Shown one piece after another: positions 1 through 64,000 of a DNA stretch of 64,000 nt (position 1 is the first letter of the stretch; each line of letters starts with the position of its first letter). This stretch comes from Candidatus Woesearchaeota archaeon. GTDB taxonomy: Archaea; Nanobdellota; Nanobdellia; Woesearchaeales; JABMPP01. The notes beneath the pieces are model-generated. The model saw only the letters and a list, made by a program, of their open reading frames with translations, was not told the DNA's origin and ran no database searches. A program made the position numbers and the translations under genes. The stretch lies in the NCBI GenBank assembly GCA_018303405.1, contig JAGVYD010000009.1, positions 128,856-192,855 of the forward strand, given 5' to 3'.

Positions 1-18
1 GGCTATGTTTATTTTATC

Positions 19-399
19 ATGAGTGTGAAGCCCAGCTGCACCATACAAGAATATTTTTTTGACTATCTCATGGTATTATTGCTCATCGGCCTGTTTTACA
101 TACCCATGATTGGCCTTGAAAACAAGGCCGTCATCTGGCTTCTTGACTGCCTAATACTTTTTGTCCTGTCCGTTATAAAATATTATATTGCCAACAAGAC
201 TGAAAAAAACAGGAAGAAAAAGGAATTTGTGGATAAAAAGATGAAGACAAATTCATTGGCAACTGTTGCACTTATTTTGTTTCTAGTGATCGCGACAAAA
301 TTCAAGCTTGAACTTCTTGCAGTATGGCTTGTTTTCATCATGGAGTTTACACACATGATTTATGTAAGCTTCTTCAGCAAGATTTATGAAACTGAATGA
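19..399 (+). CDS. Small multi-pass membrane protein, unknown
   Basis: A 126-aa protein that I do not recognise. It shows about four hydrophobic segments (roughly residues 15-33, 37-57, 78-96 and 98-118) around a Lys-rich cytosolic-looking loop (residues 58-76). No catalytic motif is visible. The ATG at 19 follows an AT-rich TATA-like stretch at the window edge, so the promoter may be only partly included. It converges on gatE, with a hairpin between the two genes. The hydrophobic pattern and normal codon use support a real gene; the function is unknown. Confidence 0.6.
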   Translation: MSVKPSCTIQEYFFDYLMVLLLIGLFYIPMIGLENKAVIWLLDCLILFVLSVIKYYIANKTEKNRKKKEFVDKKMKTNSLATVALILFLVIATKFKLELLAVWLVFIMEFTHMIYVSFFSKIYETE

Positions 400-413
400 G
401 TTTTGGTATAAGG

Positions 414-430
414 CAAGGTTAAGAACCTTG
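414..430. terminator. Hairpin between convergent genes
   Basis: A perfect 7-bp stem (CAAGGTT/AACCTTG) with a 3-nt loop lies between the 3' ends of the membrane protein gene and gatE. A run of T follows at about 450-456 on the plus strand. It could act as a bidirectional 3'-end or terminator element. This is inferred from position and structure only. Confidence 0.35.
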
Positions 431-447
431 TAAAATGGCCAGGCACA

Positions 448-1860
448 TTATTTTTTTAAAATCTTGTTAAGAAAGTCTGCTATCTTCTTCCCGTCTGCCT
501 TGCCGCGGAATTTGGCCATCACCATGCCCATCAATGCTCCTTGGCTTTTTCCAGGATTGGACTCCACGATTTTATTGATTTCGGCCTCAAGCTCTCCGTC
601 AGGGATGCCGGCAAATCTTGAATAATCAGCCTTGCCGGTCTTGGCAAACTCAACCAGAATTTCTATGGCCGCCTCCTTTGGAACCTTGCCCTGGTCCAGC
701 CTGGCCAATATTTCATCAGCATACTTGCCCGGCTCAATTGACAAGTCATATCTTCTCTTGATTTCCTTGGGAAGGGTCAGGAAAAACTCAGCGATAAAGC
801 CCGGCTTCACATTTCTGAACCTGGCGGCATATGCGTCCAGGTCAAGATGATTATGCGCCGCAAGGCCTGCCAATTCCCTGCTAATCCCGAATTCCTTCTC
901 ATATCTTTTTGCCTTTTCATCTATCAGCTCGGGCAAATCAGCCTTGTCCATGTTGGGGACAATTGGGACGACATCTGTTTCGGGGTACATCCTGTCTGCG
1001 CCAGGCATGGGCCTTAGGAATTTGGTCGTGAAGTCAGGCTCGGCCTTTCTGACTTCTGATGCCATCTTTTCTCCTTTGGACTTTGCATGCTCGAGCCTCC
1101 TGATTTCCCAGTCAATGATTTTTGGTATGCTTTTTAGCTCCTGGAATCCCTTGATTTCCATGCGAGGCATTCCAGCAATTGACAAGTTTACATCCTGGCG
1201 GATTGTGCCAATGCCCCTTTTTACTTTTCTGGTGCTGCGCAAAATCATTCCAATCTTCTCCGCTGCTTCCATGGCATGCGTTGGATCAACAATTTCAGTG
1301 CCGGTAGCAATCTCAATCAGCGGAATCCCAAGGCGTGAAAGGTTATAGACATCATGAGTTTTGTTTCTTTCAATCAATTGCGCAGATTCTTCTTCAATGC
1401 ATAATGTCTGGATGGTGACCCTGCCTTTTGATGTTTCAATAAAACCGTCCCTGGCCACCAGGGCTGTCCTCTGGAAGCCTGTTGTATTGGAGCCATCGAC
1501 AACTGTTTTGCGCATCACCTGAATCTGGTCAGAAATTTTCATGTTAAGCAATTGCGAGAGCTGGATGGCAACCTGCAATGCCTCCTGATTGATGCACCTT
1601 GGCGGCTCTTCATCCAGCTCGACAAGGCAGGAACCGCCATTGTAATACTGGTAATCGAAATATTTGCCTTTTTTTTGCTCATGCTCCGCCGCTGCATCAA
1701 CTCTGCCGGATTCCCCTGCAGCCGCCCTTAAGCGTCTCCTGAACATTTTGTCGGGCTTACCAGACCTTATTTCAGAGCTGCAATTGCAGAAAAGCTTGCT
1801 TGTATCGAGCTGCTGGTGGATTTCCAGGCCGCATTTAAACCCAATTTCATTATAATTCAT
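448..1860 (-). CDS. gatE: Glu-tRNA(Gln) amidotransferase subunit E, short form
   Basis: Kinase/transamidation subunit of the archaeal GatDE complex, which converts Glu-tRNA(Gln) to Gln-tRNA(Gln). The N-terminal motif GLEIHQQLDT, the cradle motifs (RKTVVDGSNTTGFQRT, GTIRQDVNLSI, MEIKGFQEL) and a C-terminal YqeY-like tail (SQGALMGMVMAKFRGKADG) identify it. The family is usually about 620 aa. This one is about 470 aa because the AspRS-like GAD insertion is absent: the helix before it runs almost directly into the RPMPGADRMYPETD motif. The frame opens at 1878, but the ATG at 1860 (MNYNEIGFKCGLE) matches the family start. It lies 41 bp downstream of gatD in one operon. Confidence 0.93.
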   Translation of the reverse strand: MNYNEIGFKCGLEIHQQLDTSKLFCNCSSEIRSGKPDKMFRRRLRAAAGESGRVDAAAEHEQKKGKYFDYQYYNGGSCLVELDEEPPRCINQEALQVAIQLSQLLNMKISDQIQVMRKTVVDGSNTTGFQRTALVARDGFIETSKGRVTIQTLCIEEESAQLIERNKTHDVYNLSRLGIPLIEIATGTEIVDPTHAMEAAEKIGMILRSTRKVKRGIGTIRQDVNLSIAGMPRMEIKGFQELKSIPKIIDWEIRRLEHAKSKGEKMASEVRKAEPDFTTKFLRPMPGADRMYPETDVVPIVPNMDKADLPELIDEKAKRYEKEFGISRELAGLAAHNHLDLDAYAARFRNVKPGFIAEFFLTLPKEIKRRYDLSIEPGKYADEILARLDQGKVPKEAAIEILVEFAKTGKADYSRFAGIPDGELEAEINKIVESNPGKSQGALMGMVMAKFRGKADGKKIADFLNKILKK

Positions 1861-1901
1861 TTTCAACACTTTTTGCATCAGTTATTTTGATTGTCTTCAT
1901 T

Positions 1902-3191
1902 TTATTCGCTGAATTCGAGCCTGCTGCTGTTTTCGCCAACAATGTTTTTGACATAAAGCACGGGTACCTGGTCTTTTGGATAATTGCTCAGCAGCCATGC
2001 CAGCTTGATATATGCGGTTTCGGGAGTCATGTCAGTGTAATTCCCAATAATACCAAGGTCCTGCATTTTCCTTCCGGTTTGGTAGACATTCAGATTTACG
2101 CTTCCATAAATTGTCTGGGTTGTGGCAGCGACAATTGCGCCGGATTTGGACAGATTGGAAATTGCTGCGGCAATCAGGTCATTTTCTTTTGTATTTTCAT
2201 CAATTTTGTTTACCGGAAAATTGCCGGCAATGCCATAACCCTCGAGGATCAAGCCATCATAGCCCTTGAAAGCCTCCAATTCTGCTGCGTACATGTTTGG
2301 ATGCGCCTTGTACAGGCCAATCTTGATATTCTTCCGAAAATTTGCAATCCGCAGGGCATCCTTCATTGGCTTTCTGTAAGTTTTGTCAAGAAACTGGATT
2401 TTGTTTTCATGAAAATTAACCCTTGCATAAGGCAAAACATTGACGGCCCTGAATGCGTCCCTTCTTGAGCTGTGCATTTTCCTGTTTTTTGTGCCAGGCA
2501 GGATCAAGCACCATTCATCATCTATTCCCCCATGCATGCAGACAGCAACATCCGCAAAATCCTTCTGCTTTGAAATGAAATATGCCGCTGAGAGAAGATT
2601 CAATCCGGCATCGCTGCTGCCCCTGTCCGAGCTCCTTTGCGAGCCAACCAAAAGCACAGGTACCGGAAGATTCTGAAGCATGAAATTCAGTGCAGCTGAA
2701 GTGTAGTGCAAAGTGTCTGTGCCGTGAGTCACTATTATCCCGTCTGTGCCATCCTTGATCTCGGCCCGGATTTCCTCTGCCAGGGCATTATAGTGTGCAA
2801 AATTCATGTCTTCACTCCACATGTTGCTGATCAGTCTTGACTTGATGTTTGCAATATCGCTAAGTTCAGGGAACATCCCCAATAGTTCATCCGGCGAATA
2901 CCTGGCAATAACACCCCCTGTCTGGTAATCAACTTTTGAGGCAATTGTGCCCCCTGTGTGCAGAATTGAAATTGTTGGAAGCCCATTTTCCTGTGCAACT
3001 TCCTTTGGCTTAGATGTTTCTGGAAAATATTTTTGGACCAGCTCAATTTTCGTTATTTTCTTCCTGTCAATCCCCAGATTGTAACCTGACGACAATTTTA
3101 TGACCAAGAACTCGCCTGCGTTTGGCATCAGAATGCCTTCTACAGCTTCACTTGTGGTAAAAACACGGATGATGTCGCCTGGCTTTTCCAT
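1902..3191 (-). CDS. gatD: Glu-tRNA(Gln) amidotransferase subunit D
   Basis: L-asparaginase-like glutaminase subunit that supplies ammonia to GatE. It has an N-terminal beta-barrel-like region (about the first 70 residues), then the asparaginase fold with the first catalytic Thr in HTGGTIAS and the Thr-Asp pair in THGTDTLHYTS. GSQRSSDRGSSDAGLNL and HGGIDDEW are also conserved. The frame extends upstream to a TTG at 3206, but the ATG at 3191 (MEKPGDIIRV) lies about 25 bp from a TATA box, as expected for a leaderless mRNA. Length (429 aa) is normal for GatD. It is the first gene of gatD-gatE. Confidence 0.95.
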   Translation of the reverse strand: MEKPGDIIRVFTTSEAVEGILMPNAGEFLVIKLSSGYNLGIDRKKITKIELVQKYFPETSKPKEVAQENGLPTISILHTGGTIASKVDYQTGGVIARYSPDELLGMFPELSDIANIKSRLISNMWSEDMNFAHYNALAEEIRAEIKDGTDGIIVTHGTDTLHYTSAALNFMLQNLPVPVLLVGSQRSSDRGSSDAGLNLLSAAYFISKQKDFADVAVCMHGGIDDEWCLILPGTKNRKMHSSRRDAFRAVNVLPYARVNFHENKIQFLDKTYRKPMKDALRIANFRKNIKIGLYKAHPNMYAAELEAFKGYDGLILEGYGIAGNFPVNKIDENTKENDLIAAAISNLSKSGAIVAATTQTIYGSVNLNVYQTGRKMQDLGIIGNYTDMTPETAYIKLAWLLSNYPKDQVPVLYVKNIVGENSSRLEFSE

Positions 3192-3210
3192 GGAACAGCA
3201 GAGCAAATCA

Positions 3211-3221
3211 TTATTTATATA
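3211..3221 (-). promoter_or_regulatory. TATA box of gatDE
   Basis: The minus strand reads CTATATAAATA about 25 bp upstream of the gatD ATG at 3191. This supports that start and a leaderless transcript. Confidence 0.5.
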
Positions 3222-3268
3222 GTTTGTTCAAATTGAACGAATGATTAATGGAACGCCGCAAAGAAAAA

Positions 3269-4150
3269 CTATTTTCTCTTATTATAATCAGTGAAAGCCT
3301 TGACAACCAAAGGTGAACAGTCAATCAGGGAAACAGGGTTCTCAATGGTGTTTGTTGACACAACTGCTGCGCCGAGCTTCCTGAGCTTTGCAAGCGCATT
3401 GCCGGCAAAAACGCCGTGCACGCAAAGGCAATAGATTTTCTTTGCCCCGGCTTGCTTAACCTGCTTTACTGTTTCCATCATTGTATGGCCCGTGCTTATG
3501 ATATCATCAACGATGACAACATTCCTGCTACGCACAATCCCGGGGTCGTGGAGCTTAATCCTGACATTTTTGGAGCTATACCTTTTCTTTTTCAGGACAA
3601 TTGCCTCACATCCCGCACTCCTGGCCACGCCCAAAGCCCACTGGTATGATTCAGCATCAGGGCCAACCACAACGGCATTCCTGATGTTTTTCCTTATATA
3701 CTCAGAAAGAAGGTAATTTGCGGTGAGCGAATATGCCGGCATCCTGAATATTTCCCTGAGGCTTTTTATCCTGTGCAGATGAGGGTCAACAGTGATTATT
3801 TCGTCAAAGACCTTGAACAATTTGGCTATTATCCTGTTGCTCACTGCCTCGCCGGCATGAAACCGTTTGTCCTGCCGCATGTAGGCAAGATAGGGGGCCA
3901 CCAGTATGATTTTCCTTGCGCCAAGGTCCTTGGCAGTGTAGCCTGCCAATAATATTTCAATGAGCTTTTCATTGGGGTTGTGCAGCGTTTGGACCAGGAC
4001 AACTGTCCTGTTCCTGACCTTGTTTGAGAATTTGAGGTGGGTTTCGCCGTCTGGAAATGAGCCAACCTTCAGGTCATAGTATTTTTTATGGAGTTTTCTT
4101 GCAATTTTCTTCCCCAATCCTTGTGATGCCGAGCAGCCGACAATTATCAT
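3269..4150 (-). CDS. prs: Ribose-phosphate pyrophosphokinase (PRPP synthase)
   Basis: Makes PRPP from ribose 5-phosphate and ATP for nucleotide and His/Trp synthesis. Visible family motifs are the N-terminal GSFPDGETHLKF, the ATP-binding YLAYMRQDKRF, the metal-binding ITVDPHLHR and the PRPP loop VVIVDDIISTGHTM. Length, 293 aa, is normal. The frame begins at a TTG at 4159; the ATG at 4150 (MIIVGCSASQGLG) is preferred. A TATA-like element (4178-4187) stands just upstream. The gene sits between cdc48 and gatD on the same strand but appears to have its own promoter. Confidence 0.95.
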   Translation of the reverse strand: MIIVGCSASQGLGKKIARKLHKKYYDLKVGSFPDGETHLKFSNKVRNRTVVLVQTLHNPNEKLIEILLAGYTAKDLGARKIILVAPYLAYMRQDKRFHAGEAVSNRIIAKLFKVFDEIITVDPHLHRIKSLREIFRMPAYSLTANYLLSEYIRKNIRNAVVVGPDAESYQWALGVARSAGCEAIVLKKKRYSSKNVRIKLHDPGIVRSRNVVIVDDIISTGHTMMETVKQVKQAGAKKIYCLCVHGVFAGNALAKLRKLGAAVVSTNTIENPVSLIDCSPLVVKAFTDYNKRK

Positions 4151-4177
4151 TTTTATCAATGGAAAATTGAATGAATG

Positions 4178-4187
4178 ATTATATAAA
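4178..4187 (-). promoter_or_regulatory. TATA box of prs
   Basis: The minus-strand sequence TTTATATAA lies 28-37 bp upstream of the ATG at 4150. Confidence 0.45.
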
Positions 4188-4233
4188 AGTTATGAAAAAA
4201 ATGGCAAAAAATGAAATGATAAATCTGATAAAA

Positions 4234-6660
4234 TTATCCCATGTAAGCCGGCTTTTCTTCCTGCATTTCCCTGGCTTTTGCCGTCCTGAAGTGCTGCTCC
4301 AGCTCCTCATATGACTTCTCCACTTCCTTGTTGGCTGAAGGCCTGACTCTTTCCAGGGATTTTTGGAAATTTGAGAATGTGACAAAATTGCTCTTGAGGT
4401 CCTCGCGCAGGGCCTGGATAACAGCTTCCTTGCAAATGGCTTCTATATCAGCGCCAACATAGCCCTCTGTCTTAGACGCGAGATATGACATCAGCCTGTC
4501 ATGGGGAGCTGGTTCAGGCTGCTCGGCCTTCTTTTTTTTCTTGCTGTCTTTGTCCTCGGAATCATTGCTTTCAGCAGCCCTTCCTGCTGATGCCGGAACA
4601 TTGAAATTCTGGACTTCCTTTGGAAGTGTCTTGTAGTCAATGGGCATTTTGCTTGCGTGCGCCCTGAAAATTTCAAACCTTGTTGCCTCATCAGGGATGG
4701 GCGTGAGGATTATCCTGTCAAACCTGCCTGGCCTGAGCAGTGAAGTGTCGATGATATCCGGCCTGTTTGTGGCTGCAATGATTATGACGTCATTGAGCGC
4801 CTCAAGGCCATCCATCTCGGTAAGCAGCTGATTCACCACCCTCTCTGTTGCATGGCTGTCATTGCTCGCCCCCCTTCTCGGGGCAATGGAATCAATTTCA
4901 TCAAAAAAGATGATAGTCGGGGCAGTTTGCCTGGCCTTTTCAAAGACTTTTCTTACTCCCCTCTCACTTTCCCCCACCCATTGGCTTAAAAGCTCCGGGC
5001 CCTTGACGCTGATAAAATTTGATTCGCTTTCAGTTGCAATGGCCTTGGCCAGCATTGTCTTGCCAGTGCCTGGCGCCCCGTAAAGCAAAACTCCTTTTGG
5101 CGGCTTGACGCCCATTCGCTTGAATGCCTCCGGAAATTTTAGCGGCCATTCAACAGCCTCGCGCAGCTGCTGCTTGACATCCTCAAGCCCACCCACATCT
5201 GACCATTTCACATTGGGGATGTCTATCAAAACTTCCCTTAATGCTGATGGCCTGACCACCCTCAATGCTTCTGTAAAATCCTTTTGTGTCAATTTCAGCC
5301 GTTCAAGGGTTTCATGAGGTATTGGGTCATCTTCCTGCAGCTTGAGATCAGGCAGTATTCTGCGGAGCACAATCATTGCTGCTTCTTTGGCCAGGGCTGC
5401 CAAATCAGCTCCCACAAATCCATGCGTCACTTCAGAAAGCCGCGTCAAGTCCACCCGTTCGCGGCCTTTTGTCATCAATGGCATGTTTCTTGTATGAATC
5501 TTGAGTATGTTCAGCCTGCCTTCCTTGCTCGGCACGCCAATGTCTATTTCCCTGTCAAAGCGGCCGCCCCTTCTCAGGGCCGGATCAAGCGCGTTAGGGA
5601 TGTTTGTTGCTGCAATCACAACAACCTTGCCCCTGCTTTTCAGGCCGTCCATCAGGGCAAGCAGCTGGGCAACAACTCTTCTTTCCACTTCACCGCGTGA
5701 TTCCTCCCTTTTTGAGGCAATGGCATCGATTTCATCGATAAAAATGATTGAAGGCGCATTTTTCTCTGCTTCCTCGAATTTGTTTCTCAGGTTTTCCTCG
5801 GACTGTCCATAGTACTTGCTCATTATTTCAGGGCCATTGATAAGTATGAAATGCGAGTTGGTCTCATTGGCGACTGCTTTTGCGAGAAGGGTCTTGCCTG
5901 TTCCGGGCGGGCCGTGCAACAGGACTCCTTTTGGCGCCTCGATGCCAAGCCTTTCAAAGATTTCAGGATGCTTCAGGGGAAGCTCGACCATCTCCCTGAC
6001 CTTTTTTATCTCTTCTTCCAGGCCGCCTATGTCCTCGTATGTGACTTCCAGGAGCTCCTCTTCCTTCAGCTCAACTGCCTCAGGATTCAGCTCAACCTCG
6101 GTCATTTCCGTTATTATGACAGGCCCCTTGGGATTTGAGTCAGCAACTATAAACTTCAGGTCGCCAAACCCAAAGCCGGCCATGTTCTCATCCAAGACAT
6201 TGAAAATATCATCGAAGAACGGGGACTGCGACATTGTGCTCCTTCGGGTCCTTGTGCCGCCGAGCGAAACGATGTCGCCCTTGATCAGCGCGCGGCCAAG
6301 CAGGCCCTGCTTGAAAAGGTTTGAGGATGCCCGGACCATTATCCCCTTTTTTGCAGGAGCAATGATTATCTTCTTGGCTTCCTTTACTCCCTGAGCCTTC
6401 TTGACTGAGACAACTTCGCCTATGCCTGTCTTGGCGTTTCGCCTTATTATGCCATCCATCCTTATGATGTTCAGGCCAATATCGCCCGGATAGGCCCTGT
6501 CAACAATTGCAACTGTTTCACGATCGCCCTTAAGCGAGACAATGTCGCCGGGCTTTACCTCGATATCATGCATATAGCTGGAATCCATCCTGATGATTCC
6601 CTTGTTTACGTCGTCCTGTATGGCTTCTGCCACCTTAAGTTTCAGTTCTTTCTCTGCCAT
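4234..6660 (-). CDS. cdc48: Cdc48/VAT-type AAA+ ATPase
   Basis: Double-ring AAA+ unfoldase, the archaeal p97/VAT homologue. The N-domain (about residues 1-190) is followed by D1 with Walker A GPPGTGKT (250-257) and Walker B IIFIDE (305-310). D2 carries Walker A GAPGTGKT (528-535) and Walker B IIFFDE (583-588). Both second regions of homology carry arginine fingers ([16 protein letters not shown]). A Ser/Asp/Lys-rich low-complexity insertion (about 680-725) interrupts the D2 lid. The C-terminus ends AYMG rather than a strict hydrophobic-Tyr-X tail. Total 808 aa. Downstream of a small conserved gene on the same strand, possibly one operon. Confidence 0.96.
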
Positions 6661-6752
6661 TTTGTCCGCCTAGCTTTGCCTTGCAACATTGCTATTGAAA
6701 TAATAAGCATTTCCAGCCCTTATTGCTTGGGGGATAATGTGCTATGTAATGC

Positions 6753-7160
6753 TCAGTTAACATTAACTTTTGGTAAAGGCACAGGGGATGGAAGGTTTAT
6801 TTCCCTGCTCAGTATAATTGCCTGCACCGCACACTTGCTCAGCACGGCATTCAGCACTGTTGGCAGGAGTTCCTGCGGCACCTTCTTTTCCTTCTTCCAT
6901 TCCTTAAGAATTTCCTTGCATTTCTTGTCTGTTTCAATGTAGATTACGTCCCCTTCAAGCTTTATCTCGCCGAAATCCGGGGCAAACTTAGAGGTGAATA
7001 CAAAAGAGAATTTGAGCGTCTTTTGGGCTGGCTTGGAAGAGCCAGTGTCCATTTCGCTGATATCCTTTATTGAGACATTGTTTTCAATATTAAGCTTTGT
7101 ACCCTTGCCTTCATTCCTTTCAACTGTCATTTTTGTGAATCCGAAACCTGCGATTGGCAT
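6753..7160 (-). CDS. Conserved small archaeal protein, possibly SecB-like
   Basis: A 135-aa soluble protein with an N-terminal GFGFTKM, a central beta-rich segment (LKFSFVFTSKFAPDFGEIKLEGDV), a Lys/Glu helix and a Pro-rich end (LPSPVPLPKV). It resembles short uncharacterised proteins common in DPANN archaea. The beta-meander followed by a helix is reminiscent of the SecB fold, but I cannot show homology. GGTGAT six bases before the ATG is a good ribosome-binding site. It lies 92 bp upstream of cdc48, so a link to protein handling is possible (inference). Confidence 0.75.
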   Translation of the reverse strand: MPIAGFGFTKMTVERNEGKGTKLNIENNVSIKDISEMDTGSSKPAQKTLKFSFVFTSKFAPDFGEIKLEGDVIYIETDKKCKEILKEWKKEKKVPQELLPTVLNAVLSKCAVQAIILSREINLPSPVPLPKVNVN

Positions 7161-7222
7161 ATTATCACCAATTCGGGCGAAAAGATTAGGATATTTAAAG
7201 CTATCGAGAAAATATTATAAAG

Positions 7223-8005
7223 ATGTCAGCTTCTAGCCTTTCCATGGGGCTTTTGGTTGACGTGCATGCGCACCTTGACAGCGAGAAGTTCAAGACCGAC
7301 CTTGATGAGGTTATGGAAAGGGCAAGGAATGCTGGCTTGAAGCATATAGTCAGCAATGGGCTGGATGCCAAATCAAACAGGAGAGTTTTAGAGCTTGCCG
7401 GGAAATATGGTGAAATTAAGGCTGCCCTGGGCATTTACCCAATTGAAGCCCTGAAACTTAGAGATGATGAAATTGACGCTGAAATAGGGTTTATACGGCA
7501 AAACAAGGGCAAAATAATTGGGATAGGAGAGGTAGGAGTGGATTATCACTGGGACAAGACTCCTGAAGGCCATGCCCGGCAAAAGGGCATTTTCTCAAAA
7601 TTTATCAGCCTGGCCAGGGAGATTGATGTTCCCCTTATTGTGCATTCCAGGGATGCGGAGGCAGACACTGTAGATATCCTGGAACATGAGGGATGCAAAA
7701 AGGTAGTGATGCACTGCTTTGGCGGGAGCATGGAGCTTGTTGAGAGGATTGAAAAAAACAGGTGGGTGCTTTCCATACCGGCAAATGTGGTTGTTTCAGG
7801 GCATTTCCAGAAGATTGTGAAAAAAGTCAGCATAACGCAGCTTTTGACCGAGACTGACGCGCCCTATCTGGGCCCTGAAAGAGGAAAAAGAAACGAGCCT
7901 GCAAATGTTTCCGGGGCTGTAAAAAAAATTGCTGAGCTTAAAGGCATGACTGAAGAGGAGACTGCAAAAAATATCTATATGAATTACCAAAAGAGTTTTG
8001 GATAA
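7223..8005 (+). CDS. tatD: TatD-family metal-dependent hydrolase
   Basis: TIM-barrel amidohydrolase-superfamily DNase-like enzyme. All usual metal ligands are visible: H-x-H in VDVHAHLD, Glu in GIGEVGVDYHW, His in LIVHSRDA, His in VMHCFGG and Asp in TETDAPYLGP. At 260 aa it is a typical length. The ATG at 7223 follows a TATA-like GATATTTAAAGC near 7190; the next Met (7244, MGLLVDVHAHLD) is an equally plausible start. It is divergent from the small gene at 6753-7160 and upstream of tRNA-Val. Confidence 0.93.
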   Translation: MSASSLSMGLLVDVHAHLDSEKFKTDLDEVMERARNAGLKHIVSNGLDAKSNRRVLELAGKYGEIKAALGIYPIEALKLRDDEIDAEIGFIRQNKGKIIGIGEVGVDYHWDKTPEGHARQKGIFSKFISLAREIDVPLIVHSRDAEADTVDILEHEGCKKVVMHCFGGSMELVERIEKNRWVLSIPANVVVSGHFQKIVKKVSITQLLTETDAPYLGPERGKRNEPANVSGAVKKIAELKGMTEEETAKNIYMNYQKSFG

Positions 8006-8010
8006 GGTTT

Positions 8011-8021
8011 TTATGCTTATA
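8011..8021 (+). promoter_or_regulatory. TATA/box A of tRNA-Val
   Basis: TTTATGCTTAT(A), 25-35 bp before the mature tRNA 5' end, fits an archaeal box A. It overlaps the region just after the tatD stop codon. Confidence 0.45.
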
Positions 8022-8045
8022 CTCAATCTCACATATCAATTGTTT

Positions 8046-8117
<72 letters not shown>

Positions 8118-8131
8118 TTAAAATAGAGAAC

Positions 8132-8212
8132 TCAGTCGCTCTTTTTCCGCCTGTTTTTTATGTATTCCCGCCACTCTTCTTCCACTTCCTCATTGGTTCG
8201 CGGTGATGCCAT
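8132..8212 (-). CDS. Candidate 26-aa acidic/basic miniprotein
   Basis: An open frame of 26 codons begins with Met-Ala-Ser-Pro and is rich in Glu in the first half and Lys/Arg at the end. It looks like one amphipathic helix. A TATA-like TTAATATACT about 26 bp upstream would give a leaderless message. It shares the AT-rich 8213-8250 segment with another candidate small ORF on the plus strand. Too short to be sure from sequence alone. Confidence 0.3.
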   Translation of the reverse strand: MASPRTNEEVEEEWREYIKNRRKKSD

Positions 8213-8250
8213 CCAGCATTTTTTGATATAATTAGTATATTAATTTTTCT

Positions 8251-8355
8251 ATGGCTGATAAGGGATGTGCCGAGCACAAAAGGCTATTTGCAGCCAGTCC
8301 GGTGCCATTAGATTTAAATAGGATGCTATATTTAAGGCTCTCAGAAAAGAGGTAA
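8251..8355 (+). CDS. Candidate 34-aa small ORF
   Basis: ATG at 8251 is followed by 34 codons starting MADKGCAEHKRLFA and ending at TAA 8353. A TATA-like GATATAATT lies about 24 bp upstream. Its 3' half overlaps the likely TATA region of the next gene (CTATATTTAA near 8328), which weakens the case. No homology is recognised. Confidence 0.2.
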   Translation: MADKGCAEHKRLFAASPVPLDLNRMLYLRLSEKR

Positions 8356-8385
8356 ATGCCATGCTTATATTCAGGGGCCAAATAA

Positions 8386-9051
8386 ATGCACACTCAGCAA
8401 TATCTGATACAAACAGGAATAGACGGGTTCATCAGGCTTATTAGGGCCAGGAATAGGATATCCTTGGGAGAGGCAGCAAGGGAACTCGGGCTGCCGGGCA
8501 ACATTGTCAACAATTGGGCATATTTCTTGGAGGAGCTGGGCATTGTACGCATAAGCTATGGCCTAAAGGACATAGTCGTGGAAGTCAATAAGCCAGGCAA
8601 TACAGAGCTTTTGAAAGAAGAGGATAGGATGATCTCAAATGTCAATCAGATGAGAATCCATCATGCCAACCTGCAGGACTCGCGGGCAGAAGCCAAAAAG
8701 GAATTGGATCAGTCGCGAAAAGCAGGCATCAGGGCCAATTCCCTGGATATCTATCCAAATGTGCCGGTTGCCCAATTTAAAATTGAAAGCTTCATGGGTA
8801 AAATCAAATTTGACAAAAAGACCATGAAGCAGCTGAAAAGATATTCAGTTTTGCAGAACAAGCACCTAAAAAGCATAGACATCCAATTAAAGAAGAATGC
8901 AATGGCCCAGAAAAAACTCAGGGATTATGTCAAAAGCAGAAATAACAGGCTGGCAATGAAAAATATTTTCCTGGAAAGAAGGATGAAGCTCATTAAAAAG
9001 ACAATAAATGCGCTTAACAGCAAAATCTTGAAGTCCAGTCTGAAGGATTGA
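8386..9051 (+). CDS. Winged-helix plus coiled-coil protein
   Basis: A 221-aa protein. The first ~65 residues look like a winged helix-turn-helix (FIRLIRARNRISLGEAARELGLPGNIVNNWAYFLEELGIVRI). A long Lys-rich, mostly helical/coiled-coil region follows, broken by a Pro-containing linker (about 125-135, DIYPNVPVAQ). There is no signal peptide. It could be a DNA-binding or chromatin-associated factor; no specific family is recognised. It stands alone with a TATA-like element near 8328. Confidence 0.75.
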   Translation: MHTQQYLIQTGIDGFIRLIRARNRISLGEAARELGLPGNIVNNWAYFLEELGIVRISYGLKDIVVEVNKPGNTELLKEEDRMISNVNQMRIHHANLQDSRAEAKKELDQSRKAGIRANSLDIYPNVPVAQFKIESFMGKIKFDKKTMKQLKRYSVLQNKHLKSIDIQLKKNAMAQKKLRDYVKSRNNRLAMKNIFLERRMKLIKKTINALNSKILKSSLKD

Positions 9052-9117
9052 TAGGGTTTCTGGTGTTTATGCCAAGAAAATAATGCATATTCCAAATAAA
9101 CAGATTAAACAATAATC

Positions 9118-9126
9118 TTAAATACC
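9118..9126 (+). promoter_or_regulatory. TATA box of trxB-like gene
   Basis: TTAAATACC lies 21-29 bp before the ATG at 9147, consistent with leaderless transcription. Confidence 0.4.
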
Positions 9127-9146
9127 CGCAGCAATTATTTCAGCCC

Positions 9147-10094
9147 ATGGAAGAGAATAAAAAATCAGAAGATGTCTATGACATGGCCATAATTGGCAGC
9201 GGAGTTGTTGGCTATGGCACAGCCATGTATGCTGGCAGGTTCCACATGAAAACAATAGTGATAGGCGACGCCCCTGGCGGCGTTATAACCACTACTGACG
9301 TTGTTGAAAATTACCCTGGCTTCAAAAGGCTTACCGGAATTGAGCTTGCAGAAAAGCTGAAGGAGCACGCGGCTGAGTACAAGAGCGTCACATTGCTTGA
9401 TGACAGGGTTACAAATGTGAAAAAGGGCTATGATGATTTATTTGAAATCATGACATTGGGCCAGAAGCGGGTCATCAGCAAGACAGTAGTCTTCGCAACT
9501 GGCACTGAATGGAAAAAATTAGGCGTGCCTGGCGAAAAAGAATATGCAAACAAGGGAGTGCACTATTGCGCCCTGTGCGACGGCGCATTCTACAAGGGAA
9601 AGGTTGTGGCAGTGATAGGAGGCGGCGATTCCTCTGCAAAGGATGCCCTGGTCATGACCCAATGGGCTGAAGTGGTGTACATCATTTACAGGGGAGCCAA
9701 GATCAGGCCCGAGCCCGTGACATATGATAGGGTACTGGCAAACAAGAAAATAAGATTGATACATGACACCAATGTGAAGGAGATTAAAGGTGACAAATTT
9801 GTGACGCACGTTATGCTTGACAATCCTTACAACAACAGCCACGAGTTCAAGCTGGATGCAGTTTTTATTGCGATTGGGCACATACCCTTGTCAGGCCTTG
9901 CCGCGCAGCTGGGTGTAAAGGTCAATGCAAAGGGAGAAATCATGATTGACAGGGACAGCCAGACAAATATACCAGGGGTGTATGCGGCAGGAGATGTCGT
10001 GGATACAAGGTTTAAGCAGGCAATTACAGGCGTTGCCGAGGGAGTTAAGGCAGCATATTCTGCCTATGACTTCATTGAAAAAACCAAGAAATGA
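9147..10094 (+). CDS. trxB: Thioredoxin reductase-like flavoprotein
   Basis: 315-aa FAD-dependent disulfide reductase. The N-terminal dinucleotide fold reads IIGSGVVGYG, the redox pair is CALC (Cys141/Cys144) in YCALCDGAFYKG, the second Rossmann loop is IGGGDSSAKDAL, and the FAD tail is VYAAGDVVDTRFKQAITGVAEG. The usual NADPH-phosphate motif HRRxxxR is replaced by YRGAKIR, so the electron donor may not be NADPH. It may reduce thioredoxin-like proteins such as the disulfide protein at 12339. It converges on the next gene with only 30 bp between. Confidence 0.92.
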   Translation: MEENKKSEDVYDMAIIGSGVVGYGTAMYAGRFHMKTIVIGDAPGGVITTTDVVENYPGFKRLTGIELAEKLKEHAAEYKSVTLLDDRVTNVKKGYDDLFEIMTLGQKRVISKTVVFATGTEWKKLGVPGEKEYANKGVHYCALCDGAFYKGKVVAVIGGGDSSAKDALVMTQWAEVVYIIYRGAKIRPEPVTYDRVLANKKIRLIHDTNVKEIKGDKFVTHVMLDNPYNNSHEFKLDAVFIAIGHIPLSGLAAQLGVKVNAKGEIMIDRDSQTNIPGVYAAGDVVDTRFKQAITGVAEGVKAAYSAYDFIEKTKK

Positions 10095-10124
10095 TTTTCT
10101 AAATGCATTACAGGGTTTTTTGTT

Positions 10125-10910
10125 TCAGCCAGATGATTCCGGAATCTGTGAAATGAGCATCTCTTCCCCTATGTGCACGGCAAGGCTGTTTGCAAGGCTT
10201 TTGGCCTCCACAAAATTACCCTTCTTGTTTTCGCTTTTTGCCTGGGCCATCTCTGAGTCCATGTCATCATAGTGCTTCTTTGTAAAAAAAGAGTTGCCCC
10301 TGGTTTGGGCCAAAAGGGATTCTGCACGACTGATGGCTTCGTCTGTTGATTTCTCCGTTATGCCTTCCCAGCCCTTATTGACCAAATCCTTGTTCAGATT
10401 CTCGACCGGCTTAACCAATGAATCAATCAGAAAATCATTTGCCAGCCTTTCCTTTGCTGTGATTTTTTCAGGATAATAATCGGCGAGCTCAGCAATTTCA
10501 ATTGCGTGGAGCTGGAGGGAAGCGATAAATCCTTCCCTGAAAAGAAATTGCTCAGTTACGGGACCAGAATCATAGATGGACATGAATGATGCTGCCTGGG
10601 ATATTGCCTCAGCCTGCAGCTTAGCGGCCTTTTGCGCCTTGGAAGCCTTGCTGCCCTCAATCAGCTCACGGATTTCTGCAATCCTCTCATTCGCATTCTG
10701 AAAAAGCTTGTCCACTTTTTCCTCCTGGCTGAAAGTTGTCCAAAGGCTGATTCTTTCGGCAAATGTGTCCAGGCTGTAAAATATTGATGTTGGCAGGACG
10801 CCGGCGCTGATTTCAACGGTTTCTCCTTCCTCGGATTCTTCATGTGCAAATACCGGAATGGAAACTAAGAGAAATGCTGCAATGAATGGGAATAGTTTTT
10901 TAGCCGACAT
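10125..10910 (-). CDS. Exported DUF5667-like protein
   Basis: An N-terminal signal peptide (MSAKKLFPFIAAFLLVSIPVFA) is followed by an acidic patch and a helical domain. That domain starts LPTSIFYSLDTFAERISLWTTFS and continues with repeated ANERIAEIRELI-like helices. This 'Pro-x-Ser-x-(F/Y)-x-Leu ... Glu' opening resembles DUF5667 extracellular domains. The frame extends to a TTG at 10940, but ATG 10910 gives the clean signal peptide. The mature protein is probably extracellular; function unknown. Confidence 0.75.
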   Translation of the reverse strand: MSAKKLFPFIAAFLLVSIPVFAHEESEEGETVEISAGVLPTSIFYSLDTFAERISLWTTFSQEEKVDKLFQNANERIAEIRELIEGSKASKAQKAAKLQAEAISQAASFMSIYDSGPVTEQFLFREGFIASLQLHAIEIAELADYYPEKITAKERLANDFLIDSLVKPVENLNKDLVNKGWEGITEKSTDEAISRAESLLAQTRGNSFFTKKHYDDMDSEMAQAKSENKKGNFVEAKSLANSLAVHIGEEMLISQIPESSG

Positions 10911-10920
10911 TTTGCAACCA

Positions 10921-10935
10921 TTACAATTATTGTAA
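10921..10935. promoter_or_regulatory. 15-bp near-perfect palindrome
   Basis: TTACAATTATTGTAA is palindromic except for its central base. It lies between a TATA-like element (GTTATATAAATG, near 10950) and the ATG at 10910 of the DUF5667-like gene, a typical place for a repressor operator. Confidence 0.35.
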
Positions 10936-11053
10936 AGCAAAATCCTCGGTTATATAAATGTTATTATTTGCTGGGCTGTTAAGTTAGCGTCACTTGGACG
11001 ATGGATTTAAAAGTGCTTGCAAGTCATTTTAGTCAAATGCATAGATAAAGGAA

Positions 11054-11365
11054 TCAGATTACATACTGCGCAAGAGTTTGGAGGTATTGACCACCGAAAA
11101 AACCTGCCCCTTCCAGCGGGGCATTCTTGTAAAGCTCGCCTAATTTCACTTTTGGATAAATTAGCTTGTCAGCCAATGGACTTATTGCACCGAAAAAAGC
11201 CGCACGGCCCAGGGCATACAATGGTGTAGCAGCTGGAAAAATGTAGTTTGTGATCAATCCGGCAAGGACGCCCATGGCAATATTCTCTAATTTTGACGGC
11301 GACTTGGCATCACCAGAATCATGGTGGCCGTTTTCGTGATTTTCATTCGAGTGATTTTCTGACAT
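11054..11365 (-). CDS. Small membrane protein with His-rich N-terminus
   Basis: A 103-aa protein. The first ~27 residues are hydrophilic and rich in His, Asn, Glu and Ser (MSENHSNENHENGHHDSGD). Two short Gly/Ala-rich hydrophobic segments follow (about 30-58 and 85-103). The family is not recognised. The His-rich end could bind metal, which is speculation. Same strand as, and 21 bp downstream of, the exported protein at 11387-11905, so they are probably co-transcribed. Confidence 0.6.
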   Translation of the reverse strand: MSENHSNENHENGHHDSGDAKSPSKLENIAMGVLAGLITNYIFPAATPLYALGRAAFFGAISPLADKLIYPKVKLGELYKNAPLEGAGFFGGQYLQTLAQYVI

Positions 11366-11386
11366 AGTGACTAGAAAATTGGAACG

Positions 11387-11905
11387 TTATTTTTGCAACC
11401 CGCTTTTTACTGCATCGTCATATACTTTTTGTGCGCCTGAATCAGCCGGAGCCAGCAGTTTCTTTGCTTGGTCTTCTGTTGTCGCTGAAGCTGCACCATA
11501 TATGAATTTGAGGGCTTCTGCAAAATCCATTGTCTTGTAGATGTGATAGTCAGCCTTGCCGTCCAATGGCTTGTCGCCGCCGTCTGTCACGAGCCTGAAT
11601 TCCAGCCCATCATTTGCCTTCCTGAACATTGTCAATATCAGCGCTTCTTCCTTGCTGTCTGGACTCCTGAAGTATGCCATGGTCGCGTGATCATATGTTT
11701 TGCCGCCAAGAGTGACATTTTCTTTTTCAATTGAGTACTGCCAACCGCCGCCTTCTGATTCTGATATTTTATGCCTGCTGCCATTTTCCTGCAACTGCCT
11801 TAGAATCCTTTCAACTTCAGCTTTTGACGCTGGCTGTGCAACGCCGGAAAGCAAAGTGGCCAAAGTTAAGGCTAGAATTTTATTTCCTGAGGGGTGTGTT
11901 GCCAT
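11387..11905 (-). CDS. Putative exported protein, unknown
   Basis: A protein of 172 aa counted from the ATG at 11905. It begins with a weak signal-like segment (MATHPSGNKILALTLATLLSGVAQPASKA), then a mixed alpha/beta domain including GWQYSIEKENVTLGGKTYDHATMAYF. An upstream in-frame ATG exists at 11944. However, a TATA box (GATTTAAAAAC, 11926-11938) falls inside that extension, 21-33 bp before 11905, which decides for the shorter start. No known family is recognised. Confidence 0.65.
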   Translation of the reverse strand: MATHPSGNKILALTLATLLSGVAQPASKAEVERILRQLQENGSRHKISESEGGGWQYSIEKENVTLGGKTYDHATMAYFRSPDSKEEALILTMFRKANDGLEFRLVTDGGDKPLDGKADYHIYKTMDFAEALKFIYGAASATTEDQAKKLLAPADSGAQKVYDDAVKSGLQK

Positions 11906-11925
11906 GAGAATAGTTAGGGAAAGGT

Positions 11926-11938
11926 TGTTTTTAAATCT
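11926..11938 (-). promoter_or_regulatory. TATA box deciding the start of the 11387-11905 gene
   Basis: The minus strand reads GATTTAAAAACAA, centred about 27 bp upstream of the ATG at 11905, and lies within the longer reading frame. Confidence 0.45.
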
Positions 11939-12050
11939 TTGCATTCTGTTACTACTTTTAAGTTAAAATATATTCCATGACGATGCATGCCACATTGCCT
12001 GAAGGATGTAAATTATAATGACTTGAATAAGCCCTGCCCGGATAGAAATA

Positions 12051-12082
12051 TTTATATATCAATATATCAATAGATGTTGATA
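12051..12082 (+). promoter_or_regulatory. arsR promoter with inverted-repeat operator
   Basis: A TATA box (TTTATATATC, 12051-12060) is followed by a perfect inverted repeat TATCAA-(6)-TTGATA (12065-12082) that runs into the ATG at 12082. A regulator binding here would block transcription start, which fits autoregulation by the ArsR-like product (inference). Confidence 0.55.
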
Positions 12083-12342
12083 TGAAAGAAAAGCTGACCA
12101 TCTTCAGGGCGCTTGGAGAGGAAACCAAGTTTAGGATACTGAAGGCACTTATCCATGGGGAGAAATGCGCATGTGAACTACCGGAGATAATTAAGAAAAC
12201 CCAGTCAAACACATCAATGCATCTTGCAAAGCTTCAGGACTGGAGGCTGATATCCTCGAAAAGGGAGGGCAAGAAGATAATATATTCAATCAAGGACAAG
12301 AGAGTGTATGGCGCCCTCAGAATTGTCGGGATAAAAAAATGA
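12082..12342 (+). CDS. ArsR-family metal(loid)-responsive repressor
   Basis: An 86-aa winged-helix repressor: RALGEETKFRILKALIHG, a recognition-helix region SNTSMHLAKLQDWRLI and a wing KREGKKIIYSIKD. Cys29 and Cys31 (KCACELPE) sit where E. coli ArsR has its CVC arsenite/antimonite site, so thiol-based metalloid sensing is plausible. It is the first gene of a three-gene operon and overlaps the next by 4 bp (ATGA). Confidence 0.9.
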   Translation: MKEKLTIFRALGEETKFRILKALIHGEKCACELPEIIKKTQSNTSMHLAKLQDWRLISSKREGKKIIYSIKDKRVYGALRIVGIKK

Positions 12343-12575
12343 AAATAGAGATACTCGGTCCAGGATGCTCAAAATGCAAGTTTCTGGAGGAGCAAGTCCA
12401 ATTGGCCTGCAAAGAGGCAGGAGTTGAGGCAGAGATATCAAAAGTGATCGAAATTGATGAGATTGTTGCCAAAGGCGTTTTCTCAACTCCTGGGCTTATC
12501 ATAGATGGAAAATTGAAAAGTTTTGGCAGGGTGCCAGCAATGCCCGAAATCAAGAATTTTCTAAAGGGAATGTAA
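12339..12575 (+). CDS. Small redox-active disulfide protein (thioredoxin-like)
   Basis: A 78-aa thioredoxin fold of the MTH895-like 'redox-active disulfide protein 2' type. The N-terminal strand leads to the active site GPGCSKC (Cys10/Cys13), and the cis-Pro loop is STPGLIID. The ATGA overlap with the repressor shows translational coupling. Such proteins often accompany YraQ/ArsP-like permeases and may keep a metal(loid) substrate reduced or pass it to the permease (inference). Confidence 0.88.
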   Translation: MKIEILGPGCSKCKFLEEQVQLACKEAGVEAEISKVIEIDEIVAKGVFSTPGLIIDGKLKSFGRVPAMPEIKNFLKGM

Positions 12576-12588
12576 CCAGGATGGCAAT

Positions 12589-13704
12589 ATGGAAAAAAGG
12601 GAAATTATGCTAATGGCTGTGATTGCTGTTGTTTTCGGATTCTTTTATTTCCTCCCGGATAACAGTGAGTGGTTCAATTCGTCTGTGATCGCCGGGATTA
12701 ATCTGTTGGGCGATTATGCAAAACAGCACATTCTAACATGCCTTGTTCCGGCCATGTTCATTGCCGGCGCAATTGCAGTATTTTTGAAAAAAGACAAGAT
12801 TTTGAAATATTTGGGGAGGGATGCAAACAAATTTTTGTCTTACGGTGTTGCATCAGTCTCAGGTGCCATATTGGCAGTCTGCTCATGCACAATCCTTCCG
12901 CTATTTGCTGGCATCAGGAAAAGAGGCGCTGGTCTAGGGCCAGCGATAACATTTCTGTTCTCGGGTCCTGCTATAAATATTGCAGCTATTTTTCTGACGA
13001 TTGGTGTTTTGGGCACGGGCATTGGCTTTGCCAGGATCATAGGCTCCATACTAATTTCCCTAATAGTTGGGTTGGCCATGGCATGGATTTTCAGGGAGGA
13101 TGTTGAAAAGGGAGAATTCTTTTCCGGAGAGGAAGAAAAGCATAAAATTTCAAATGGAGTTATTGCTATATTTTTTGCATTGATGATTGGGTTCCTTATT
13201 GTAAATGGATTGCAAATTGGCCAATCGGCAAAATATTACATCATGGCAGCGCTGGGACTCGGCATAATTTTAATTGCTATGTTTAAATTCAATAAAGAGA
13301 TGAGGCATGATTGGCTTGGTGAAACATGGAGCTTCGCAAAGCTGATTTTGCCTTTGCTTTTTATTGGCGTGTTTGTAGCTGGATTCATAATGCCGTTGCT
13401 GCCTGAGGAAGTCATAACAAATCTCGTCGGTAAAAATTCTGTTGTGGGAAACCTTATAGCTTCAATTTTTGGAGCGTTCATGTATTTCTCCACATTAACT
13501 GAAATACCTATCGTGCAGGCTTTTATGTCAAAAGGTATGGCTGATGGGCCAGCTCTTGCATTGCTTCTGTCTGGGCCGAGCCTGAGCCTGCCCAGCATGC
13601 TGGTAATAAGGAAAATCCTGGGCACTAAGAAAACGCTGGTGTATGCTCTGCTTGTAATTTTGTCCTCAACCGCTGCCGGGCTGGCATTTGGAAACTTTAT
13701 TTGA
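12589..13704 (+). CDS. YraQ/ArsP-like permease (COG0701, DUF318)
   Basis: A 371-aa integral membrane protein with about 8-10 hydrophobic segments in two repeat halves. The family hallmark is the first-half motif AVCSCTILPLFAGIRKRGAGLGPAITFLFSGPAIN, containing a Cys-Ser-Cys; the second half has LSGPSLSLPSMLVI. Relatives include ArsP (organoarsenical efflux) and a Cu/Zn exporter. It follows the disulfide protein by 13 bp in the same operon. Substrate is likely a soft metal or metalloid (inference from ArsR). Confidence 0.88.
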   Translation: MEKREIMLMAVIAVVFGFFYFLPDNSEWFNSSVIAGINLLGDYAKQHILTCLVPAMFIAGAIAVFLKKDKILKYLGRDANKFLSYGVASVSGAILAVCSCTILPLFAGIRKRGAGLGPAITFLFSGPAINIAAIFLTIGVLGTGIGFARIIGSILISLIVGLAMAWIFREDVEKGEFFSGEEEKHKISNGVIAIFFALMIGFLIVNGLQIGQSAKYYIMAALGLGIILIAMFKFNKEMRHDWLGETWSFAKLILPLLFIGVFVAGFIMPLLPEEVITNLVGKNSVVGNLIASIFGAFMYFSTLTEIPIVQAFMSKGMADGPALALLLSGPSLSLPSMLVIRKILGTKKTLVYALLVILSSTAAGLAFGNFI

Positions 13705-13713
13705 AGGGTTAAA

Positions 13714-13785
13714 AGCCCCTGGAGGGATTTGAACCCTCGACCTCCTGCTTACGAGGCAAGCGCTCTGCGACTGAGCTACAGGGGC
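13714..13785 (-). tRNA. tRNA-Thr (anticodon CGU)
   Basis: The reverse strand folds as acceptor GCCCCTG/CAGGGGC, D arm GCTC...GAGC, anticodon stem CTTGC/GCAGG around CTCGTAA, and T arm GAGGG-TTCAAAT-CCCTC. Anticodon CGT reads ACG (Thr). Discriminator U73 is typical of archaeal tRNA-Thr. No intron and no encoded CCA. Confidence 0.95.
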
Positions 13786-13813
13786 ACAAAATAGCTTGCT
13801 TATGAGAACTAAA

Positions 13814-13972
13814 TCAGATCGTCGTTAAAATCTTTTCCTTATCGTTGCTGAATTTCTTCTGGCAGGCTGAGCAGACAAGGTGCTTCTTGCCTTTCTTGTC
13901 CTTGATGAAAGTCCCGACAGGCTTTTTCAGGAATGTTTCCTGGATTTCGGTTTTGCAGATTGCGCATTTCAT
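13814..13972 (-). CDS. 52-aa zinc-ribbon protein
   Basis: A small gene with two CxxC knuckles: MKCAICKTEIQE at the start and HLVCSACQKKFS 31 residues later, joined by a Lys-rich loop. The pattern is that of a treble-clef/zinc-ribbon found in small archaeal nucleic-acid or ribosome-associated proteins. A minus-strand TATA (TATAAAATGC, about 13991-14000) lies ~24 bp before the ATG, so it is probably leaderless. It is easily missed because a longer overlapping frame (13839-14108) starts upstream. Confidence 0.75.
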   Translation of the reverse strand: MKCAICKTEIQETFLKKPVGTFIKDKKGKKHLVCSACQKKFSNDKEKILTTI

Positions 13973-14033
13973 TGCACATGATAATAAAGGGCATTTTATA
14001 AGGCTTGTGCATAAAATGAAATGGGCACAGCAG

Positions 14034-14136
14034 AATTCGCGGTCGTTGTTCCAACGACTTTATTTTTCTCCCCGCACTAACCCGAGGGGGAGAAAAATAA
14101 ACCCTCATTTAATGTAGTTAAATGAGGGCGCGAATT
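14034..14136. repeat. Perfect four-way-junction inverted-repeat element
   Basis: A 103-bp segment folds with no unpaired base between helices. The outer stem AATTCGCG/CGCGAATT (14034-14041 with 14129-14136) encloses three hairpins. Arm 1 is 7 bp (14042-14048/14052-14058, 3-nt loop). Arm 2 is 15 bp (14059-14073/14087-14101, 13-nt loop, TTTATTTTTCTCCCC). Arm 3 is 11 bp (14102-14112/14118-14128, 5-nt loop). All stems are perfect. It lies between divergently transcribed genes, so it is not a simple 3' terminator. It could be a structured RNA or a cruciform DNA element (replication or recombination site, or mobile-element remnant). No family is recognised. Confidence 0.85.
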
Positions 14137-14223
14137 TGATATATGACCATCATGGATGACACAAGTATCGTCTTGATGAATTATATGCAAAAGAATAAAA
14201 ACCCGTGCCACTGAGCAGGATGC

Positions 14224-14526
14224 ATGGACAGAAGGCAATACCAGGCAGCACAGTATATCTTCATCCTGGTATTTCTGGGATTTTTTATTTATGTTGTGTC
14301 GCGCAGGTGCGACTCAACCCTGACAGGCACGATTTTTTGCTGGCCAAAGGTTTTGGGCGTTTCAGCATGGTTCGTGTCCGCATTGGTATTGCTCAAAATA
14401 TCATATGCCAGGCTTAAAAGAGGAAGTGATGCAAAAGAAGCCTTTGTATTTTGGTTCATAAACGCCCTTATTATGGCGCTTCACATTGCCTTGTTTGTTT
14501 TCATGTTCGTGTGGAATTATATATAA
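14224..14526 (+). CDS. Three-helix membrane protein, unknown
   Basis: A 100-aa protein with three hydrophobic segments (about 9-25, 43-60 and 74-96) separated by short basic loops (SRRCD, RLKRGSDAKE). A Cys pair (Cys29, Cys39) flanks the second segment. No known family. It is divergent from the zinc-ribbon gene across the four-way-junction element; an AT-rich TTATATGC (about 14180) may be its TATA. Confidence 0.6.
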   Translation: MDRRQYQAAQYIFILVFLGFFIYVVSRRCDSTLTGTIFCWPKVLGVSAWFVSALVLLKISYARLKRGSDAKEAFVFWFINALIMALHIALFVFMFVWNYI

Positions 14527-14541
14527 TGAAGGCCTGAAATG

Positions 14542-14557
14542 GCATGCCCGGGCATGC
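14542..14557. repeat. 16-bp perfect palindrome
   Basis: GCATGCCCGGGCATGC is fully self-complementary. It lies just after the three-helix membrane protein gene and upstream of the ribosomal operon promoter. It could be a regulator site or a hairpin ending the upstream transcript. Confidence 0.6.
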
Positions 14558-14573
14558 TGTCACGTATAGCAAC

Positions 14574-14583
14574 CTTTATAAAT
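14574..14583 (+). promoter_or_regulatory. Candidate TATA box of the ribosomal operon
   Basis: CTTTATAAAT is the best TATA match upstream of rpl3; GTTTAAATATG (about 14630-14640) is a second candidate. Either leaves a long leader (about 130-185 nt) before the rpl3 ATG at 14785. The leader holds a perfect 7-bp hairpin CTGAAAA/TTTTCAG (14652-14670). Confidence 0.4.
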
Positions 14584-14784
14584 GGCCCCAAATTTCTGGA
14601 ATATAGGTATTTAAACATTGGTCGAAGAAGTTTAAATATGTGTTCCCACGCCTGAAAAAAAGCTTTTCAGTACAAGGGCAGAGTTATCTGATTCTCTCTT
14701 GAAAGGCTTTAGAAAAAGGCGGTTTAGGAAGTGCTGGGCAAATGCCTCACAAACCTATGCTCAAGACAGGGGACTCTCTAAAAA

Positions 14785-15762
14785 ATGCCACGAACAAGAA
14801 CACCGCATCGGGGAAGTTTGCAGGTATGGCCTAGAGTAAGGGCTAAAAGGGCCTATCCCAGGATTAGGACCTGGAAAGGCGCCAAGGAGGCCAGGCCTTT
14901 GGGGTTCCCGGGCTATAAAGCAGGAATGACCCATATCATGCTTGCCGACAACCGCCAGCATTCGATGACAAAAGGCAAGGAGATATTCATGCCCGTCACA
15001 ATCCTGGAGTGCCCCCCGCTCAAGGTTGCTTCTGTCCGTTTTTACAAAAAATCCACATATGGCCTGTCTGTTTCTTCCGAAATTTTTGCCGAGAAGCCTG
15101 AAAAGGAGCTTGGCAGGAAAATATCACTGCCCAAGAAAGCCAGCAAGAAAATTGACGACTTTAAGGCAGAGGACTATCATGATATCAGGATTTTGGCTTA
15201 TACGCAGCCTAAGCTCACTGGCATTGGCAAGAAGAAGCCAGAGGTTTTTGAGCTGGGCATTGGCGGAAGCGTCCAGGAAAAGCTGAATTATGCAAAAGCC
15301 ATGCTTGGAAAGGACATCCGGATAAATGATTTCGCAAAAGAAGGCAAGGTTGTGGACATCCATGGTGTGACCAGGGGCCATGGAACACAGGGGCCGCGCA
15401 GAAGGTTTGGAGTCATGCTTAGGCAGCACAAATCAGAAAAAGCAATCAGGAATCCAGGCAACGTCGGACCATGGACAGGGCCGGCGTCATGGAGGGTTGC
15501 CCACGCCGGCAAAATGGGATATCACCAGAGGACAGAATACAACAAATGGATTGTAAAGATCGGGGACAATCCTGCTGATGTGATGCCAAGAGGGGGCTTA
15601 ACCCATTACAGCAATATCAAAAACCAGTATGTTTTGGTCAAGGGCTCATTGCCAGGCTCGACAAAGAGAATGATAATGATGACAGACGCAAGAAGGGACC
15701 ACAAGAAATTCCCAAGGGATGCGCCTGCAATCTCAATCATAAGCACTGACCCAAAAAAATAA
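14785..15762 (+). CDS. rpl3: Ribosomal protein uL3
   Basis: 325 aa, 50S subunit. Typical archaeal L3 N-terminus (RRGSLQ-like HRGSLQVWPRVRAKR), FPGYKAGMTHIM, and the central VDIHGVTRGHGTQGPRRRFG reaching toward the peptidyl-transferase centre. First gene of an unbroken archaeal S10/spc cluster; rpl4 follows after 13 bp. Confidence 0.97.
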   Translation: MPRTRTPHRGSLQVWPRVRAKRAYPRIRTWKGAKEARPLGFPGYKAGMTHIMLADNRQHSMTKGKEIFMPVTILECPPLKVASVRFYKKSTYGLSVSSEIFAEKPEKELGRKISLPKKASKKIDDFKAEDYHDIRILAYTQPKLTGIGKKKPEVFELGIGGSVQEKLNYAKAMLGKDIRINDFAKEGKVVDIHGVTRGHGTQGPRRRFGVMLRQHKSEKAIRNPGNVGPWTGPASWRVAHAGKMGYHQRTEYNKWIVKIGDNPADVMPRGGLTHYSNIKNQYVLVKGSLPGSTKRMIMMTDARRDHKKFPRDAPAISIISTDPKK

Positions 15763-15775
15763 ACCGTGAAGCCGA

Positions 15776-16741
15776 ATGAAAATACCAGTTGTCAATGCAA
15801 TGAAAAATGAAGTCAGCAAGAAGGAGCTTCCAAGGCAGTTTGCCGAGGAGTTCAGGCCTGACATTATCAAGAGGGTAGTCATTGCAATCCAGGGCAAGAA
15901 AAGGCAAAGGTATGGGGCCTTTCCAATGGCTGGAAAGCAGAGCAGCGCAGTTGTGTCCAGGAGAAGAAGGGATTACCGAGGCTCGTATGGCCTGGGAATA
16001 TCAAGAGTCCCCAGAAAAATAATGAGCAGCAGGGGAACCAGGATGAACTGGGTCGGCGCTTTTGCACCCGGAATGGTCGGCGGGAGGAGGGCGCACCCCC
16101 CGAAAGCAGAAAAGAGCTTTGACCTCAAGGTCAACAAGAAAGAAAGAAGAAAGGCTATCAGGAGCGCCCTGGCCGCGACAATGGACAAGAATATCGTTAT
16201 GCAGAGAGGCCACCTTGTCCCAGAGAATTTCCCATTCATAATTGAATCGCAGATTGAAAACATGGAAAAGACCAATGAGATTTTCAGGGCCCTGAAAGCA
16301 TGGGGGCTTGAGAATGAGTATGCCAGAAATTCAGAGAAAAAAGTCAGGGCTGGCCGAGGAAAAAGCAGGGGAAGAAGGTACAAGATGAACAGGGGCATGC
16401 TGCTTGTGGTGTCCAAGGACTGCGGGCTTTACAGGAGATGCTCCAACCTGCCCGGTGTGGAGATCGAAATTGTCAGCAACCTGAATGCTGAAATGCTGGC
16501 CCCTGGAACTTACCCAGGAAGGCTGACACTGTTCACGGAAGCTGCAATCGACAGGCTTGCCAATGAGAACCTTTTCACAGATGAATTCAGGGCAGCCGCA
16601 GAAGGTCAGAGTGCACCTGCAAAACCAGGGGAAAAAACCGAGGCAAGAAAAGCCGAGAAAGCTGACATGCCAGCCAAGGCCAAAAGGCTAGTGGCAAAAA
16701 CAGGCACGAAAAAAAGCGCTTCCAGAAAGGCCGGTGAATGA
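15776..16741 (+). CDS. rpl4: Ribosomal protein uL4
   Basis: 321 aa. The archaeal/eukaryotic-type L4 core includes GRVPRIMS-like SRVPRKIMSSRGTRMNWVGAFAPG and GGRRAHPPK. The last ~55 residues are an Ala/Lys/Glu-rich low-complexity tail absent from most archaeal L4. The TGA overlaps the rpl23 start by 4 bp. Confidence 0.96.
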   Translation: MKIPVVNAMKNEVSKKELPRQFAEEFRPDIIKRVVIAIQGKKRQRYGAFPMAGKQSSAVVSRRRRDYRGSYGLGISRVPRKIMSSRGTRMNWVGAFAPGMVGGRRAHPPKAEKSFDLKVNKKERRKAIRSALAATMDKNIVMQRGHLVPENFPFIIESQIENMEKTNEIFRALKAWGLENEYARNSEKKVRAGRGKSRGRRYKMNRGMLLVVSKDCGLYRRCSNLPGVEIEIVSNLNAEMLAPGTYPGRLTLFTEAAIDRLANENLFTDEFRAAAEGQSAPAKPGEKTEARKAEKADMPAKAKRLVAKTGTKKSASRKAGE

Positions 16742-17004
16742 TTATGGAAATTGGCGAAGTCATAAAATACCCATTGGCGACTGAAAAATCAATCAGGCTC
16801 ATGGAGTCTGAGAACAAGCTGATATTCGTAGTGGACAGAAGGGCAACCAAGTTCGACGTGAAAAAGGCAATTGAAGAGACTTTCAAAGTGAAAGTTGACA
16901 GTGTCAGGACATACAATGCGCCGACTGGCGAAAAAAAGGCATACATCAAATTCAACAGGTCAACCCCTGCCATTGACTTGGCAACCAACTTGGGGCTGAT
17001 GTAA
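16738..17004 (+). CDS. rpl23: Ribosomal protein uL23
   Basis: 88 aa, 50S protein at the tunnel exit that docks SRP. Family motifs: YPLATEKSIRLME, LIFVVDRRATKFDVKKAIEE, and KKAYIKF. It starts within the rpl4 stop (ATGA); Met3 (16744) is an alternative start. Confidence 0.96.
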   Translation: MIMEIGEVIKYPLATEKSIRLMESENKLIFVVDRRATKFDVKKAIEETFKVKVDSVRTYNAPTGEKKAYIKFNRSTPAIDLATNLGLM

Positions 17005-17020
17005 TTAGAGGAGGAACGAA

Positions 17021-17080
17021 GTGCAGGGAGCCATGGGATTGAAGCGCAGCGGAAATCCTATCAATACAATTCCGTGTTAA
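17021..17080 (+). CDS. Candidate 19-aa leader peptide before rpl2
   Basis: The 88-bp rpl23-rpl2 gap is the longest gap between consecutive uL3-uL15 genes. It contains a strong Shine-Dalgarno GAGGAGG (17009-17015) placed correctly for a GTG at 17021 that opens 19 codons to TAA. rpl2 itself has only a weak GAGG. It may be a leader peptide, or a loading site for the ribosome. Low confidence. Confidence 0.25.
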   Translation: MQGAMGLKRSGNPINTIPC

Positions 17081-17092
17081 CTGAGGCCAGTT

Positions 17093-17806
17093 ATGGGAAA
17101 GAACTTGATTCAGCAGAAACGGGGAAAGGGTTCGCCTAGATATCGCGCTCATAGTTTTTATTATAAGGCCGAGGCAAAATTGCCCAGAGTGGCGCAGACA
17201 ACAGTAATCGGAAAAATTGTGGATATTGTAAAATGCCCGGGCCATTATGCCCCCTTGGTTGACATCAAGCTCGACAATGGCGAGCAATGCTTCATCATTG
17301 CGCCAGAAGGCATCAGGGTAGGCGAGGAGATACAGGTTGGCCAGGATGCGCAGGTAAGGCCTGGCAACATTCTGCCATTAAAGAATATTCCTGAGGGGAC
17401 ATCAATTTGCAACATTGAAGCGCATCCGGGGGACGGCGGCAAATTTGTGCGCTCAACCGGCGGATTCGCCAGGGTTTTGGGAAGGCTGCCTCGAAGCGTG
17501 ACATTGCTCCTGCCTTCAAAGAAAAGGAAGGAATTCAACCCAGAATGCAGGGCAATTGTTGGCATAGTAGCAGGAAGCGGAAGGCCCGAAAAGCCGCTGC
17601 TCAAGGCGGGCAACAATTATTTCAGGATGACAGCCAGGAACAAGGTATGGCCAAAGGTATCGGGAACATCACAGAACTCAGTCAACCACCCATTCGGCGG
17701 GTCAAGGTCAAGCAAGAAGGGAATACCGACCATAGCGCCAAAGAATGCGCCGCCAGGAAGAAAGGTTGGCAAGATCAGGCCGAGAAGGACAGGATACAAG
17801 AGGTAA
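17093..17806 (+). CDS. rpl2: Ribosomal protein uL2
   Basis: 237 aa, 50S core protein near the peptidyl-transferase centre. Typical features: N-terminal GKNLIQQKRGKGSPRYRAHSF-like segment, the OB/SH3 barrels, and the C-terminal NHPFGGSRSSKKGIPTIA loop preceded by WPKVSGTSQNSV. Confidence 0.97.
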   Translation: MGKNLIQQKRGKGSPRYRAHSFYYKAEAKLPRVAQTTVIGKIVDIVKCPGHYAPLVDIKLDNGEQCFIIAPEGIRVGEEIQVGQDAQVRPGNILPLKNIPEGTSICNIEAHPGDGGKFVRSTGGFARVLGRLPRSVTLLLPSKKRKEFNPECRAIVGIVAGSGRPEKPLLKAGNNYFRMTARNKVWPKVSGTSQNSVNHPFGGSRSSKKGIPTIAPKNAPPGRKVGKIRPRRTGYKR

Positions 17807-17834
17807 AGCTGTCAAGCATTCATGAGGTAACCAA

Positions 17835-18221
17835 ATGGCAAAAAAGGAATTCACCTACCGTGGAAAAAGCGTCCAGGAACTGAAGGAAATGAGCGACAAG
17901 GAATTTGCCATGCTCATAAATTCAAGGGAAAGAAGGAAAATTGTCAAGAGGGGATGGACCGAAGAGCAAAAAAAACTGCTCAAGAGAATCAGGTCAGGCA
18001 AGAGGAATATTGAAACGCACTGCAGGGACATGGTCATCATGCCGGTCATGCTTGGCATGACAATCAAGGTATTCAACGGCAAGGAATTTGTGCCAATCAT
18101 GATCAATGAGGAAATGCTGGGCCACAGGCTTGGCGAGTTTTCAATCACAAGAAAGAGGGTTGAGCACAGCGCACCAGGAATTGGCGCTACAAGAAGCAGC
18201 TCAGCGATTTCAGTCAGGTAA
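17835..18221 (+). CDS. rps19: Ribosomal protein uS19
   Basis: 128 aa, 30S head protein. Archaeal-type N-terminal helical part (FTYRGKSVQELKEMS) and the core KRIRSGKRNIETHCRDMVIMPVMLGMTI, KEFVPIMINEEMLGHRLGEFSITRK. It ends in HSAPGIGATRSSSA. Within the S10 cluster. Confidence 0.97.
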   Translation: MAKKEFTYRGKSVQELKEMSDKEFAMLINSRERRKIVKRGWTEEQKKLLKRIRSGKRNIETHCRDMVIMPVMLGMTIKVFNGKEFVPIMINEEMLGHRLGEFSITRKRVEHSAPGIGATRSSSAISVR

Positions 18222-18233
18222 GGGGGATAAGCA

Positions 18234-18761
18234 ATGTCAATCAAGTATGGAATGGCAAAATTTCCGGAAAATTATGCAAAAGCCATGGGAAGGGATTTGC
18301 CAATTTCAACAAAACAAAGCATAGAAATTTGCAAGTATGTGCAGGGGATGAGGCTTTCAAGGGCAAAGAGCATCCTGCAGGATGTTATACTCGGCAAAAA
18401 GGCAGTGCCATTTACAAGGCATACTTTTGACCTTGGCCACAAGAAGGGGATTGGGCCGGGAAGATATCCAATGAAAGCCAGCGAGTCTATCCTCAGGATA
18501 TTGAATTCAGTTGAGGCCAATGCGCAAACAAAGGGCCTGAGTGCAAATGACCTTGTCATACTGCATATAGCGGCAAACAAGGCAGCAAGGCCTTGGCGGT
18601 ATGGAAGGCAGACAAGAAGGAAGGCAAGAAGAACTCACATTGAAGTTGTTGTATCTGAAAAAAAGGCAGAATCAAAGGCCGAAGCCAGGGGCCATGCAAG
18701 GAAAGGCCAGGGAAGCACAGCAGGCGCTAAGCCAGCAGCAGGCAAAGAGGCGAAACAATGA
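18234..18761 (+). CDS. rpl22: Ribosomal protein uL22
   Basis: 175 aa. Core motifs: STKQSIEICKYVQGMRLSRAKSIL, KGIGPGRYPMKASESILRIL, and PWRYGRQTRRKARRTHIEVVV, the tunnel hairpin and basic tail. The last ~30 residues are a Lys/Ala/Gly-rich extension. Overlaps rps3 by 4 bp. Confidence 0.96.
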   Translation: MSIKYGMAKFPENYAKAMGRDLPISTKQSIEICKYVQGMRLSRAKSILQDVILGKKAVPFTRHTFDLGHKKGIGPGRYPMKASESILRILNSVEANAQTKGLSANDLVILHIAANKAARPWRYGRQTRRKARRTHIEVVVSEKKAESKAEARGHARKGQGSTAGAKPAAGKEAKQ

Positions 18762-19558
18762 TTGAAAGGCAGTTTGTTGCACAGAAAATAAAGGAATACC
18801 AGATCCAGGAATACATCAGAAATACCCTCAAGAGAGTCGGGCATTCGCACACAAAGCTCCAGAAAACCCCGTTGGGAGAAAAAATAATCATCCATGCCCT
18901 AAGGCCAGGCCTTGTAGTCGGCAAAAAAGGGCAGAACATCAAGAAGCTTACAAACACATTGAAGCGGAAATTCAATCTTGAAAATCCACAAATAGAAATT
19001 GCCGAGGTCGAGGCGCCTTACCATGACGCACATATTGTCAGCGAAAGGATTGCTGAATCCCTGGAAAAATTCGGCTCGGCAAGGTTCAAGGGCATCAGCC
19101 ACAAGGCAATGGAAGACACAATGAAGAATGGCGCCTTGGGGATTGAGATACTCATTTCAGGAAAAGTGCCAAGCGCACGCGCAAAACAGTGGAGATTCTA
19201 CACTGGCTACCTGAAGAAAAGCGGGGACATTGCACAGATAGGCGTGAACAAGGCGTATGCAGAGGCCCAGCTGAAAACCGGAACAATCGGAATCCAGGTC
19301 AGGATTATGCCGCCGGACATAGAGCTGCCGGATGATATTGAAGTTGTTGAAGATGCAACTACAGAAGTGCATGAAATAAGCGCGCAGCAGAATGAAGCTT
19401 CAGGCGAAAAAATTGAGGCTGATGCGGAAAAAAGCGAGGAAGAACCTGCAGAGAAAACTGCCAAGACAAGGAAAAAGGCACCGAGAAAGAAAAAAGCGGC
19501 TGAATCCGGCAACGAGAGCAAGGATGAGGCAAAGGATGAAAGCACCGGCAGTGGATAA
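18758..19558 (+). CDS. rps3: Ribosomal protein uS3
   Basis: 266 aa. KH domain with the conserved RPGLVVGKKGQNIKKL loop, then the C-terminal S3 domain (GALGIEILISGKVPSARAKQWRFYTGYLKKSGD). Residues after ~210 form a Glu/Lys/Ala-rich extension. Starts in the rpl22 stop (ATGA). Confidence 0.97.
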   Translation: MIERQFVAQKIKEYQIQEYIRNTLKRVGHSHTKLQKTPLGEKIIIHALRPGLVVGKKGQNIKKLTNTLKRKFNLENPQIEIAEVEAPYHDAHIVSERIAESLEKFGSARFKGISHKAMEDTMKNGALGIEILISGKVPSARAKQWRFYTGYLKKSGDIAQIGVNKAYAEAQLKTGTIGIQVRIMPPDIELPDDIEVVEDATTEVHEISAQQNEASGEKIEADAEKSEEEPAEKTAKTRKKAPRKKKAAESGNESKDEAKDESTGSG

Positions 19559-19569
19559 GGGCAATTATC

Positions 19570-19773
19570 ATGAAATTCAAGGAAATAAAGGCAATGGACA
19601 GGGAACAGCTGAACGAAAAGATGGCTGAAGTGAAAAAAGACCTGATAAAGAGCAATGCGCAGGTCGCGACAGGGACTGTTCCAAAAAGCCCCGGCCAAAT
19701 CAGGCAGATGAAAAAAACAGTGGCCAAGATAATGACGGCCATGAACCAAAAAATGAGGGACAAAAAAGAATGA
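19570..19773 (+). CDS. rpl29: Ribosomal protein uL29
   Basis: 67-aa two-helix 50S protein: KEIKAMDREQLNEKMAEVKKDLIK and SPGQIRQMKKTVAKIMTAMNQK. Overlaps the SUI1 gene by 4 bp. Confidence 0.93.
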   Translation: MKFKEIKAMDREQLNEKMAEVKKDLIKSNAQVATGTVPKSPGQIRQMKKTVAKIMTAMNQKMRDKKE

Positions 19774-20078
19774 ACGATATTTGCTCCAAATGCGGCTTGC
19801 CTCCGGACCTGTGCGTCTGCGAGATAATCGCAAAGGAAAGCCAGAAAATCAGGGTTTTCATTGTCAATAAAAAATTCAACAAGTATTATACTATAGTGGA
19901 GGGGATTGACACAAAATCAATCGACCTCAAGGAAGCGGCCAAGAACCTGAAGTCCAAGCTGGCCTGCGGCGGGACAATCAAGGATGGCAAGATTGAGCTT
20001 CAAGGCGACCACAGGCAGGCCGTGAAGAGGATACTCGTCGAGATGGGGTTTGCCCCTGAAACGATTGAGGTCCGATAG
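19770..20078 (+). CDS. Translation initiation factor aIF1 (SUI1)
   Basis: 102 aa. N-terminal Cys cluster ICSKCGLPPDLCVCEII typical of archaeal SUI1, then the alpha/beta fold with YYTIVEGID, AAKNLKSKLACGGTIKDGKIELQGDHR and a C-terminal helix. It promotes start-codon selection on the 30S subunit. Its place between uL29 and Rpp29 is the normal archaeal position. Confidence 0.96.
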   Translation: MNDICSKCGLPPDLCVCEIIAKESQKIRVFIVNKKFNKYYTIVEGIDTKSIDLKEAAKNLKSKLACGGTIKDGKIELQGDHRQAVKRILVEMGFAPETIEVR

Positions 20079-20088
20079 GGCCAGCCAG

Positions 20089-20361
20089 ATGGCAGGAAAA
20101 GACATTGCCAGGCACGAGTTCATCGGCCTCATGGCAGAGGTCATGGGCGCCAAGAACAAAAGCCTGGCCGGGATCAAGGGAAAAGTGATTGATGAGACAA
20201 AAAATGCCTTCATCATGCTGACAGAAAAGAGTGAGAGGAAGACAGTCCTCAAGCAGGGTTGCGCAATTGCATTCGAGCTCAGGGACGGTCAAAAAGTCAT
20301 AATCGACGCTGGAATCCTGGCCCAAAGGCCGGAAGACCGGATCAAGATGAAGATTAAGTGA
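20089..20361 (+). CDS. rnp1: RNase P protein component 1 (Rpp29/Rnp1)
   Basis: About 90 aa from ATG 20089 (MAGKDIARHEFIGLMAEV). The frame extends to 20050 inside SUI1, but that is not needed. SH3-like fold: AKNKSLAGIKGKVIDETKNAFIML, RKTVLKQGCAIAFEL, and the end ILAQRPEDRIKMK. It helps 5' tRNA processing. Normal archaeal position before rps17. Confidence 0.92.
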   Translation: MAGKDIARHEFIGLMAEVMGAKNKSLAGIKGKVIDETKNAFIMLTEKSERKTVLKQGCAIAFELRDGQKVIIDAGILAQRPEDRIKMKIK

Positions 20362-20385
20362 GCAAACAAGGGACAGGGAGAAAAA

Positions 20386-20880
20386 ATGGCTAAAAAATCC
20401 AACAAAGCATCAGGCAAAGAGGCCAAGCATGGCGAGGCCGCTGGCCAGGGAAGCGCATCTGTTTCCAATTCAGAGACATCAAGAAAATACAATAATATCA
20501 GCCTTAGGGGGCAGACATTTGTCGGCATAGTGGTCAGCTCCAAGCCAATGAAAAGCGCCACTGTTGAAATCCAGAGAAAGCATTTTGTTCCAAAATATGA
20601 GAGATATGAGAACAGGATTACAAGATTGCACGTCCATAACCCTCCTCACATCAACGCAAAGGAAGGGGACATAGTCAAGATAAGGGAAACAAGGCCATTG
20701 AGCAAGACAATCCACCACACAATTGTGGAGAAAGTCGGCGAGGAGCTTGCCTACAAGGGAAGGAAGATGATTGAGCAGGAAGAAAAAGAGAAGATTGTCA
20801 AGAAAAAGGCCCATGAGGAAGAGGGCCAAAAGAAATCCAAGAAAAAGGAAAGCTCAGATTCATCTGACGGCATGGAGTGA
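20386..20880 (+). CDS. rps17: Ribosomal protein uS17 with extensions
   Basis: 164 aa, longer than usual (about 110). The core OB fold (RGQTFVGIVVSSKPMKSATVEIQRKHFVPKYERYE... HNPPHINAKEGDIVKIRETRPLSKT) is flanked by a low-complexity N-terminal ~38 residues and a Lys/Glu/Ser-rich C-terminal ~40 residues. GGGAG upstream may be its ribosome-binding site. Confidence 0.96.
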   Translation: MAKKSNKASGKEAKHGEAAGQGSASVSNSETSRKYNNISLRGQTFVGIVVSSKPMKSATVEIQRKHFVPKYERYENRITRLHVHNPPHINAKEGDIVKIRETRPLSKTIHHTIVEKVGEELAYKGRKMIEQEEKEKIVKKKAHEEEGQKKSKKKESSDSSDGME

Positions 20881-20885
20881 ACAGG

Positions 20886-21287
20886 ATGCAGCCAGTAAAA
20901 GCCAAAGTCACCAAGGGACTAAACGTCGGCAGCTATGTTGATACCTGCGACAATTCAGGCGCCAAGGTAATCAAGATTACATCGGTGCTTAGATCAAAGA
21001 CAGTCAAAGGAAGAATCCCCAGATGCGGGGTCGGCGACTTGGTAATGGCCGCTGTGAAGAGAGGCAGGCCGGACATGAGGAAACAGGTTGTATTTGCAAT
21101 CATAGTCAGGCAAAAGAAGGAGTACAGAAGGCCTGATGGGATGAGAATCAAGTTCGAGGACAATTCAGCTGTTGTGCTCAAGGATGAAAAGGGAAACCCC
21201 AAAGGGACAATATTCAAGGGCGCAATAGCAAAAGAGGCTGCAGAAAGATGGCCCGGCATCGCCAAGGTGGCCAGCCTGATATTATGA
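20886..21287 (+). CDS. rpl14: Ribosomal protein uL14
   Basis: About 133 aa. Motifs: GSYVDTCDNSGAKVIKITSV, GDLVMAAVKRGRPDMRKQ, RPDGMRIKFEDNSAVVLKDEKGNPKGT, and KVASLIL at the end. A GTG at 20877 overlapping the rps17 stop is an alternative start; ATG 20886 (MQPVKAKVTKGL) fits the family better. Confidence 0.96.
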   Translation: MQPVKAKVTKGLNVGSYVDTCDNSGAKVIKITSVLRSKTVKGRIPRCGVGDLVMAAVKRGRPDMRKQVVFAIIVRQKKEYRRPDGMRIKFEDNSAVVLKDEKGNPKGTIFKGAIAKEAAERWPGIAKVASLIL

Positions 21288-21311
21288 TTATAATTGGAAA
21301 AAGTGATTACT

Positions 21312-21695
21312 ATGGAAAAAAAATTTTCAAGCAAATGGAAGGCAAGCACAAAGCCAAGGAAGCAGAGAAAGTACAGCTTCAATGCGCCACTGCACCTAAA
21401 AGGAAAAATGCTCCATTCGCACCTTTCAAAAGACCTCAGGAATAAGCACGGGAAAAGGTCTATCAGGGTCAAGGTTGGGGACAAAGTGAAGGTTATGAAA
21501 GGCCAGTTCAGGGGAAAGATTGGAAAAATCGCATCCGTCGACCTCAAAGCCACAAGGCTCCAGGTAGAGGGAATTGAAATAATCAAGAAGGACGGCAGCA
21601 AGGTGGCATTTTTCATGCATCCATCCAATGTCATGATTACAGAGCTCAACACTGATGACAAGAATAGAATGAAAAGACTGGAGGCCAAAAAATGA
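21312..21695 (+). CDS. rpl24: Ribosomal protein uL24
   Basis: About 127 aa. N-terminal FSSKWKASTKPRKQRKYSFNAPLH and the KOW motif VGDKVKVMKGQFRGKIGKIASVD identify it. The open frame reaches a TTG at 21294; ATG 21312 (MEKKFSSKW) matches the archaeal family start. Overlaps rps4e by 4 bp. Confidence 0.95.
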   Translation: MEKKFSSKWKASTKPRKQRKYSFNAPLHLKGKMLHSHLSKDLRNKHGKRSIRVKVGDKVKVMKGQFRGKIGKIASVDLKATRLQVEGIEIIKKDGSKVAFFMHPSNVMITELNTDDKNRMKRLEAKK

Positions 21696-22384
21696 AGAAC
21701 CACCTCAAAAGACCTTATGCTCCAAAAAGATGGAATATCCTGAGAAAGGCCAATAAGTTCATTGCGAGGCCAAATCCGGGTGCGCATCCATTTGACAACG
21801 GGATTCCGCTGGTAGTGATGCTCAGGGACATGGCCAAAGCCGCCAGGAACGCAAAGGAAGTCAGGTACATGATGACCAAGTATGATGTCCTTGTAGACGG
21901 CAAGAAGAGAAGAGATTCAAAGATGATTGTTGGCCTGATGGATGTCATAAGCATGCCGGCCTCCAAGGAATTTTTGCGCGTGATAATCGATGAGGACGGA
22001 AAGCTGAAAGCAGTAAAGATATCGGACAAGGAATCCGGCGTAAAGCTTTGCAAGATATCAGGCAAAAAAATGACAAGCAAGATGATACAGCTGACTATGC
22101 ATGATGGCAGGACAATCATGACTGACAAGAATGAATTCAGGACAGGGGACAGCATCCTTATTGAAGTCCCGAGCCAGAAAATTGTGGAGCATGTCAGGCT
22201 GGAGCCAAAATCAATGGTTTACCTGGTAGGCGGAAAGCACTCAGGAAGCACAGGAACAGTCGAAGATGTTGCGCAGAGCAAAATCACCTACAAGACAAAG
22301 GACGGCCACACCTATGAAACACTCAAGAAATACGCATTTGTCATAGGAAAAAGCAAGCCGCTCGTATCATTATCTGAAAATTAG
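21692..22384 (+). CDS. rps4e: Ribosomal protein eS4
   Basis: 230 aa, archaeal/eukaryotic-specific 30S protein. N-terminal HLKRPYAPKRWNI, S4 RNA-binding domain (IPLVVMLRDM... VLVDGKKRRDSK), central GDSILIEVPSQKIVEHV, and C-terminal KOW (VYLVGGKHSGSTGTVEDV). Confidence 0.97.
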   Translation: MKNHLKRPYAPKRWNILRKANKFIARPNPGAHPFDNGIPLVVMLRDMAKAARNAKEVRYMMTKYDVLVDGKKRRDSKMIVGLMDVISMPASKEFLRVIIDEDGKLKAVKISDKESGVKLCKISGKKMTSKMIQLTMHDGRTIMTDKNEFRTGDSILIEVPSQKIVEHVRLEPKSMVYLVGGKHSGSTGTVEDVAQSKITYKTKDGHTYETLKKYAFVIGKSKPLVSLSEN

Positions 22385-22398
22385 GATGAAGTGGAATT

Positions 22399-22914
22399 AT
22401 GGAAAACCCAATGAGGAAAATCCGGATTGAGAAGCTTACCTTAAATGTAGGCGCCGGAAAGGATGTGAACAAGCTCGAGAAAGGCATAAAGCTGATCAAG
22501 AGGATAACAGGATTTGACCCTGTAAAGACATTCACACAAAAGAGGATTCCTGCATGGGGATTGAGGCCGGGCCTCCCTATTGGCTGCAAGCTGACCCTGA
22601 GAAAAGGCAAAGCTGCTGAGCTCTTGCCGAGGCTCCTGGATGCCAAGGAGCATGTGTTGAAGCCGAGGCAATTCGATGAAAGAGGCAATGTTTCATTTGG
22701 CATACCTGAGTATATTGACATTTCGGGCATAAAATACGACCCGGAAATAGGCATAATGGGGCTTGAAGTCTGCGTTACCCTGGCCAGGCCGGGATTCAGG
22801 ATACGAAGGAGAAGGAAAATGGTGAAAAAAATACCAAAGCACCACCAGATAAGCAGGCAGGATGCAATGACATTCATGTCTGAAAATTTCGCAGTCAAGA
22901 TCGAGGAGGAATAG
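22399..22914 (+). CDS. rpl5: Ribosomal protein uL5
   Basis: 171 aa, 5S-rRNA-binding protein: [50 protein letters not shown], and [36 protein letters not shown]. Position between eS4 and uS14 is standard. Confidence 0.97.
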
Positions 22915-22924
22915 GAGGAAAAAT

Positions 22925-23155
22925 ATGACAACGAGCGATTACCGAAAGATGATCAAGCAGCTCAAGGCTAACCCGGTCAAGCTGCAAAAATACCTAAAGC
23001 ACAGCGCGCCCAAGAAAAGGAGCTGCGGTGAAATGCTGAGAAAGTGCAGAAGGTGCGGCAGGACTGGCGGGCACATAAGCAAATATGGGATACATATGTG
23101 CAGGCAATGCTTCAGAGATGTTGCCCAGGAAATAGGATTCAAGAAATACAGCTAA
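22925..23155 (+). CDS. rps14: Ribosomal protein uS14 (zinc-binding)
   Basis: 76 aa. Zn-type with [27 protein letters not shown] (CxxC...CxxC). AGGAGG-like GGAGG precedes the ATG (good ribosome-binding site). The N-terminus has about 20 residues more than the minimal family. Confidence 0.95.
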
Positions 23156-23165
23156 GGTGAATGCG

Positions 23166-23555
23166 ATGTTAAATGACCCATTGGCAAATGCAATGTCCAA
23201 AATTTTGAATGCGGAAAACATAGGCATGAGAGAATGCCAGACCAAGCCGAATTCAAAGGTAGTGAAGGAAGTGCTGAAAGTCATGCAGGACAACCTGTAC
23301 ATCGGCGGCTATGAAGAGGCTGACGATGGAAGGGGAGGGATTATCAGGATAAACCTGCTCGGCAACATCAATAAGTGCGGCGTCATCAAGCCGAGGTTTT
23401 CAGTCAAGATGCAGGATTTCGAAAAATACGAGAAGAGGTTTTTGCCAGCCAAGGATTTTGGAATAATTATAATGACAACACCCCAGGGAATAATGACCCA
23501 TATCGAGGCCAAGAAGAAAAGCACTGGCGGAAAGCTGCTGGCATACTGCTATTAG
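23166..23555 (+). CDS. rps8: Ribosomal protein uS8
   Basis: About 129 aa, 16S central-domain binder: DPLANAMSKILNAENIGMRECQTKPNSK, INLLGNINKCGVIKPRFSVK, and the end GIIIMTTPQGIMTHIEAKKKSTGGKLLAYCY. A GTG at 23157 is a possible earlier start. Confidence 0.96.
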   Translation: MLNDPLANAMSKILNAENIGMRECQTKPNSKVVKEVLKVMQDNLYIGGYEEADDGRGGIIRINLLGNINKCGVIKPRFSVKMQDFEKYEKRFLPAKDFGIIIMTTPQGIMTHIEAKKKSTGGKLLAYCY

Positions 23556-23581
23556 CAAATCAACTGCATGATAACGAAGAG

Positions 23582-24190
23582 ATGATGATTAATATGGATG
23601 CAAAAAACACCGCAACAAAAAAGCCAAAAGATGAAACAAGAATGAAAGGGGACACCCTGCTCGAGGCAGTTGAAATTCCACAGGGAGTAAATGTTGCGAT
23701 GGACAAGAGGACCCTGAAAGTGAAGGGAGAGAAAGGGGAAGTGGCCAGGATTATGTATGACCCGAAGGTGAGGATAGAAGTCAAAGGAGAGGAAGTCAAT
23801 TTCATTGCCAAGCCATGGTCCCAAAAGGAGAAGAAAAAGGTTGGATCCATGATGGCGCACTTCAGGAACATGATAAAGGGCGTCCAGGACGGCGTAACAT
23901 ACAAGCTGAAAATCTGTTCAGGGCATTTTCCGATGAATGTGGCTGTTTCCGGAAAGCAGCTGATTGTCAAGAACCTGCTTGGCGAAAAAATTCCCAGAGT
24001 GCTCAGCTTCAGCGAGAATGTCAAGGTCAAGATTGAGGGAGAGATCATAATCATTGAAGGGATAGACAAGGAGCTGGTTGCGCAGACTGCTGCCTCAATT
24101 GAAACCCTTACAAGACGTGTTGGATTTGACAGGCGAAGATTCCAGGACGGGATTTACATAATTGACAAGAACGGAAAGAAAGCAGCCTGA
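23582..24190 (+). CDS. rpl6: Ribosomal protein uL6
   Basis: About 202 aa with two L6 repeats. LLEAVEIPQGVNVAMDKRTLKVKGEKGEVARI marks the first domain; KICSGHFPMNVAVSGKQLIVKNLLGEKIPR the second. The frame is open upstream into rps8 (to 23375), but ATG 23582 is the first Met after the rps8 stop. Residues 1-20 are a Lys/Thr-rich extension. Confidence 0.95.
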   Translation: MMINMDAKNTATKKPKDETRMKGDTLLEAVEIPQGVNVAMDKRTLKVKGEKGEVARIMYDPKVRIEVKGEEVNFIAKPWSQKEKKKVGSMMAHFRNMIKGVQDGVTYKLKICSGHFPMNVAVSGKQLIVKNLLGEKIPRVLSFSENVKVKIEGEIIIIEGIDKELVAQTAASIETLTRRVGFDRRRFQDGIYIIDKNGKKAA

Positions 24191-24222
24191 TAAGATTAAA
24201 TGAAAATAAATCGTGATAATCC

Positions 24223-24852
24223 ATGGAAGACCTAAAAAGACTCATTGAATTGCGGATTGGCCTTAAGAAAAAGAAGCCAAGGTTTGTCAGGCAAGAAGGC
24301 ATCAAGAAGAAAAAGCTCGGCGTCAAGTGGAGAAAGCCAATGGGCATGCATTCCAAGCTGAGGAGAATGCTGAGGGGGCATCCTGCACGGGTCGAGCCTG
24401 GCTGGGGAAGCCCTGCAAAAGCCAAGGGGCTTTCCAAGGAAGGCCTGAGAAAGGTAGTTGTGCATAATATTGCCGAGCTTGGGAAGCTCGATTCGAAAAA
24501 GGAAGGTGCAGTAATCTCATCCAATGTCGGGACAAGGAACAGGGTAGAGATGGTAAGGAAAGCCCAGGAGCTGGGCATCATGCTTCTGAATATCAAGGCG
24601 GAAAAGTACCTTGCCGCCTTTGAATCAAGACAAAAAGAAAAAGCTGAGAAAAAGAGCAAGGAATCCAAGGAAAAGGAAACCAAGCAGAAAGAGAAAGAAA
24701 AGAAAGCTGCTGAAAAGGAAAAGAAGGAAAAGGAAACAGCAGCCGATGAAAAGACACCGGCCGAGGCTGGTGAAGGAGAGGCATCCAAGGGAGAAAAGGA
24801 CCAGCAGAAAAAGGAGCTCGATAGGATGCTCACGAAGAAGGATGCCAGCTAA
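24223..24852 (+). CDS. rpl32e: Ribosomal protein eL32 with charged tail
   Basis: 209 aa. Core: KKKPRFVRQEGIKKKKLGVKWRKPMGMHSKLRRM, VVVHNIAELGKLDSKKEGAVISSNVGTRNRVEMVRKAQELGIMLLN. About 75 C-terminal residues are almost entirely Lys/Glu/Ala, likely a single long charged helix. Confidence 0.95.
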   Translation: MEDLKRLIELRIGLKKKKPRFVRQEGIKKKKLGVKWRKPMGMHSKLRRMLRGHPARVEPGWGSPAKAKGLSKEGLRKVVVHNIAELGKLDSKKEGAVISSNVGTRNRVEMVRKAQELGIMLLNIKAEKYLAAFESRQKEKAEKKSKESKEKETKQKEKEKKAAEKEKKEKETAADEKTPAEAGEGEASKGEKDQQKKELDRMLTKKDAS

Positions 24853-24861
24853 GGTGACAGC

Positions 24862-25347
24862 ATGAAACTCAATGTGCAAAAAAAACTCGCAGGAAAAATT
24901 TTGGGCGTCTCGCCCAAAAGGATAAAGCTGGACCTGGCAAGGCTGGAGGCAACAGGCAGCACCATTGATGACCTGAAGCAGTCAATCACCAAGCAGGATA
25001 TCAGGGGATTCATTTCAAAGGGAGTCATAATTGCCAAACAGAAAAAGGGAATTTCGCGAGGCAGGGCAAAAAAGACCCATATCCAAAAAACAAAGGGAAG
25101 GCAAAGAGGGGTCGGCAACAGGAAAGGGAAGAAAAATGCGAGGCTGCCTGGCAAGGACACTTGGATGAAAAAGATCAGGGGACAGAGAAACCTCATCAGA
25201 ATGCTCAAAGACAGGAAATACATATCCAACAGGGATTATTGGGAGCTTTATGCCAAGGCCAAGGGCGGCTTTTTCAGGAGCAGAAGGCACATAAAGGTCT
25301 TCATGGAGGAGCATGATATGGTCAAGGCTCCGGCACAGAACAAATGA
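24862..25347 (+). CDS. rpl19e: Ribosomal protein eL19
   Basis: 161 aa: VQKKLAGKILGVSPKRIKLD, ITKQDIRGFISKGVI, and KKTHIQKTKGRQRGVGNRKGKKNAR. A GGTGA box eight bases before the ATG is a good ribosome-binding site. Confidence 0.96.
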   Translation: MKLNVQKKLAGKILGVSPKRIKLDLARLEATGSTIDDLKQSITKQDIRGFISKGVIIAKQKKGISRGRAKKTHIQKTKGRQRGVGNRKGKKNARLPGKDTWMKKIRGQRNLIRMLKDRKYISNRDYWELYAKAKGGFFRSRRHIKVFMEEHDMVKAPAQNK

Positions 25348-25363
25348 TGGTTGAGTGATGATT

Positions 25364-25924
25364 ATGTCAGCAAGAATAAAAACAGTAATGCTAAGAAGGA
25401 AAGACAAGACGAATTACAGGAAAAGGCTGCGGACCCTTATGTCCGGAAAGCCAAGGATTGTAATAAGAAAGACAGATAAGCACCTCTATGTCCAGGCAGT
25501 AAAATATTCGTCTGCAGGAGACAAAGTCCTGTTCACAATAAGTTCCAAGAGCCTTGAAAAGCTGGGATGGAAAGCTGGCGAGAAAAACCTGCCAAGCGCT
25601 TACCTGACGGGCCTGCTGGCCGGCAAGAAGGCAAAAGAGCTGCACATTAAGGAAGCCATTTTGGATATTGGCCTTCATCCTGCCATAAAAGGAGGGAAGG
25701 TCTTTGCAGCGCTCAAAGGCCTGATTGATGCTGGGCTCACAGTGCCCCATTCTGCCGAGGTGCTGCCCAGCGATGACAGGGTGTCTGGAAAGCACATTGC
25801 TGAATATGCCCAAAAGACCAAGGACAGGAAAGTCCAGTTTGCTGCATATGCAAAAAACAATGTCCAGGTCGAGAATATGCCAAAGATATTTGAGGAAATG
25901 AAAAACAAGATCACAGGGATGTAA
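25364..25924 (+). CDS. rpl18: Ribosomal protein uL18
   Basis: About 186 aa, 5S rRNA binder: NYRKRLRTLMSGKPRIVIRKTDKHLYVQ, and AYLTGLLAGKKAKELHIKEAILDIGLHPAIKGGKVFAALKGLIDAGL. Alternative starts lie at 25355 (GTG) and 25358 (ATG). Confidence 0.96.
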   Translation: MSARIKTVMLRRKDKTNYRKRLRTLMSGKPRIVIRKTDKHLYVQAVKYSSAGDKVLFTISSKSLEKLGWKAGEKNLPSAYLTGLLAGKKAKELHIKEAILDIGLHPAIKGGKVFAALKGLIDAGLTVPHSAEVLPSDDRVSGKHIAEYAQKTKDRKVQFAAYAKNNVQVENMPKIFEEMKNKITGM

Positions 25925-25926
25925 TA

Positions 25927-26772
25927 ATGAGTCCAAAGAAAGCTGTGCCAAAGGAAGATGAAGTCAAAATGAACGAAGAAGAAAATATTGTTGTTGATGC
26001 GGAAGAAACACAGGAAGTGACTGTTGAGGTAATCGAAGAACCTGAAATTGCAGCCGGAAAGGTTGAAAAGGGCCAGATTGATGTTTCCAAGTGGAACCCC
26101 AAGACAGAGCTCGGCAGGAATGTAAAATCAGGCAAAGTTGCTGATATTGGCACGATTCTTGACGCAGGCATGAAGATATTGGAGCCTGAAATTGTGGACA
26201 TGCTCCTTCCAAACATGGAAGTTGAGCTGCTGCTTATTGGGCAATCAAAGGGCAAATTCGGGGGCGGACAGAGAAGGGTATTCAGGCAGACACAGAAAAA
26301 AACCGCAGAAGGAAACAAGCCCCATTTTGCAACAATTGCTGTTGTTGGCAATGGCGACGGCTATGTTGGCGTTGGCTATGGCAAAAGCAAGGAAACAGTC
26401 CCTGCCAGGGAAAAGGCCATCAGGAATGCCAAAATGGCTGTTATCAAGGTCAGGAGGGGATCAGGCTCATGGGAAGACGCAAGAACTGAGCCGAACAGCA
26501 TACCGTTTGCCGTGACTGGCAAATGCGGCTCATCAATCATCACACTTATACCTGCGCCGAAAGGCACTGGGCTGATAATTGAATCGCAGTGCGCCAAAAT
26601 ACTTAAGGCAGCTGGCATAAAGGATATCTGGTCATTGACCAGGGGCCAGACCAACACAAAAATGAACCTCATTGCTGCATGTGTCAGTGCCCTGAGAAAA
26701 TTAAGTGAAATGAAAATCAGGGCGGACCATAAGGAGAGCCTCAGCATAAGGGAAGGCAGGATTGCGGGATAA
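25927..26772 (+). CDS. rps5: Ribosomal protein uS5
   Basis: 281 aa; the first ~50 residues are an acidic Glu/Val-rich extension. Core: WNPKTELGRNVKSGKV, double-stranded RNA-binding-like VVGNGDGYVGVGYGKSKETVPAREKAIRNAK, and IIESQCAKILKAAGIKDIWSLTRGQTNTKMNL. Confidence 0.96.
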   Translation: MSPKKAVPKEDEVKMNEEENIVVDAEETQEVTVEVIEEPEIAAGKVEKGQIDVSKWNPKTELGRNVKSGKVADIGTILDAGMKILEPEIVDMLLPNMEVELLLIGQSKGKFGGGQRRVFRQTQKKTAEGNKPHFATIAVVGNGDGYVGVGYGKSKETVPAREKAIRNAKMAVIKVRRGSGSWEDARTEPNSIPFAVTGKCGSSIITLIPAPKGTGLIIESQCAKILKAAGIKDIWSLTRGQTNTKMNLIAACVSALRKLSEMKIRADHKESLSIREGRIAG

Positions 26773-26787
26773 CAGGAGCGGACACAC

Positions 26788-27192
26788 ATGGCAGAAGAAA
26801 AAAAACAAAACAAACCGATGTTCGTGGCCATAAGGCTGAGAGGAACCAGGGGCATCAAGCAGGGAATAGCCGATGCCATGACCATGCTCAACCTCCACAG
26901 GAAATTTTTCTGCTCGCTCGTAAAGAATGACCAAAGCAGTAAGGGAATGCTGGTAAAGGTCAAGGATTATGTGACTTGGGGAGAAGCCAGCGAAGAAAGC
27001 ATCAGGATTTTGCTTGAAACCAAGGCTGAAAAAGACCCAAGAGACAATAAGAAAATTAAGAAATTTTTCAGGCTGCATCCTCCGAAAGGGGGTTTCAGGG
27101 CAAGGGGAATAAAGGCCCCATATGGACAAAAAGGAGACTTGGGCTACAGGGGAGAAAAAATAAATGACCTGCTCAAGAGGATGTCATTGTAA
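26788..27192 (+). CDS. rpl30: Ribosomal protein uL30
   Basis: 134 aa, archaeal long form: FVAIRLRGTRGIKQGIADAMTMLNLHRKFFCSLV, FFRLHPPKGGFRARGIKAPYGQKGDLGYRGEKINDLLKRM. Starts 15 bp after rps5 with GGAG upstream. Confidence 0.96.
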   Translation: MAEEKKQNKPMFVAIRLRGTRGIKQGIADAMTMLNLHRKFFCSLVKNDQSSKGMLVKVKDYVTWGEASEESIRILLETKAEKDPRDNKKIKKFFRLHPPKGGFRARGIKAPYGQKGDLGYRGEKINDLLKRMSL

Positions 27193-27247
27193 AGCATGTG
27201 GGATTTTGCATGAAGATAATCACAAGGAAAAACAACAGGTGTTGATA

Positions 27248-27757
27248 ATGGTTTATTACAAAAGGAAGAAAAATTCAAGGCTCAGGGGAAGCACAACCCA
27301 TGGCTGGGGCGCTATGAAAAAGCATAGGGGCGCCGGCAACAGGGGCGGCAGAGGCATGGCAGGGACAGGCAAAAGGGGAGACGCCAAAAAACCAAGCATC
27401 TGGGCTGATGAAAAGTATTTTGGAAAATATGGCTTTTTTTCGCACAATGGCATCTGCTATAAAGCAATAAATGTCGGCTATTTTGAAGAAAATGCCGATA
27501 AGCTGGCCTCAAGCGGCGCAATTAAGCAAGAAGCTGGCGGCTTTGCTGTGAATCTTGAGGAAATGGGGTACAACAAGCTGCTGAGCTCAGGGAATGTTAC
27601 AAGAAAATTCATGTTTACTGCACCTTATGCATCCAGGAAAGCAATTGAGAAGGTAACATCTGCTGGCGGCAAGGTTGAAGGCCTTAAGCCAAAAAAGGAG
27701 AAAAAGGCCAAGTCTGGAAAAACAGCAGAAAAGAAGCCGGCTGCAATGGAAGAATAA
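27248..27757 (+). CDS. rpl15: Ribosomal protein uL15
   Basis: 169 aa from ATG 27248 (MVYYKRKKNSRLRGSTTHGWG). The frame is open up to 27164 but the family N-terminus fixes this start. Gly-rich HRGAGNRGGRGMAGTGKRGDAKKPS is typical. The C-terminus has a ~25-residue Lys/Ala tail. Confidence 0.96.
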   Translation: MVYYKRKKNSRLRGSTTHGWGAMKKHRGAGNRGGRGMAGTGKRGDAKKPSIWADEKYFGKYGFFSHNGICYKAINVGYFEENADKLASSGAIKQEAGGFAVNLEEMGYNKLLSSGNVTRKFMFTAPYASRKAIEKVTSAGGKVEGLKPKKEKKAKSGKTAEKKPAAMEE

Positions 27758-27836
27758 GGATGAGCGTTGCCCGCAGCCTGGGCAGCAGCAAAATTTAAAA
27801 AGCAGGCAAATGGCATCTGACTAATGGGGGCAAACA

Positions 27837-29258
27837 ATGGGTTTCTTTGATAACATACTGGGAAATCTTCCGGAAGTCAGAGGGCCGACCCAGAAACGGC
27901 TTTCATTTAAGGAAAAAATGAAATGGACAGGCATTGTGCTGGTCCTTTTTTTTATACTGGGCCTGATTCCATTGTTTGGCCTGGGCGCAAATGAGCTATC
28001 AAGGTTTGAATTCCTTTCCATTATTCTTGGAGCTGAGTTCGGAAGCATAATTTCGCTTGGCATTGGGCCAATAGTCACTGCCTCAATCGTCCTGCAGCTT
28101 TTGAACGGGTCAGGGATTGTGAAATTTGACCTGACCTCGCATGAAGGGAAAAAAAGGTTCCAGGGTGTGCAAAAAATGCTTTCATTCTTCTTTATAATTT
28201 TTGAGGCTGCGATTTATGTGTTTATGGGCGGCCTTTCGCCTGCGAGCAACCTTCCGAGCCAGATGTACCTGCAAATGGAGATCTTCCTCATAATCCAGAT
28301 ATTTATCGGCGGGTTGCTAATCATGTTTATGGATGAGGTTGTCAGCAAATGGGGCTTTGGCTCAGGCATCAGCCTTTTCATCGCTGCAGGCGTGTCAAAG
28401 CAGATATTCATAAGGGCGCTAAGCTGGCTTCCCTCCCCAACTAACCCTGACATAGCAACTGGCGCGATTCCTGCATTGTTCCAGTCACTTGGACGAGGCC
28501 AGCCTGATACTGCCATACTTATGCTGTCAACAGTTGTTGTGACAATAGTGATTTTTGTAATGGCTGTTTATGGCCAGGCCATGAAAGTGGAGATTCCCCT
28601 GTCATTTGGCAGGGTGAGAGGCCATGGCATCAGATGGCCGCTTGCATTTATCTATGTCAGCAACATCCCTGTGATTCTCATTGCAGCTCTGCTTGCCAAT
28701 GTTCAGTTATGGGCGAGCCTTATGCAAAACTGGGCGCTTAAGTCTGGCTCTGCTGTGATAAACTGGATTTCAATATACATCTTCGGGCAGATCGAGACTG
28801 CGGATGCAGGGCATGGATTGGTGCAATGGGTAAACCCGCCGCAGATCATAACATCAATAGTGACCAATAGCCTGAGGTGGCAGGATATGTATCATGCTTT
28901 AGGATACATGGTAATATTAGTGGCTGGGAGCGTTGTATTCGGATATTTCTGGGTGCAGACTGCAGGGATGGACGCGAGAAGCCAGGCAAGGCAGATTATG
29001 GCATCAGGGCTTCAGGTTCCTGGGTTCAGGAAAGACCAAAGGGTTTTGGAAAGGCTGCTTGACAGGTATATAGGGCCACTTACAATAATGGGCTCGATTT
29101 TTGTCGGTATCCTTGCTGCCTCAGCGGATATCATGGGTGCATTGAGCAATGGCACAGGAATATTGCTCAGTGTAATGATAATCTATAGGCTGTATGAGGA
29201 CATTGCCAAACAGCACATGATGGATATGAATCCTATGATGAGGAGGTTCATGGAGTAA
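27837..29258 (+). CDS. secY: Protein translocase subunit SecY
   Basis: 473-aa channel subunit with about ten membrane helices. Family motifs: N-terminal cytosolic helix VRGPTQKRLSFKEKMKWT, LGIGPIVTASIVLQLL plug region, GFGSGISLFI, and the C-terminal PGFRKDQRVLERLLDRYIGP loop that contacts the ribosome. A TATA-like AAATTTAAAAAGC and a small GTTGCCC/GGGCAGC hairpin lie in the 79-bp gap after rpl15, so it may have extra transcription of its own. Confidence 0.97.
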   Translation: MGFFDNILGNLPEVRGPTQKRLSFKEKMKWTGIVLVLFFILGLIPLFGLGANELSRFEFLSIILGAEFGSIISLGIGPIVTASIVLQLLNGSGIVKFDLTSHEGKKRFQGVQKMLSFFFIIFEAAIYVFMGGLSPASNLPSQMYLQMEIFLIIQIFIGGLLIMFMDEVVSKWGFGSGISLFIAAGVSKQIFIRALSWLPSPTNPDIATGAIPALFQSLGRGQPDTAILMLSTVVVTIVIFVMAVYGQAMKVEIPLSFGRVRGHGIRWPLAFIYVSNIPVILIAALLANVQLWASLMQNWALKSGSAVINWISIYIFGQIETADAGHGLVQWVNPPQIITSIVTNSLRWQDMYHALGYMVILVAGSVVFGYFWVQTAGMDARSQARQIMASGLQVPGFRKDQRVLERLLDRYIGPLTIMGSIFVGILAASADIMGALSNGTGILLSVMIIYRLYEDIAKQHMMDMNPMMRRFME

Positions 29259-29259
29259 A

Positions 29260-30012
29260 ATGGCATTTCTTGACAGCGTATTATCCCCGATATTGCAATA
29301 CAATCCAGCAATAGTGATTATCTCGCTTTCAATCATTCTTTCAGTGCTCATTACATTAATTTACAAATGGATGACTGACCAGTCGCTCATGAAATCCCTG
29401 AAGGATGACATAAAGAAGTCCCAGGAAGACATGAAAAAGCACAAGGACAACCCAAAAAAAATGCTGGAAATCCAGAAATCGGCCATGGAAAAAAATATGA
29501 AATACATGATGCATTCCATGAAGCCGACCCTGATAACATTTATCCCATTGATTCTCGTTTTTGGCTGGCTTAATGCGCATTACACATATGACCCAATTGC
29601 CCCTGGCCAGGAATTCGCGCTGAGTGCGCAATTCGAAAATATGGACGGCACAGAGGCAACAATCTTGCCCACCGAAGGGATCGAGATTATAGGCGAGGCT
29701 GTTCAGAAAGTTGACAACGGCATGGCCAGCTGGAAGCTTAAAGGAACAAAAGGCGAGCATTTGCTCCAGATTGAGGTCAATGGAAAGAGATATGACAAGG
29801 ATGTCATAATATCAGATATTAATGAGTATTCTGCGCCTGCCAAGCCAATAAACCAGGACAGCATCAAATCCATAAATATTGAAGTGCGCAAGCTTAGGGT
29901 TTTCGGGGAAGACTTCAAAATCATAAACTGGCATCCGGGATGGCTCGGTGTCTACATCATTACATCAATAATTTTCAGCATGACACTGAGAAAGCTGCTA
30001 AAGCTGCATTAG
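29260..30012 (+). CDS. EMC3/YidC-like membrane insertase (DUF106)
   Basis: 250 aa. TM1 (about 17-36), a Lys-rich coiled hairpin (about 40-85, DDIKKSQEDMKKHKDNPKKMLEIQKSAMEKNMKYM), TM2 (about 92-108) and TM3 (about 228-247) give the archaeal Oxa1-superfamily layout. Between TM2 and TM3 lies a beta-rich extracytoplasmic domain of ~110 residues. It helps insert membrane proteins. Directly follows secY (1 bp), the usual archaeal neighbour. Confidence 0.9.
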   Translation: MAFLDSVLSPILQYNPAIVIISLSIILSVLITLIYKWMTDQSLMKSLKDDIKKSQEDMKKHKDNPKKMLEIQKSAMEKNMKYMMHSMKPTLITFIPLILVFGWLNAHYTYDPIAPGQEFALSAQFENMDGTEATILPTEGIEIIGEAVQKVDNGMASWKLKGTKGEHLLQIEVNGKRYDKDVIISDINEYSAPAKPINQDSIKSINIEVRKLRVFGEDFKIINWHPGWLGVYIITSIIFSMTLRKLLKLH

Positions 30013-30033
30013 ATGCCTACCAAAGGTGTAAAC

Positions 30034-30549
30034 ATGGGGCTTTTCGCTGATATCAGGAAATTCTTAAAGATAATTAATGAAGGTGCGACCCTGTCAAAAT
30101 TCAGCCTTCATCTGGAACGGATCAGGAAAGGAGCGGATTTCCTGCTGGGCAGGCTGGAGCATATAGCCGCACGGCCTGGCAAGCCATATGATGCCCTTGA
30201 TGATGCGGAGAAGGCAAAGTACAATGAGATGGCAAAGAGCATTACAGAGGCATCCCTGGTGTTGAGGGAACTTGCAGGGGATGAAAAGGGAGAGGTGCTG
30301 GGGGTTGTCAGCGCCAATATGATCATATCCAGGCACGCATGGGTCAGCATCACTACAATCCTCAAAAGCATGGATGAGTATATTATGAAATTCCTGAAAA
30401 GCTATGAAACGCCGGATAAATTTAAAGTTGGTTTGCAGTATATTATTAATGGCGTGGAAGAAGCCAGGAATAAAAGGGATGAGCTCATAAGGGACATGAA
30501 AAGGAATGACAGGACGGCTTATGATTGGCTTATGCAAAACATGAGATGA
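30034..30549 (+). CDS. Conserved helical protein, unknown
   Basis: About 171 aa, almost all helical, no membrane segment, no Cys. Motif-like segments: MGLFADIRKFLKIINEGATLSKFSLHLERIRKG and ISRHAWVSITTILKSMDEYI. The frame begins at 30013 directly after the insertase stop; AGGTG ahead of ATG 30034 favours the later start. Co-transcribed with secY and the insertase, so a role at the membrane or ribosome is possible (inference). No family is recognised. Confidence 0.7.
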   Translation: MGLFADIRKFLKIINEGATLSKFSLHLERIRKGADFLLGRLEHIAARPGKPYDALDDAEKAKYNEMAKSITEASLVLRELAGDEKGEVLGVVSANMIISRHAWVSITTILKSMDEYIMKFLKSYETPDKFKVGLQYIINGVEEARNKRDELIRDMKRNDRTAYDWLMQNMR

Positions 30550-30654
30550 CTTTGTTCTTGTAGTTGAGGGTATTATGAATTGATATTATTTTGATATATT
30601 AGATAAGCCCGGCTGGAAATCCCGGCGTAGCTCGGCCTGCATTGGGACAGTTAC

Positions 30655-30664
30655 CTTTATAAAC
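30655..30664 (+). promoter_or_regulatory. TATA box of rpl34e-rpl14e
   Basis: CTTTATAAAC lies 22-31 bp before the ATG at 30686, suggesting a separate, leaderless transcript after the secY group. Confidence 0.5.
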
Positions 30665-30685
30665 AGCTGTTTTCTCCCAAATCCC

Positions 30686-30952
30686 ATGGTTAGACCAGCA
30701 AGAAGAAGCAGGAGCCTCAGGCATGTAACTAGGAGAGCGCCTGGCGGCCGGAACGTGACGCATTATGTAGAAAAAATGCCAAAAAAGGCACATTGCGCTA
30801 ATTGCGGTGTTGCCCTGTCAGGTGTGGCAAGGGCAAGGCCCATGAAAATCCAAAATATGGCCAAAAGCCAGAAAAGGCCGGAAAGGCCGTATGCAGGAAT
30901 GCTCTGCAGCAAATGCATGAGAAGGAAAATCATTGTGGATGCGAGGCAATAG
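30686..30952 (+). CDS. rpl34e: Ribosomal protein eL34
   Basis: 88 aa with an N-terminal RSRSLRHVTRRAPGGRNVTHY and two CxxC zinc knuckles (HCANCGVAL, LCSKCMRRK). Typical of archaeal/eukaryotic L34. Probably leaderless from the TATA just upstream. Confidence 0.96.
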   Translation: MVRPARRSRSLRHVTRRAPGGRNVTHYVEKMPKKAHCANCGVALSGVARARPMKIQNMAKSQKRPERPYAGMLCSKCMRRKIIVDARQ

Positions 30953-31040
30953 TCATTATCGCATGGTTCCATAAAGCAATAGTCTCAATTGTGAACCGTT
31001 TGGCGACAGCGGGGATTTGCGTGAGACCGGAGGGATTAGG

Positions 31041-31394
31041 ATGTACGAAGTTGGAAGATTGTGCGTGAAAATAGCAGGCAGGGATGCCAAGGGAAAGTGT
31101 GTGATTGTCGATATTGTTGATAAGAATTCTGTCTTGATTGACGGGCAGGTCAGGCGAAGGAAGTGCAATATCAAGCACCTTGAGCCATTGAATGAAACTG
31201 TCAAAATCAAGAAAAATGCATCTCATTCTGATGTTGTGAAGGCTTTGGATGCAATGGGCATAAAGGTTGTCGACACAAAGAAAAGGGAAGCAAAGGCAAA
31301 GCCAGGCCGAGCCAGGGCTTCCAAGAAAAAACCAGAGACAGCAGAGCCCGCTGAAAAAGAAACAGCCAAGAAAAAGAAGGAAAAAAAGAAATAG
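31041..31394 (+). CDS. rpl14e: Ribosomal protein eL14
   Basis: About 117 aa from ATG 31041 (MYEVGRLCVKIAGRDAKGKCVIVDIVDKNSVLIDG); an upstream GTG (31017) extends the frame without family support. KOW-like SH3 domain, then RRKCNIKHLEPLNETVKI. The last ~45 residues are a Lys/Ala/Glu tail. The cmk and truB genes often found beside it in other archaea are absent here. Confidence 0.93.
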   Translation: MYEVGRLCVKIAGRDAKGKCVIVDIVDKNSVLIDGQVRRRKCNIKHLEPLNETVKIKKNASHSDVVKALDAMGIKVVDTKKREAKAKPGRARASKKKPETAEPAEKETAKKKKEKKK

Positions 31395-31396
31395 TC

Positions 31397-33025
31397 ATGG
31401 CGGTGCAAGGCCTTTTTATGGCAAAGCCAGTAGCTGAACAATTGCAGGATATTGCAAGGAATAGGAAAAAGCGCAGCCTTGATTATTCCATAAGGGATGG
31501 CGCAGCGTATTCTGCCATGGTCGGGGTGGGCGAGAAGTATTTTCCTGCGTTCGCGGTTTCTATGAAGGCTACAACTTCAGAAATTGCAATGCTCTCTTCT
31601 ATCCCGCAGCTGACAGCAAGCGCTGTGCAGCTCTTCTCTTCAAATCTGGTGGAGCATTTTAACAGCCGCAAAAAAGTAATCCTGTTTTCAGCGCTGGCCC
31701 AGGCAGTCATGTTCATCCCTATATTGCTTACCCCATTTATTTTCATGCACCGCGCAATGGAACTGCTTATTCTACTTGTCGCGATGTACCATGTTTTTGA
31801 CAGCTTTACTTCGCCACCATGGAACAGCCTGATGGGCGATCTTGTCCCTGAAGATGAAAGGGGAACATATTTTGGAAAAAGGGGCAGGATAATTGGCATG
31901 TCAACGTTCCTGGCATTTATCGGGGGCGGCCTGATATTGAAGCTTTTCCCTGACAATCAAATTTTCTATGGCTTTGCTTTCATGTTCGGAATGGCCTTTG
32001 TGTCGAGGATTATTTCAATTGCGTACCTAAATGCCATGTTCGAACCGCCATTGCGGACAGAAAAAGCTGAGAAAATAAGCCTCAAGGAATTCCTGCGAAA
32101 TATTTCCACTGACCATTTTGGAAAATTTACAGTGTACCTGTTTGTAATCAACTTTGCTGTCTATCTTGCCAATCCTTTTTTTATTGTGTACATGTTCAGG
32201 ACGCTGGACTTCAGCTATCTCCAGTTTACGATTGTAACTGCACTTAATGTGGGTGTGACATACCTCACGGTCCTTTACTGGGGCAGGAACAGCGATTTCT
32301 ACGGCAACAGGAGGATTATGCATATTACAGGCTGGCTCATACCATTGAATCCGTTGTTATGGCTGCTTCCGTTTGGATTTTGGTATATTGCCCTTGTAAA
32401 TATGTGGACAGGGTTTATCTGGGCAGGATTCCAGATAAGCTGCTCAAATTTCATGTTTGATATAAGCAAATCCGAAATCCGTGCGCAATTGTTTTCCTAT
32501 TACAATTTCTTTATAGGGATAGCTGTTTTTGCCGGCGCTATGATTGGAGGCATACTGGCCACAAAGGTATTCATAAACCCGTGGATATTTTTGTCAAACC
32601 TGCAATTCCTGTTCCTGTTTTCAGGGTTCATAAGGCTGTTTGCGACCTGGGTTTTTATGCCGGTCCTGAAAGAAGTCAGAGTAAAGGGCCCGGCGCCAAG
32701 CGAAAACCTGTTCCTTGACCTTGTGGCAATAAGGCCTATGGAAAAAATAGCCAATGAAACAGTGATCGGGATTTACAGTGTCAGGGACTTTGGCACCAAA
32801 AGCTATGATTTTGGCAAAAAAATGCTTGAAGAGGGTTTTAAGCTCGTGAAGCCCAACAGCTCAAGGGTGAAGGAAATAGAGGAAGTGCTGCAGGGGGTTG
32901 ACTTATGGAAAAGGATAGCCAGGGAAAGGGAGCTTGCGGCGGTGAATAAGAAGCATGTGGAAAGATTGAGAATTAAAAAAAGAATTTCAGAGATCAAAAA
33001 CCGGAAATACCGGACTGTGAATTGA
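31397..33025 (+). CDS. MFS-type transporter
   Basis: 542 aa with about 12 hydrophobic segments, opening with a cytosolic stretch (about 45 aa) and closing with a ~100-aa Lys/Arg-rich cytosolic helical tail (KRIAREREL... KKRISEIKNRK). Loop 2-3-like LVEHFNSRKKVI and SPPWNSLMGDLVPEDERGTYFGKR (an MFS inter-helix signature) support the superfamily. Substrate unknown. It starts 2 bp after rpl14e, so may share its transcript. Confidence 0.85.
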   Translation: MAVQGLFMAKPVAEQLQDIARNRKKRSLDYSIRDGAAYSAMVGVGEKYFPAFAVSMKATTSEIAMLSSIPQLTASAVQLFSSNLVEHFNSRKKVILFSALAQAVMFIPILLTPFIFMHRAMELLILLVAMYHVFDSFTSPPWNSLMGDLVPEDERGTYFGKRGRIIGMSTFLAFIGGGLILKLFPDNQIFYGFAFMFGMAFVSRIISIAYLNAMFEPPLRTEKAEKISLKEFLRNISTDHFGKFTVYLFVINFAVYLANPFFIVYMFRTLDFSYLQFTIVTALNVGVTYLTVLYWGRNSDFYGNRRIMHITGWLIPLNPLLWLLPFGFWYIALVNMWTGFIWAGFQISCSNFMFDISKSEIRAQLFSYYNFFIGIAVFAGAMIGGILATKVFINPWIFLSNLQFLFLFSGFIRLFATWVFMPVLKEVRVKGPAPSENLFLDLVAIRPMEKIANETVIGIYSVRDFGTKSYDFGKKMLEEGFKLVKPNSSRVKEIEEVLQGVDLWKRIARERELAAVNKKHVERLRIKKRISEIKNRKYRTVN

Positions 33026-33059
33026 AACAGCCTGAAATCCGGAGAAAATAAGAATGATG

Positions 33060-34706
33060 TCAAATCAGCCCGAAAATTTCAGTGAGGTTTATCTCAAATC
33101 CTGAGACAGGCATTTCAATGCCAAAATTCTGGAGAACAATAGGATGCAGCTCGCCTATGTACGCGACCTTTTTGCCTTTCACCTTAACTCTGCCAACCCT
33201 GCCAGGAATGAAGCTCGGATGCTCTTCCTCCTCAATTTCATATGGGAGGCCGAGCAGGGAAAGCAGATAGCCCAGCTGCTGCTTTGCTTCTGAAAAATCA
33301 GCCTTGGAATGGCTTATTACCGATGCGAGCCTGACATTTTCTTCTGTCCCTGTTTCAGTGGATGGATTGGCCTTGAAGATTATGCCGTAATCATAAATCT
33401 TCTGGGGAAACTCCCTTGTCTTGTTGTCAGCCAGGATTTTAAGCAAGCACGGCATAATCCAGGCGCGCAGCACGTTGTAGTCTTCAGAAAAAGAATTGGC
33501 CAATGCAATGACATCCACCCTGCAGTTCATCATTGTGCATTGCTCCTTTTGGCTTGACAGATGGTAGGTGTTCACTTCCTGGCAGCCTGCACCAATCATA
33601 ATCCTGGCAACCTTTTCCTGAAACTTGGAAAATGGGCTCTCCTCTGCAATTGTGGCAACCTTTGGTATTTCCCCCTTGAAATTTTCATAACCGTATGCAA
33701 TGGCAATGTCTTCTGCCAGGTCAACTGTGTGCAAGACATCTGCCCGGTAGGAAGGGACCAAGGCATGGCCAGGCTTATGGCCATAGCCCATAGCTGCAAG
33801 ATAATCAGCAACCTGCCTTTCAGAAAGGTCCAGGCCAAGCCATTTGTTGATGTAAGGATAGTCAATTTTCATTTCCCACGGGGCCATGTCAGGGGTTACA
33901 ATGGTTTTGTCAGGGTATGCGACTTCCATTGACTGGATTTCTGCACCCATGTCCAGCAGGGATGCCGAGATTATATTCAGCAGATAGTTCAGGGTTACAA
34001 GGTCAAAGCCAGAACATTCAATAAATGCCTCTCTTGTCGCCTCAGTTATCCTTCCGGTTTTTTCTGAGTTGATTATTGGCGGAACTGACAAGACCTCATT
34101 ATTCGAGTCAATGAAGACAGGATAGGTTTTCTGGCCCTCGAGAAGCCTGCCGTATTCCCTGCCTGTTGGATGCTTCTCAAGAATTTCCCTGGCATTCATC
34201 TTTTCAGAAGAATCAAGTGGCTGGAAGACAATGTCCTCAGGATTCATTGCAGTGTAGGTGATAGGCATGGCAATTTTTTCAAGCGGATAAATTCCAATTG
34301 CGGCCTTTTTCCTGTTCCTGCAGAATGTGACGTGCAGCTTCTCCTGGATCTGGATTATCTCCTTGATTTTTTCATCATCAAGTTTGAGATTCTTAACAAT
34401 GGCACAAACTGTATAAGGCCTGACCTTGGCAACATTGCGTGTTACAGTTACCCTTGCGCCTGATTTGGCGACATCATACTTTCTCAGCCCCTTTTGGATG
34501 CCCATGAAACTGGACAGCGCCCTTGCAAAGCCGTACTCTGAAAGCATATCAGGCCGGTTCGGGAATACTTCAACCACTATTTCCCCATCATCAGCTTTCT
34601 CAAGGTCTGTGCCAAGATAGCTGATCCTGTCCTTAAGAAGATCGTCATCTATTTTCTTCCCAATAATCCTGTCAAAGGTTTTTCTGTTAAAGGTTACAGT
34701 TGGCAT
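33060..34706 (-). CDS. pheT: Phenylalanyl-tRNA synthetase beta subunit
   Basis: 548 aa, archaeal/eukaryotic-type PheT (no bacterial tRNA-binding EMAP domain). B1-like N-terminus VTFNRKTFDRIIGKKI, B3/B4 region (IDSNNEVLSVPPIINSEKTGRITEATREAFIECSG), B5 helix-turn region (LGLDLSERQVADYLAAMGY), and the PheRS-like catalytic remnant at the C-terminus (GRVGRVKVKGKKVAYIGELHP). Follows pheS across a 67-bp gap that holds a tandem repeat. Confidence 0.96.
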   Translation of the reverse strand: MPTVTFNRKTFDRIIGKKIDDDLLKDRISYLGTDLEKADDGEIVVEVFPNRPDMLSEYGFARALSSFMGIQKGLRKYDVAKSGARVTVTRNVAKVRPYTVCAIVKNLKLDDEKIKEIIQIQEKLHVTFCRNRKKAAIGIYPLEKIAMPITYTAMNPEDIVFQPLDSSEKMNAREILEKHPTGREYGRLLEGQKTYPVFIDSNNEVLSVPPIINSEKTGRITEATREAFIECSGFDLVTLNYLLNIISASLLDMGAEIQSMEVAYPDKTIVTPDMAPWEMKIDYPYINKWLGLDLSERQVADYLAAMGYGHKPGHALVPSYRADVLHTVDLAEDIAIAYGYENFKGEIPKVATIAEESPFSKFQEKVARIMIGAGCQEVNTYHLSSQKEQCTMMNCRVDVIALANSFSEDYNVLRAWIMPCLLKILADNKTREFPQKIYDYGIIFKANPSTETGTEENVRLASVISHSKADFSEAKQQLGYLLSLLGLPYEIEEEEHPSFIPGRVGRVKVKGKKVAYIGELHPIVLQNFGIEMPVSGFEINLTEIFGLI

Positions 34707-34716
34707 TTTTTCACTC

Positions 34717-34752
34717 GTTATTTATTATTGCTAATGTTATTTATTATTGCTA
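34717..34752. repeat. 19-bp tandem repeat between pheS and pheT
   Basis: Two perfect 17-bp copies of GTTATTTATTATTGCTA (34717-34733 and 34736-34752) with a 2-bp spacer. The only such repeat in the region; it lies just upstream of pheT on the transcribed strand. Confidence 0.8.
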
Positions 34753-34773
34753 GTTGATTATTATTTTCATCAA

Positions 34774-36279
34774 TTATTTCAGCCATGCCTTAATTTCCCT
34801 CAGCTGCTTCAAGTCGTTCCTGAAAAGGTCCCTGATGTCAGTTATCCCATAGTAATCAGGTATTATTCTGCTGACTCCCAGGCCCCAGGCCAAAACAGGG
34901 ATATCCTTTCCTATCAGGGGAACAGTGACCTCTGGCCTGAAGATTCCTGAGCCGCCCAATTCCACCCATTTTTTATGAACAGGATGGAAAACATCTATTT
35001 CCATGCTGGGTTCTGTATAAGGAAAATAAGCCGGGCGTGCCCTGACCTTGTCAAACCCCATTTTCCGGAAAAATTCCTTCAGGTAGCCAATCAGGTGGCG
35101 CATATTTGCATTCTCATCTATGACAATTCCCTCTGCCTGGTGCAATTCAAACAGGTGGCTCCAGTCCAATGTCTCATTCCTGAAGTTTGAGCCGACTGAA
35201 AAAAATTTGGCCGGCAGGTCTGCCAATTTGAGCGATGCTATTGTCTGCGCGGAAAGGCAGGTCGTATGCGTCCGCAGGACGTTTTTCCTGGCTTCGGACT
35301 CGCTCCACTGATACTGCCATCCCTTTGACCCTATCCCACCACCGTGCTCATGCATGTTGCGGACAAGGGAAACAAGCTTTTGGCTTGGCAATTTTCCAGA
35401 TTTCGGATTTTGCACAAAGAAAGTGTCCTGCATCTCACGCACAGGATGGTCCTGCGCTGTGAACAAAGCATCAAAGTTCCAGAAAGATGTCTGCACCATG
35501 GGACCGGTCATCTCCCTGAATCCCATGTCGAGCCAAATCTTCCTTATGTACTCTATTGCTTCCCTGACATAATGGCGCCTTCCGGCGAATAATTGCTTTA
35601 CCGGAATATTTAGGTCATAACGCCTGAATTTTTTGTCCTTCCAGCCTCTCGTGGCAAGCAATTCAGGGGTGAGGTTGTCAATGATTGACTCAAATTTGTA
35701 AGCCTGGAGCCTTTTGCCAAGCTCGGTTATGGCTGCCGAATATGACTTTTTGGTTTCGATTTGGATTATGTCTTTCCTTCTCTTGAGCTCATCCAGCAGG
35801 GATAGCTCTTCTTTGCTGAGTGAGGCTATTGGCTTTGGCAAGGCCGAGAGAAAATCCTGCATTTCCCCGAGATTCCCGTTTTTTCCCCTTGAGGAGATCT
35901 GGCCCTGCTGGAAATCTATCATTTCCTTTTTCCTCAGCAAGCCGAGGCAGATATTGACTTCTTCATCAGTGAGCCCGCTTTTCTCCTTGATTTCGCCAAG
36001 GGTTTTTGGTGTTGCCAGAAATTTCAAAAACCTGATTTCAGGAAGCGCTGTTTGGGCATAAGCAATCCCGTTCCTGCCAAGAGTGGCTGATTCCAGGGCT
36101 GATTCTTTTATGGAAACAAGGCCTTTTTCCTGCAGCCATTGCATTGGCCTGGATATTTCAGCCTCAGATATTCCTGACAACTGTGAAAGCTCAGAAAAGG
36201 TATTGCTGCTTACATATGGGAGCACCCTTCTCTCCAGCGGGTGCAATGATTCAGCAATCTTCGAGTAGTCATTTTGCAT
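34774..36279 (-). CDS. pheS: Phenylalanyl-tRNA synthetase alpha subunit
   Basis: 501 aa. The N-terminal winged helices (LHPLERRVLPYVSSNTFSELSQLSG) are followed by the class II catalytic core: motif 1 MGFREMTGPMVQTSFWNFDALF with the QDHPVREMQDTFFV loop, motif 2 FFSVGSNFRNETLDWSHLFELHQ, and motif 3 VLAWGLGVSRI. Charges tRNA(Phe) with PheT. First of pheS-pheT on the minus strand. Confidence 0.97.
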   Translation of the reverse strand: MQNDYSKIAESLHPLERRVLPYVSSNTFSELSQLSGISEAEISRPMQWLQEKGLVSIKESALESATLGRNGIAYAQTALPEIRFLKFLATPKTLGEIKEKSGLTDEEVNICLGLLRKKEMIDFQQGQISSRGKNGNLGEMQDFLSALPKPIASLSKEELSLLDELKRRKDIIQIETKKSYSAAITELGKRLQAYKFESIIDNLTPELLATRGWKDKKFRRYDLNIPVKQLFAGRRHYVREAIEYIRKIWLDMGFREMTGPMVQTSFWNFDALFTAQDHPVREMQDTFFVQNPKSGKLPSQKLVSLVRNMHEHGGGIGSKGWQYQWSESEARKNVLRTHTTCLSAQTIASLKLADLPAKFFSVGSNFRNETLDWSHLFELHQAEGIVIDENANMRHLIGYLKEFFRKMGFDKVRARPAYFPYTEPSMEIDVFHPVHKKWVELGGSGIFRPEVTVPLIGKDIPVLAWGLGVSRIIPDYYGITDIRDLFRNDLKQLREIKAWLK

Positions 36280-36332
36280 AGGGGGTTAGCTAATCAAGAA
36301 GTTTTTAAAGGTTATCGATTGAGGATAGGATA

Positions 36333-36467
36333 TTATGATTTTTTGGCATTATTGCCAATCTGCCCTTTTGCTTTGGGATTTGAAGTTCTGAAATGCCCTC
36401 CTGCTTTGTACCTGTTTCGGTATTTCTTGCGCTTTCTCGAATTAGTCTCGTAATCGCTTTGTTTCAT
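36333..36467 (-). CDS. 44-aa basic miniprotein coupled to the nuclease
   Basis: An ORF of 44 codons starting at an ATG that overlaps the TGA of the upstream nuclease-like gene (ATGA, 36464-36467), the standard sign of translational coupling. The peptide is strongly basic (KRKKYRNRYKAGG) and ends KKS; no hydrophobic or Cys residues. Possible nucleic-acid binding (inference). Too short to be caught by a 60-aa cutoff. Confidence 0.5.
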   Translation of the reverse strand: MKQSDYETNSRKRKKYRNRYKAGGHFRTSNPKAKGQIGNNAKKS

Positions 36468-36904
36468 TTTTCGTCCTTATTTTCCTGCCTGCTGCCTTGC
36501 TTATCGCCAGGGACCGGCATTCGGTATTCCTCCCATTTAACATTGCCCTTTTCAATGGCGTCCTTCAAGTTTCTTTCATGCTTGTTGATTTTTGACTTGC
36601 CTGACTTCACCTCAACAAATACCACTTCATTGATATTTTTCTCATCCATTCCCTTAAACACTATAAAGTCAATAGGCTTGCCAATGAACCTGGCCTCGGT
36701 GGGGGAATATTTGAAATCTGGAAAATAAGGCGCCAGTTGCTCTGAAAACTGGCCTGTGAGAACTGACCTTGATTTTGAGATTGCCTCTTCCCTTATTTCC
36801 GGCACCCTTTCATGCCTCCATTTTGAATCTGTCAGAAATTTTCCAATGAGATAGCCAAGCGCCAGGAAGGCAATTGCCAGAATGGCTAGAGTCCAAATTT
36901 CCAT
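36464..36904 (-). CDS. Membrane-tethered resolvase-like endonuclease (COG4741-like)
   Basis: 146 aa. One N-terminal membrane helix (WTLAILAIAFLALGYLIGKF) then a PD-(D/E)xK-like core: EARFIGKPIDFIVF (Asp) and EVVFVEVKSGKSK (Glu-x-Lys), ending in a charged tail. This matches archaeal proteins described as distantly related to Holliday junction resolvases. DNA-cleaving activity at the membrane is inferred only. Confidence 0.8.
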   Translation of the reverse strand: MEIWTLAILAIAFLALGYLIGKFLTDSKWRHERVPEIREEAISKSRSVLTGQFSEQLAPYFPDFKYSPTEARFIGKPIDFIVFKGMDEKNINEVVFVEVKSGKSKINKHERNLKDAIEKGNVKWEEYRMPVPGDKQGSRQENKDEK

Positions 36905-36948
36905 TCCGGTAAAATGGTGATATCATTATTTAATAATTTTGATTTTCC

Positions 36949-37605
36949 CTAGCTTTTCTGCTTTGGCTTGACTTTTTCCCAGTCTTCCAGAAATTTCTTG
37001 ACGCCCACATCAGTGAGGCTGTGCTTGAACATCGAGGTAAAAACAGAGTAAGGCAGTGTTGCTATGTCCGCACCAATAAGTGCAGACTGCTTGACATGGT
37101 CGGGGGACCTGACGCTTGCGACCAGTATCTGCGTCTTATAGCCATAATTGGAATAGATTTGCTTTATTTCTTTTATGAGGTCCATGCCAGTCTGGCCAAT
37201 GTCATCCAGCCTGCCGACAAACGGCGACACAACATAGGCCCCGGCCTTGGCGGCAAGCAGCGCCTGGTTTGCTGAAAAGCAGAGCGTTACATTGACCCTT
37301 ATTTTCTTTGCAGTGAGCATCCTGCATGCCTTGAGCCCTTCAGGCGTCAAAGGAACCTTGATTATGATGTTCTTGTGCAGCTTTGAAAATTCAATGCCTT
37401 CCTTGACCATGCCGGCAGCATCGAGGCTGATGGTCTCTGCGCTTACCGGGCCGTCGACAATCTCGCAAATTTCCTTCAGGGTTTCCTTGTAGTCCCTGCC
37501 CTCCTTCATGATAAGTGTTGGATTAGTAGTTACACCTTGCAAAGGCAGTATGTCATTAGCATCCTTAATCTCTGTGACTGAAGCTGTGTCAAGAAATATT
37601 TTCAT
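36949..37605 (-). CDS. Fructose-6-phosphate aldolase / transaldolase
   Basis: 218-aa small transaldolase-family protein. [24 protein letters not shown] (Asn28), the Schiff-base Lys83 in [32 protein letters not shown] and [10 protein letters not shown]-like [12 protein letters not shown] identify it. The family splits fructose 6-phosphate or performs transaldolase reactions; which activity applies cannot be told from sequence. Overlaps the epimerase gene by 4 bp. Confidence 0.93.
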
Positions 37606-38519
37606 AATTCTCCCTCCATAGTCTTGATGAATTCAGCTGCGCCTTTCCTAATATCATATTTTGGCTGGTAGCCGAGGCCTTTCTTTGCCTTGGAAAGATC
37701 AGCCAGGGTCTTGTTCTGGTAATCAGGATATGGATTGTCAAAATAATCCGCCTGCAAACTGGATTTCATGCATTTTTGCAGGGTTTCCACAATCCTGTTG
37801 AAGCTTGTTGCCTGGCCGCTACCAAGATTGAAAACATCAAAGCCGTCAATATCAGACTTGGCGGCGAGGATTGTGCCGTCAACGATGTCCTTCACATAAA
37901 CCTGGTCCCTTTCCTGCTCGCCAAATTTGAAAATCCTTGGCCTTCTGCCGGATTTCATCTGCAAATACAGCTGGTAAATCATGCTGGATGCCTTGCCTTT
38001 GTAGTACTCCCTTGGCCCATATACATTGAAATAACGCAAGGCAATTATTTGGATGGAATGCTGCGCGCTGAATATTCTGGCAAGTCTTTCCATGGCCAAT
38101 TTTGAATATGCATAGACATTATGGGGGACATATTCCCCTGCTTCTTTGTAAGGGACTTTCTTTGCCTTTCCGTAGATTCCGGCTGAAGATGCAAAAACAA
38201 CCTTGATTCTCCTCGCCGCTGCAAAATTGAGCACATTCCTGAAGCCTTCGAGATTTTGGCCAAGCATTATCCTGTCATCTGTAATTGTCGTATCGGTAAT
38301 AGAGGCTTCATGGAAAATGATATCAACATCCTTTGCCTTTTCCAGAGCTTCCTGTTCTGTGACATCCCCAATAATCACATTCCCGTGAAAATCAACAAGA
38401 TTTCGGTAATTGCCAGATGAAAAATTATCCAGAATTGTCACATCATGGCCCTTGGATTCCAAAGTTGTTGCCAGATTGGACCCTATAAAACCTGCCCCTC
38501 CTGTAACGAGCGCTTTCAT
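37602..38519 (-). CDS. NAD-dependent sugar-nucleotide epimerase (GalE/HldD type)
   Basis: 305 aa short-chain dehydrogenase-like epimerase: NAD loop [10 protein letters not shown], catalytic Ser in FASSAGIYG and YxxxK in [10 protein letters not shown], then [12 protein letters not shown] and a C-terminal substrate domain. Acts on a nucleotide sugar for surface polysaccharide or glycosylation; exact substrate unknown. The frame starts at a TTG (38525); ATG 38519 (MKALVTGG) is preferred. Coupled to the aldolase (4-bp overlap). Confidence 0.92.
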
Positions 38520-38575
38520 TGTCAAATTCCCCTTATGATTTAATAATTAAAATAAAAAACAAGAAGAAAAAGGGC

Positions 38576-39394
38576 TTATTTGCCCACAACTTCTTTTGCT
38601 GTCTTGAGTGACTTCCATGCCAGGTCAAACAGGCCATTCAATGCCCCTGCAAAGAAAGGCGTATTGACCCAGATGCCAACGTCATAGGTTGGATGCACTT
38701 CAGTGTCATTCAACACCATGAAGATTATCTCCTTCCCGTCAACAATGCAGAATCTGGCTTTCATGTCAGTGTGCCTTACCTCGGCAACATCAGAAATGTC
38801 CTTGACTGCTGCCTTGGATTCCTTGTTCAGTGGCGCGGCAATCCGTATTTTTACTCCGCGCTTCTTGATTTGCTCGAAAACCGGCTTTAGGCCCTCAACT
38901 TTCCTGATAAAGCCCTGGGTTGTTGTCATTATGACAACTGACTCTTCGGCATTCCTGATTGTAAGCTCCAGATGATTGTACAGGTTGTGCCTGCCCCTGA
39001 GGCTTCCTGACAAGTCAGCTGGCTCAATTAGCTCTACACCCTGGGTATGGAGAGTATTCAGCTCTCCGAGCACTTCAGTATTCTTGAGCTCGTCAAGCCT
39101 CTTGACCTTCTCATCGGCCTCGACCTTCATATTTTTCTTGACCCTGTCAACAACCTCGCCAGGCGCAACTGCGATATATTTTATCGGCTTGCCCAGCTTC
39201 ATAACAACAAAGCCTTTTTTCTCAAGGCTTTCCAGAACATCATATGACCTGCTTCTCGGGACATTGGCTATGTCAGAAAGCTCGCCGGCAGTTGAAACTC
39301 CCCGGGATAGAAGTGCTGTCCATATCTTAACCTCGTAGAGGTTCAGTGAAAAATACCGTCTTAGTTTGCTCAAAAATTCTTCTTTTACGATCAT
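38576..39394 (-). CDS. TrmB-family transcriptional regulator
   Basis: 272 aa. Winged-helix N-terminus (FSLNLYEVKIWTALLSRGVSTAGELSDIANVPRSRSYDVLESLEKKGFVV), a coiled linker and a PLD-like effector domain (EESVVIMTTTQGFIRKVEGLKPVFEQIKKRGVKIRIA). TrmB proteins often sense sugars. The open frame runs to 39610, but the ATG at 39394 gives the family N-terminus. Lies upstream of the epimerase and aldolase on the same strand, beside a region of TCACTTTAAAGTGA-type palindromes. Confidence 0.9.
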   Translation of the reverse strand: MIVKEEFLSKLRRYFSLNLYEVKIWTALLSRGVSTAGELSDIANVPRSRSYDVLESLEKKGFVVMKLGKPIKYIAVAPGEVVDRVKKNMKVEADEKVKRLDELKNTEVLGELNTLHTQGVELIEPADLSGSLRGRHNLYNHLELTIRNAEESVVIMTTTQGFIRKVEGLKPVFEQIKKRGVKIRIAAPLNKESKAAVKDISDVAEVRHTDMKARFCIVDGKEIIFMVLNDTEVHPTYDVGIWVNTPFFAGALNGLFDLAWKSLKTAKEVVGK

Positions 39395-39606
39395 TGTACA
39401 CAACCCCCTCTTTTTCAGAGGATTTTCACCCTCTAATGAGGGTAAATAGGTGTCTTTATTTAAAAGGCTTGACCTTTTATAACACTCAAAGATAGTCACT
39501 TTAATCGAGTATAAATATTTTTCTATTTTAAAGTGATAAAAAATATATCTAAGGCAGCCGGATGGCTTTGCGACGAGACCCGGACCATGAATATGAACCT
39601 GATATT

Positions 39607-39620
39607 TCACTTTAAAGTGA
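39607..39620. promoter_or_regulatory. TCACTTTAAAGTGA palindrome (candidate TrmB operator)
   Basis: A perfect 14-bp palindrome; half-sites of the same sequence (39496-39504 forward and 39527-39536 reverse) flank a TATA-like element ~100 bp away. The repeated motif beside a regulator gene suggests that regulator's binding site (inference). Confidence 0.5.
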
Positions 39621-39800
39621 TTTTCATTATAAAATATTCTTTTCCTATTTTTTGTAGTGAAAGGGAAAAAAATTATTCAGCAATTAGTGAAAACAGAAAT
39701 TCATTTTGCTGAAGGATGAAATGCTGGGAACCGTTGGCCAGAAACCAGGTGGAAGATTCTGCCTTTTCGGGGCATATTGGAGCAGTTGAAGGCGCGAAAA

Positions 39801-39809
39801 TTATATATA
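39801..39809 (+). promoter_or_regulatory. TATA box of MFS gene
   Basis: TTATATATA 23-31 bp before the ATG at 39832; probably a leaderless message. Confidence 0.5.
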
Positions 39810-39831
39810 ACCGCTGGGCAAAGGATAAGCC

Positions 39832-41112
39832 ATGCTAAGAATCATTAATTTTTACAGGAATTATGAGCATTCAAAGCACAGCACCATCAATATTATTTGC
39901 TCAGCCACTTTGGTTTGGTCGCTTGCTTACCTGTCCTTTGAGTATTTTGTACCTTTGTTCCTGGACGAAAAGGGGTATAATATAGCGCTAATAGGCCTGC
40001 TCCTGAGCATACCTTCAATGGCTGCAATTTTTTTTGACAGCATAATAGGCTATCTCCAGTTTAGGGTGAAAAGAAAGCTGCTGTTTATGGTGGCCCTGAC
40101 ATTCCTGATTGCTGCGGCAGCAGCAATTTATGGGGGAGGGGGAGTTGCATTGATAGTGGCCTTTGCCCTGATCCTGTATGGCATTGGCTTTGACATGTTT
40201 GACATTACGGCTTATTCATCCATATTCAAGCATTCGGACTACAATAACAGTTCAACCAACATTTCATTGAGGGATACATTTGAGGGGCTTGGCCTGATAA
40301 TTGGCGGAATTCTTGCCGGCTTTGTTTTCAGCGAGTCGCCCATGTGGCTTCTGCTTGTATTTGTCTTCTTTATGGTCATATCAATGGCAATTATCTGGAG
40401 CTTTTACAGGGAGCAGCCCCCGCAGCATGAGCATGGAAGAGGGGGGAAAATAAGCGATTCCTTCAAAATGGCATTTGCAGACTTCAAGCTAATCTACAAG
40501 AGCAAGGCAATGCTTGTGCTCATCTTGATTTTAACGCTGACTTTTTGGGACGGCCTTTTTTTCGGCTTTGAGCCTATCTTTGCGCAAAGATTCACGAACC
40601 CCTACATGGATGAAACTGTGTTCGGGGGGATATTGCTCGCCATCTATATTTTGCCTTTTGTAGCCTTGGAGTACTTGTTCGGCAAGCTGGAAGATAAGAT
40701 TGGAAAAAGGAACTTTATACTGATTGGATTTTTATTCATGTCAGGAGGGATATTCCTTATTGCAAAATCCACCAATATCTGGCTTCTTTCCATTGCAGTT
40801 TTTGTTTGCAGCACAGGGGTGTTTGCAATTGCCTGGCCTGCATTAAGCGGCTATTACGAAGACATCACAGCGAAGATGATAGGAAGAAGCAAATCAGGGG
40901 AGAGTGTCGGGGTGATGGAAATGTTTGAAAATTTTGGCTATTTCCTTGGGCCATTTGCAGGAGGCTGGCTCATACACAGGTTTTCATTCAACACTGTTTT
41001 TATTTTCATAGCCGCAATTATGCTGTGCCTGGGGATTATTGGGTTCCTTTCTCTGAACAAGGATAGTGCCAAAAACCAGAATCAAAAATCCCGACCAGAT
41101 CCAAATAATTGA
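39832..41112 (+). CDS. MFS transporter
   Basis: 426 aa with about 12 hydrophobic segments in two halves and a central cytosolic loop rich in charge (REQPPQHEHGRGGKISDSF). Halves are joined as in the major facilitator superfamily; LFGKLEDKIGKRNFILIGF resembles the inter-helix motif. Substrate unknown. Divergent from trmB and preceded by its own TATA; could belong to the TrmB regulon (inference). Converges on acs. Confidence 0.85.
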   Translation: MLRIINFYRNYEHSKHSTINIICSATLVWSLAYLSFEYFVPLFLDEKGYNIALIGLLLSIPSMAAIFFDSIIGYLQFRVKRKLLFMVALTFLIAAAAAIYGGGGVALIVAFALILYGIGFDMFDITAYSSIFKHSDYNNSSTNISLRDTFEGLGLIIGGILAGFVFSESPMWLLLVFVFFMVISMAIIWSFYREQPPQHEHGRGGKISDSFKMAFADFKLIYKSKAMLVLILILTLTFWDGLFFGFEPIFAQRFTNPYMDETVFGGILLAIYILPFVALEYLFGKLEDKIGKRNFILIGFLFMSGGIFLIAKSTNIWLLSIAVFVCSTGVFAIAWPALSGYYEDITAKMIGRSKSGESVGVMEMFENFGYFLGPFAGGWLIHRFSFNTVFIFIAAIMLCLGIIGFLSLNKDSAKNQNQKSRPDPNN

Positions 41113-41147
41113 TTTCAAACAATTGAGATTGCTCAATATTCCCCGAC

Positions 41148-42899
41148 TCAATATTCTTCGAGCGTGCTTGTGTCGCCAATTGGCTCGCCGAGCTCCTTGG
41201 CCTTGAGAATCCTGCGCATAATCTTGCCGCTCCTTGTCTTGGGAAGCGATGCGACAAATTCGATTTCCCGCGGGTATGCGTGCCCGGCCAACCTTGACTT
41301 GATGAATTTCTGAATTTCCGACTTAAGGTTGTCGTCGCCAACAAAGCCTGGCTTGAGCGTGCAAAAAGCCTTGATAATCGCCCCTCTTTCTGCATCCGGC
41401 TTTCCAATCACTCCTGCCTCTGCAATTGCGGGATGCTCCACAAGCGCCGATTCAACCTCAAATGGCCCCACTCGCTCGCCTGATGTTTTAATAACATCAT
41501 CTGCCCTGCCAACAAACCAGAAATAACCGTCGGGGTCCATGAATGCCCTGTCACCTGACAAATACCATTCGCCCTTGAAGTAGGACCTGTATTTTTCCTC
41601 ATTGTTCCAAATCCCCTTCATCATTGCCGGCCATCCTGCCTTGATAGCCAAGTTCCCTTCTGTTTCAGGAGGAAGGACATTGCCATTATCATCAATGATT
41701 GCTGCGGTAATGCCCGGGAAAGGCTTGCCCATGGAGCCAATCTTGACTGGCAGGACAGGGTAATTGCAGATTAATATGCTACCTGTCTCTGTTTGCCACC
41801 ACCCGTCATGGAACGGCAGGCCAAATGCCTTTTCCCCCCACCGTATGGCTTCAGGATTCAGAGGCTCCCCCACACTGTTGATATCCCTCAGCGATGATAA
41901 GTCATATTTCTTGAGAGCATCCATCCCTGCTTTCATCAGCATCCTAATGGCTGTCGGGGCAGTATACCAGACAGTTACCTGGTAATCCTGGATAATTGAA
42001 TACCATTTTTCAGGATCAAACCTTCCTGCGTGAATTATCTGCGATATGCCATTGCTCCACGTCCCAAGGATTTCATAGACAATGCCAGTGACCCAGCCCG
42101 GATCTGCAGTGCACCAAAATACATCATTTTCATGGAGGTCAAGGGCCCATTTTGCGCTGAGATGCTCCTGCACAATATCCCCGTGGGAATGGACAACGCC
42201 TTTTGGCTTTCCTGTTGTGCCAGAGGTGTAAAGCATGAATGCTATATCATTTGGGTCCATGTGCGCGACATTGAAATTCCTTGATGCTTTGTCAAGCTCT
42301 GCATGGAAATTAACTTCACCTTGCCCTGAATCCTTGTCTGCAATTATTATGTGCTTGAGCTCAGGCAGCTCATTCCTGACATCATAAACCCTTTGCTTAA
42401 GCTCATTGCATGTTATGATGGCCTTGGCCCCTGAATCGTGCAGCCTGTCCTTTAAGGCGGCAGGCCCAAATGCAGAAAATAATGTGCCGGCTATGGCCCC
42501 TGTCTTGATTATCCCAAGGAATGCTATGTACAGCTGGGGAATCCGGGGCAGGAATATGAATACCCTGTCGCCTTTTTGGATGCCCAGATTCGCAAGGACA
42601 TTGGCAAACTTGTTTGTCAGAAATTTCAGTTCTGTGAAAGTGTATTTTTCCTTTTCCCCATTCTGGCCCTCCCAATACATTGCAACCTTGTTCTTCCTCC
42701 ATGTCAGTGCATGGCGGTCAATTGCATTATGGGCCACATTCAGTTTGCCATTTGCAAAATAGTCAATCTCCTTGCGGGCATCATCCCATGTGAAAGACCT
42801 GTAAGTTTTGTCATAATCAGCCAGATTTGGAGTTTCAATGTACTGCGGCTTCCTAATTATTTCGTTCGTGATTTGGCTTTCGTGCTGCTCATCTCCCAT
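41148..42899 (-). CDS. acs: Acetyl-CoA synthetase (AMP-forming)
   Basis: 583-aa ANL-superfamily ligase: acetate + ATP + CoA to acetyl-CoA + AMP + PPi. P-loop MLYTSGTTGKPKGVVHSHGD, WCTADPGWVTG, GWWQTETG, YLSGDRAFMDPDGYFWFVGRADDVIKTSGERVGPFEVE and the acylation Lys in KTRSGKIMRRIL. The length matches the shorter AcsA type. PPi released could feed the neighbouring pyrophosphatase. A TATA (CTTTATATGG, 42922-42930) suggests leaderless transcription. Confidence 0.93.
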   Translation of the reverse strand: MGDEQHESQITNEIIRKPQYIETPNLADYDKTYRSFTWDDARKEIDYFANGKLNVAHNAIDRHALTWRKNKVAMYWEGQNGEKEKYTFTELKFLTNKFANVLANLGIQKGDRVFIFLPRIPQLYIAFLGIIKTGAIAGTLFSAFGPAALKDRLHDSGAKAIITCNELKQRVYDVRNELPELKHIIIADKDSGQGEVNFHAELDKASRNFNVAHMDPNDIAFMLYTSGTTGKPKGVVHSHGDIVQEHLSAKWALDLHENDVFWCTADPGWVTGIVYEILGTWSNGISQIIHAGRFDPEKWYSIIQDYQVTVWYTAPTAIRMLMKAGMDALKKYDLSSLRDINSVGEPLNPEAIRWGEKAFGLPFHDGWWQTETGSILICNYPVLPVKIGSMGKPFPGITAAIIDDNGNVLPPETEGNLAIKAGWPAMMKGIWNNEEKYRSYFKGEWYLSGDRAFMDPDGYFWFVGRADDVIKTSGERVGPFEVESALVEHPAIAEAGVIGKPDAERGAIIKAFCTLKPGFVGDDNLKSEIQKFIKSRLAGHAYPREIEFVASLPKTRSGKIMRRILKAKELGEPIGDTSTLEEY

Positions 42900-43024
42900 G
42901 ATTTTATCTTCTTTTGGATACCATATAAAGATTTCTTACCATTGATAAAAGACAAATTACATCAAATGGCAAAAGAAAGCCGTCAATAAATCAGGAATTG
43001 AAAAAACAAGAAAAAAAGAAAAAA

Positions 43025-43040
43025 GGGATTAAATAATCCC
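43025..43040 (-). terminator. Intrinsic-type terminator of hppA
   Basis: On the minus strand a 7-bp stem GGGATTA/TAATCCC overlaps the hppA stop codon and is followed directly by a long T-rich run (43024 down to about 42997). This resembles a rho-independent terminator. Confidence 0.6.
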
Positions 43041-45014
43041 GCCGTAGAGCAATATCAAAGGCGCGAACACAACAGCCACGATTGACATCAATTTTATCAG
43101 GATGTTTAGGGATGGGCCTGCTGTGTCCTTGAACGGGTCGCCGACCGTATCGCCAACAACCGCTGCCTTGTGCGCATCGCTGCCTTTTCCACCGAAATGC
43201 CCTGCCTCGATGTATTTCTTGGCATTATCCCAGGCGCCGCCAGCATTTGCCATCATGACCGCCAGCAAGAAGCCTGATGACAGCGCGCCGGCCAATAAGC
43301 CACCGACTGCGGCTGCACCAAAAAGAAGCCCGACCACAACAGGGGCCAGAATGGCCAATAAGCTCGGTATGATCATGTTTCTAAGCGCTGCCTCTGTGCT
43401 TATGCTTACGCATCTTGCATAATCAGGCTTGGCCTTGCCTTCCATTATTCCCTTTATTGTTTTCCACTGCCTTCTGACTTCTTCAACCATGTGCACTGCT
43501 GCCACTCCCACAGCCTTCATCGCAAATGCTGAAAACAAGAATGGCATCAATGCGCCAATAAATACGCCTGCTATTACATTAGGCTGCAATATGTCAATAA
43601 TCTTGAGCTGCACAACTTCTGTATAGCCAACAAAAAGTGCCAAAGCAGTCAATGCCGCGCTTCCTATTGCAAAGCCCTTGCCTATAGCTGCTGTGGTATT
43701 CCCGACAGCATCCAGATCTTCTGACCTTTTTCTTGCAACCTTGCCCTGCCCGGCCATTTCAGCTATGCCAGCTGCATTATCGGCAACAGGTCCATAGGTA
43801 TCCATGGCAAGCGTCATTCCCAAGGTGCTGAGCATCCCGACTGCTGAAATTGCAATTCCATATATGCCCCCACCATATTTATAGGCTATGAGTATTGCCA
43901 CAACCACAGTCACCACAGGTATCACTGTGCTGAACATCCCGACTGCTAGGCCTTCAATGACATTTGTGCCTGCGCCAGTTGTCGCTGCCTCTGAAATTTT
44001 CTGGACCTGTCCTCCCTTTTCTGAAGTATAATATTCAGTTGCAAGCCCTATAACAATGCCTGCGATAAGGCCAGCCATGGCTGCCCAGAAGACACCGATA
44101 TCACCAATTGTGTACTTGATGATGAAGTATGTCATGACAGCCGCAAGTATGGAGCTTGCATAAATCCCATAGTTCATTGCGGTTTGCGGCGAGGATTTCT
44201 TGGCTGCAAACACAAAATATGTGCCAAGGATAGATGCTATAATCCCGGCTGCGGATATCATAAGAGGAAGCAAGACCCAGAATGGGGAATCAAAAAGGCT
44301 TGCGCCAAGCACCATTGCAACTATGATAGAACCCACATAGCTTTCAAAAAGGTCAGCGCCCATGCCTGCAACATCGCCGACATTGTCGCCAACGTTGTCA
44401 GCTATCACCGCCGGGTTTCTTGGGTCATCCTCTGGAATGCCCTTTTCAACTTTGCCAACAAGGTCTGCACCGACATCCGCGCCTTTTGTGTAGATGCCTC
44501 CGCCAACCCTTGCAAAAAGCGCTATGCTTGAAGCGCCGAAACCAAACCCGTATATAATTGAGGGGTCATTGAATATTAGGTATAGCATTGAAACCCCGAA
44601 CAGCCCAAGGCTTGTCACGGTCATTCCCATTACAGTCCCGGATGAGAATGCAATGCTAAGGCCGTGCATCATACTTTTTTGGACAGCCATGACAGTCCTG
44701 GAATTGGCCTGTGTTGCAATCCTCATCCCGACATTGCCTGCAGTGGCAGAAAAGATGCATCCAAGCACGAATGTGAGCGCCATGAGCTGGCCAATGAAAT
44801 AATACAATATAATCCCTACAATTACCACGTACCAAAAAAGAATCTGGTATTGCTTTTTGAGAAACGCCATTGCGCCAGTCCTGATTGCGTCTGCAATTTC
44901 CTTGACTTTCTCAGATTTAAGCGGAACGTCAAGAATCTTTCTCGCCTGCCAATAAGCGAAAAAAAAGCCAATAAAAGAAACAAGCATTGCTGTAACGGCA
45001 TAATTGAAACCCAT
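43029..45014 (-). CDS. hppA: Membrane-bound ion-pumping pyrophosphatase
   Basis: 661 aa, about 15-16 membrane helices. PPi-binding clusters are visible: [66 protein letters not shown], and [12 protein letters not shown] plus [38 protein letters not shown] carries Ala at the position that is Lys in K+-independent enzymes, so it should be K+-dependent; H+ versus Na+ pumping is open. Preceded by GAGGGGGG ahead of ATG (strong ribosome-binding site). Confidence 0.96.
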
Positions 45015-45141
45015 TTTATCCCCCCTCTAATTTTGTTTGGAATGAAACATATTGTGTTAGGACATGTTTGAGATTTGGCTTTAAATAGCTTACTGTTAAA
45101 CAAGTGAGAAATGGAAATGCGAAAAGAGGATGCTTGGATGG

Positions 45142-45771
45142 TTAGGCTGCTGCTTCGTTCTTCTTCTTTATCCTTTTCATCCTGAAAATATTCTCCCTTT
45201 CCATTTCCTCAAGCCTGAGCCGGATAAAATTTGCTGACTTCTGCATTTGGGGTATGACTGCGAACTCAAGGGCATTTACCCTTCTTTTTGTCTTTTCAAT
45301 CTCCTGCAGGAGCTTTCGCATGGAAGTCTCCACTTCTGCAGCCACAATCACTTTTTCCACAAGCTTCTCATAGGCCTCTGCTGTTTCAGTGACCGCTGCT
45401 GAGTTGAATATGCCTGGGCCGCGTTCGGAATTCTTCTTCTGCAAATCAAGCTGGTTGATTTTCGGGACCTTTACGCCCATAATGCTTTTGGTCTTCAGGT
45501 CAATCTCGGGCCTGTTTTTCATGGCAAGGGCAATTGACTTGATGGCGAGGTCAGATTCAAGCATCCTGGCGATGTTCATCCTGTTTTGCGCACCATTGTA
45601 AAAATTGGTCATTTCGCTTCTAAGGGTTTTGGCCTTGCCCAGGACCTCAAAAAAATCAAGTATCAGGCCATCCCTTTTCTTCTTCAGAAGGTTATAGCCT
45701 GACTTGGCCAGCTTAATTTTTTTCTTGAGCTTCATCAGCTCGCTTCTTGTTGGTTTTATGTCCTGTGCCAT
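45142..45771 (-). CDS. atpD: A-type ATP synthase subunit D
   Basis: 209-aa central-stalk coiled coil: KPTRSELMKLKKKIKLAKSGYNLLKKKRDGLI at the start and RRVNALEFAVIPQMQKSANFIRLRLEEMEREN near the end. Last gene of the H-I-K-E-C-F-A-B-D operon. Confidence 0.96.
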   Translation of the reverse strand: MAQDIKPTRSELMKLKKKIKLAKSGYNLLKKKRDGLILDFFEVLGKAKTLRSEMTNFYNGAQNRMNIARMLESDLAIKSIALAMKNRPEIDLKTKSIMGVKVPKINQLDLQKKNSERGPGIFNSAAVTETAEAYEKLVEKVIVAAEVETSMRKLLQEIEKTKRRVNALEFAVIPQMQKSANFIRLRLEEMERENIFRMKRIKKKNEAAA

Positions 45772-45780
45772 GTTCCTTCC

Positions 45781-47181
45781 TTATTTTGCCGCAGCAACAA
45801 CTTCAGCCTTTTCCTTCTTGCCTGTGTAAAATTTCTTCTTGAATTCTTCCTTGATCCTTGTCAAGTCCCTTTCAGGGATATCTGACAGCATTGACCAGGC
45901 AATTGAAAGCGTGGACACAATTGACCTGTCTTCCCCCCGGTCCTGCCTCACAAATTTGTCCTCGTATTCAGCAGCGAACTTGAGCAGCCTCTTGTCCCTG
46001 TCAGACAAGGCTTCCTCTCCGACAATGGCAACCAGGCCCCTAAGGTCCCTGCCTTCTGCATAATTTGCATAAAGCTGGTCTGAAACCTGCTTGTGGTCTT
46101 CCCTTGTTTTTCCAGGGCCTATGCCCAGATTCATCAGCCTTGAAAGCGACGGCAATACATCGATTGGAGGATAGATTCCTTTCATGTGCAGTTCCCTGAG
46201 GAGCACAATCTGTCCTTCAGTAATGTATCCGGTCAAATCAGGGATTGGGTGGGTGATATCGTCGCCGACCATTGTAAGGATAGGCAATTGCGTGATGCTT
46301 CCTTTTTTTCCCTTGATCATGCCTGCCCTCTCATAGATTGACGCAAGATCTGTATACATGTAACCGGGGTAGCCCCTTCTTCCGGGGATTTCTTCCCTTG
46401 CTGCCCCAATTTCCCTAAGGCTTTCACAGTAATTTGTCATGTCAGTCAGGATGACCAGAACATGCATGTCATTTTCATAGGCAAGATACTCTGCTGCTGT
46501 AAGCGCCATCCTTGGAGTGATCAGCCTTTCGACTGCAGGATCGTCAGCAAGGTTCAGGAATACAACGCTTCTTTCAAGGGCCCCTGTCTCCTCGAAATCC
46601 CTGATGAAGTACTGCGCTTCCTCGTTTGTGATTCCCATGGCTGCAAATACCACTACGAATTTTTCCTTTTGGCCCACTACTTTTGCCTGCCTGGCAATCT
46701 GCAAAGCAATTTCATTATGAGGCAGGCCCGATCCTGAAAAAATTGGCAGCTTTTGCCCCCTGACAAGCGTGTTCATGCAGTCAATTGTGGAAATACCAGT
46801 CTGGATGAAATCCGCCGGGCTTGCCCTCGCGTATGGATTAATTGCTGCGCCAGTGATGTCCAGCTTTTTGTCAGGGATGATGTCAGGCCCGCCGTCAATC
46901 GGCTTGCCTGCGCCATTCAGAATCCTGCCAAGGATGTCCTGCGACACTGAAAGCTTGATGTTTTCACCAAGGAATTTTATGGAGCTGTTCCTGTCAATGC
47001 CTGATGTGCCTTCGAAAACCTGGACAACCACAACATCGTCGCTTGTATCCAAAACCTGGCCGTTTTTCATTGTGCCGTCGGATAACTTAATCTGAACAAG
47101 GTCTGCATAACCAACTGGCTCTGTTTTTTTCACAAAGACCAGCGGCCCCGCAATCCTGGAAACTGTTTTGTATTCTTTCAT
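45781..47181 (-). CDS. atpB: A-type ATP synthase subunit B
   Basis: About 466-aa non-catalytic nucleotide-binding subunit. It lacks a Walker A Lys ([16 protein letters not shown] instead), and has [14 protein letters not shown] and [31 protein letters not shown] at 47190 is an upstream alternative; ATG 47181 ([17 protein letters not shown]) is preferred. Pairs with atpA. Confidence 0.96.
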
Positions 47182-47270
47182 CCTAACCACCCTTGGTTGA
47201 TTTCTCCCATCATTCTCCTTTGCTTATCATTCTTTTTTATGATGCGCCAATTATCGCAATTTTGCCACAA

Positions 47271-49031
47271 TCATGCCTTCAGCTTCTGGAACTCTGAATC
47301 CATGTCCTTTCGCACGCTTTCAAGCAGGGACTTGTAATCCTTCTCGAATTTTGCCGTTGCAATCCTGTCCTTTGCCCTGGTGTCGAGGATTTGCCTGACC
47401 CTGACACCCTTTTCCAAGGCCTGGCCAGCCAGCGAGTTGAAATGCATGATGATCTGCATCAGGGTGTAAGTCTTGTGAAGGTCGCAAAATGTGTCCACGT
47501 CATGGAAAGCATTTTGCTGGAGTATGTTTTCCCTGATGAGCCTTGCAGTTTCAAGCACAAGCTGCTGCTTGTCCGGCAATGCATCTGAGCCAACAAGCTG
47601 CACAATTTCCATCAGCTTTTCTTCCTCCCCAAGAACAGTTGAAACCTGGGTTACATAGGCCCTCCAGTCCCTGGCAACTTTTTCAGCAAACCATGGGCCC
47701 AAAGTATCAAGGTAAAGGCTGTATGAGGTTAGCCAGTTGATGCTTGGGAAATGCCTTCGCTGCGCCAGCTTGGCGTCAAGAGCCCAGAATGTTTTGGTGA
47801 CCCTGAGTGTTGATTGGGTTACTGGCTCTGAAAAGTCCCCACCTGGAGGCGAGACTGCGCCAATGACTGACACGCTTCCTTCCTTGTCTGTTCCCAACGG
47901 AAGAACCCTGCCGGCCCTTTCATAAAACTCAGCCAGCCTCGTTGAAAGATAGGCAGGATAGCCTTCTTCCCCTGGCATCTCCTCAAGCCGTGAGGAAATT
48001 TCCCTCATTGCCTCTGCCCACCTGGAAGTTGAATCAGCCATGAGAGCAACGCTGTAGCCCATGTCCCTGTAATATTCTGCAATAGTGATGCCTGTGTAAA
48101 TTGAGGCTTCCCTTGCCGCGACAGGCATATTCGAGGTATTGGCAATGAGGACAGTCCTGTTCATCAGGGGCTTTCCTGTTTTTGGGTCTGTCAAATGCGG
48201 AAATTCTGTCAGGACTTCTGTCATTTCATTTCCCCGCTCACCGCATCCTACGTACACAATTATGTCTGCATCGCACCATTTTGCCAGCGTTTGCTGGGTG
48301 ACAGTCTTTCCAGCGCCAAATGGGCCTGGAATTGCTGCGGTACCCCCTTTTGCCAATGGGAACAAGGCATCAAAAATCCTCTGGCCTGTTATCAACGGAA
48401 CAGTCGGCGGCAATTTCCTTTTCGAGGGCCTTGGCTTTCTGACAGGCCATTTCTGAAGCATTGTGATTTTTGTCCCGTTATCAAGGCTGGCAATTTCATC
48501 GTCAACAGTAAACTTGCCTGACTTGATGGAACTGATTTTTCCTTCGACACCATTTGGGACCATAATCCTGTGTATCAGGCCGGGAGTTTCCTCGACTTCA
48601 CCGATTATGCCGCCTGAATGGACCATTTCCCCATTCTTGGCAATTGCCTTGAAGTCCCACTTTTTGCTGTGGTCAAGGCCTGGTGCTTCAACGCCCCTGC
48701 TAATGAAATCGCCCACTTGCTTTTGGAGAACCGGCAATGGCCGCTGGATCCCGTCATAAATGCTAGTCAGCATTCCCGGGCCAAGCTCCACCGACAATGG
48801 CAAGCCTGTATTTTCAACTGGCTCGCCGGGCTTAATGCCTGTTGTATCCTCATAGACCTGGATAGTTGTGTTTTCGCCATCAATTTGGATGACTTCGCCC
48901 ATCAGCCTTTCCCTGCCTACCCTAACTACATCATACATCCTGGCGCGGATGCCCCTTGCAACAACCACCGGGCCGGCAATCCTGTAGAGCATGCCCGCCT
49001 CCTGCTGCTTCGCTTGTGTTTTATCTTCCAT
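47271..49031 (-). CDS. atpA: A-type ATP synthase subunit A (catalytic)
   Basis: 586-aa catalytic subunit. Walker [13 protein letters not shown], the catalytic region [17 protein letters not shown], non-homologous A insertion (about 115-190), [14 protein letters not shown], and the C-terminal helical domain. No intein interrupts the P-loop, although archaeal atpA is a common intein site. Confidence 0.97.
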
Positions 49032-49100
49032 TTTTCCACCTTTGTTACACGTCTTGTTTCTTGTATTATGAAAATGATATGTGATATTGCATTCTTTAAA

Positions 49101-49424
49101 TCAGCCCCAAAGGTCAATGCCCACCGATTTCCCGATCATTTTTCTCAGGCTTTCTGAGCTCGCCTGGTCTGAAAGCATTATCACAACCGGCCTGACCGAT
49201 GACTCTATCTCATTCTTATCATGCTCGTCCAGCTTTTCCATTATTTTTTCCTCTGTGATTATTATCCCCACAGCCGGGTCTGACATCAGCTGCTTGAGCC
49301 TGTTGTAATGGTCTGACTCGATTTCATGGGTATGCCTTATTCCTGCAAGCTGGAATCCCAGGATAAATCTGGATGTCCCTGCCACTGCTATTTCCAGCAT
49401 TTTTTCCGTGTTGTCTGGTGCCAT
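49101..49424 (-). CDS. atpF: A-type ATP synthase subunit F
   Basis: 107 aa, small CheY-like regulatory stalk subunit: FILGFQLAGIRHTHEI and VGIIITEEKIMEKL. Correct operon position between C and A. Confidence 0.92.
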   Translation of the reverse strand: MAPDNTEKMLEIAVAGTSRFILGFQLAGIRHTHEIESDHYNRLKQLMSDPAVGIIITEEKIMEKLDEHDKNEIESSVRPVVIMLSDQASSESLRKMIGKSVGIDLWG

Positions 49425-49493
49425 TTTCTCCCCTATTGCCTGTTTCCAAAATTCATTGCCATTGCGTAAGCTGGCTTACTATTACATTTGGTG

Positions 49494-50576
49494 CTAGACA
49501 ATGATTTCCCTTGAAATGAATTCCTCTGAAAATCCAAGCTGCCTGCCCTTGACGATTTTCATCAGGTTCTGCACCTCGATCTCCTTGGCGAACATGAATC
49601 CAAGTATCACATTTATGGAGAGAGGGTTCTGGTGGATAAACAGCATGGCCCGGCCAAGCACGTGCTTGTTTACCAGCCTCTCAAACTCTATAAGAGAATG
49701 ATTTTTATGATAATGCTCAACGCACTCGTTGATAAACTTCCGCATGGCCTTGTTCCTGATGCCCTTGGGTATGGAGTCTATGCTTTTTGATTCAAGGAGC
49801 CTGAGGACCTGCAGGTTCTTCTCTGGCGAGGCTGTCAAAAAAATGTATTTTTTCATATCAGATTTTGGGGCCCCTTCTTTTATCAGCTTTACAATGTTTA
49901 GCAGGTTTGTTGCCTCAATCTGGGTCTCGATGAAATTCTTGAATAATTCGCCGCCGACAGGAAGCATTTCGCTGAATGAAATGAGGTGCCTGAAATAATG
50001 CTGGTCAAGCGCATTTTCAAATTCATAAAGCGCGCCTTTCTCCTTCAAGTCCTCGATGAATTTTCTGAAGTGCTTGTATTCAAGGAACGGCACTGCGCGG
50101 ACCACATCCTCGACGCTATCCTTCTTCAGGAGCTCATAAAGGAACTCCTCACGGAAAGCGCCCGCGGGAACCAGCAGCCTCTTGATATAATCCTTGTCAG
50201 CTGAAGTGTAAATCCCCCTGACAATTGTCTTGACATTAAGTATGTCATATTTTGTAAGATATGCATCAATCAGCAAGTTCAGCTCTGTTGTTGAAATTCT
50301 GCGCAGCTTTGCAAAGGTTTTTGCGAGGTTCCTTGTAAGGGCCATCTCAATCAGCTCCTCGCCGGAATACCTGACGGCAAGTTCGTCAATTTCCGCCTTA
50401 TAGCTGGAATCCTGGAGGAATTTTGCAAGCTCAGAAAACTGCATTTTAAGCATTTTCTCGTAGTCATTCCTGCGGAAAAGCTTTGTGCGCATGACATTTG
50501 CCCTGACATATGTATATGGATACATATTGTCGAGCCTGATTTTATCCTTGCTTTCCGCAATCTGAACCTGTGCCAT
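49494..50576 (-). CDS. atpC: A-type ATP synthase subunit C
   Basis: 360-aa helical d/C-type subunit that links the central stalk to the proteolipid ring: YPYTYVRANVMRTKLFRRNDYEKML, repeated helix bundles with IDAYLTKYDILNVKTIVRG, and GFMFAKEIEVQNLMKIVKGRQLGFSEEFI at the C-terminus. Confidence 0.95.
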   Translation of the reverse strand: MAQVQIAESKDKIRLDNMYPYTYVRANVMRTKLFRRNDYEKMLKMQFSELAKFLQDSSYKAEIDELAVRYSGEELIEMALTRNLAKTFAKLRRISTTELNLLIDAYLTKYDILNVKTIVRGIYTSADKDYIKRLLVPAGAFREEFLYELLKKDSVEDVVRAVPFLEYKHFRKFIEDLKEKGALYEFENALDQHYFRHLISFSEMLPVGGELFKNFIETQIEATNLLNIVKLIKEGAPKSDMKKYIFLTASPEKNLQVLRLLESKSIDSIPKGIRNKAMRKFINECVEHYHKNHSLIEFERLVNKHVLGRAMLFIHQNPLSINVILGFMFAKEIEVQNLMKIVKGRQLGFSEEFISREIIV

Positions 50577-50621
50577 TTTTTATCCTTGCTTTTTTCGCTT
50601 ATGAGCTTATGATGCTTATGA

Positions 50622-51167
50622 TTACTTGAAAACCAGGTTAACAATGCCGCTGAGATTCCTGTTTTTCACATTGTCCAAAAAGGTGTCATAGCTGTAATCA
50701 ATCCTCATGGATTTATCTTCTGTTTCAGCGATAAACCCGCCTGAGATGTCAGTGCCAAGCCACTTATAGTCCTTGGCCAGATTTTTGTCCCTTTGGTTGA
50801 TGTATAATGTGGAAATACCTATCTGCTTGCTTGCCTTGCCCTGAAGCGTTTCAAAGTAAGCCTTGTTTTTTTCAGCAGGAAGCTTTTGTATCTGGCTGGC
50901 TGCCTTTTCAAATACGGCTCCAATCAGGTCTTCCTTTTTCTGCAGGATTCTCTTCTTGGTTTCAAAATTGGCCTTCGCTATTTCCTTGCGCTCCAATGTT
51001 TCGGCCGCCCGTTCAGCGTCCATGTGATTCTTGGATTCAATTTCCTTGACCCTTTTTTCAGCCTCGGCAATTATTTTCTGGGCTTCGGCTTCCATTTTTT
51101 TAATTATCAAATCCCCTTCCCTTTTAGCCTTGGACAGGATTTCCTCCTTCACTTCTTCAAGTCCCAT
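50622..51167 (-). CDS. atpE: A-type ATP synthase subunit E
   Basis: About 181-aa peripheral-stalk subunit: N-terminal coiled coil (LEEVKEEILSKAKREGDLIIKKMEAEAQKIIAEAEKRVKE) and a C-terminal globular part ending NRNLSGIVNLVF. ATG 51167 has GGTGAG just upstream; the frame opens at 51197 but that extension is not family-like. Confidence 0.93.
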   Translation of the reverse strand: MGLEEVKEEILSKAKREGDLIIKKMEAEAQKIIAEAEKRVKEIESKNHMDAERAAETLERKEIAKANFETKKRILQKKEDLIGAVFEKAASQIQKLPAEKNKAYFETLQGKASKQIGISTLYINQRDKNLAKDYKWLGTDISGGFIAETEDKSMRIDYSYDTFLDNVKNRNLSGIVNLVFK

Positions 51168-51301
51168 GTTCTCACCACACCTTTTGACGCAATGCAAGCA
51201 TCAGCATTGCATCCAAGCAGCTGCCGAATACCAACATGCACGCTAAAAATTGCGCTGCAATGCCTCGGCGATATCTTGATTTTTCCTGGCAGATATCAGA
51301 G

Positions 51302-51318
51302 GTATCAGCGCCTGATAT
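51302..51318 (-). other. Hairpin just after atpK
   Basis: TATCAG-CGC-CTGATA (51303-51317) with wobble extension lies 15-30 nt downstream of the atpK stop on the minus strand. A second perfect hairpin, GCAATGC/GCATTGC (51189-51210), stands before atpE. They may act as 3' mRNA stabilisers or partial terminators for the highly needed K subunit (inference). Confidence 0.45.
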
Positions 51319-51332
51319 TGGCTGCCGGTTGC

Positions 51333-51569
51333 TTATGCAGCACCAGCCATGCCAATTATCATGATGGCAACTACCAGGCCAAAAATGACCAGTGTTTCCG
51401 GAATGACTGTCAAAATCAGCCCTTTGCCGAACAGGTTTTCATTTTCGGCCATTGCGCCGATTGCTGCTGTTCCGATTGCCTTTTCTGCGATTGCCGCTGC
51501 TATGGCGCTGACGCCGATTGCTGTTGCAGCTGAGTAAGCAATCAATCCTACTCCCAATTCTATTGCCAT
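51333..51569 (-). CDS. atpK: A-type ATP synthase proteolipid subunit K
   Basis: 78-aa two-helix c-ring subunit. Helix 1 is Ala/Gly-rich (GLIAYSAATAIGVSAIAAAIAEKAIGTAAIG); helix 2 carries the ion-binding Glu in VIPETLVIFGLVVAIMIIG. A strong GGAGGTAG ribosome-binding site precedes the ATG, fitting the high copy number needed. Confidence 0.95.
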   Translation of the reverse strand: MAIELGVGLIAYSAATAIGVSAIAAAIAEKAIGTAAIGAMAENENLFGKGLILTVIPETLVIFGLVVAIMIIGMAGAA

Positions 51570-51694
51570 TTTGCTACCTCCTGTTGTTTTTGAGTTACGG
51601 AATATGCACCATTTGCAGTTTGCCTGCCTGTCTCCCGTTTCTCGATATGATGAATATCATTGGCAATCAAGTGTTGCCATTTGATGTTTGCGGC

Positions 51695-53608
51695 CTAGTC
51701 GATTTCCCGGCCAAATGGGATGTACTCCTTGCCTCCGCCCTTGAAAAATTTGGTGAAAAATTCAACATAGTGGAGCCTGAGCGAATGCAAAAAGGGGCCG
51801 ATGATGCCCAATGCAATATTGATAACATGCCCTACCACAAGCAAAAGCACGGCATAAAAGATGTAAATGCCCCCCTGATGGATGAATTCTGTTGCAAATT
51901 CATTGACAACTTCTGCCAGCTTCACAGATGCGAGACCTATGGCCATAAGCCTTGCATATGAAAGGATGTTGCTGAAAATTGAGGGGATTTCTATCAGGCC
52001 TTTGACGCCTTCGCCGAGCCACAGCAAAACGATTGACACAGCACCTATTGCCACGCCTGGCCAGAGCGAGACAAGGTAGCCAACGGCAATTGCTATCTCC
52101 AGCAAAATCCAGCTGAATTTTTCTTCGACAGCTTTCAAAAACCCGTGGTGCATCCATTCATTGGCAAACCCGATTATAAGCCCTATGTTGATGTGGATCA
52201 CCCCGATTATTATTGCCCATGCCAGCAAGTCCATTATCTGATGGCCCCTGCTAAGAAGGTGAGGGATATGGAATCCCATGACTTCCTCGGCCCCGAAGAA
52301 TTCCCCAAAGACCAGGCCAAAGCCAATTGTCGCCAGGGATGAAAATATCAGGATATTGAAAAAGCCTGAAAACTTGGGCATGAACTTCTTGAGAATCATG
52401 AACAGCACCAGGGTTGTCAGGCCGTAGCCAAAATCCCCGAGCATAAATCCGAAGAAAAGCGGAAATGTCAGGAAAAGGAAAAAAGTCGGGTCAATCTCCG
52501 TAAACTTTGGAAGTGAAAAAAGGTGCATGAGAATTTCAAATGGCTGTGCGAATTTCGGATTCTTGAGCTCAATGGGTATGTCGTCATGGTGTCCTGCGTC
52601 GCGCATCTCAATGTAAACCTTGTCCCCTGTCAGCTTCTTGATTTCTGCTACGACATCATCAACTTTGTCATTGGGCACCCAGCCGGAAATAATTGAGGTC
52701 TCATCAGTCATTCCGAATTTCAGGGGTGCCTCGGCTTTCTCGATTTCCCGGGCCAGGTATTTTTCAGCAGACCCGAGATAATCGCCATATTTTTGCCTGG
52801 CCAAAACCATCTTCTTTTCGAAGCCGGATTTCCTTTCTGTCAATGCCTTGAGCTGCGCTGAAATCCTTTTTTCATCGAATTCCTTCCCGCCCGTAAAAGC
52901 AATCAAGTCGGAAAAATCAATGCCCTGAAACCTGTACTTTTCCAGAAGCGAGAGTATCTCAGACCTTTGGGACGCGTCTATGAAAATTGCAGTTATTGCC
53001 TTTTGCCCGGATGTGGCTGATTTTATGTAGGATTTGGATGTCAGCTTGCGGACCTCGCTCACAAGGTCTGGCTGCTTGTCAGCATGCCCTATAAAATGGG
53101 CAATTGTCTCATAGTGCGAAATGTTCGATATGCTTATTCCGAGCCTTTTCAGTGTGTGCGCCTTCAGAAGAAGGCTGTTTAATTTTTTTATTTCCTGGTC
53201 AATGTCCCGATAGCTGACAATGGTTTTTGTGGCACTTTCATAGATTTCATTGATTTGGGAAATGACCGATTCCAGTGAGGCAAACTGCATGGAAGGGCCG
53301 GAATCATCACCTATTCCTGGATGCCTGTCATGGGCTGATTTGCCCTTGTTCTTTTTTTTCTTGCCTTCATCCGGAACAGCGAGCATGAATTCCCTGCTGT
53401 TTAGCTGGCTCCTGATAGACCTTGTCTTGACAACAGCGTCTGATAAAGCCTCGGCATTTTGAAGCGGATTGCCAATGTCAAGCTTTTCAGACTTGGAGTG
53501 CTCAATTATATGCAGGACCTTCAAAGAATAGAGCTTGTTGATGAGCCTAGCCTGGAAGCTGTTTGGAGCAATGACAAAAACTTTTTTCATGCCCTTTGGC
53601 CTAAGCAT
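51695..53608 (-). CDS. atpI: A-type ATP synthase subunit I (a-like)
   Basis: About 637 aa: cytosolic N-terminal half (peripheral-stalk contact; coiled segments and ISGWVPNDKVDDVVAEI), then about 7-8 membrane helices (FFLFLTFPLFFGFMLGDFGYGL, SILSYARLMAIGLASVKLAEVVNEF with the ion-path Arg, FFTKFFKGGGKEYIPFGREI end). The upstream frame is open to a TTG at 53626; ATG 53608 overlaps atpH slightly, and ATG 53590 (MKKVFVIAPNSF) is also possible. Confidence 0.95.
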   Translation of the reverse strand: MLRPKGMKKVFVIAPNSFQARLINKLYSLKVLHIIEHSKSEKLDIGNPLQNAEALSDAVVKTRSIRSQLNSREFMLAVPDEGKKKKNKGKSAHDRHPGIGDDSGPSMQFASLESVISQINEIYESATKTIVSYRDIDQEIKKLNSLLLKAHTLKRLGISISNISHYETIAHFIGHADKQPDLVSEVRKLTSKSYIKSATSGQKAITAIFIDASQRSEILSLLEKYRFQGIDFSDLIAFTGGKEFDEKRISAQLKALTERKSGFEKKMVLARQKYGDYLGSAEKYLAREIEKAEAPLKFGMTDETSIISGWVPNDKVDDVVAEIKKLTGDKVYIEMRDAGHHDDIPIELKNPKFAQPFEILMHLFSLPKFTEIDPTFFLFLTFPLFFGFMLGDFGYGLTTLVLFMILKKFMPKFSGFFNILIFSSLATIGFGLVFGEFFGAEEVMGFHIPHLLSRGHQIMDLLAWAIIIGVIHINIGLIIGFANEWMHHGFLKAVEEKFSWILLEIAIAVGYLVSLWPGVAIGAVSIVLLWLGEGVKGLIEIPSIFSNILSYARLMAIGLASVKLAEVVNEFATEFIHQGGIYIFYAVLLLVVGHVINIALGIIGPFLHSLRLHYVEFFTKFFKGGGKEYIPFGREID

Positions 53609-53924
53609 TCTTGACTTCCTCTTCAAATTTCTTCAAAATTAAGGCGACTGCCTGGTCTGTCCCGGCTTGCGCTGATTTCGCCAGCTTAGCCAGCTCTTTT
53701 TTGCCTTCTTCCCCTATTTGACTGATAGCCTTTGCAAGGCCCTTTTTCCTTTCCTCAAGCCTTGCCTCAATTTCAGAAGGTGCATGCGACTCTGCGCGCT
53801 TGACCATCTGTTTTGCGCGCTCCATTGCATCAGAAACAGCCTTGTCCCCCTTTTTTTGAGAATCCTCCACAATCGCCTTGGCCTTTTTTTCGGCTTCCCT
53901 TATTGAATTCAAAAGTTTATCCAT
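53601..53924 (-). CDS. atpH: A-type ATP synthase subunit H (peripheral stalk)
   Basis: About 107-aa coiled-coil peripheral-stalk subunit (MDKLLNSIREAEKKAKAIVEDSQKKGDKAVSDAMERAKQM) with strongly heptad-like Ala/Lys/Glu pattern. First gene of the operon. ATG 53924 is preferred to the longer frame (53966). Partner of subunit E. Confidence 0.9.
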   Translation of the reverse strand: MDKLLNSIREAEKKAKAIVEDSQKKGDKAVSDAMERAKQMVKRAESHAPSEIEARLEERKKGLAKAISQIGEEGKKELAKLAKSAQAGTDQAVALILKKFEEEVKNA

Positions 53925-54383
53925 TGGAACCACTCCCTTTTTGTTCTGGCTCTGCGAACTGGGCATGCATAATTGCTGAGCTTACCTACACGCCTTCAGA
54001 AGTATTGCCTGAAAGCGTTCTTACTCTAAAAAAAGCAATGCTTTCCCCTAACCCCTTTCTCCAGGCAATCCTGCCTTGAGCTTGTGCTGCAATTACAGGG
54101 TTTGGCATTTGATGGGGCTTTTTATATGTTCCGATTGGATTTTATGTTAAAATATAAGCATATAAGCAGGCCCCTCCACAGTTAGCAAGCTTTTCTACTT
54201 ATCCACAAAAAAGTACTGGGGGTCAATTTATAAACATTGCCATTGTGTAAATGGCAGCGCACTGGAAAATTAGATACAGAGCAGGCAATATCAGATATAT
54301 GGATAACCATAGGTAACCCAGAAAGCATAGGGAGTATATATTTATGCTATTGCGGGTGCTATGGGGTTTTTGTGCCCGTAAGG
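53925..54383. other. 459-bp region between atpH and pelota
   Basis: No convincing gene. It contains a minus-strand TATA (CATATAAAAAGC, 54117-54128) that would give the ATP synthase mRNA a ~170-nt leader. Two plus-strand TATA-like elements are at about 54225-54235 and 54333-54345. A 21-codon plus-strand ORF (54251-54316) follows the first of these; a small transcript is possible but unsupported. Confidence 0.5.
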
Positions 54384-55454
54384 CTAATAGTTCAGCTTAT
54401 ACCTTAGAATTGCGCCAATGCCGCCCAGGCCATCGAGCTTTTTACCAGCTTCGTGCTCCCCGCTTATCAACATTACTTTGCCGTTCATGCTTTCTGCCTG
54501 GCGCATTAATTTTTCTGTGTGGGCATATAACTTGCTTTCCCTTGATTTTCTAATGTGCGAATCAGTAATCAGAAGCGTTTCAACTGCACCAGATTCCACA
54601 GCCTGCCTAACTTCCTTAAGGCCATAGGCTGCCTGGCCCTGCCTTGATATTTCGACCATAAGTGACTCAACAAAGGCAGTTTCGCGCGAGATGCGGTCTT
54701 CCTGGAGAATTTTCCTGAGCTCATCGCGCTTCAGCACTTCCTCTATTGCATTTTTGGTAACAGAAGAGCAGGTTGCTGTCCGTATTTTCCTCTTGATTTC
54801 ATGGTCCTTGAGGTAATTAGAAAATTCCTCCTTCCAGAAAGCAGGGCTTGCCACAATAATTGTGTCAAAATCAAACCTTTTGTCATAATCTTCCATGGAC
54901 TTAAGGATTTCGCCATAAAAGTCGCCTGATGATTTTTGGAGAGTGCCATGGACTTTTTTGTCAACAGCGCCCTGGAATTCGGACAGGATGTCATATCCAT
55001 ATTTTTTCAAGGCGGCAAATAATGCCTCCTCCCTGTCCATGATGCAAATCAAGATTTTTGGGGTCTTTTCCCTGGCTGATTCCTGCAGCCTGTCAAGCTG
55101 GTATTTGGGCCAGCTTTGCTTTACAAGCGTGAGGACTGTGTTCTGGTCGACATTGATCGTGTGGTGGCTGCCGCGCGGGACTTCATCAGTTGCCTCATCA
55201 ACTGTGCCAGAAACGCGCAAGATATCAGAGTACTTGTGGAATTCAACATTGTCTACACGGATTGAAAGGAAAATCGGCCTTCTTTCTGCACCTTTAGACT
55301 CCTGTTCTTTGTCCTGCGCTTTGATTTTCCGGAGCGTCTTTGCCTTGGCGAGATCGCCATAATCAATCATCTCGCTTAGATACCACAGGTCATCAAGATT
55401 TTCAGTGCGAACCTTCACTTCGCAGGCTTTGAGGTTCATGTGGATTATTTTCAT
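54384..55454 (-). CDS. pelA: aPelota, ribosome-rescue factor
   Basis: 356-aa archaeal Pelota (Dom34). N-terminal Sm-like domain (DDLWYLSEMIDYGDLAKAKTLRKI... PIFLSIRVDNVEFHKYSDILRVSGTV), a central eRF1-like domain 2 (EEALFAALKKYGYDILSE) and domain 3 (TLLITDSHIRKSRESKLYAHTEKL). With aEF1A it rescues stalled ribosomes. No GGQ motif, as expected for Pelota. Confidence 0.96.
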   Translation of the reverse strand: MKIIHMNLKACEVKVRTENLDDLWYLSEMIDYGDLAKAKTLRKIKAQDKEQESKGAERRPIFLSIRVDNVEFHKYSDILRVSGTVDEATDEVPRGSHHTINVDQNTVLTLVKQSWPKYQLDRLQESAREKTPKILICIMDREEALFAALKKYGYDILSEFQGAVDKKVHGTLQKSSGDFYGEILKSMEDYDKRFDFDTIIVASPAFWKEEFSNYLKDHEIKRKIRTATCSSVTKNAIEEVLKRDELRKILQEDRISRETAFVESLMVEISRQGQAAYGLKEVRQAVESGAVETLLITDSHIRKSRESKLYAHTEKLMRQAESMNGKVMLISGEHEAGKKLDGLGGIGAILRYKLNY

Positions 55455-55798
55455 ATTTTTTGCCCAACATCGATAATAGCCGTTCAGTTGAAAATCTCGG
55501 CTTCGCCTCGGCCAGCATCGGGCTCCGCGATTTATATTCTAGAGAAGAATGCCGTATCCCCGAAGGGGGCTTCCCCCTCCGGCATTTTATGTTCCTGAAA
55601 AAGGCACTCCGCATATTGATGCTGGCTGCATTTTCAACTGCACTGGTTACATCGAAACTTATTTATATATAAACTTATTTAGTGTCCTCATTTAAAAGAG
55701 GCAACTTTAGAGTAAAGTATGCATTTTTGCATGCAATTTGCATGGCTTTTACCAGCAGGGCAAATGCAGTTGGCTGGGCAAAGTAAAGGCACGGCAGG
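55455..55798. other. 344-bp intergenic region with structured element
   Basis: No convincing protein gene. A GC-rich structured segment (55492-55586) is followed by the TATA box (ATTTATATAT, 55671-55680) of the next plus-strand gene, leaving a ~100-nt leader. The minus-strand start of pelota lies at its left edge. Confidence 0.55.
55492..55586. repeat. Double stem-loop intergenic element
   Basis: Part one: AAATC-x-CGG (55492-55500) pairs with CCG-x-GATTT (55525-55533). Part two: AATGCCG/CGGCATT (55548-55554 with 55580-55586) encloses two mutually exclusive hairpins that share one G-run, CCCC-GAA-GGGG (55558-55568) and GGGGG-CTT-CCCCC (55565-55577). This looks like a designed structure, perhaps a dispersed intergenic repeat or an RNA switch. 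Confidence 0.5.
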
Positions 55799-57001
55799 AT
55801 GATCTTGATGCTTAAGAAAAGGAATGGACAGTCAGGGAGCGGTGCCGCTACTCTGGTTGCTGTTATTGCATTGCTTATTGTTCTCTATATTCTGTTCCTC
55901 CCGCCAGATGTCAGAAAGGACCTTTTGGAGGAGGAAAGCGATGGGCCTGGTGGCACAGGCACCGGAAGCGGGAGGGTTGTTACCAACCTTTTAACTGACC
56001 ATCCCGGAAGGCTTGAGCAGATTGATAAGCTGGAAATAGAGCATTACCTGCCTGCTGTTAGCCTGTTCTCGCTGGCAGGGGCTGAAGTGTTCAAGAAAGC
56101 AGGGTCAATCTATGTCAAGAATGGGATTTTTGACAATAAGGAGGAAAAGCTTACATTCAATATCCCGGATCTTGACAACACTGACAATGTGCTTTTGTCA
56201 TTCAGCGTTAAAGATGCCATGGGCAGGCTGACTGTCCTGCTGAACGGCGAAGAGATATATAATAATGAGATTTCCACAAAAAATGTCATGCCAATAGAGC
56301 TGCCAAAAGACTCTTTGGTGGACAGCAATGTGCTGGATTTCAAGGTTTCTGAAGTTGGATTCAGGTTTTGGAGAACGAATGAATACACCCTTGAAAATGT
56401 CCAGGTCACCGGAGATGTGACTGATGTGACAACCAGAGAAAGCAAAAATGTCTTTGTGATTTCCCAAACAGAAAAATTCAACCTTGAGAAGGCATTGCTG
56501 AGATTCCTTCCAGACTGCAGGCAGGCTGATGTTGGAATACTTGAGATTCAGATCAACAACAGGCAGGCATATTCAAGCGTGCCGGAATGCGGCGTGCTGA
56601 AAACAATTGAATTCTCGCCTGCCATATTGGAAAATGGCGAAAACAAGCTTTATTTCAGCAGTGATAATGGCAGATATTTGATAGACCAGATAAGCATAAC
56701 TTCCAGGCTCAAGGAGATTGCATTCCCGGTTTATTTCTTCGATGTGTCCGGAAACCAGTACTCAGACATCGTGTCCGGAAGGGATGATGTCAACCTGTCA
56801 ATGAGATTTGTTGACAGCCAGGATTTCAAAAGAGGCAGGATTTATATCAATGGCAAAACGCTTTCAATAAACACCAAGGACGCGACATTCTCAAAAGTAA
56901 TTGACAATTATATTGAAGTTGGCCAAAACGGGATAAGGATTGAACCAGACAACACAGTCCTTGACATCATAGAGCTGAAAGTGGATATAGTCAGGCGATA
57001 G
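55799..57001 (+). CDS. Membrane-anchored extracellular beta-rich protein
   Basis: 400 aa. A short basic N-terminus and one membrane helix (GAATLVAVIALLIVLYILFLPP), an acidic/Gly-rich linker, then ~330 residues of beta-strand-like sequence with repeated carbohydrate-binding/jelly-roll flavour (LLSFSVKDAMGRLTVLLNGEEIYNNEI, VLDFKVSEVGFRFWRTNEYTLENVQV). Oriented with the bulk outside the cell. Seen in related DPANN archaea as uncharacterised; it opens the surface gene cluster. Confidence 0.75.
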   Translation: MILMLKKRNGQSGSGAATLVAVIALLIVLYILFLPPDVRKDLLEEESDGPGGTGTGSGRVVTNLLTDHPGRLEQIDKLEIEHYLPAVSLFSLAGAEVFKKAGSIYVKNGIFDNKEEKLTFNIPDLDNTDNVLLSFSVKDAMGRLTVLLNGEEIYNNEISTKNVMPIELPKDSLVDSNVLDFKVSEVGFRFWRTNEYTLENVQVTGDVTDVTTRESKNVFVISQTEKFNLEKALLRFLPDCRQADVGILEIQINNRQAYSSVPECGVLKTIEFSPAILENGENKLYFSSDNGRYLIDQISITSRLKEIAFPVYFFDVSGNQYSDIVSGRDDVNLSMRFVDSQDFKRGRIYINGKTLSINTKDATFSKVIDNYIEVGQNGIRIEPDNTVLDIIELKVDIVRR

Positions 57002-57059
57002 GCAGGCAATTTCTTTATTGGGCAATGGTGTTGTGAACCTTGCCGGGAATATGAAGAAA

Positions 57060-57093
57060 AATTTATATAACCTCTAGTATCATAGACTAGTAT
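57060..57093 (+). promoter_or_regulatory. TATA box with adjacent CTAGT repeats
   Basis: A TATA box (ATTTATATAA, about 57060-57070) is followed by CTAGTAT (57074-57080) and a second CTAGTAT (57087-57093). The segment also reads as an inverted repeat CTAGT/ACTAG (57074-57090). The start point would fall inside it: candidate operator for the downstream surface genes. Confidence 0.4.
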
Positions 57094-57221
57094 AGATAGG
57101 AGTATATTGCCGCAACAGCAAATTGCTGACGCTGAATAGATTTTGAAAAAAATCGGGCAATTGTGACCCCCGAGGCTGGAAAAAGGCATGAGTGCAATCA
57201 TTAGCGGTAAAAAAGAGGACA

Positions 57222-57509
57222 ATGCCAGGATATTCTGATAAAGAGGAAAATGCAATGGAAAAGCTTCCTGAGTCATGGAAGCTTTTTGAGGCTGCCTATA
57301 GCATAGAGCATAAACTTGCGGAAATTGAGCACGAGAATTCAGATTTCTATGATTATGGCAAAGCCTTCGCCCATGCCGGGCCTGTCCCAGAAAGCATAAG
57401 GAAGGAAATTGACCGGATGCATAAGCTTTTGGAGTTCGACCACCGGCTGGCCAACCTGATAAGGCTCGGCGCGGAAAAAAAGGAAGAAAAGCAAAACAGG
57501 AAATTGTAA
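57222..57509 (+). CDS. Small helical soluble protein, unknown
   Basis: About 95 aa (ATG 57222; Met at 57255, MEKLPESWKLFEAAYSIEH, is an alternative with GAGGA upstream). No signal peptide; charged helices ending KKEEKQNRKL. No family recognised. It sits directly before the 835-aa surface protein in the same orientation (27 bp), suggesting shared expression. Confidence 0.55.
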   Translation: MPGYSDKEENAMEKLPESWKLFEAAYSIEHKLAEIEHENSDFYDYGKAFAHAGPVPESIRKEIDRMHKLLEFDHRLANLIRLGAEKKEEKQNRKL

Positions 57510-57536
57510 CAGCTATTGATTAGAAAGTAAAAAAAG

Positions 57537-60044
57537 ATGCCGGAAACGGCTGGGCAACTATCAAAAATGGGAGACAGGCTATCAGCAATCAAGCAAAATG
57601 TTTCTACTAAATTCAGCAAGGCATACTCCAAGGTTCAGCAAAAAGCGTCGGCTTTCAAGGACAAGGCTTCTGAACTAAAAGATAAATTCTCAGGGAATAG
57701 GGGGCAGGGTGGCAATGAGCAAAAAATCAAGCTCCAGACTGCTGGAGGCGGATTTGCGGCCGGCATGGGGACTGCATTGCTCGGCAGAATGTTCTCAGGC
57801 TCTGCAAAAGATTCTGAAGTTGGAAAAATGTGGTTTTGGTTTGCCCTGCTCGTAAAGCATATCCTTATTGACGGTTATTACGCTTCATTGTCAGGATATG
57901 GATGGTATGGAGCCGGATGGTATGAGAACGACACGCGCTCATGGTTTTTTTCGTTCATTTTCTTCCTTGCCTATTGGTTGCTGTACATGAATAACCTCAA
58001 GGAAAAAGATGAGGGATTTGGGTTTTATGCCAAGACTACAGTTTTGTCAACCATGATTTTCCTCTTGGACAACCAAGTGCCACAGAGAATGCTGGCAGAG
58101 ATGGTAGCCGGCAATCCCACACTGGCTACTTTTTTTGGCCCCGTATACCTTTATCGTTTCCTTTTCCCATGGTGGGCAATTCTTGTAATGTATTCAAGCC
58201 AGAATAGATTTGTGCAGAAGGCAAGAGTTATACATGCTTTCCTGATTGTAGGGGTAATACTGCTGACCATGTTCAATTCAGATGTGCCTGCTGCAATGTC
58301 CAAATGGGCCGGGAACATCCCTGGCACACTCCAGGATGCTGAAAGCCAGTCCGAGACCAAGGCTGGATTGACAGGCTGGTTCAAGATAAATTACAAGAGG
58401 CTCAGGGAATGCATTGATACCCAAAATGAAACTGCCTGCAAGCTGCTGGGCCGCCCTGTCAGCGACGCAAAGAAAACAGCGCCTACAGAAACCACTATAC
58501 TCCAAGGAGGCGTCGATGACAAGCTTTCCCAGGACATGATATTAAAGCTCTCTGCGTCAAAAAACGCTGCTGTGAATTACTGGGAAAAGGACATTATTGC
58601 CTCGGCGAGCCTGGAGGCTGTTGCATTCAACAGGGACTTTGACATTGGCCTTGTGTGCGGCCTTGTGGAAAACAATGTCTATGACAACAAGAGCGGGGAA
58701 ATGAACCCGAATAAAGTCACTGTAAAATACACAAATGTTATTGGCACAGTTGAATTGCTGACATGCAAGATATTGAAGCCATATGACCTCAAGAAGGGAG
58801 TTAATTCAGTGTATTTCAGGGCCAATGTGGATAACCAGCTCACGCTTGACAGCTACATCATCGCATATTTTACAAGGGAGGAAGACCTGAATCTTGAAGT
58901 TGACAATTACCTGTCCAGCAAGTCAGCCTTGAAAGAACAATTCATTGCGACAAGGGCGTCCAAGGGAGTTGCTGCTGCGCAACGGGAAGTTTATGCCAAT
59001 TTGTACAAGGACCTGCTTTCCACAGATTATCCAAGCGGAAAAGTTGAATCAAAATCAGAAGTGTCCTTCATCAAGGCAGTAGTCACAATGGGCGATGTGC
59101 CCATTATAGGCATCAAGCCAGCTGACCAAAAAACGCTGATAAACCTGCAGATTGCCATTGAAAACATGGTAAAAGGCGGAAAAATAAAAACAGTCAGGAA
59201 TGGAGCCTTAGAGCTTCCGCCATGGCTCACGCCAGTTGAAGGCTCGTGCAGCATTTTGAGAGACCCAATTACGGCAGGGGACGGGAATTCCATATACAGG
59301 CTGAATGAAAACATCCTGAAAGGGATAGACTGGGGAACAGTCAAGTATGGGGCGCTTGAACAGAAAAAATTGGCTCCGTGCACCCTGGAGTTTACCGGGG
59401 ACAGGAATGATGAGAATGTCCTTTACAACCCATCCACGCTGAATCCTCGAGTGATATACCTCAAAGTCGGCTATGATTATGAGATGGAAGCAACAGGGAC
59501 ATTATCTGTGACGCCAGGGGACCTTTCGAAATCCGGAATCTTCTATCCCCCAACTGAGATTCTGACAGAAAAGCCTGTGCCATCTGCCTCGCCATACAAT
59601 ATCTCTGATACTTTCGGGTTGCCTGGTGTCGGAGGAAGGCCGAGGGAAGGGGTCACCATCTATGCCTACCCTACTGCAAGGGTGAATTCTGCAACCAGCG
59701 GCATTGTCGTTCAAAAAGGCTGCACAGACTGGGGCGGAAATTTTGTCAGGATTAGGCATGAATCCCAGTATGAATTCACTTACGCGCATTTGAACAAGAC
59801 TGAAGTGAAAGTCAATGACGTTGTGACCGCGGGGCAGCATATTGGCGAGGTCGGCAACACTGCTGGATGCATAGCCAAGAATCCCGATGGGACAACATGC
59901 GATGACCTGGCAACAGACTGCGGAATCCCGCTGAAATCATTGAGGTACCAATTGCATTTCGGGATTTATGATTATTCAGGAGGCGCGCCTTTGAAGCCTT
60001 ACTGCGCACTGAAAAAATTATATGACTCAGGCTATGTTTGCTGA
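57537..60044 (+). CDS. Polytopic surface protein with degenerate M23/LytM domain
   Basis: 835 aa. Residues 1-70 are a Lys-rich amphipathic helix region (KAYSKVQQKASAFKDKASELKDKF). About six membrane helices span 95-270 (many aromatic residues: SGYGWYGAGWYEN). A ~400-aa extracytoplasmic region with several Cys follows, then a C-terminal M23 peptidase-like domain (about 697-835): GGNFVRIRHESQYEFTYAHL, GQHIGEVGNTAGC, YQLHFGIYD. The Zn ligands of the HxxxD motif are replaced (Arg703, Thr707) and HxH is Gln-Leu-His; only His751 and His807 remain. It is likely a non-enzymatic binding domain. Unknown otherwise. Confidence 0.8.
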   Translation: MPETAGQLSKMGDRLSAIKQNVSTKFSKAYSKVQQKASAFKDKASELKDKFSGNRGQGGNEQKIKLQTAGGGFAAGMGTALLGRMFSGSAKDSEVGKMWFWFALLVKHILIDGYYASLSGYGWYGAGWYENDTRSWFFSFIFFLAYWLLYMNNLKEKDEGFGFYAKTTVLSTMIFLLDNQVPQRMLAEMVAGNPTLATFFGPVYLYRFLFPWWAILVMYSSQNRFVQKARVIHAFLIVGVILLTMFNSDVPAAMSKWAGNIPGTLQDAESQSETKAGLTGWFKINYKRLRECIDTQNETACKLLGRPVSDAKKTAPTETTILQGGVDDKLSQDMILKLSASKNAAVNYWEKDIIASASLEAVAFNRDFDIGLVCGLVENNVYDNKSGEMNPNKVTVKYTNVIGTVELLTCKILKPYDLKKGVNSVYFRANVDNQLTLDSYIIAYFTREEDLNLEVDNYLSSKSALKEQFIATRASKGVAAAQREVYANLYKDLLSTDYPSGKVESKSEVSFIKAVVTMGDVPIIGIKPADQKTLINLQIAIENMVKGGKIKTVRNGALELPPWLTPVEGSCSILRDPITAGDGNSIYRLNENILKGIDWGTVKYGALEQKKLAPCTLEFTGDRNDENVLYNPSTLNPRVIYLKVGYDYEMEATGTLSVTPGDLSKSGIFYPPTEILTEKPVPSASPYNISDTFGLPGVGGRPREGVTIYAYPTARVNSATSGIVVQKGCTDWGGNFVRIRHESQYEFTYAHLNKTEVKVNDVVTAGQHIGEVGNTAGCIAKNPDGTTCDDLATDCGIPLKSLRYQLHFGIYDYSGGAPLKPYCALKKLYDSGYVC

Positions 60045-60053
60045 GAAGGAAAG

Positions 60054-61274
60054 ATGAGAAGGAGCAGAACAATGTTTAGGATGTGGAATCCTTATGCCAG
60101 CCTGGCTTTGCTAATTGGATTGCTGTTTTTTTTAACATCCTGCGGGAGCGGGAATGCGCCGGTCATTGAAACTGACATCCATACTGGAACTGAAGGATTG
60201 ATGATGGCATTTACCAAGGATATGCCACCCGAAGACATATCTGACAAAAGCAGCTTCCAGATAGGGGTGGAAGTGAGAAACAAAGGAACTTTTGATATTA
60301 TTAATGGGCGCCTGACGCTGATTAACTATTATCCAGAGGAAATGCAAATGCTCGACCCCAGCAAGACCAAGAGTTTTGACATTGAAGGCAAATCAGTGTA
60401 CAATTCCGAAGGAGGCTTTGACCTTGTAACCTGGACAATTGAAAACAAAAACCTGGCAATAAGGCTCAGGGATGAGCAAAGGTTCCTGTTTAAAATACTC
60501 GGGTGCTACAGGTACAGGACTGTGTCAAGCGCAAGCGTTTGCGTAAAGCCAAGGAGCTTTGGATTCAGCCTTGCCGGAACCCATTGTGACACTGAGGACA
60601 TCAAGCTGGGCGACGGGCAGGGCGCGCCTATCACTGTTTCCAAAATCGAGCAGAATGTCATTCCGAAGACAGACCCGCAGACCGGCCAAGTGACCTATAA
60701 AGGGGAATACAAAATACTCATCCAGAATAAGGGTGGAGGATATGCAACCGACCCAAATACCTATGAAGATGCATGCGCATCTGCAACACCAAAGAGCAAT
60801 GTGCTTCTTGCAAAGAATGTACATGTTGAAATGGTGAACAGGGAACTTGAATGCACACCATTGCAGCAAGTCAAGAACACGCAGGATTTTTTTACAATCT
60901 GCACCCTGGATTTCGGGCAGCTGCAGGACAGCTTTGAAACATTGCTGACAACAACAATAGATTACGGCTACATATCAGAGCCAATTGAAAAAACAGTGTT
61001 TGTCAAGAAGATCAGCAAGGATTACATATGCCCTGCAGAAAACTGCAAGGATTTGCAATACGGGGTTTGCGACCTTTATGGCAGAGAAAATGTCCAGGCA
61101 AGCGGCTCGTGCGGAATAAATCAAAAATGCTGTTTTGAAAGCAAGGAAAGCTGCACCAGGGATTTTGGCAGCCTTGGCTATGCATGCAGGTCATCAGGCC
61201 AATGCAAGGCAGGCACGATAATCACTGGCTATTGCCCAGGCAGTGCAGACAATGTATGCTGTGAAGCCGGCTAA
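60054..61274 (+). CDS. Surface lipoprotein A (paralogue 1), Cys-rich C-terminus
   Basis: 406 aa with a lipoprotein-type signal (LALLIGLLFFLTSCGSG; lipobox Cys30). The core shares motifs with the next two genes: HTGTEGL, QIGVEVRNKGTFDI, LGCYRYRT...VCV and DGQGAPITVSKI. After ~320 a Cys-rich tail has two repeats ending in CC (GINQKCCFE, SADNVCCEAG). It starts 9 bp after the 835-aa protein, probably co-transcribed. Confidence 0.8.
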   Translation: MRRSRTMFRMWNPYASLALLIGLLFFLTSCGSGNAPVIETDIHTGTEGLMMAFTKDMPPEDISDKSSFQIGVEVRNKGTFDIINGRLTLINYYPEEMQMLDPSKTKSFDIEGKSVYNSEGGFDLVTWTIENKNLAIRLRDEQRFLFKILGCYRYRTVSSASVCVKPRSFGFSLAGTHCDTEDIKLGDGQGAPITVSKIEQNVIPKTDPQTGQVTYKGEYKILIQNKGGGYATDPNTYEDACASATPKSNVLLAKNVHVEMVNRELECTPLQQVKNTQDFFTICTLDFGQLQDSFETLLTTTIDYGYISEPIEKTVFVKKISKDYICPAENCKDLQYGVCDLYGRENVQASGSCGINQKCCFESKESCTRDFGSLGYACRSSGQCKAGTIITGYCPGSADNVCCEAG

Positions 61275-61340
61275 ATTTGCGCCAGGAAATGCCTGGCAGA
61301 GGCCATCATTATGGCAGATAAGCCGAAGCCCTGAGAAAAG

Positions 61341-61349
61341 TTTATATAA
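61341..61349 (+). promoter_or_regulatory. TATA box of lipoprotein B
   Basis: TTTATATAA 23-31 bp before the ATG at 61372; leaderless transcript expected. Confidence 0.5.
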
Positions 61350-61371
61350 GAGATAAAACTAGGGGATTTGC

Positions 61372-62412
61372 ATGGTTAAGCATAATGTGTCAATGGCGAC
61401 AAAAAGCAAGCTGTCCTTGCTTGCGATACTCTTTGTCTTAATATTAATGATGAGCGCCTGCAGCGGCAGAAGCAGCTGGCCATGGGGCCCAAAAAGCCAT
61501 GAAGATGATGACCCGTTTGTGACTAATGCCCACACAGGCACTTATGGCGTTGTAATGAGATTTACAAGGGAAAATCCTGCAAGGACTGTATACTATACCG
61601 GCGACCCCACTCCATTTGATCTTGTTGTTGAAATAAGAAACAGGGGGGCATATGATATCAGCAATGGCTGGCTGTATTTAACAGGATTTGATAAGAATAT
61701 TATCCAGCCCTTCATTGTTGCTCCGTCTGGCAAGACACTGCCATTGTTTTTCGCCCCAATGGAAGGAGTCTCAAATTTCAATCCAGAGGGTGACATCTCA
61801 GTGGTTGAGTTCAGGAATGATATTGTAAGCTGGCCTGAAGGAACAGACAAGTATGAGCCCAAGGTAAAAATTTATGCTTGCTATGAATATGAGACAGTCG
61901 CAAATCCGATTGTATGCATAGACCCGCATCCATTCTCATCATTGGAAGAGGACAAAGTATGCAGGGTGCAGAATGTCGGAATGGCTGGCGGGCAGGGGGC
62001 ACCTGTGCAAATAACATCTATCGAAGAAGAAGCAACTGAGAAATATGTCTACTTCAAAATCCATATTGCCAATGCGAATGCAAATGGCCAGGTATACGAT
62101 TGGCAAAGAGTCAGCTATGCATCCGGCAGGGATGATACCTGCCCATTCAATATCCAGTATACTGACAAGGACAAGGTTCACTATGAGCCCCCGGTGTGGG
62201 AAGGCAGCGCCGATAGCGCACCACAGCTCGAAAGCTGCAAGCCGCCGTCCCCTGTCAAGCTTGTGGACGGGCAGGCAACAATACTCTGCAAGTACACAAT
62301 ACCAGAAGGGCTGGATGAAGTATACCAGACCCCGTTTAATATCAAGCTGCACTATGGTTATATGAACTATGAAGAACAGACCATAAGGATTGTCAATGTT
62401 GCAGAATCCTGA
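61372..62412 (+). CDS. Surface lipoprotein B (paralogue 2)
   Basis: 346 aa. Signal with lipobox LMMSACSGR. Shared motifs with its neighbours: HTGTYGVVMRFT, DLVVEIRNRGAYDISNG, YACYEYET...VCI, GGQGAPVQITSI. It lacks the Cys-rich tail of lipoprotein A. It has its own TATA and so can be expressed separately. Function unknown; a cell-surface role is inferred. Confidence 0.78.
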   Translation: MVKHNVSMATKSKLSLLAILFVLILMMSACSGRSSWPWGPKSHEDDDPFVTNAHTGTYGVVMRFTRENPARTVYYTGDPTPFDLVVEIRNRGAYDISNGWLYLTGFDKNIIQPFIVAPSGKTLPLFFAPMEGVSNFNPEGDISVVEFRNDIVSWPEGTDKYEPKVKIYACYEYETVANPIVCIDPHPFSSLEEDKVCRVQNVGMAGGQGAPVQITSIEEEATEKYVYFKIHIANANANGQVYDWQRVSYASGRDDTCPFNIQYTDKDKVHYEPPVWEGSADSAPQLESCKPPSPVKLVDGQATILCKYTIPEGLDEVYQTPFNIKLHYGYMNYEEQTIRIVNVAES

Positions 62413-62557
62413 AATTGGCTGTTAAGCATTTGCAAGACAATTGGTATAATGAGTAAATTCTATCCTTTCAGTATAAGGCCATTAGTGGCCCAGGGGATGC
62501 ATCACCGTCCATGACCAATGATAATGAAAGCATTGCCCGAGTGTGCAAAATAAAAAA

Positions 62558-62566
62558 ATTTATATA
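62558..62566 (+). promoter_or_regulatory. TATA box of lipoprotein C
   Basis: ATTTATATA begins a leader of about 85 nt that ends with a strong Shine-Dalgarno AGGAGGT (62661-62667) before ATG 62675. The 262-bp gap upstream holds nothing else recognisable. Confidence 0.45.
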
Positions 62567-62674
62567 GGGATATTGTGTAAGGATGTGTAAATATATAGGA
62601 AATTTATGCAAAGTGAAGGTCCCAATTAATTAGCAACAAGAGGCCATATAAGAGATGCAAAGGAGGTTATACAA

Positions 62675-63622
62675 ATGAAAATAAAGCATGGGTTGTTTCT
62701 GTCTGCATTGGTTCTTTTAATTTTTATCACGGCATGCACCACAGGGAGCGGCGGAGGCACTCCGACAAGCACAAAAGCCTTTTTAGGAGGCCAAAAGGGT
62801 TTGGCGCTGGACTTCTTCCCGCAGGCCCCGCCAGATTTTGTATTCGACACTAATTATCCATTTTCCATCAACCTCAGGGTTGAAAATGTTGGTGAATGGG
62901 ATGTCGCTGCAGGCGATGCTGTCTTTACAGTAACAGGCATCAACCCGACTGACTTTGGCGTGAGCGCAGCTGACCTTCAGGCAAATTCACCAGATGAGCT
63001 TCTCGGGGCACAAAGGGATCCAAATGGCAATGTCATACAGGGAACAGTGACAAATGTCGAGTTCCCCAACCTTCAATATGCCGGAGCCGTTGCTGGCCAG
63101 GTCCAATTTAATGTGAAGGTCGAAGGATGCTACAAATACGGAACAAAGACACAGGTTCAGCTTTGCATCCTGGAAGACTTCCTTGGCAGAAGAGGGGAAA
63201 CTTCAGCCTGCAATCCAAATGAGGAAAAGACTGCTGAAAATTCAGGAGGCCCAGTTCATGTAACATCCTTCTCTGAATCAGTTGTGGGAAGCAACAAGCT
63301 TTCATTCTTCTTCACACTGAGGCATGTGGGAGACGGAAGGGCTTATGCGCCAGGAACCCACTGCAGCACTGAATTGTCCGACAGGGACAAGGTCAAGATT
63401 ACACTGACTGACCCAGGCTTGGGAGACTTGAGCTGCTCAGGGCTTGAAGGAGGCGCGTTGGAAGGCCTTGCAACACTCTACCAGGGAGAAAGAAGCATCA
63501 GGTGCACCTTAACAGTCGCTGATGAGAATCTCAGGGACTATGAGACCGTGCTCCCGATTGTTATAGAGTATGATTACAAGGACTCAGTAGAAGTGCCATT
63601 GGTCGTAAAGCACGGCTCCTAA
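62675..63622 (+). CDS. Surface lipoprotein C (paralogue 3)
   Basis: 315 aa. Lipobox FITACTTG after an N-terminal signal, then a Gly/Ser/Thr-rich linker and the shared domain: GQKGLALDF, SINLRVENVGEWDVAAG, GCYKYGT...LCI, SGGPVHVTSFSES. Strong ribosome-binding site, so probably well translated. Third copy of the family in tandem. Confidence 0.8.
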   Translation: MKIKHGLFLSALVLLIFITACTTGSGGGTPTSTKAFLGGQKGLALDFFPQAPPDFVFDTNYPFSINLRVENVGEWDVAAGDAVFTVTGINPTDFGVSAADLQANSPDELLGAQRDPNGNVIQGTVTNVEFPNLQYAGAVAGQVQFNVKVEGCYKYGTKTQVQLCILEDFLGRRGETSACNPNEEKTAENSGGPVHVTSFSESVVGSNKLSFFFTLRHVGDGRAYAPGTHCSTELSDRDKVKITLTDPGLGDLSCSGLEGGALEGLATLYQGERSIRCTLTVADENLRDYETVLPIVIEYDYKDSVEVPLVVKHGS

Positions 63623-63677
63623 GGCCTAATTTTTAATTTTTTTTAATTTACTTTTTCTTTAGAAATCTACCTGAAGT

Positions 63678-63998
63678 CTATCTTGTCATAACCTGCTTTG
63701 TTTCATGCACGGCGCTTTTCTTTTTAAGAATTTCCAGCTCTGCCCTTAATTCAATTTCCTTTTCCATTATTTTGGTGATAAAATGCCTGTAATATGATGA
63801 TTTTTCCTCAATGGACTGCTTTAGCTCTGCAAGCTCATCGAGCCTTGCACGGAGTTTTTTGTTCTCTGCAACAGACAATGCACCCCGCCGCAGCAATGCT
63901 GCCAGTGCCATTTCAGTTCTCTTCAGCCGCGCCTGGTCTATCCCGGACTGCTCAAGCCTGACTGACTCAATGCGCTTGTCGTAATCCTGCTTAAGGGC
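63678..63998 (-). CDS. Coiled-coil protein, C-terminal part (runs off the window)
   Basis: The open frame continues without stop to the window edge: in-frame codons upstream of the first internal Met (63911) read KQDYDKRIESVRLEQ and onward. The ~106 visible residues are a continuous charged helix (ENKKLRARLDELAELKQSIEEKS) ending at TAA-side 63678. It is therefore the C-terminal part of a larger coiled-coil protein. No family recognised. Confidence 0.7.
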   Translation of the reverse strand, partial: ALKQDYDKRIESVRLEQSGIDQARLKRTEMALAALLRRGALSVAENKKLRARLDELAELKQSIEEKSSYYRHFITKIMEKEIELRAELEILKKKSAVHETKQVMTR

Positions 63999-64000
63999 AA

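Follow-up and report, generated by a model that had tools for sequence, protein, structure and literature searches.

A probable mobile DNA palindrome with four arms in archaea of the Woesearchaeota

Miniature inverted-repeat elements (MITEs) are short, carry no gene, have terminal inverted repeats, are bounded by target-site duplications (7-9 bp in QMITE2), occur in multiple copies and can be folded; they are known in archaea, and MITE transcripts are known to form stable folds (PMC10969869). The interiors of ordinary MITEs are usually unrelated between families. Insertion sequences of the IS5 family, such as the IS903-like elements with a 9-bp duplication, carry their own transposase gene. 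REP/BIME and REPIN elements, which are mobilised by RAYT (Y1) transposases, are short palindromic DNAs thought to act as structured DNA, REP units being palindromes of 20-40 bp (PMC3733652). Integron attC sites are likewise recognised as folded DNA without strong sequence conservation, but each is a single imperfect hairpin recombined by a tyrosine integrase. Here we describe a palindrome in a Woesearchaeota archaeon (one of the tiny DPANN archaea) that differs from each of these in its architecture. As in MITEs, it belongs to a family of short, gene-less, multicopy and foldable sequences, several lineages of which have inverted-repeat ends and target duplications, but the interior, and not just the ends, is conserved across genera as a three-armed junction with compensatory changes. 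Some ends in the family resemble those of IS5-family elements in the same order (GGCTNTGTWGAAAAT, GGCTGTGNTGNAACCC) and the duplication is 9 bp, although there is no transposase gene and the interior shows no likeness to the IS ends examined. Unlike REP units, the family has members with inverted-repeat ends and 9-bp duplications, and a four-way junction, and unlike attC it has a four-way junction with no gap between helices. We found no description of a MITE core conserved as a zero-gap four-way junction, nor of this family, in the papers searched, which are an incomplete sample of the literature.

We analyzed a window of 64,000 nucleotides (contig JAGVYD010000009.1 of assembly GCA_018303405.1, positions 128,856 to 192,855, forward strand) from Candidatus Woesearchaeota archaeon, in which the initial annotation had pointed out a perfect inverted repeat with three hairpin arms. 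That observation is confirmed. All 41 base pairs are Watson-Crick and the helices abut with no unpaired base between them (Table 1). Single-strand DNA folding of positions 14000-14170 recovered exactly this structure, with z = -9.2 against 200 dinucleotide shuffles. An exhaustive scan for perfect gap-free four-way junctions found only this one in the 64 kb and none in 12 dinucleotide-shuffled windows, and when every helix was relaxed to 4 bp there was still one in the window and none in three shuffles. The palindrome lies in an intergenic gap between divergent small ORFs, upstream of the ribosomal L3 gene. The neighbouring minus-strand ORF, for which no informative Pfam comparison was obtained, is zinc-ribbon-like, and an ArsR-type regulator, a thioredoxin-like ORF and a permease lie in a row nearby.

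Table 1. Features of the window and of related loci (unprefixed positions refer to the window; G000 is the genome of the window, other G numbers are genomes compared with it, and C numbers are their contigs).
Location	Strand	Feature	Details
14034-14136		Complete palindrome	
14034-14041		Outer stem, left strand	AATTCGCG; 8 bp with right strand
14042-14058		Arm 1	7-bp hairpin (GTCGTTG / CAACGAC), 3-nt loop; shared by the closest G000 copies
14059-14101		Arm 2	15-bp hairpin, TTTATTTTTCTCCCC / GGGGAGAAAAATAAA, 13-nt loop ending CCGAG; the most sequence-conserved arm across the family
14102-14128		Arm 3	11-bp hairpin, CCCTCATTTAA / TTAAATGAGGG, 5-nt loop; covaries between copies
14129-14136		Outer stem, right strand	CGCGAATT
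13973-14223		Intergenic gap holding the element	251 bp
13814-13972	minus	52-aa ORF	Two CxxC pairs; directly beside the element
14224-14526	plus	100-aa ORF	
14041-14073	plus	Terminator-like signal	Arm 1 followed by TTTATTTTT
14129-14087	minus	Terminator-like signal	Arm 3 followed by TTTATTTTT
12082-13704		ArsR-type regulator, small CxxC thioredoxin-like ORF and ArsP_1-type permease	PF01022 (regulator), PF03773 (permease); next to a tRNA-Thr
G000:C11:34208-34310		Copy of the palindrome	87% identical
G000:C12:2181-2280		Copy of the palindrome	84% identical
G000:C9:11012-11120		Diverged copy	73% identical
G000:C9:23093-23186		Copy found with the full-structure model	E = 4.5e-12
G291:C7:13315 onward		Insertion with a different palindrome	
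G096:C12:17221-17284 and surroundings		Copy with an enlarged arm 1	
G288:C5:104991		Copy without the three arms	

In order to establish whether the palindrome is a one-off, we searched for further copies. The lack of a second copy or of a covarying homologue had been put forward in advance among the grounds for dismissing it. Neither was lacking. BLAST of a 111-bp query against the window's own genome (1.6 Mb, 23 contigs) retrieved three strong copies, including that of the window, and a diverged fourth, and a full-structure model added a fifth; a genome-wide repeat census was not made. In the closest copies the structure is kept, arm 3 changing from CCCTCATTTAA to CCCTGATTTG with its partner changed to match. 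BLAST against 98 relatives hit only one of them, because the sequence diverges fast. A pattern search for arm 2 in GTDB genomes hit nine Woesearchaeota contigs plus five bacterial ones; the latter look like chance matches, as none folds into the four-armed structure, and the named homologues are otherwise all Woesearchaeota MAGs. A covariance model of arm 2 found matches in 30 of 353 genomes of the order (Woesearchaeales-type archaea), often with several copies per genome and with up to 15 matches in one. A model of the full structure matched 12 genomes among 378 drawn from the class, one of which (G571) is outside the order and weak.

We then retrieved many of these copies and examined their structure. 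With G.U pairs forbidden, 63 of 87 folded into a three-branch junction around arm 2, 42 of them with no unpaired junction base. Arm sizes are nearly constant, at 9-17 nt for arm 1, 42-46 nt for arm 2 and 15-19 nt for arm 3, except in the window's genome, where arm 3 is 27 nt. In an alignment of 20 diverse copies, 92.6% of cells were paired, 29 of 36 pairs had double changes, and there were 145 double-changed cells compared with 43 in shuffles and at most 30 when partners were slid. As the seeds were chosen from copies that fold well, the percentage paired is inflated, and the double changes and the contrast with slid partners are the stronger evidence. Of 93 distinct matches, 67 folded into three branches, again with G.U forbidden, 44 of them without any unpaired junction base, and 42 of these 44 have the same base pairs at the crossover (outer stem G-C, arm 1 G-C, arm 2 T-A, arm 3 C-G). 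The shape is kept by matched mutations while most of the sequence changes, which suggests that the shape itself matters at the DNA level.

Strong covariation and near-constant arm sizes could also be expected of a structured non-coding RNA gene or a cis-regulatory RNA that spread on a transposon, and a novel structured RNA was among the readings offered by the initial annotation. RNA helices tolerate G.U far better than A.C. However, among the non-Watson-Crick cells in the paired columns of 84 distinct copies, G.T occurred 89 times and A.C 98 times, and the isolated mismatches in the folds that forbid G.U were 11 G.T and 19 A.C. As a rough control, 15 tRNAs from the same loci showed 21 G.T in 324 bracketed pairs, although the program used brackets no A.C. 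Most copies also matched the structural model on the complementary strand. Rfam searches of the locus, the whole window and ten family loci returned only tRNAs. The RNA reading is therefore not supported and we consider it unlikely, although no RNA-seq data were examined; the mismatches suggest that pairing is kept as DNA rather than as RNA.

Another possibility is that the core is a two-way transcription terminator or insulator that would stop RNA polymerase from both sides. The window copy does contain two opposed terminator-like signals, with three signals in the region against 0.4 in shuffles. However, the palindrome lies between divergent genes, where neither needs a terminator, the T-run is broken by C in many family members (for example, CTTCCTTTCCC in G301), and a terminator does not need a four-way junction with conserved crossover pairs; archaeal termination depends mainly on T-tracts. 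We regard this role as improbable, though it remains a rival.

Evidence for mobility came from the flanks, as copies within one genome share a longer unit with sharp ends. In G301, four copies of 143 bp have ends of the type GGTGCTTTCAAGTTAAG / GATAATGTCAAGTTAAG and are flanked by exact 9-bp duplications (CTGTTGGGA, CGCTAGTGG, GTCCAATAG and GAGTTTCAA). Further exact 9-bp duplications were found around units of 142-173 bp, too short for a transposase gene, in G300, G299, G297, G291, G288, G305 and G063. When joined flanks were searched against congeners, a continuous match to the G301:C1 site was found in G300:C29, 86% identical across the join and with a single CGCTAGTGG where the element sits in G301, that is, an empty site. 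Less similar continuous matches exist for this and another site in G301, G302 and G303. Terminal inverted repeats were recognised in three element families (f38, f82 and f64) and in G096, but not in G110 or G026. Around the window copy we could recognise neither a target-site duplication nor terminal inverted repeats, and among its siblings only the C12 copy has a candidate 9-bp repeat, TAAATTGCA; on the evidence of ends, duplications and empty sites the status of the window copy is thus undecided, and its membership of the family rests on the homologous core. A replication origin, telomere-like end or recombination site of an integrated plasmid or virus, at which branched palindromes also occur, is very unlikely given these dispersed copies with target duplications. 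The window sequence matched no phage or plasmid record, and the arm-2 pattern matched no viral contig. Roles in replication or recombination, which the initial annotation had also listed, were not tested and have no support here.

We next looked for the mobilising enzyme. IS256 transposases, suggested by the GATAATGTC-like ends of some elements, were ruled out, as PF00872 was found in 0 of 16 element genomes with controls positive. Y1 transposases were present in only five of 16 element genomes, and 9-bp duplications are not expected for Y1 transposition; one Y1 transposase is present in the window's genome. DDE_Tnp_1 (PF01609) transposases were present in half of 16 element genomes, and three that we examined belong to the IS5 family by NCBIfam and Pfam (NF033579 over cut-off for two of the three). 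Some of these IS have 9- or 10-bp duplications and ends GGCTCTGTTGAAAATCT, GTGCTGTAGAAAATCT or GGCTTTGCGTGGAAATT, resembling element ends in G319, G063 and G096. In G096 the IS end GGCTGTGCTGAAACCCT is similar but not identical to the element end GGCTGTGGTGCAATCCT (14 of 17 bases), and the IS ends GGCTCTGTTGAAAATCT and GTGCTGTAGAAAATCT, in G299/G304, are like the G319 element end GGCTCTGTAGAAAATGT. However, no IS5-type ends were visible in G110, G026 or G000, no IS5-type or PF01609 transposase was found in G000, and genomes with the element are not enriched for IS5_2 transposases (11 of 30, compared with 108 of 323 without it), although draft assemblies lose repeats. Pattern searches for an autonomous IS with TCAAGTTAAG or TATTGAAAACC ends found no full-length IS, and no matching transposase was found for the TCAAGTTAAG type. 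An apparent IS link in G305:C19 turned out to be a truncated element beside a transposase fragment. The likeness of ends leaves descent from an autonomous IS5 element undecided, and we treat the IS5 link as likely for some lineages and open for others.

Variant copies bear on what the core does. The G288:C5 copy has both terminal repeats and a 9-bp flanking repeat but lacks the three arms, only the outer stem remaining; if it transposed in that form, the arms are not needed for movement, although they may have been lost afterwards. The G291:C7 insertion has the same terminal repeat (TATTGAAAACC) as the G291 elements and a 9-bp flanking repeat (GACTTTCAG/AACTTTCAG, one mismatch), but contains a different, larger multi-branched palindrome, so branched palindromes may be a general feature of these elements. 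In the G096:C12 copy, arm 1 carries at its tip an extra branched palindrome of about 80 bp compared with the G096:C9 copy, as if a palindrome had been inserted into a hairpin loop, and a copy in G299:C48 shows a partial tandem duplication of the left half of the element (TTGTGAAATCCTCGGGTTGCCACGGTTAAGC...). These last two are signs of template-switch activity and, together with the Watson-Crick, strand-symmetric pairing, are compatible with palindromes being kept by mutation rather than selection, template switching or hairpin-mediated correction during replication copying one arm onto the other. Correction alone does not, however, predict that arm sizes, the zero-gap junction and the crossover base pairs are constant across distant genera, and we think this explanation unlikely, though it remains a rival.

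Taken together, we are fairly confident that the palindrome is one copy of a family of small, MITE-like non-autonomous transposable elements of Woesearchaeales archaea, each built around a DNA four-way junction. The initial annotation's interpretation is thus supported in part, in that a DNA structure linked to transposition fits the evidence whereas a structured RNA does not. Our analyses demonstrate directly that the family is dispersed and multicopy, that complete members in several lineages have terminal inverted repeats and 9-bp target duplications, that an unoccupied target exists in a congener, that pairing is kept by compensatory change and that mismatches show no G.T preference. It is by inference that we propose that some lineages are, or were, mobilised in trans by IS5-family DDE transposases, and that the junction is kept because it acts as DNA, most likely by extruding as a cruciform or folding on a single strand and being bound at the crossover by a transposase or host junction-binding protein. 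The window copy is probably an old, immobile relic whose core is still perfect. No function of the core was identified. A more far-reaching and only tentative possibility is that the junction is itself the recognised substrate, a transposase or host junction-binding protein reading the conserved crossover base pairs of the extruded or folded core, so that the element would spread or protect itself by presenting a built-in Holliday-junction-like structure.

The family appears to be a mobile-element family not previously described in the papers searched, in a poorly known group of archaea. Cruciform function in vivo is hard to show, and these elements provide dozens of natural variants that can be tested with resolvases, transposases and single-molecule extrusion. 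A natural element that keeps a perfect four-way junction through deep divergence, with Watson-Crick-only compensation and fixed crossover base pairs, is direct evolutionary evidence for selection on a non-B DNA structure, or for a strong palindrome-correcting process.
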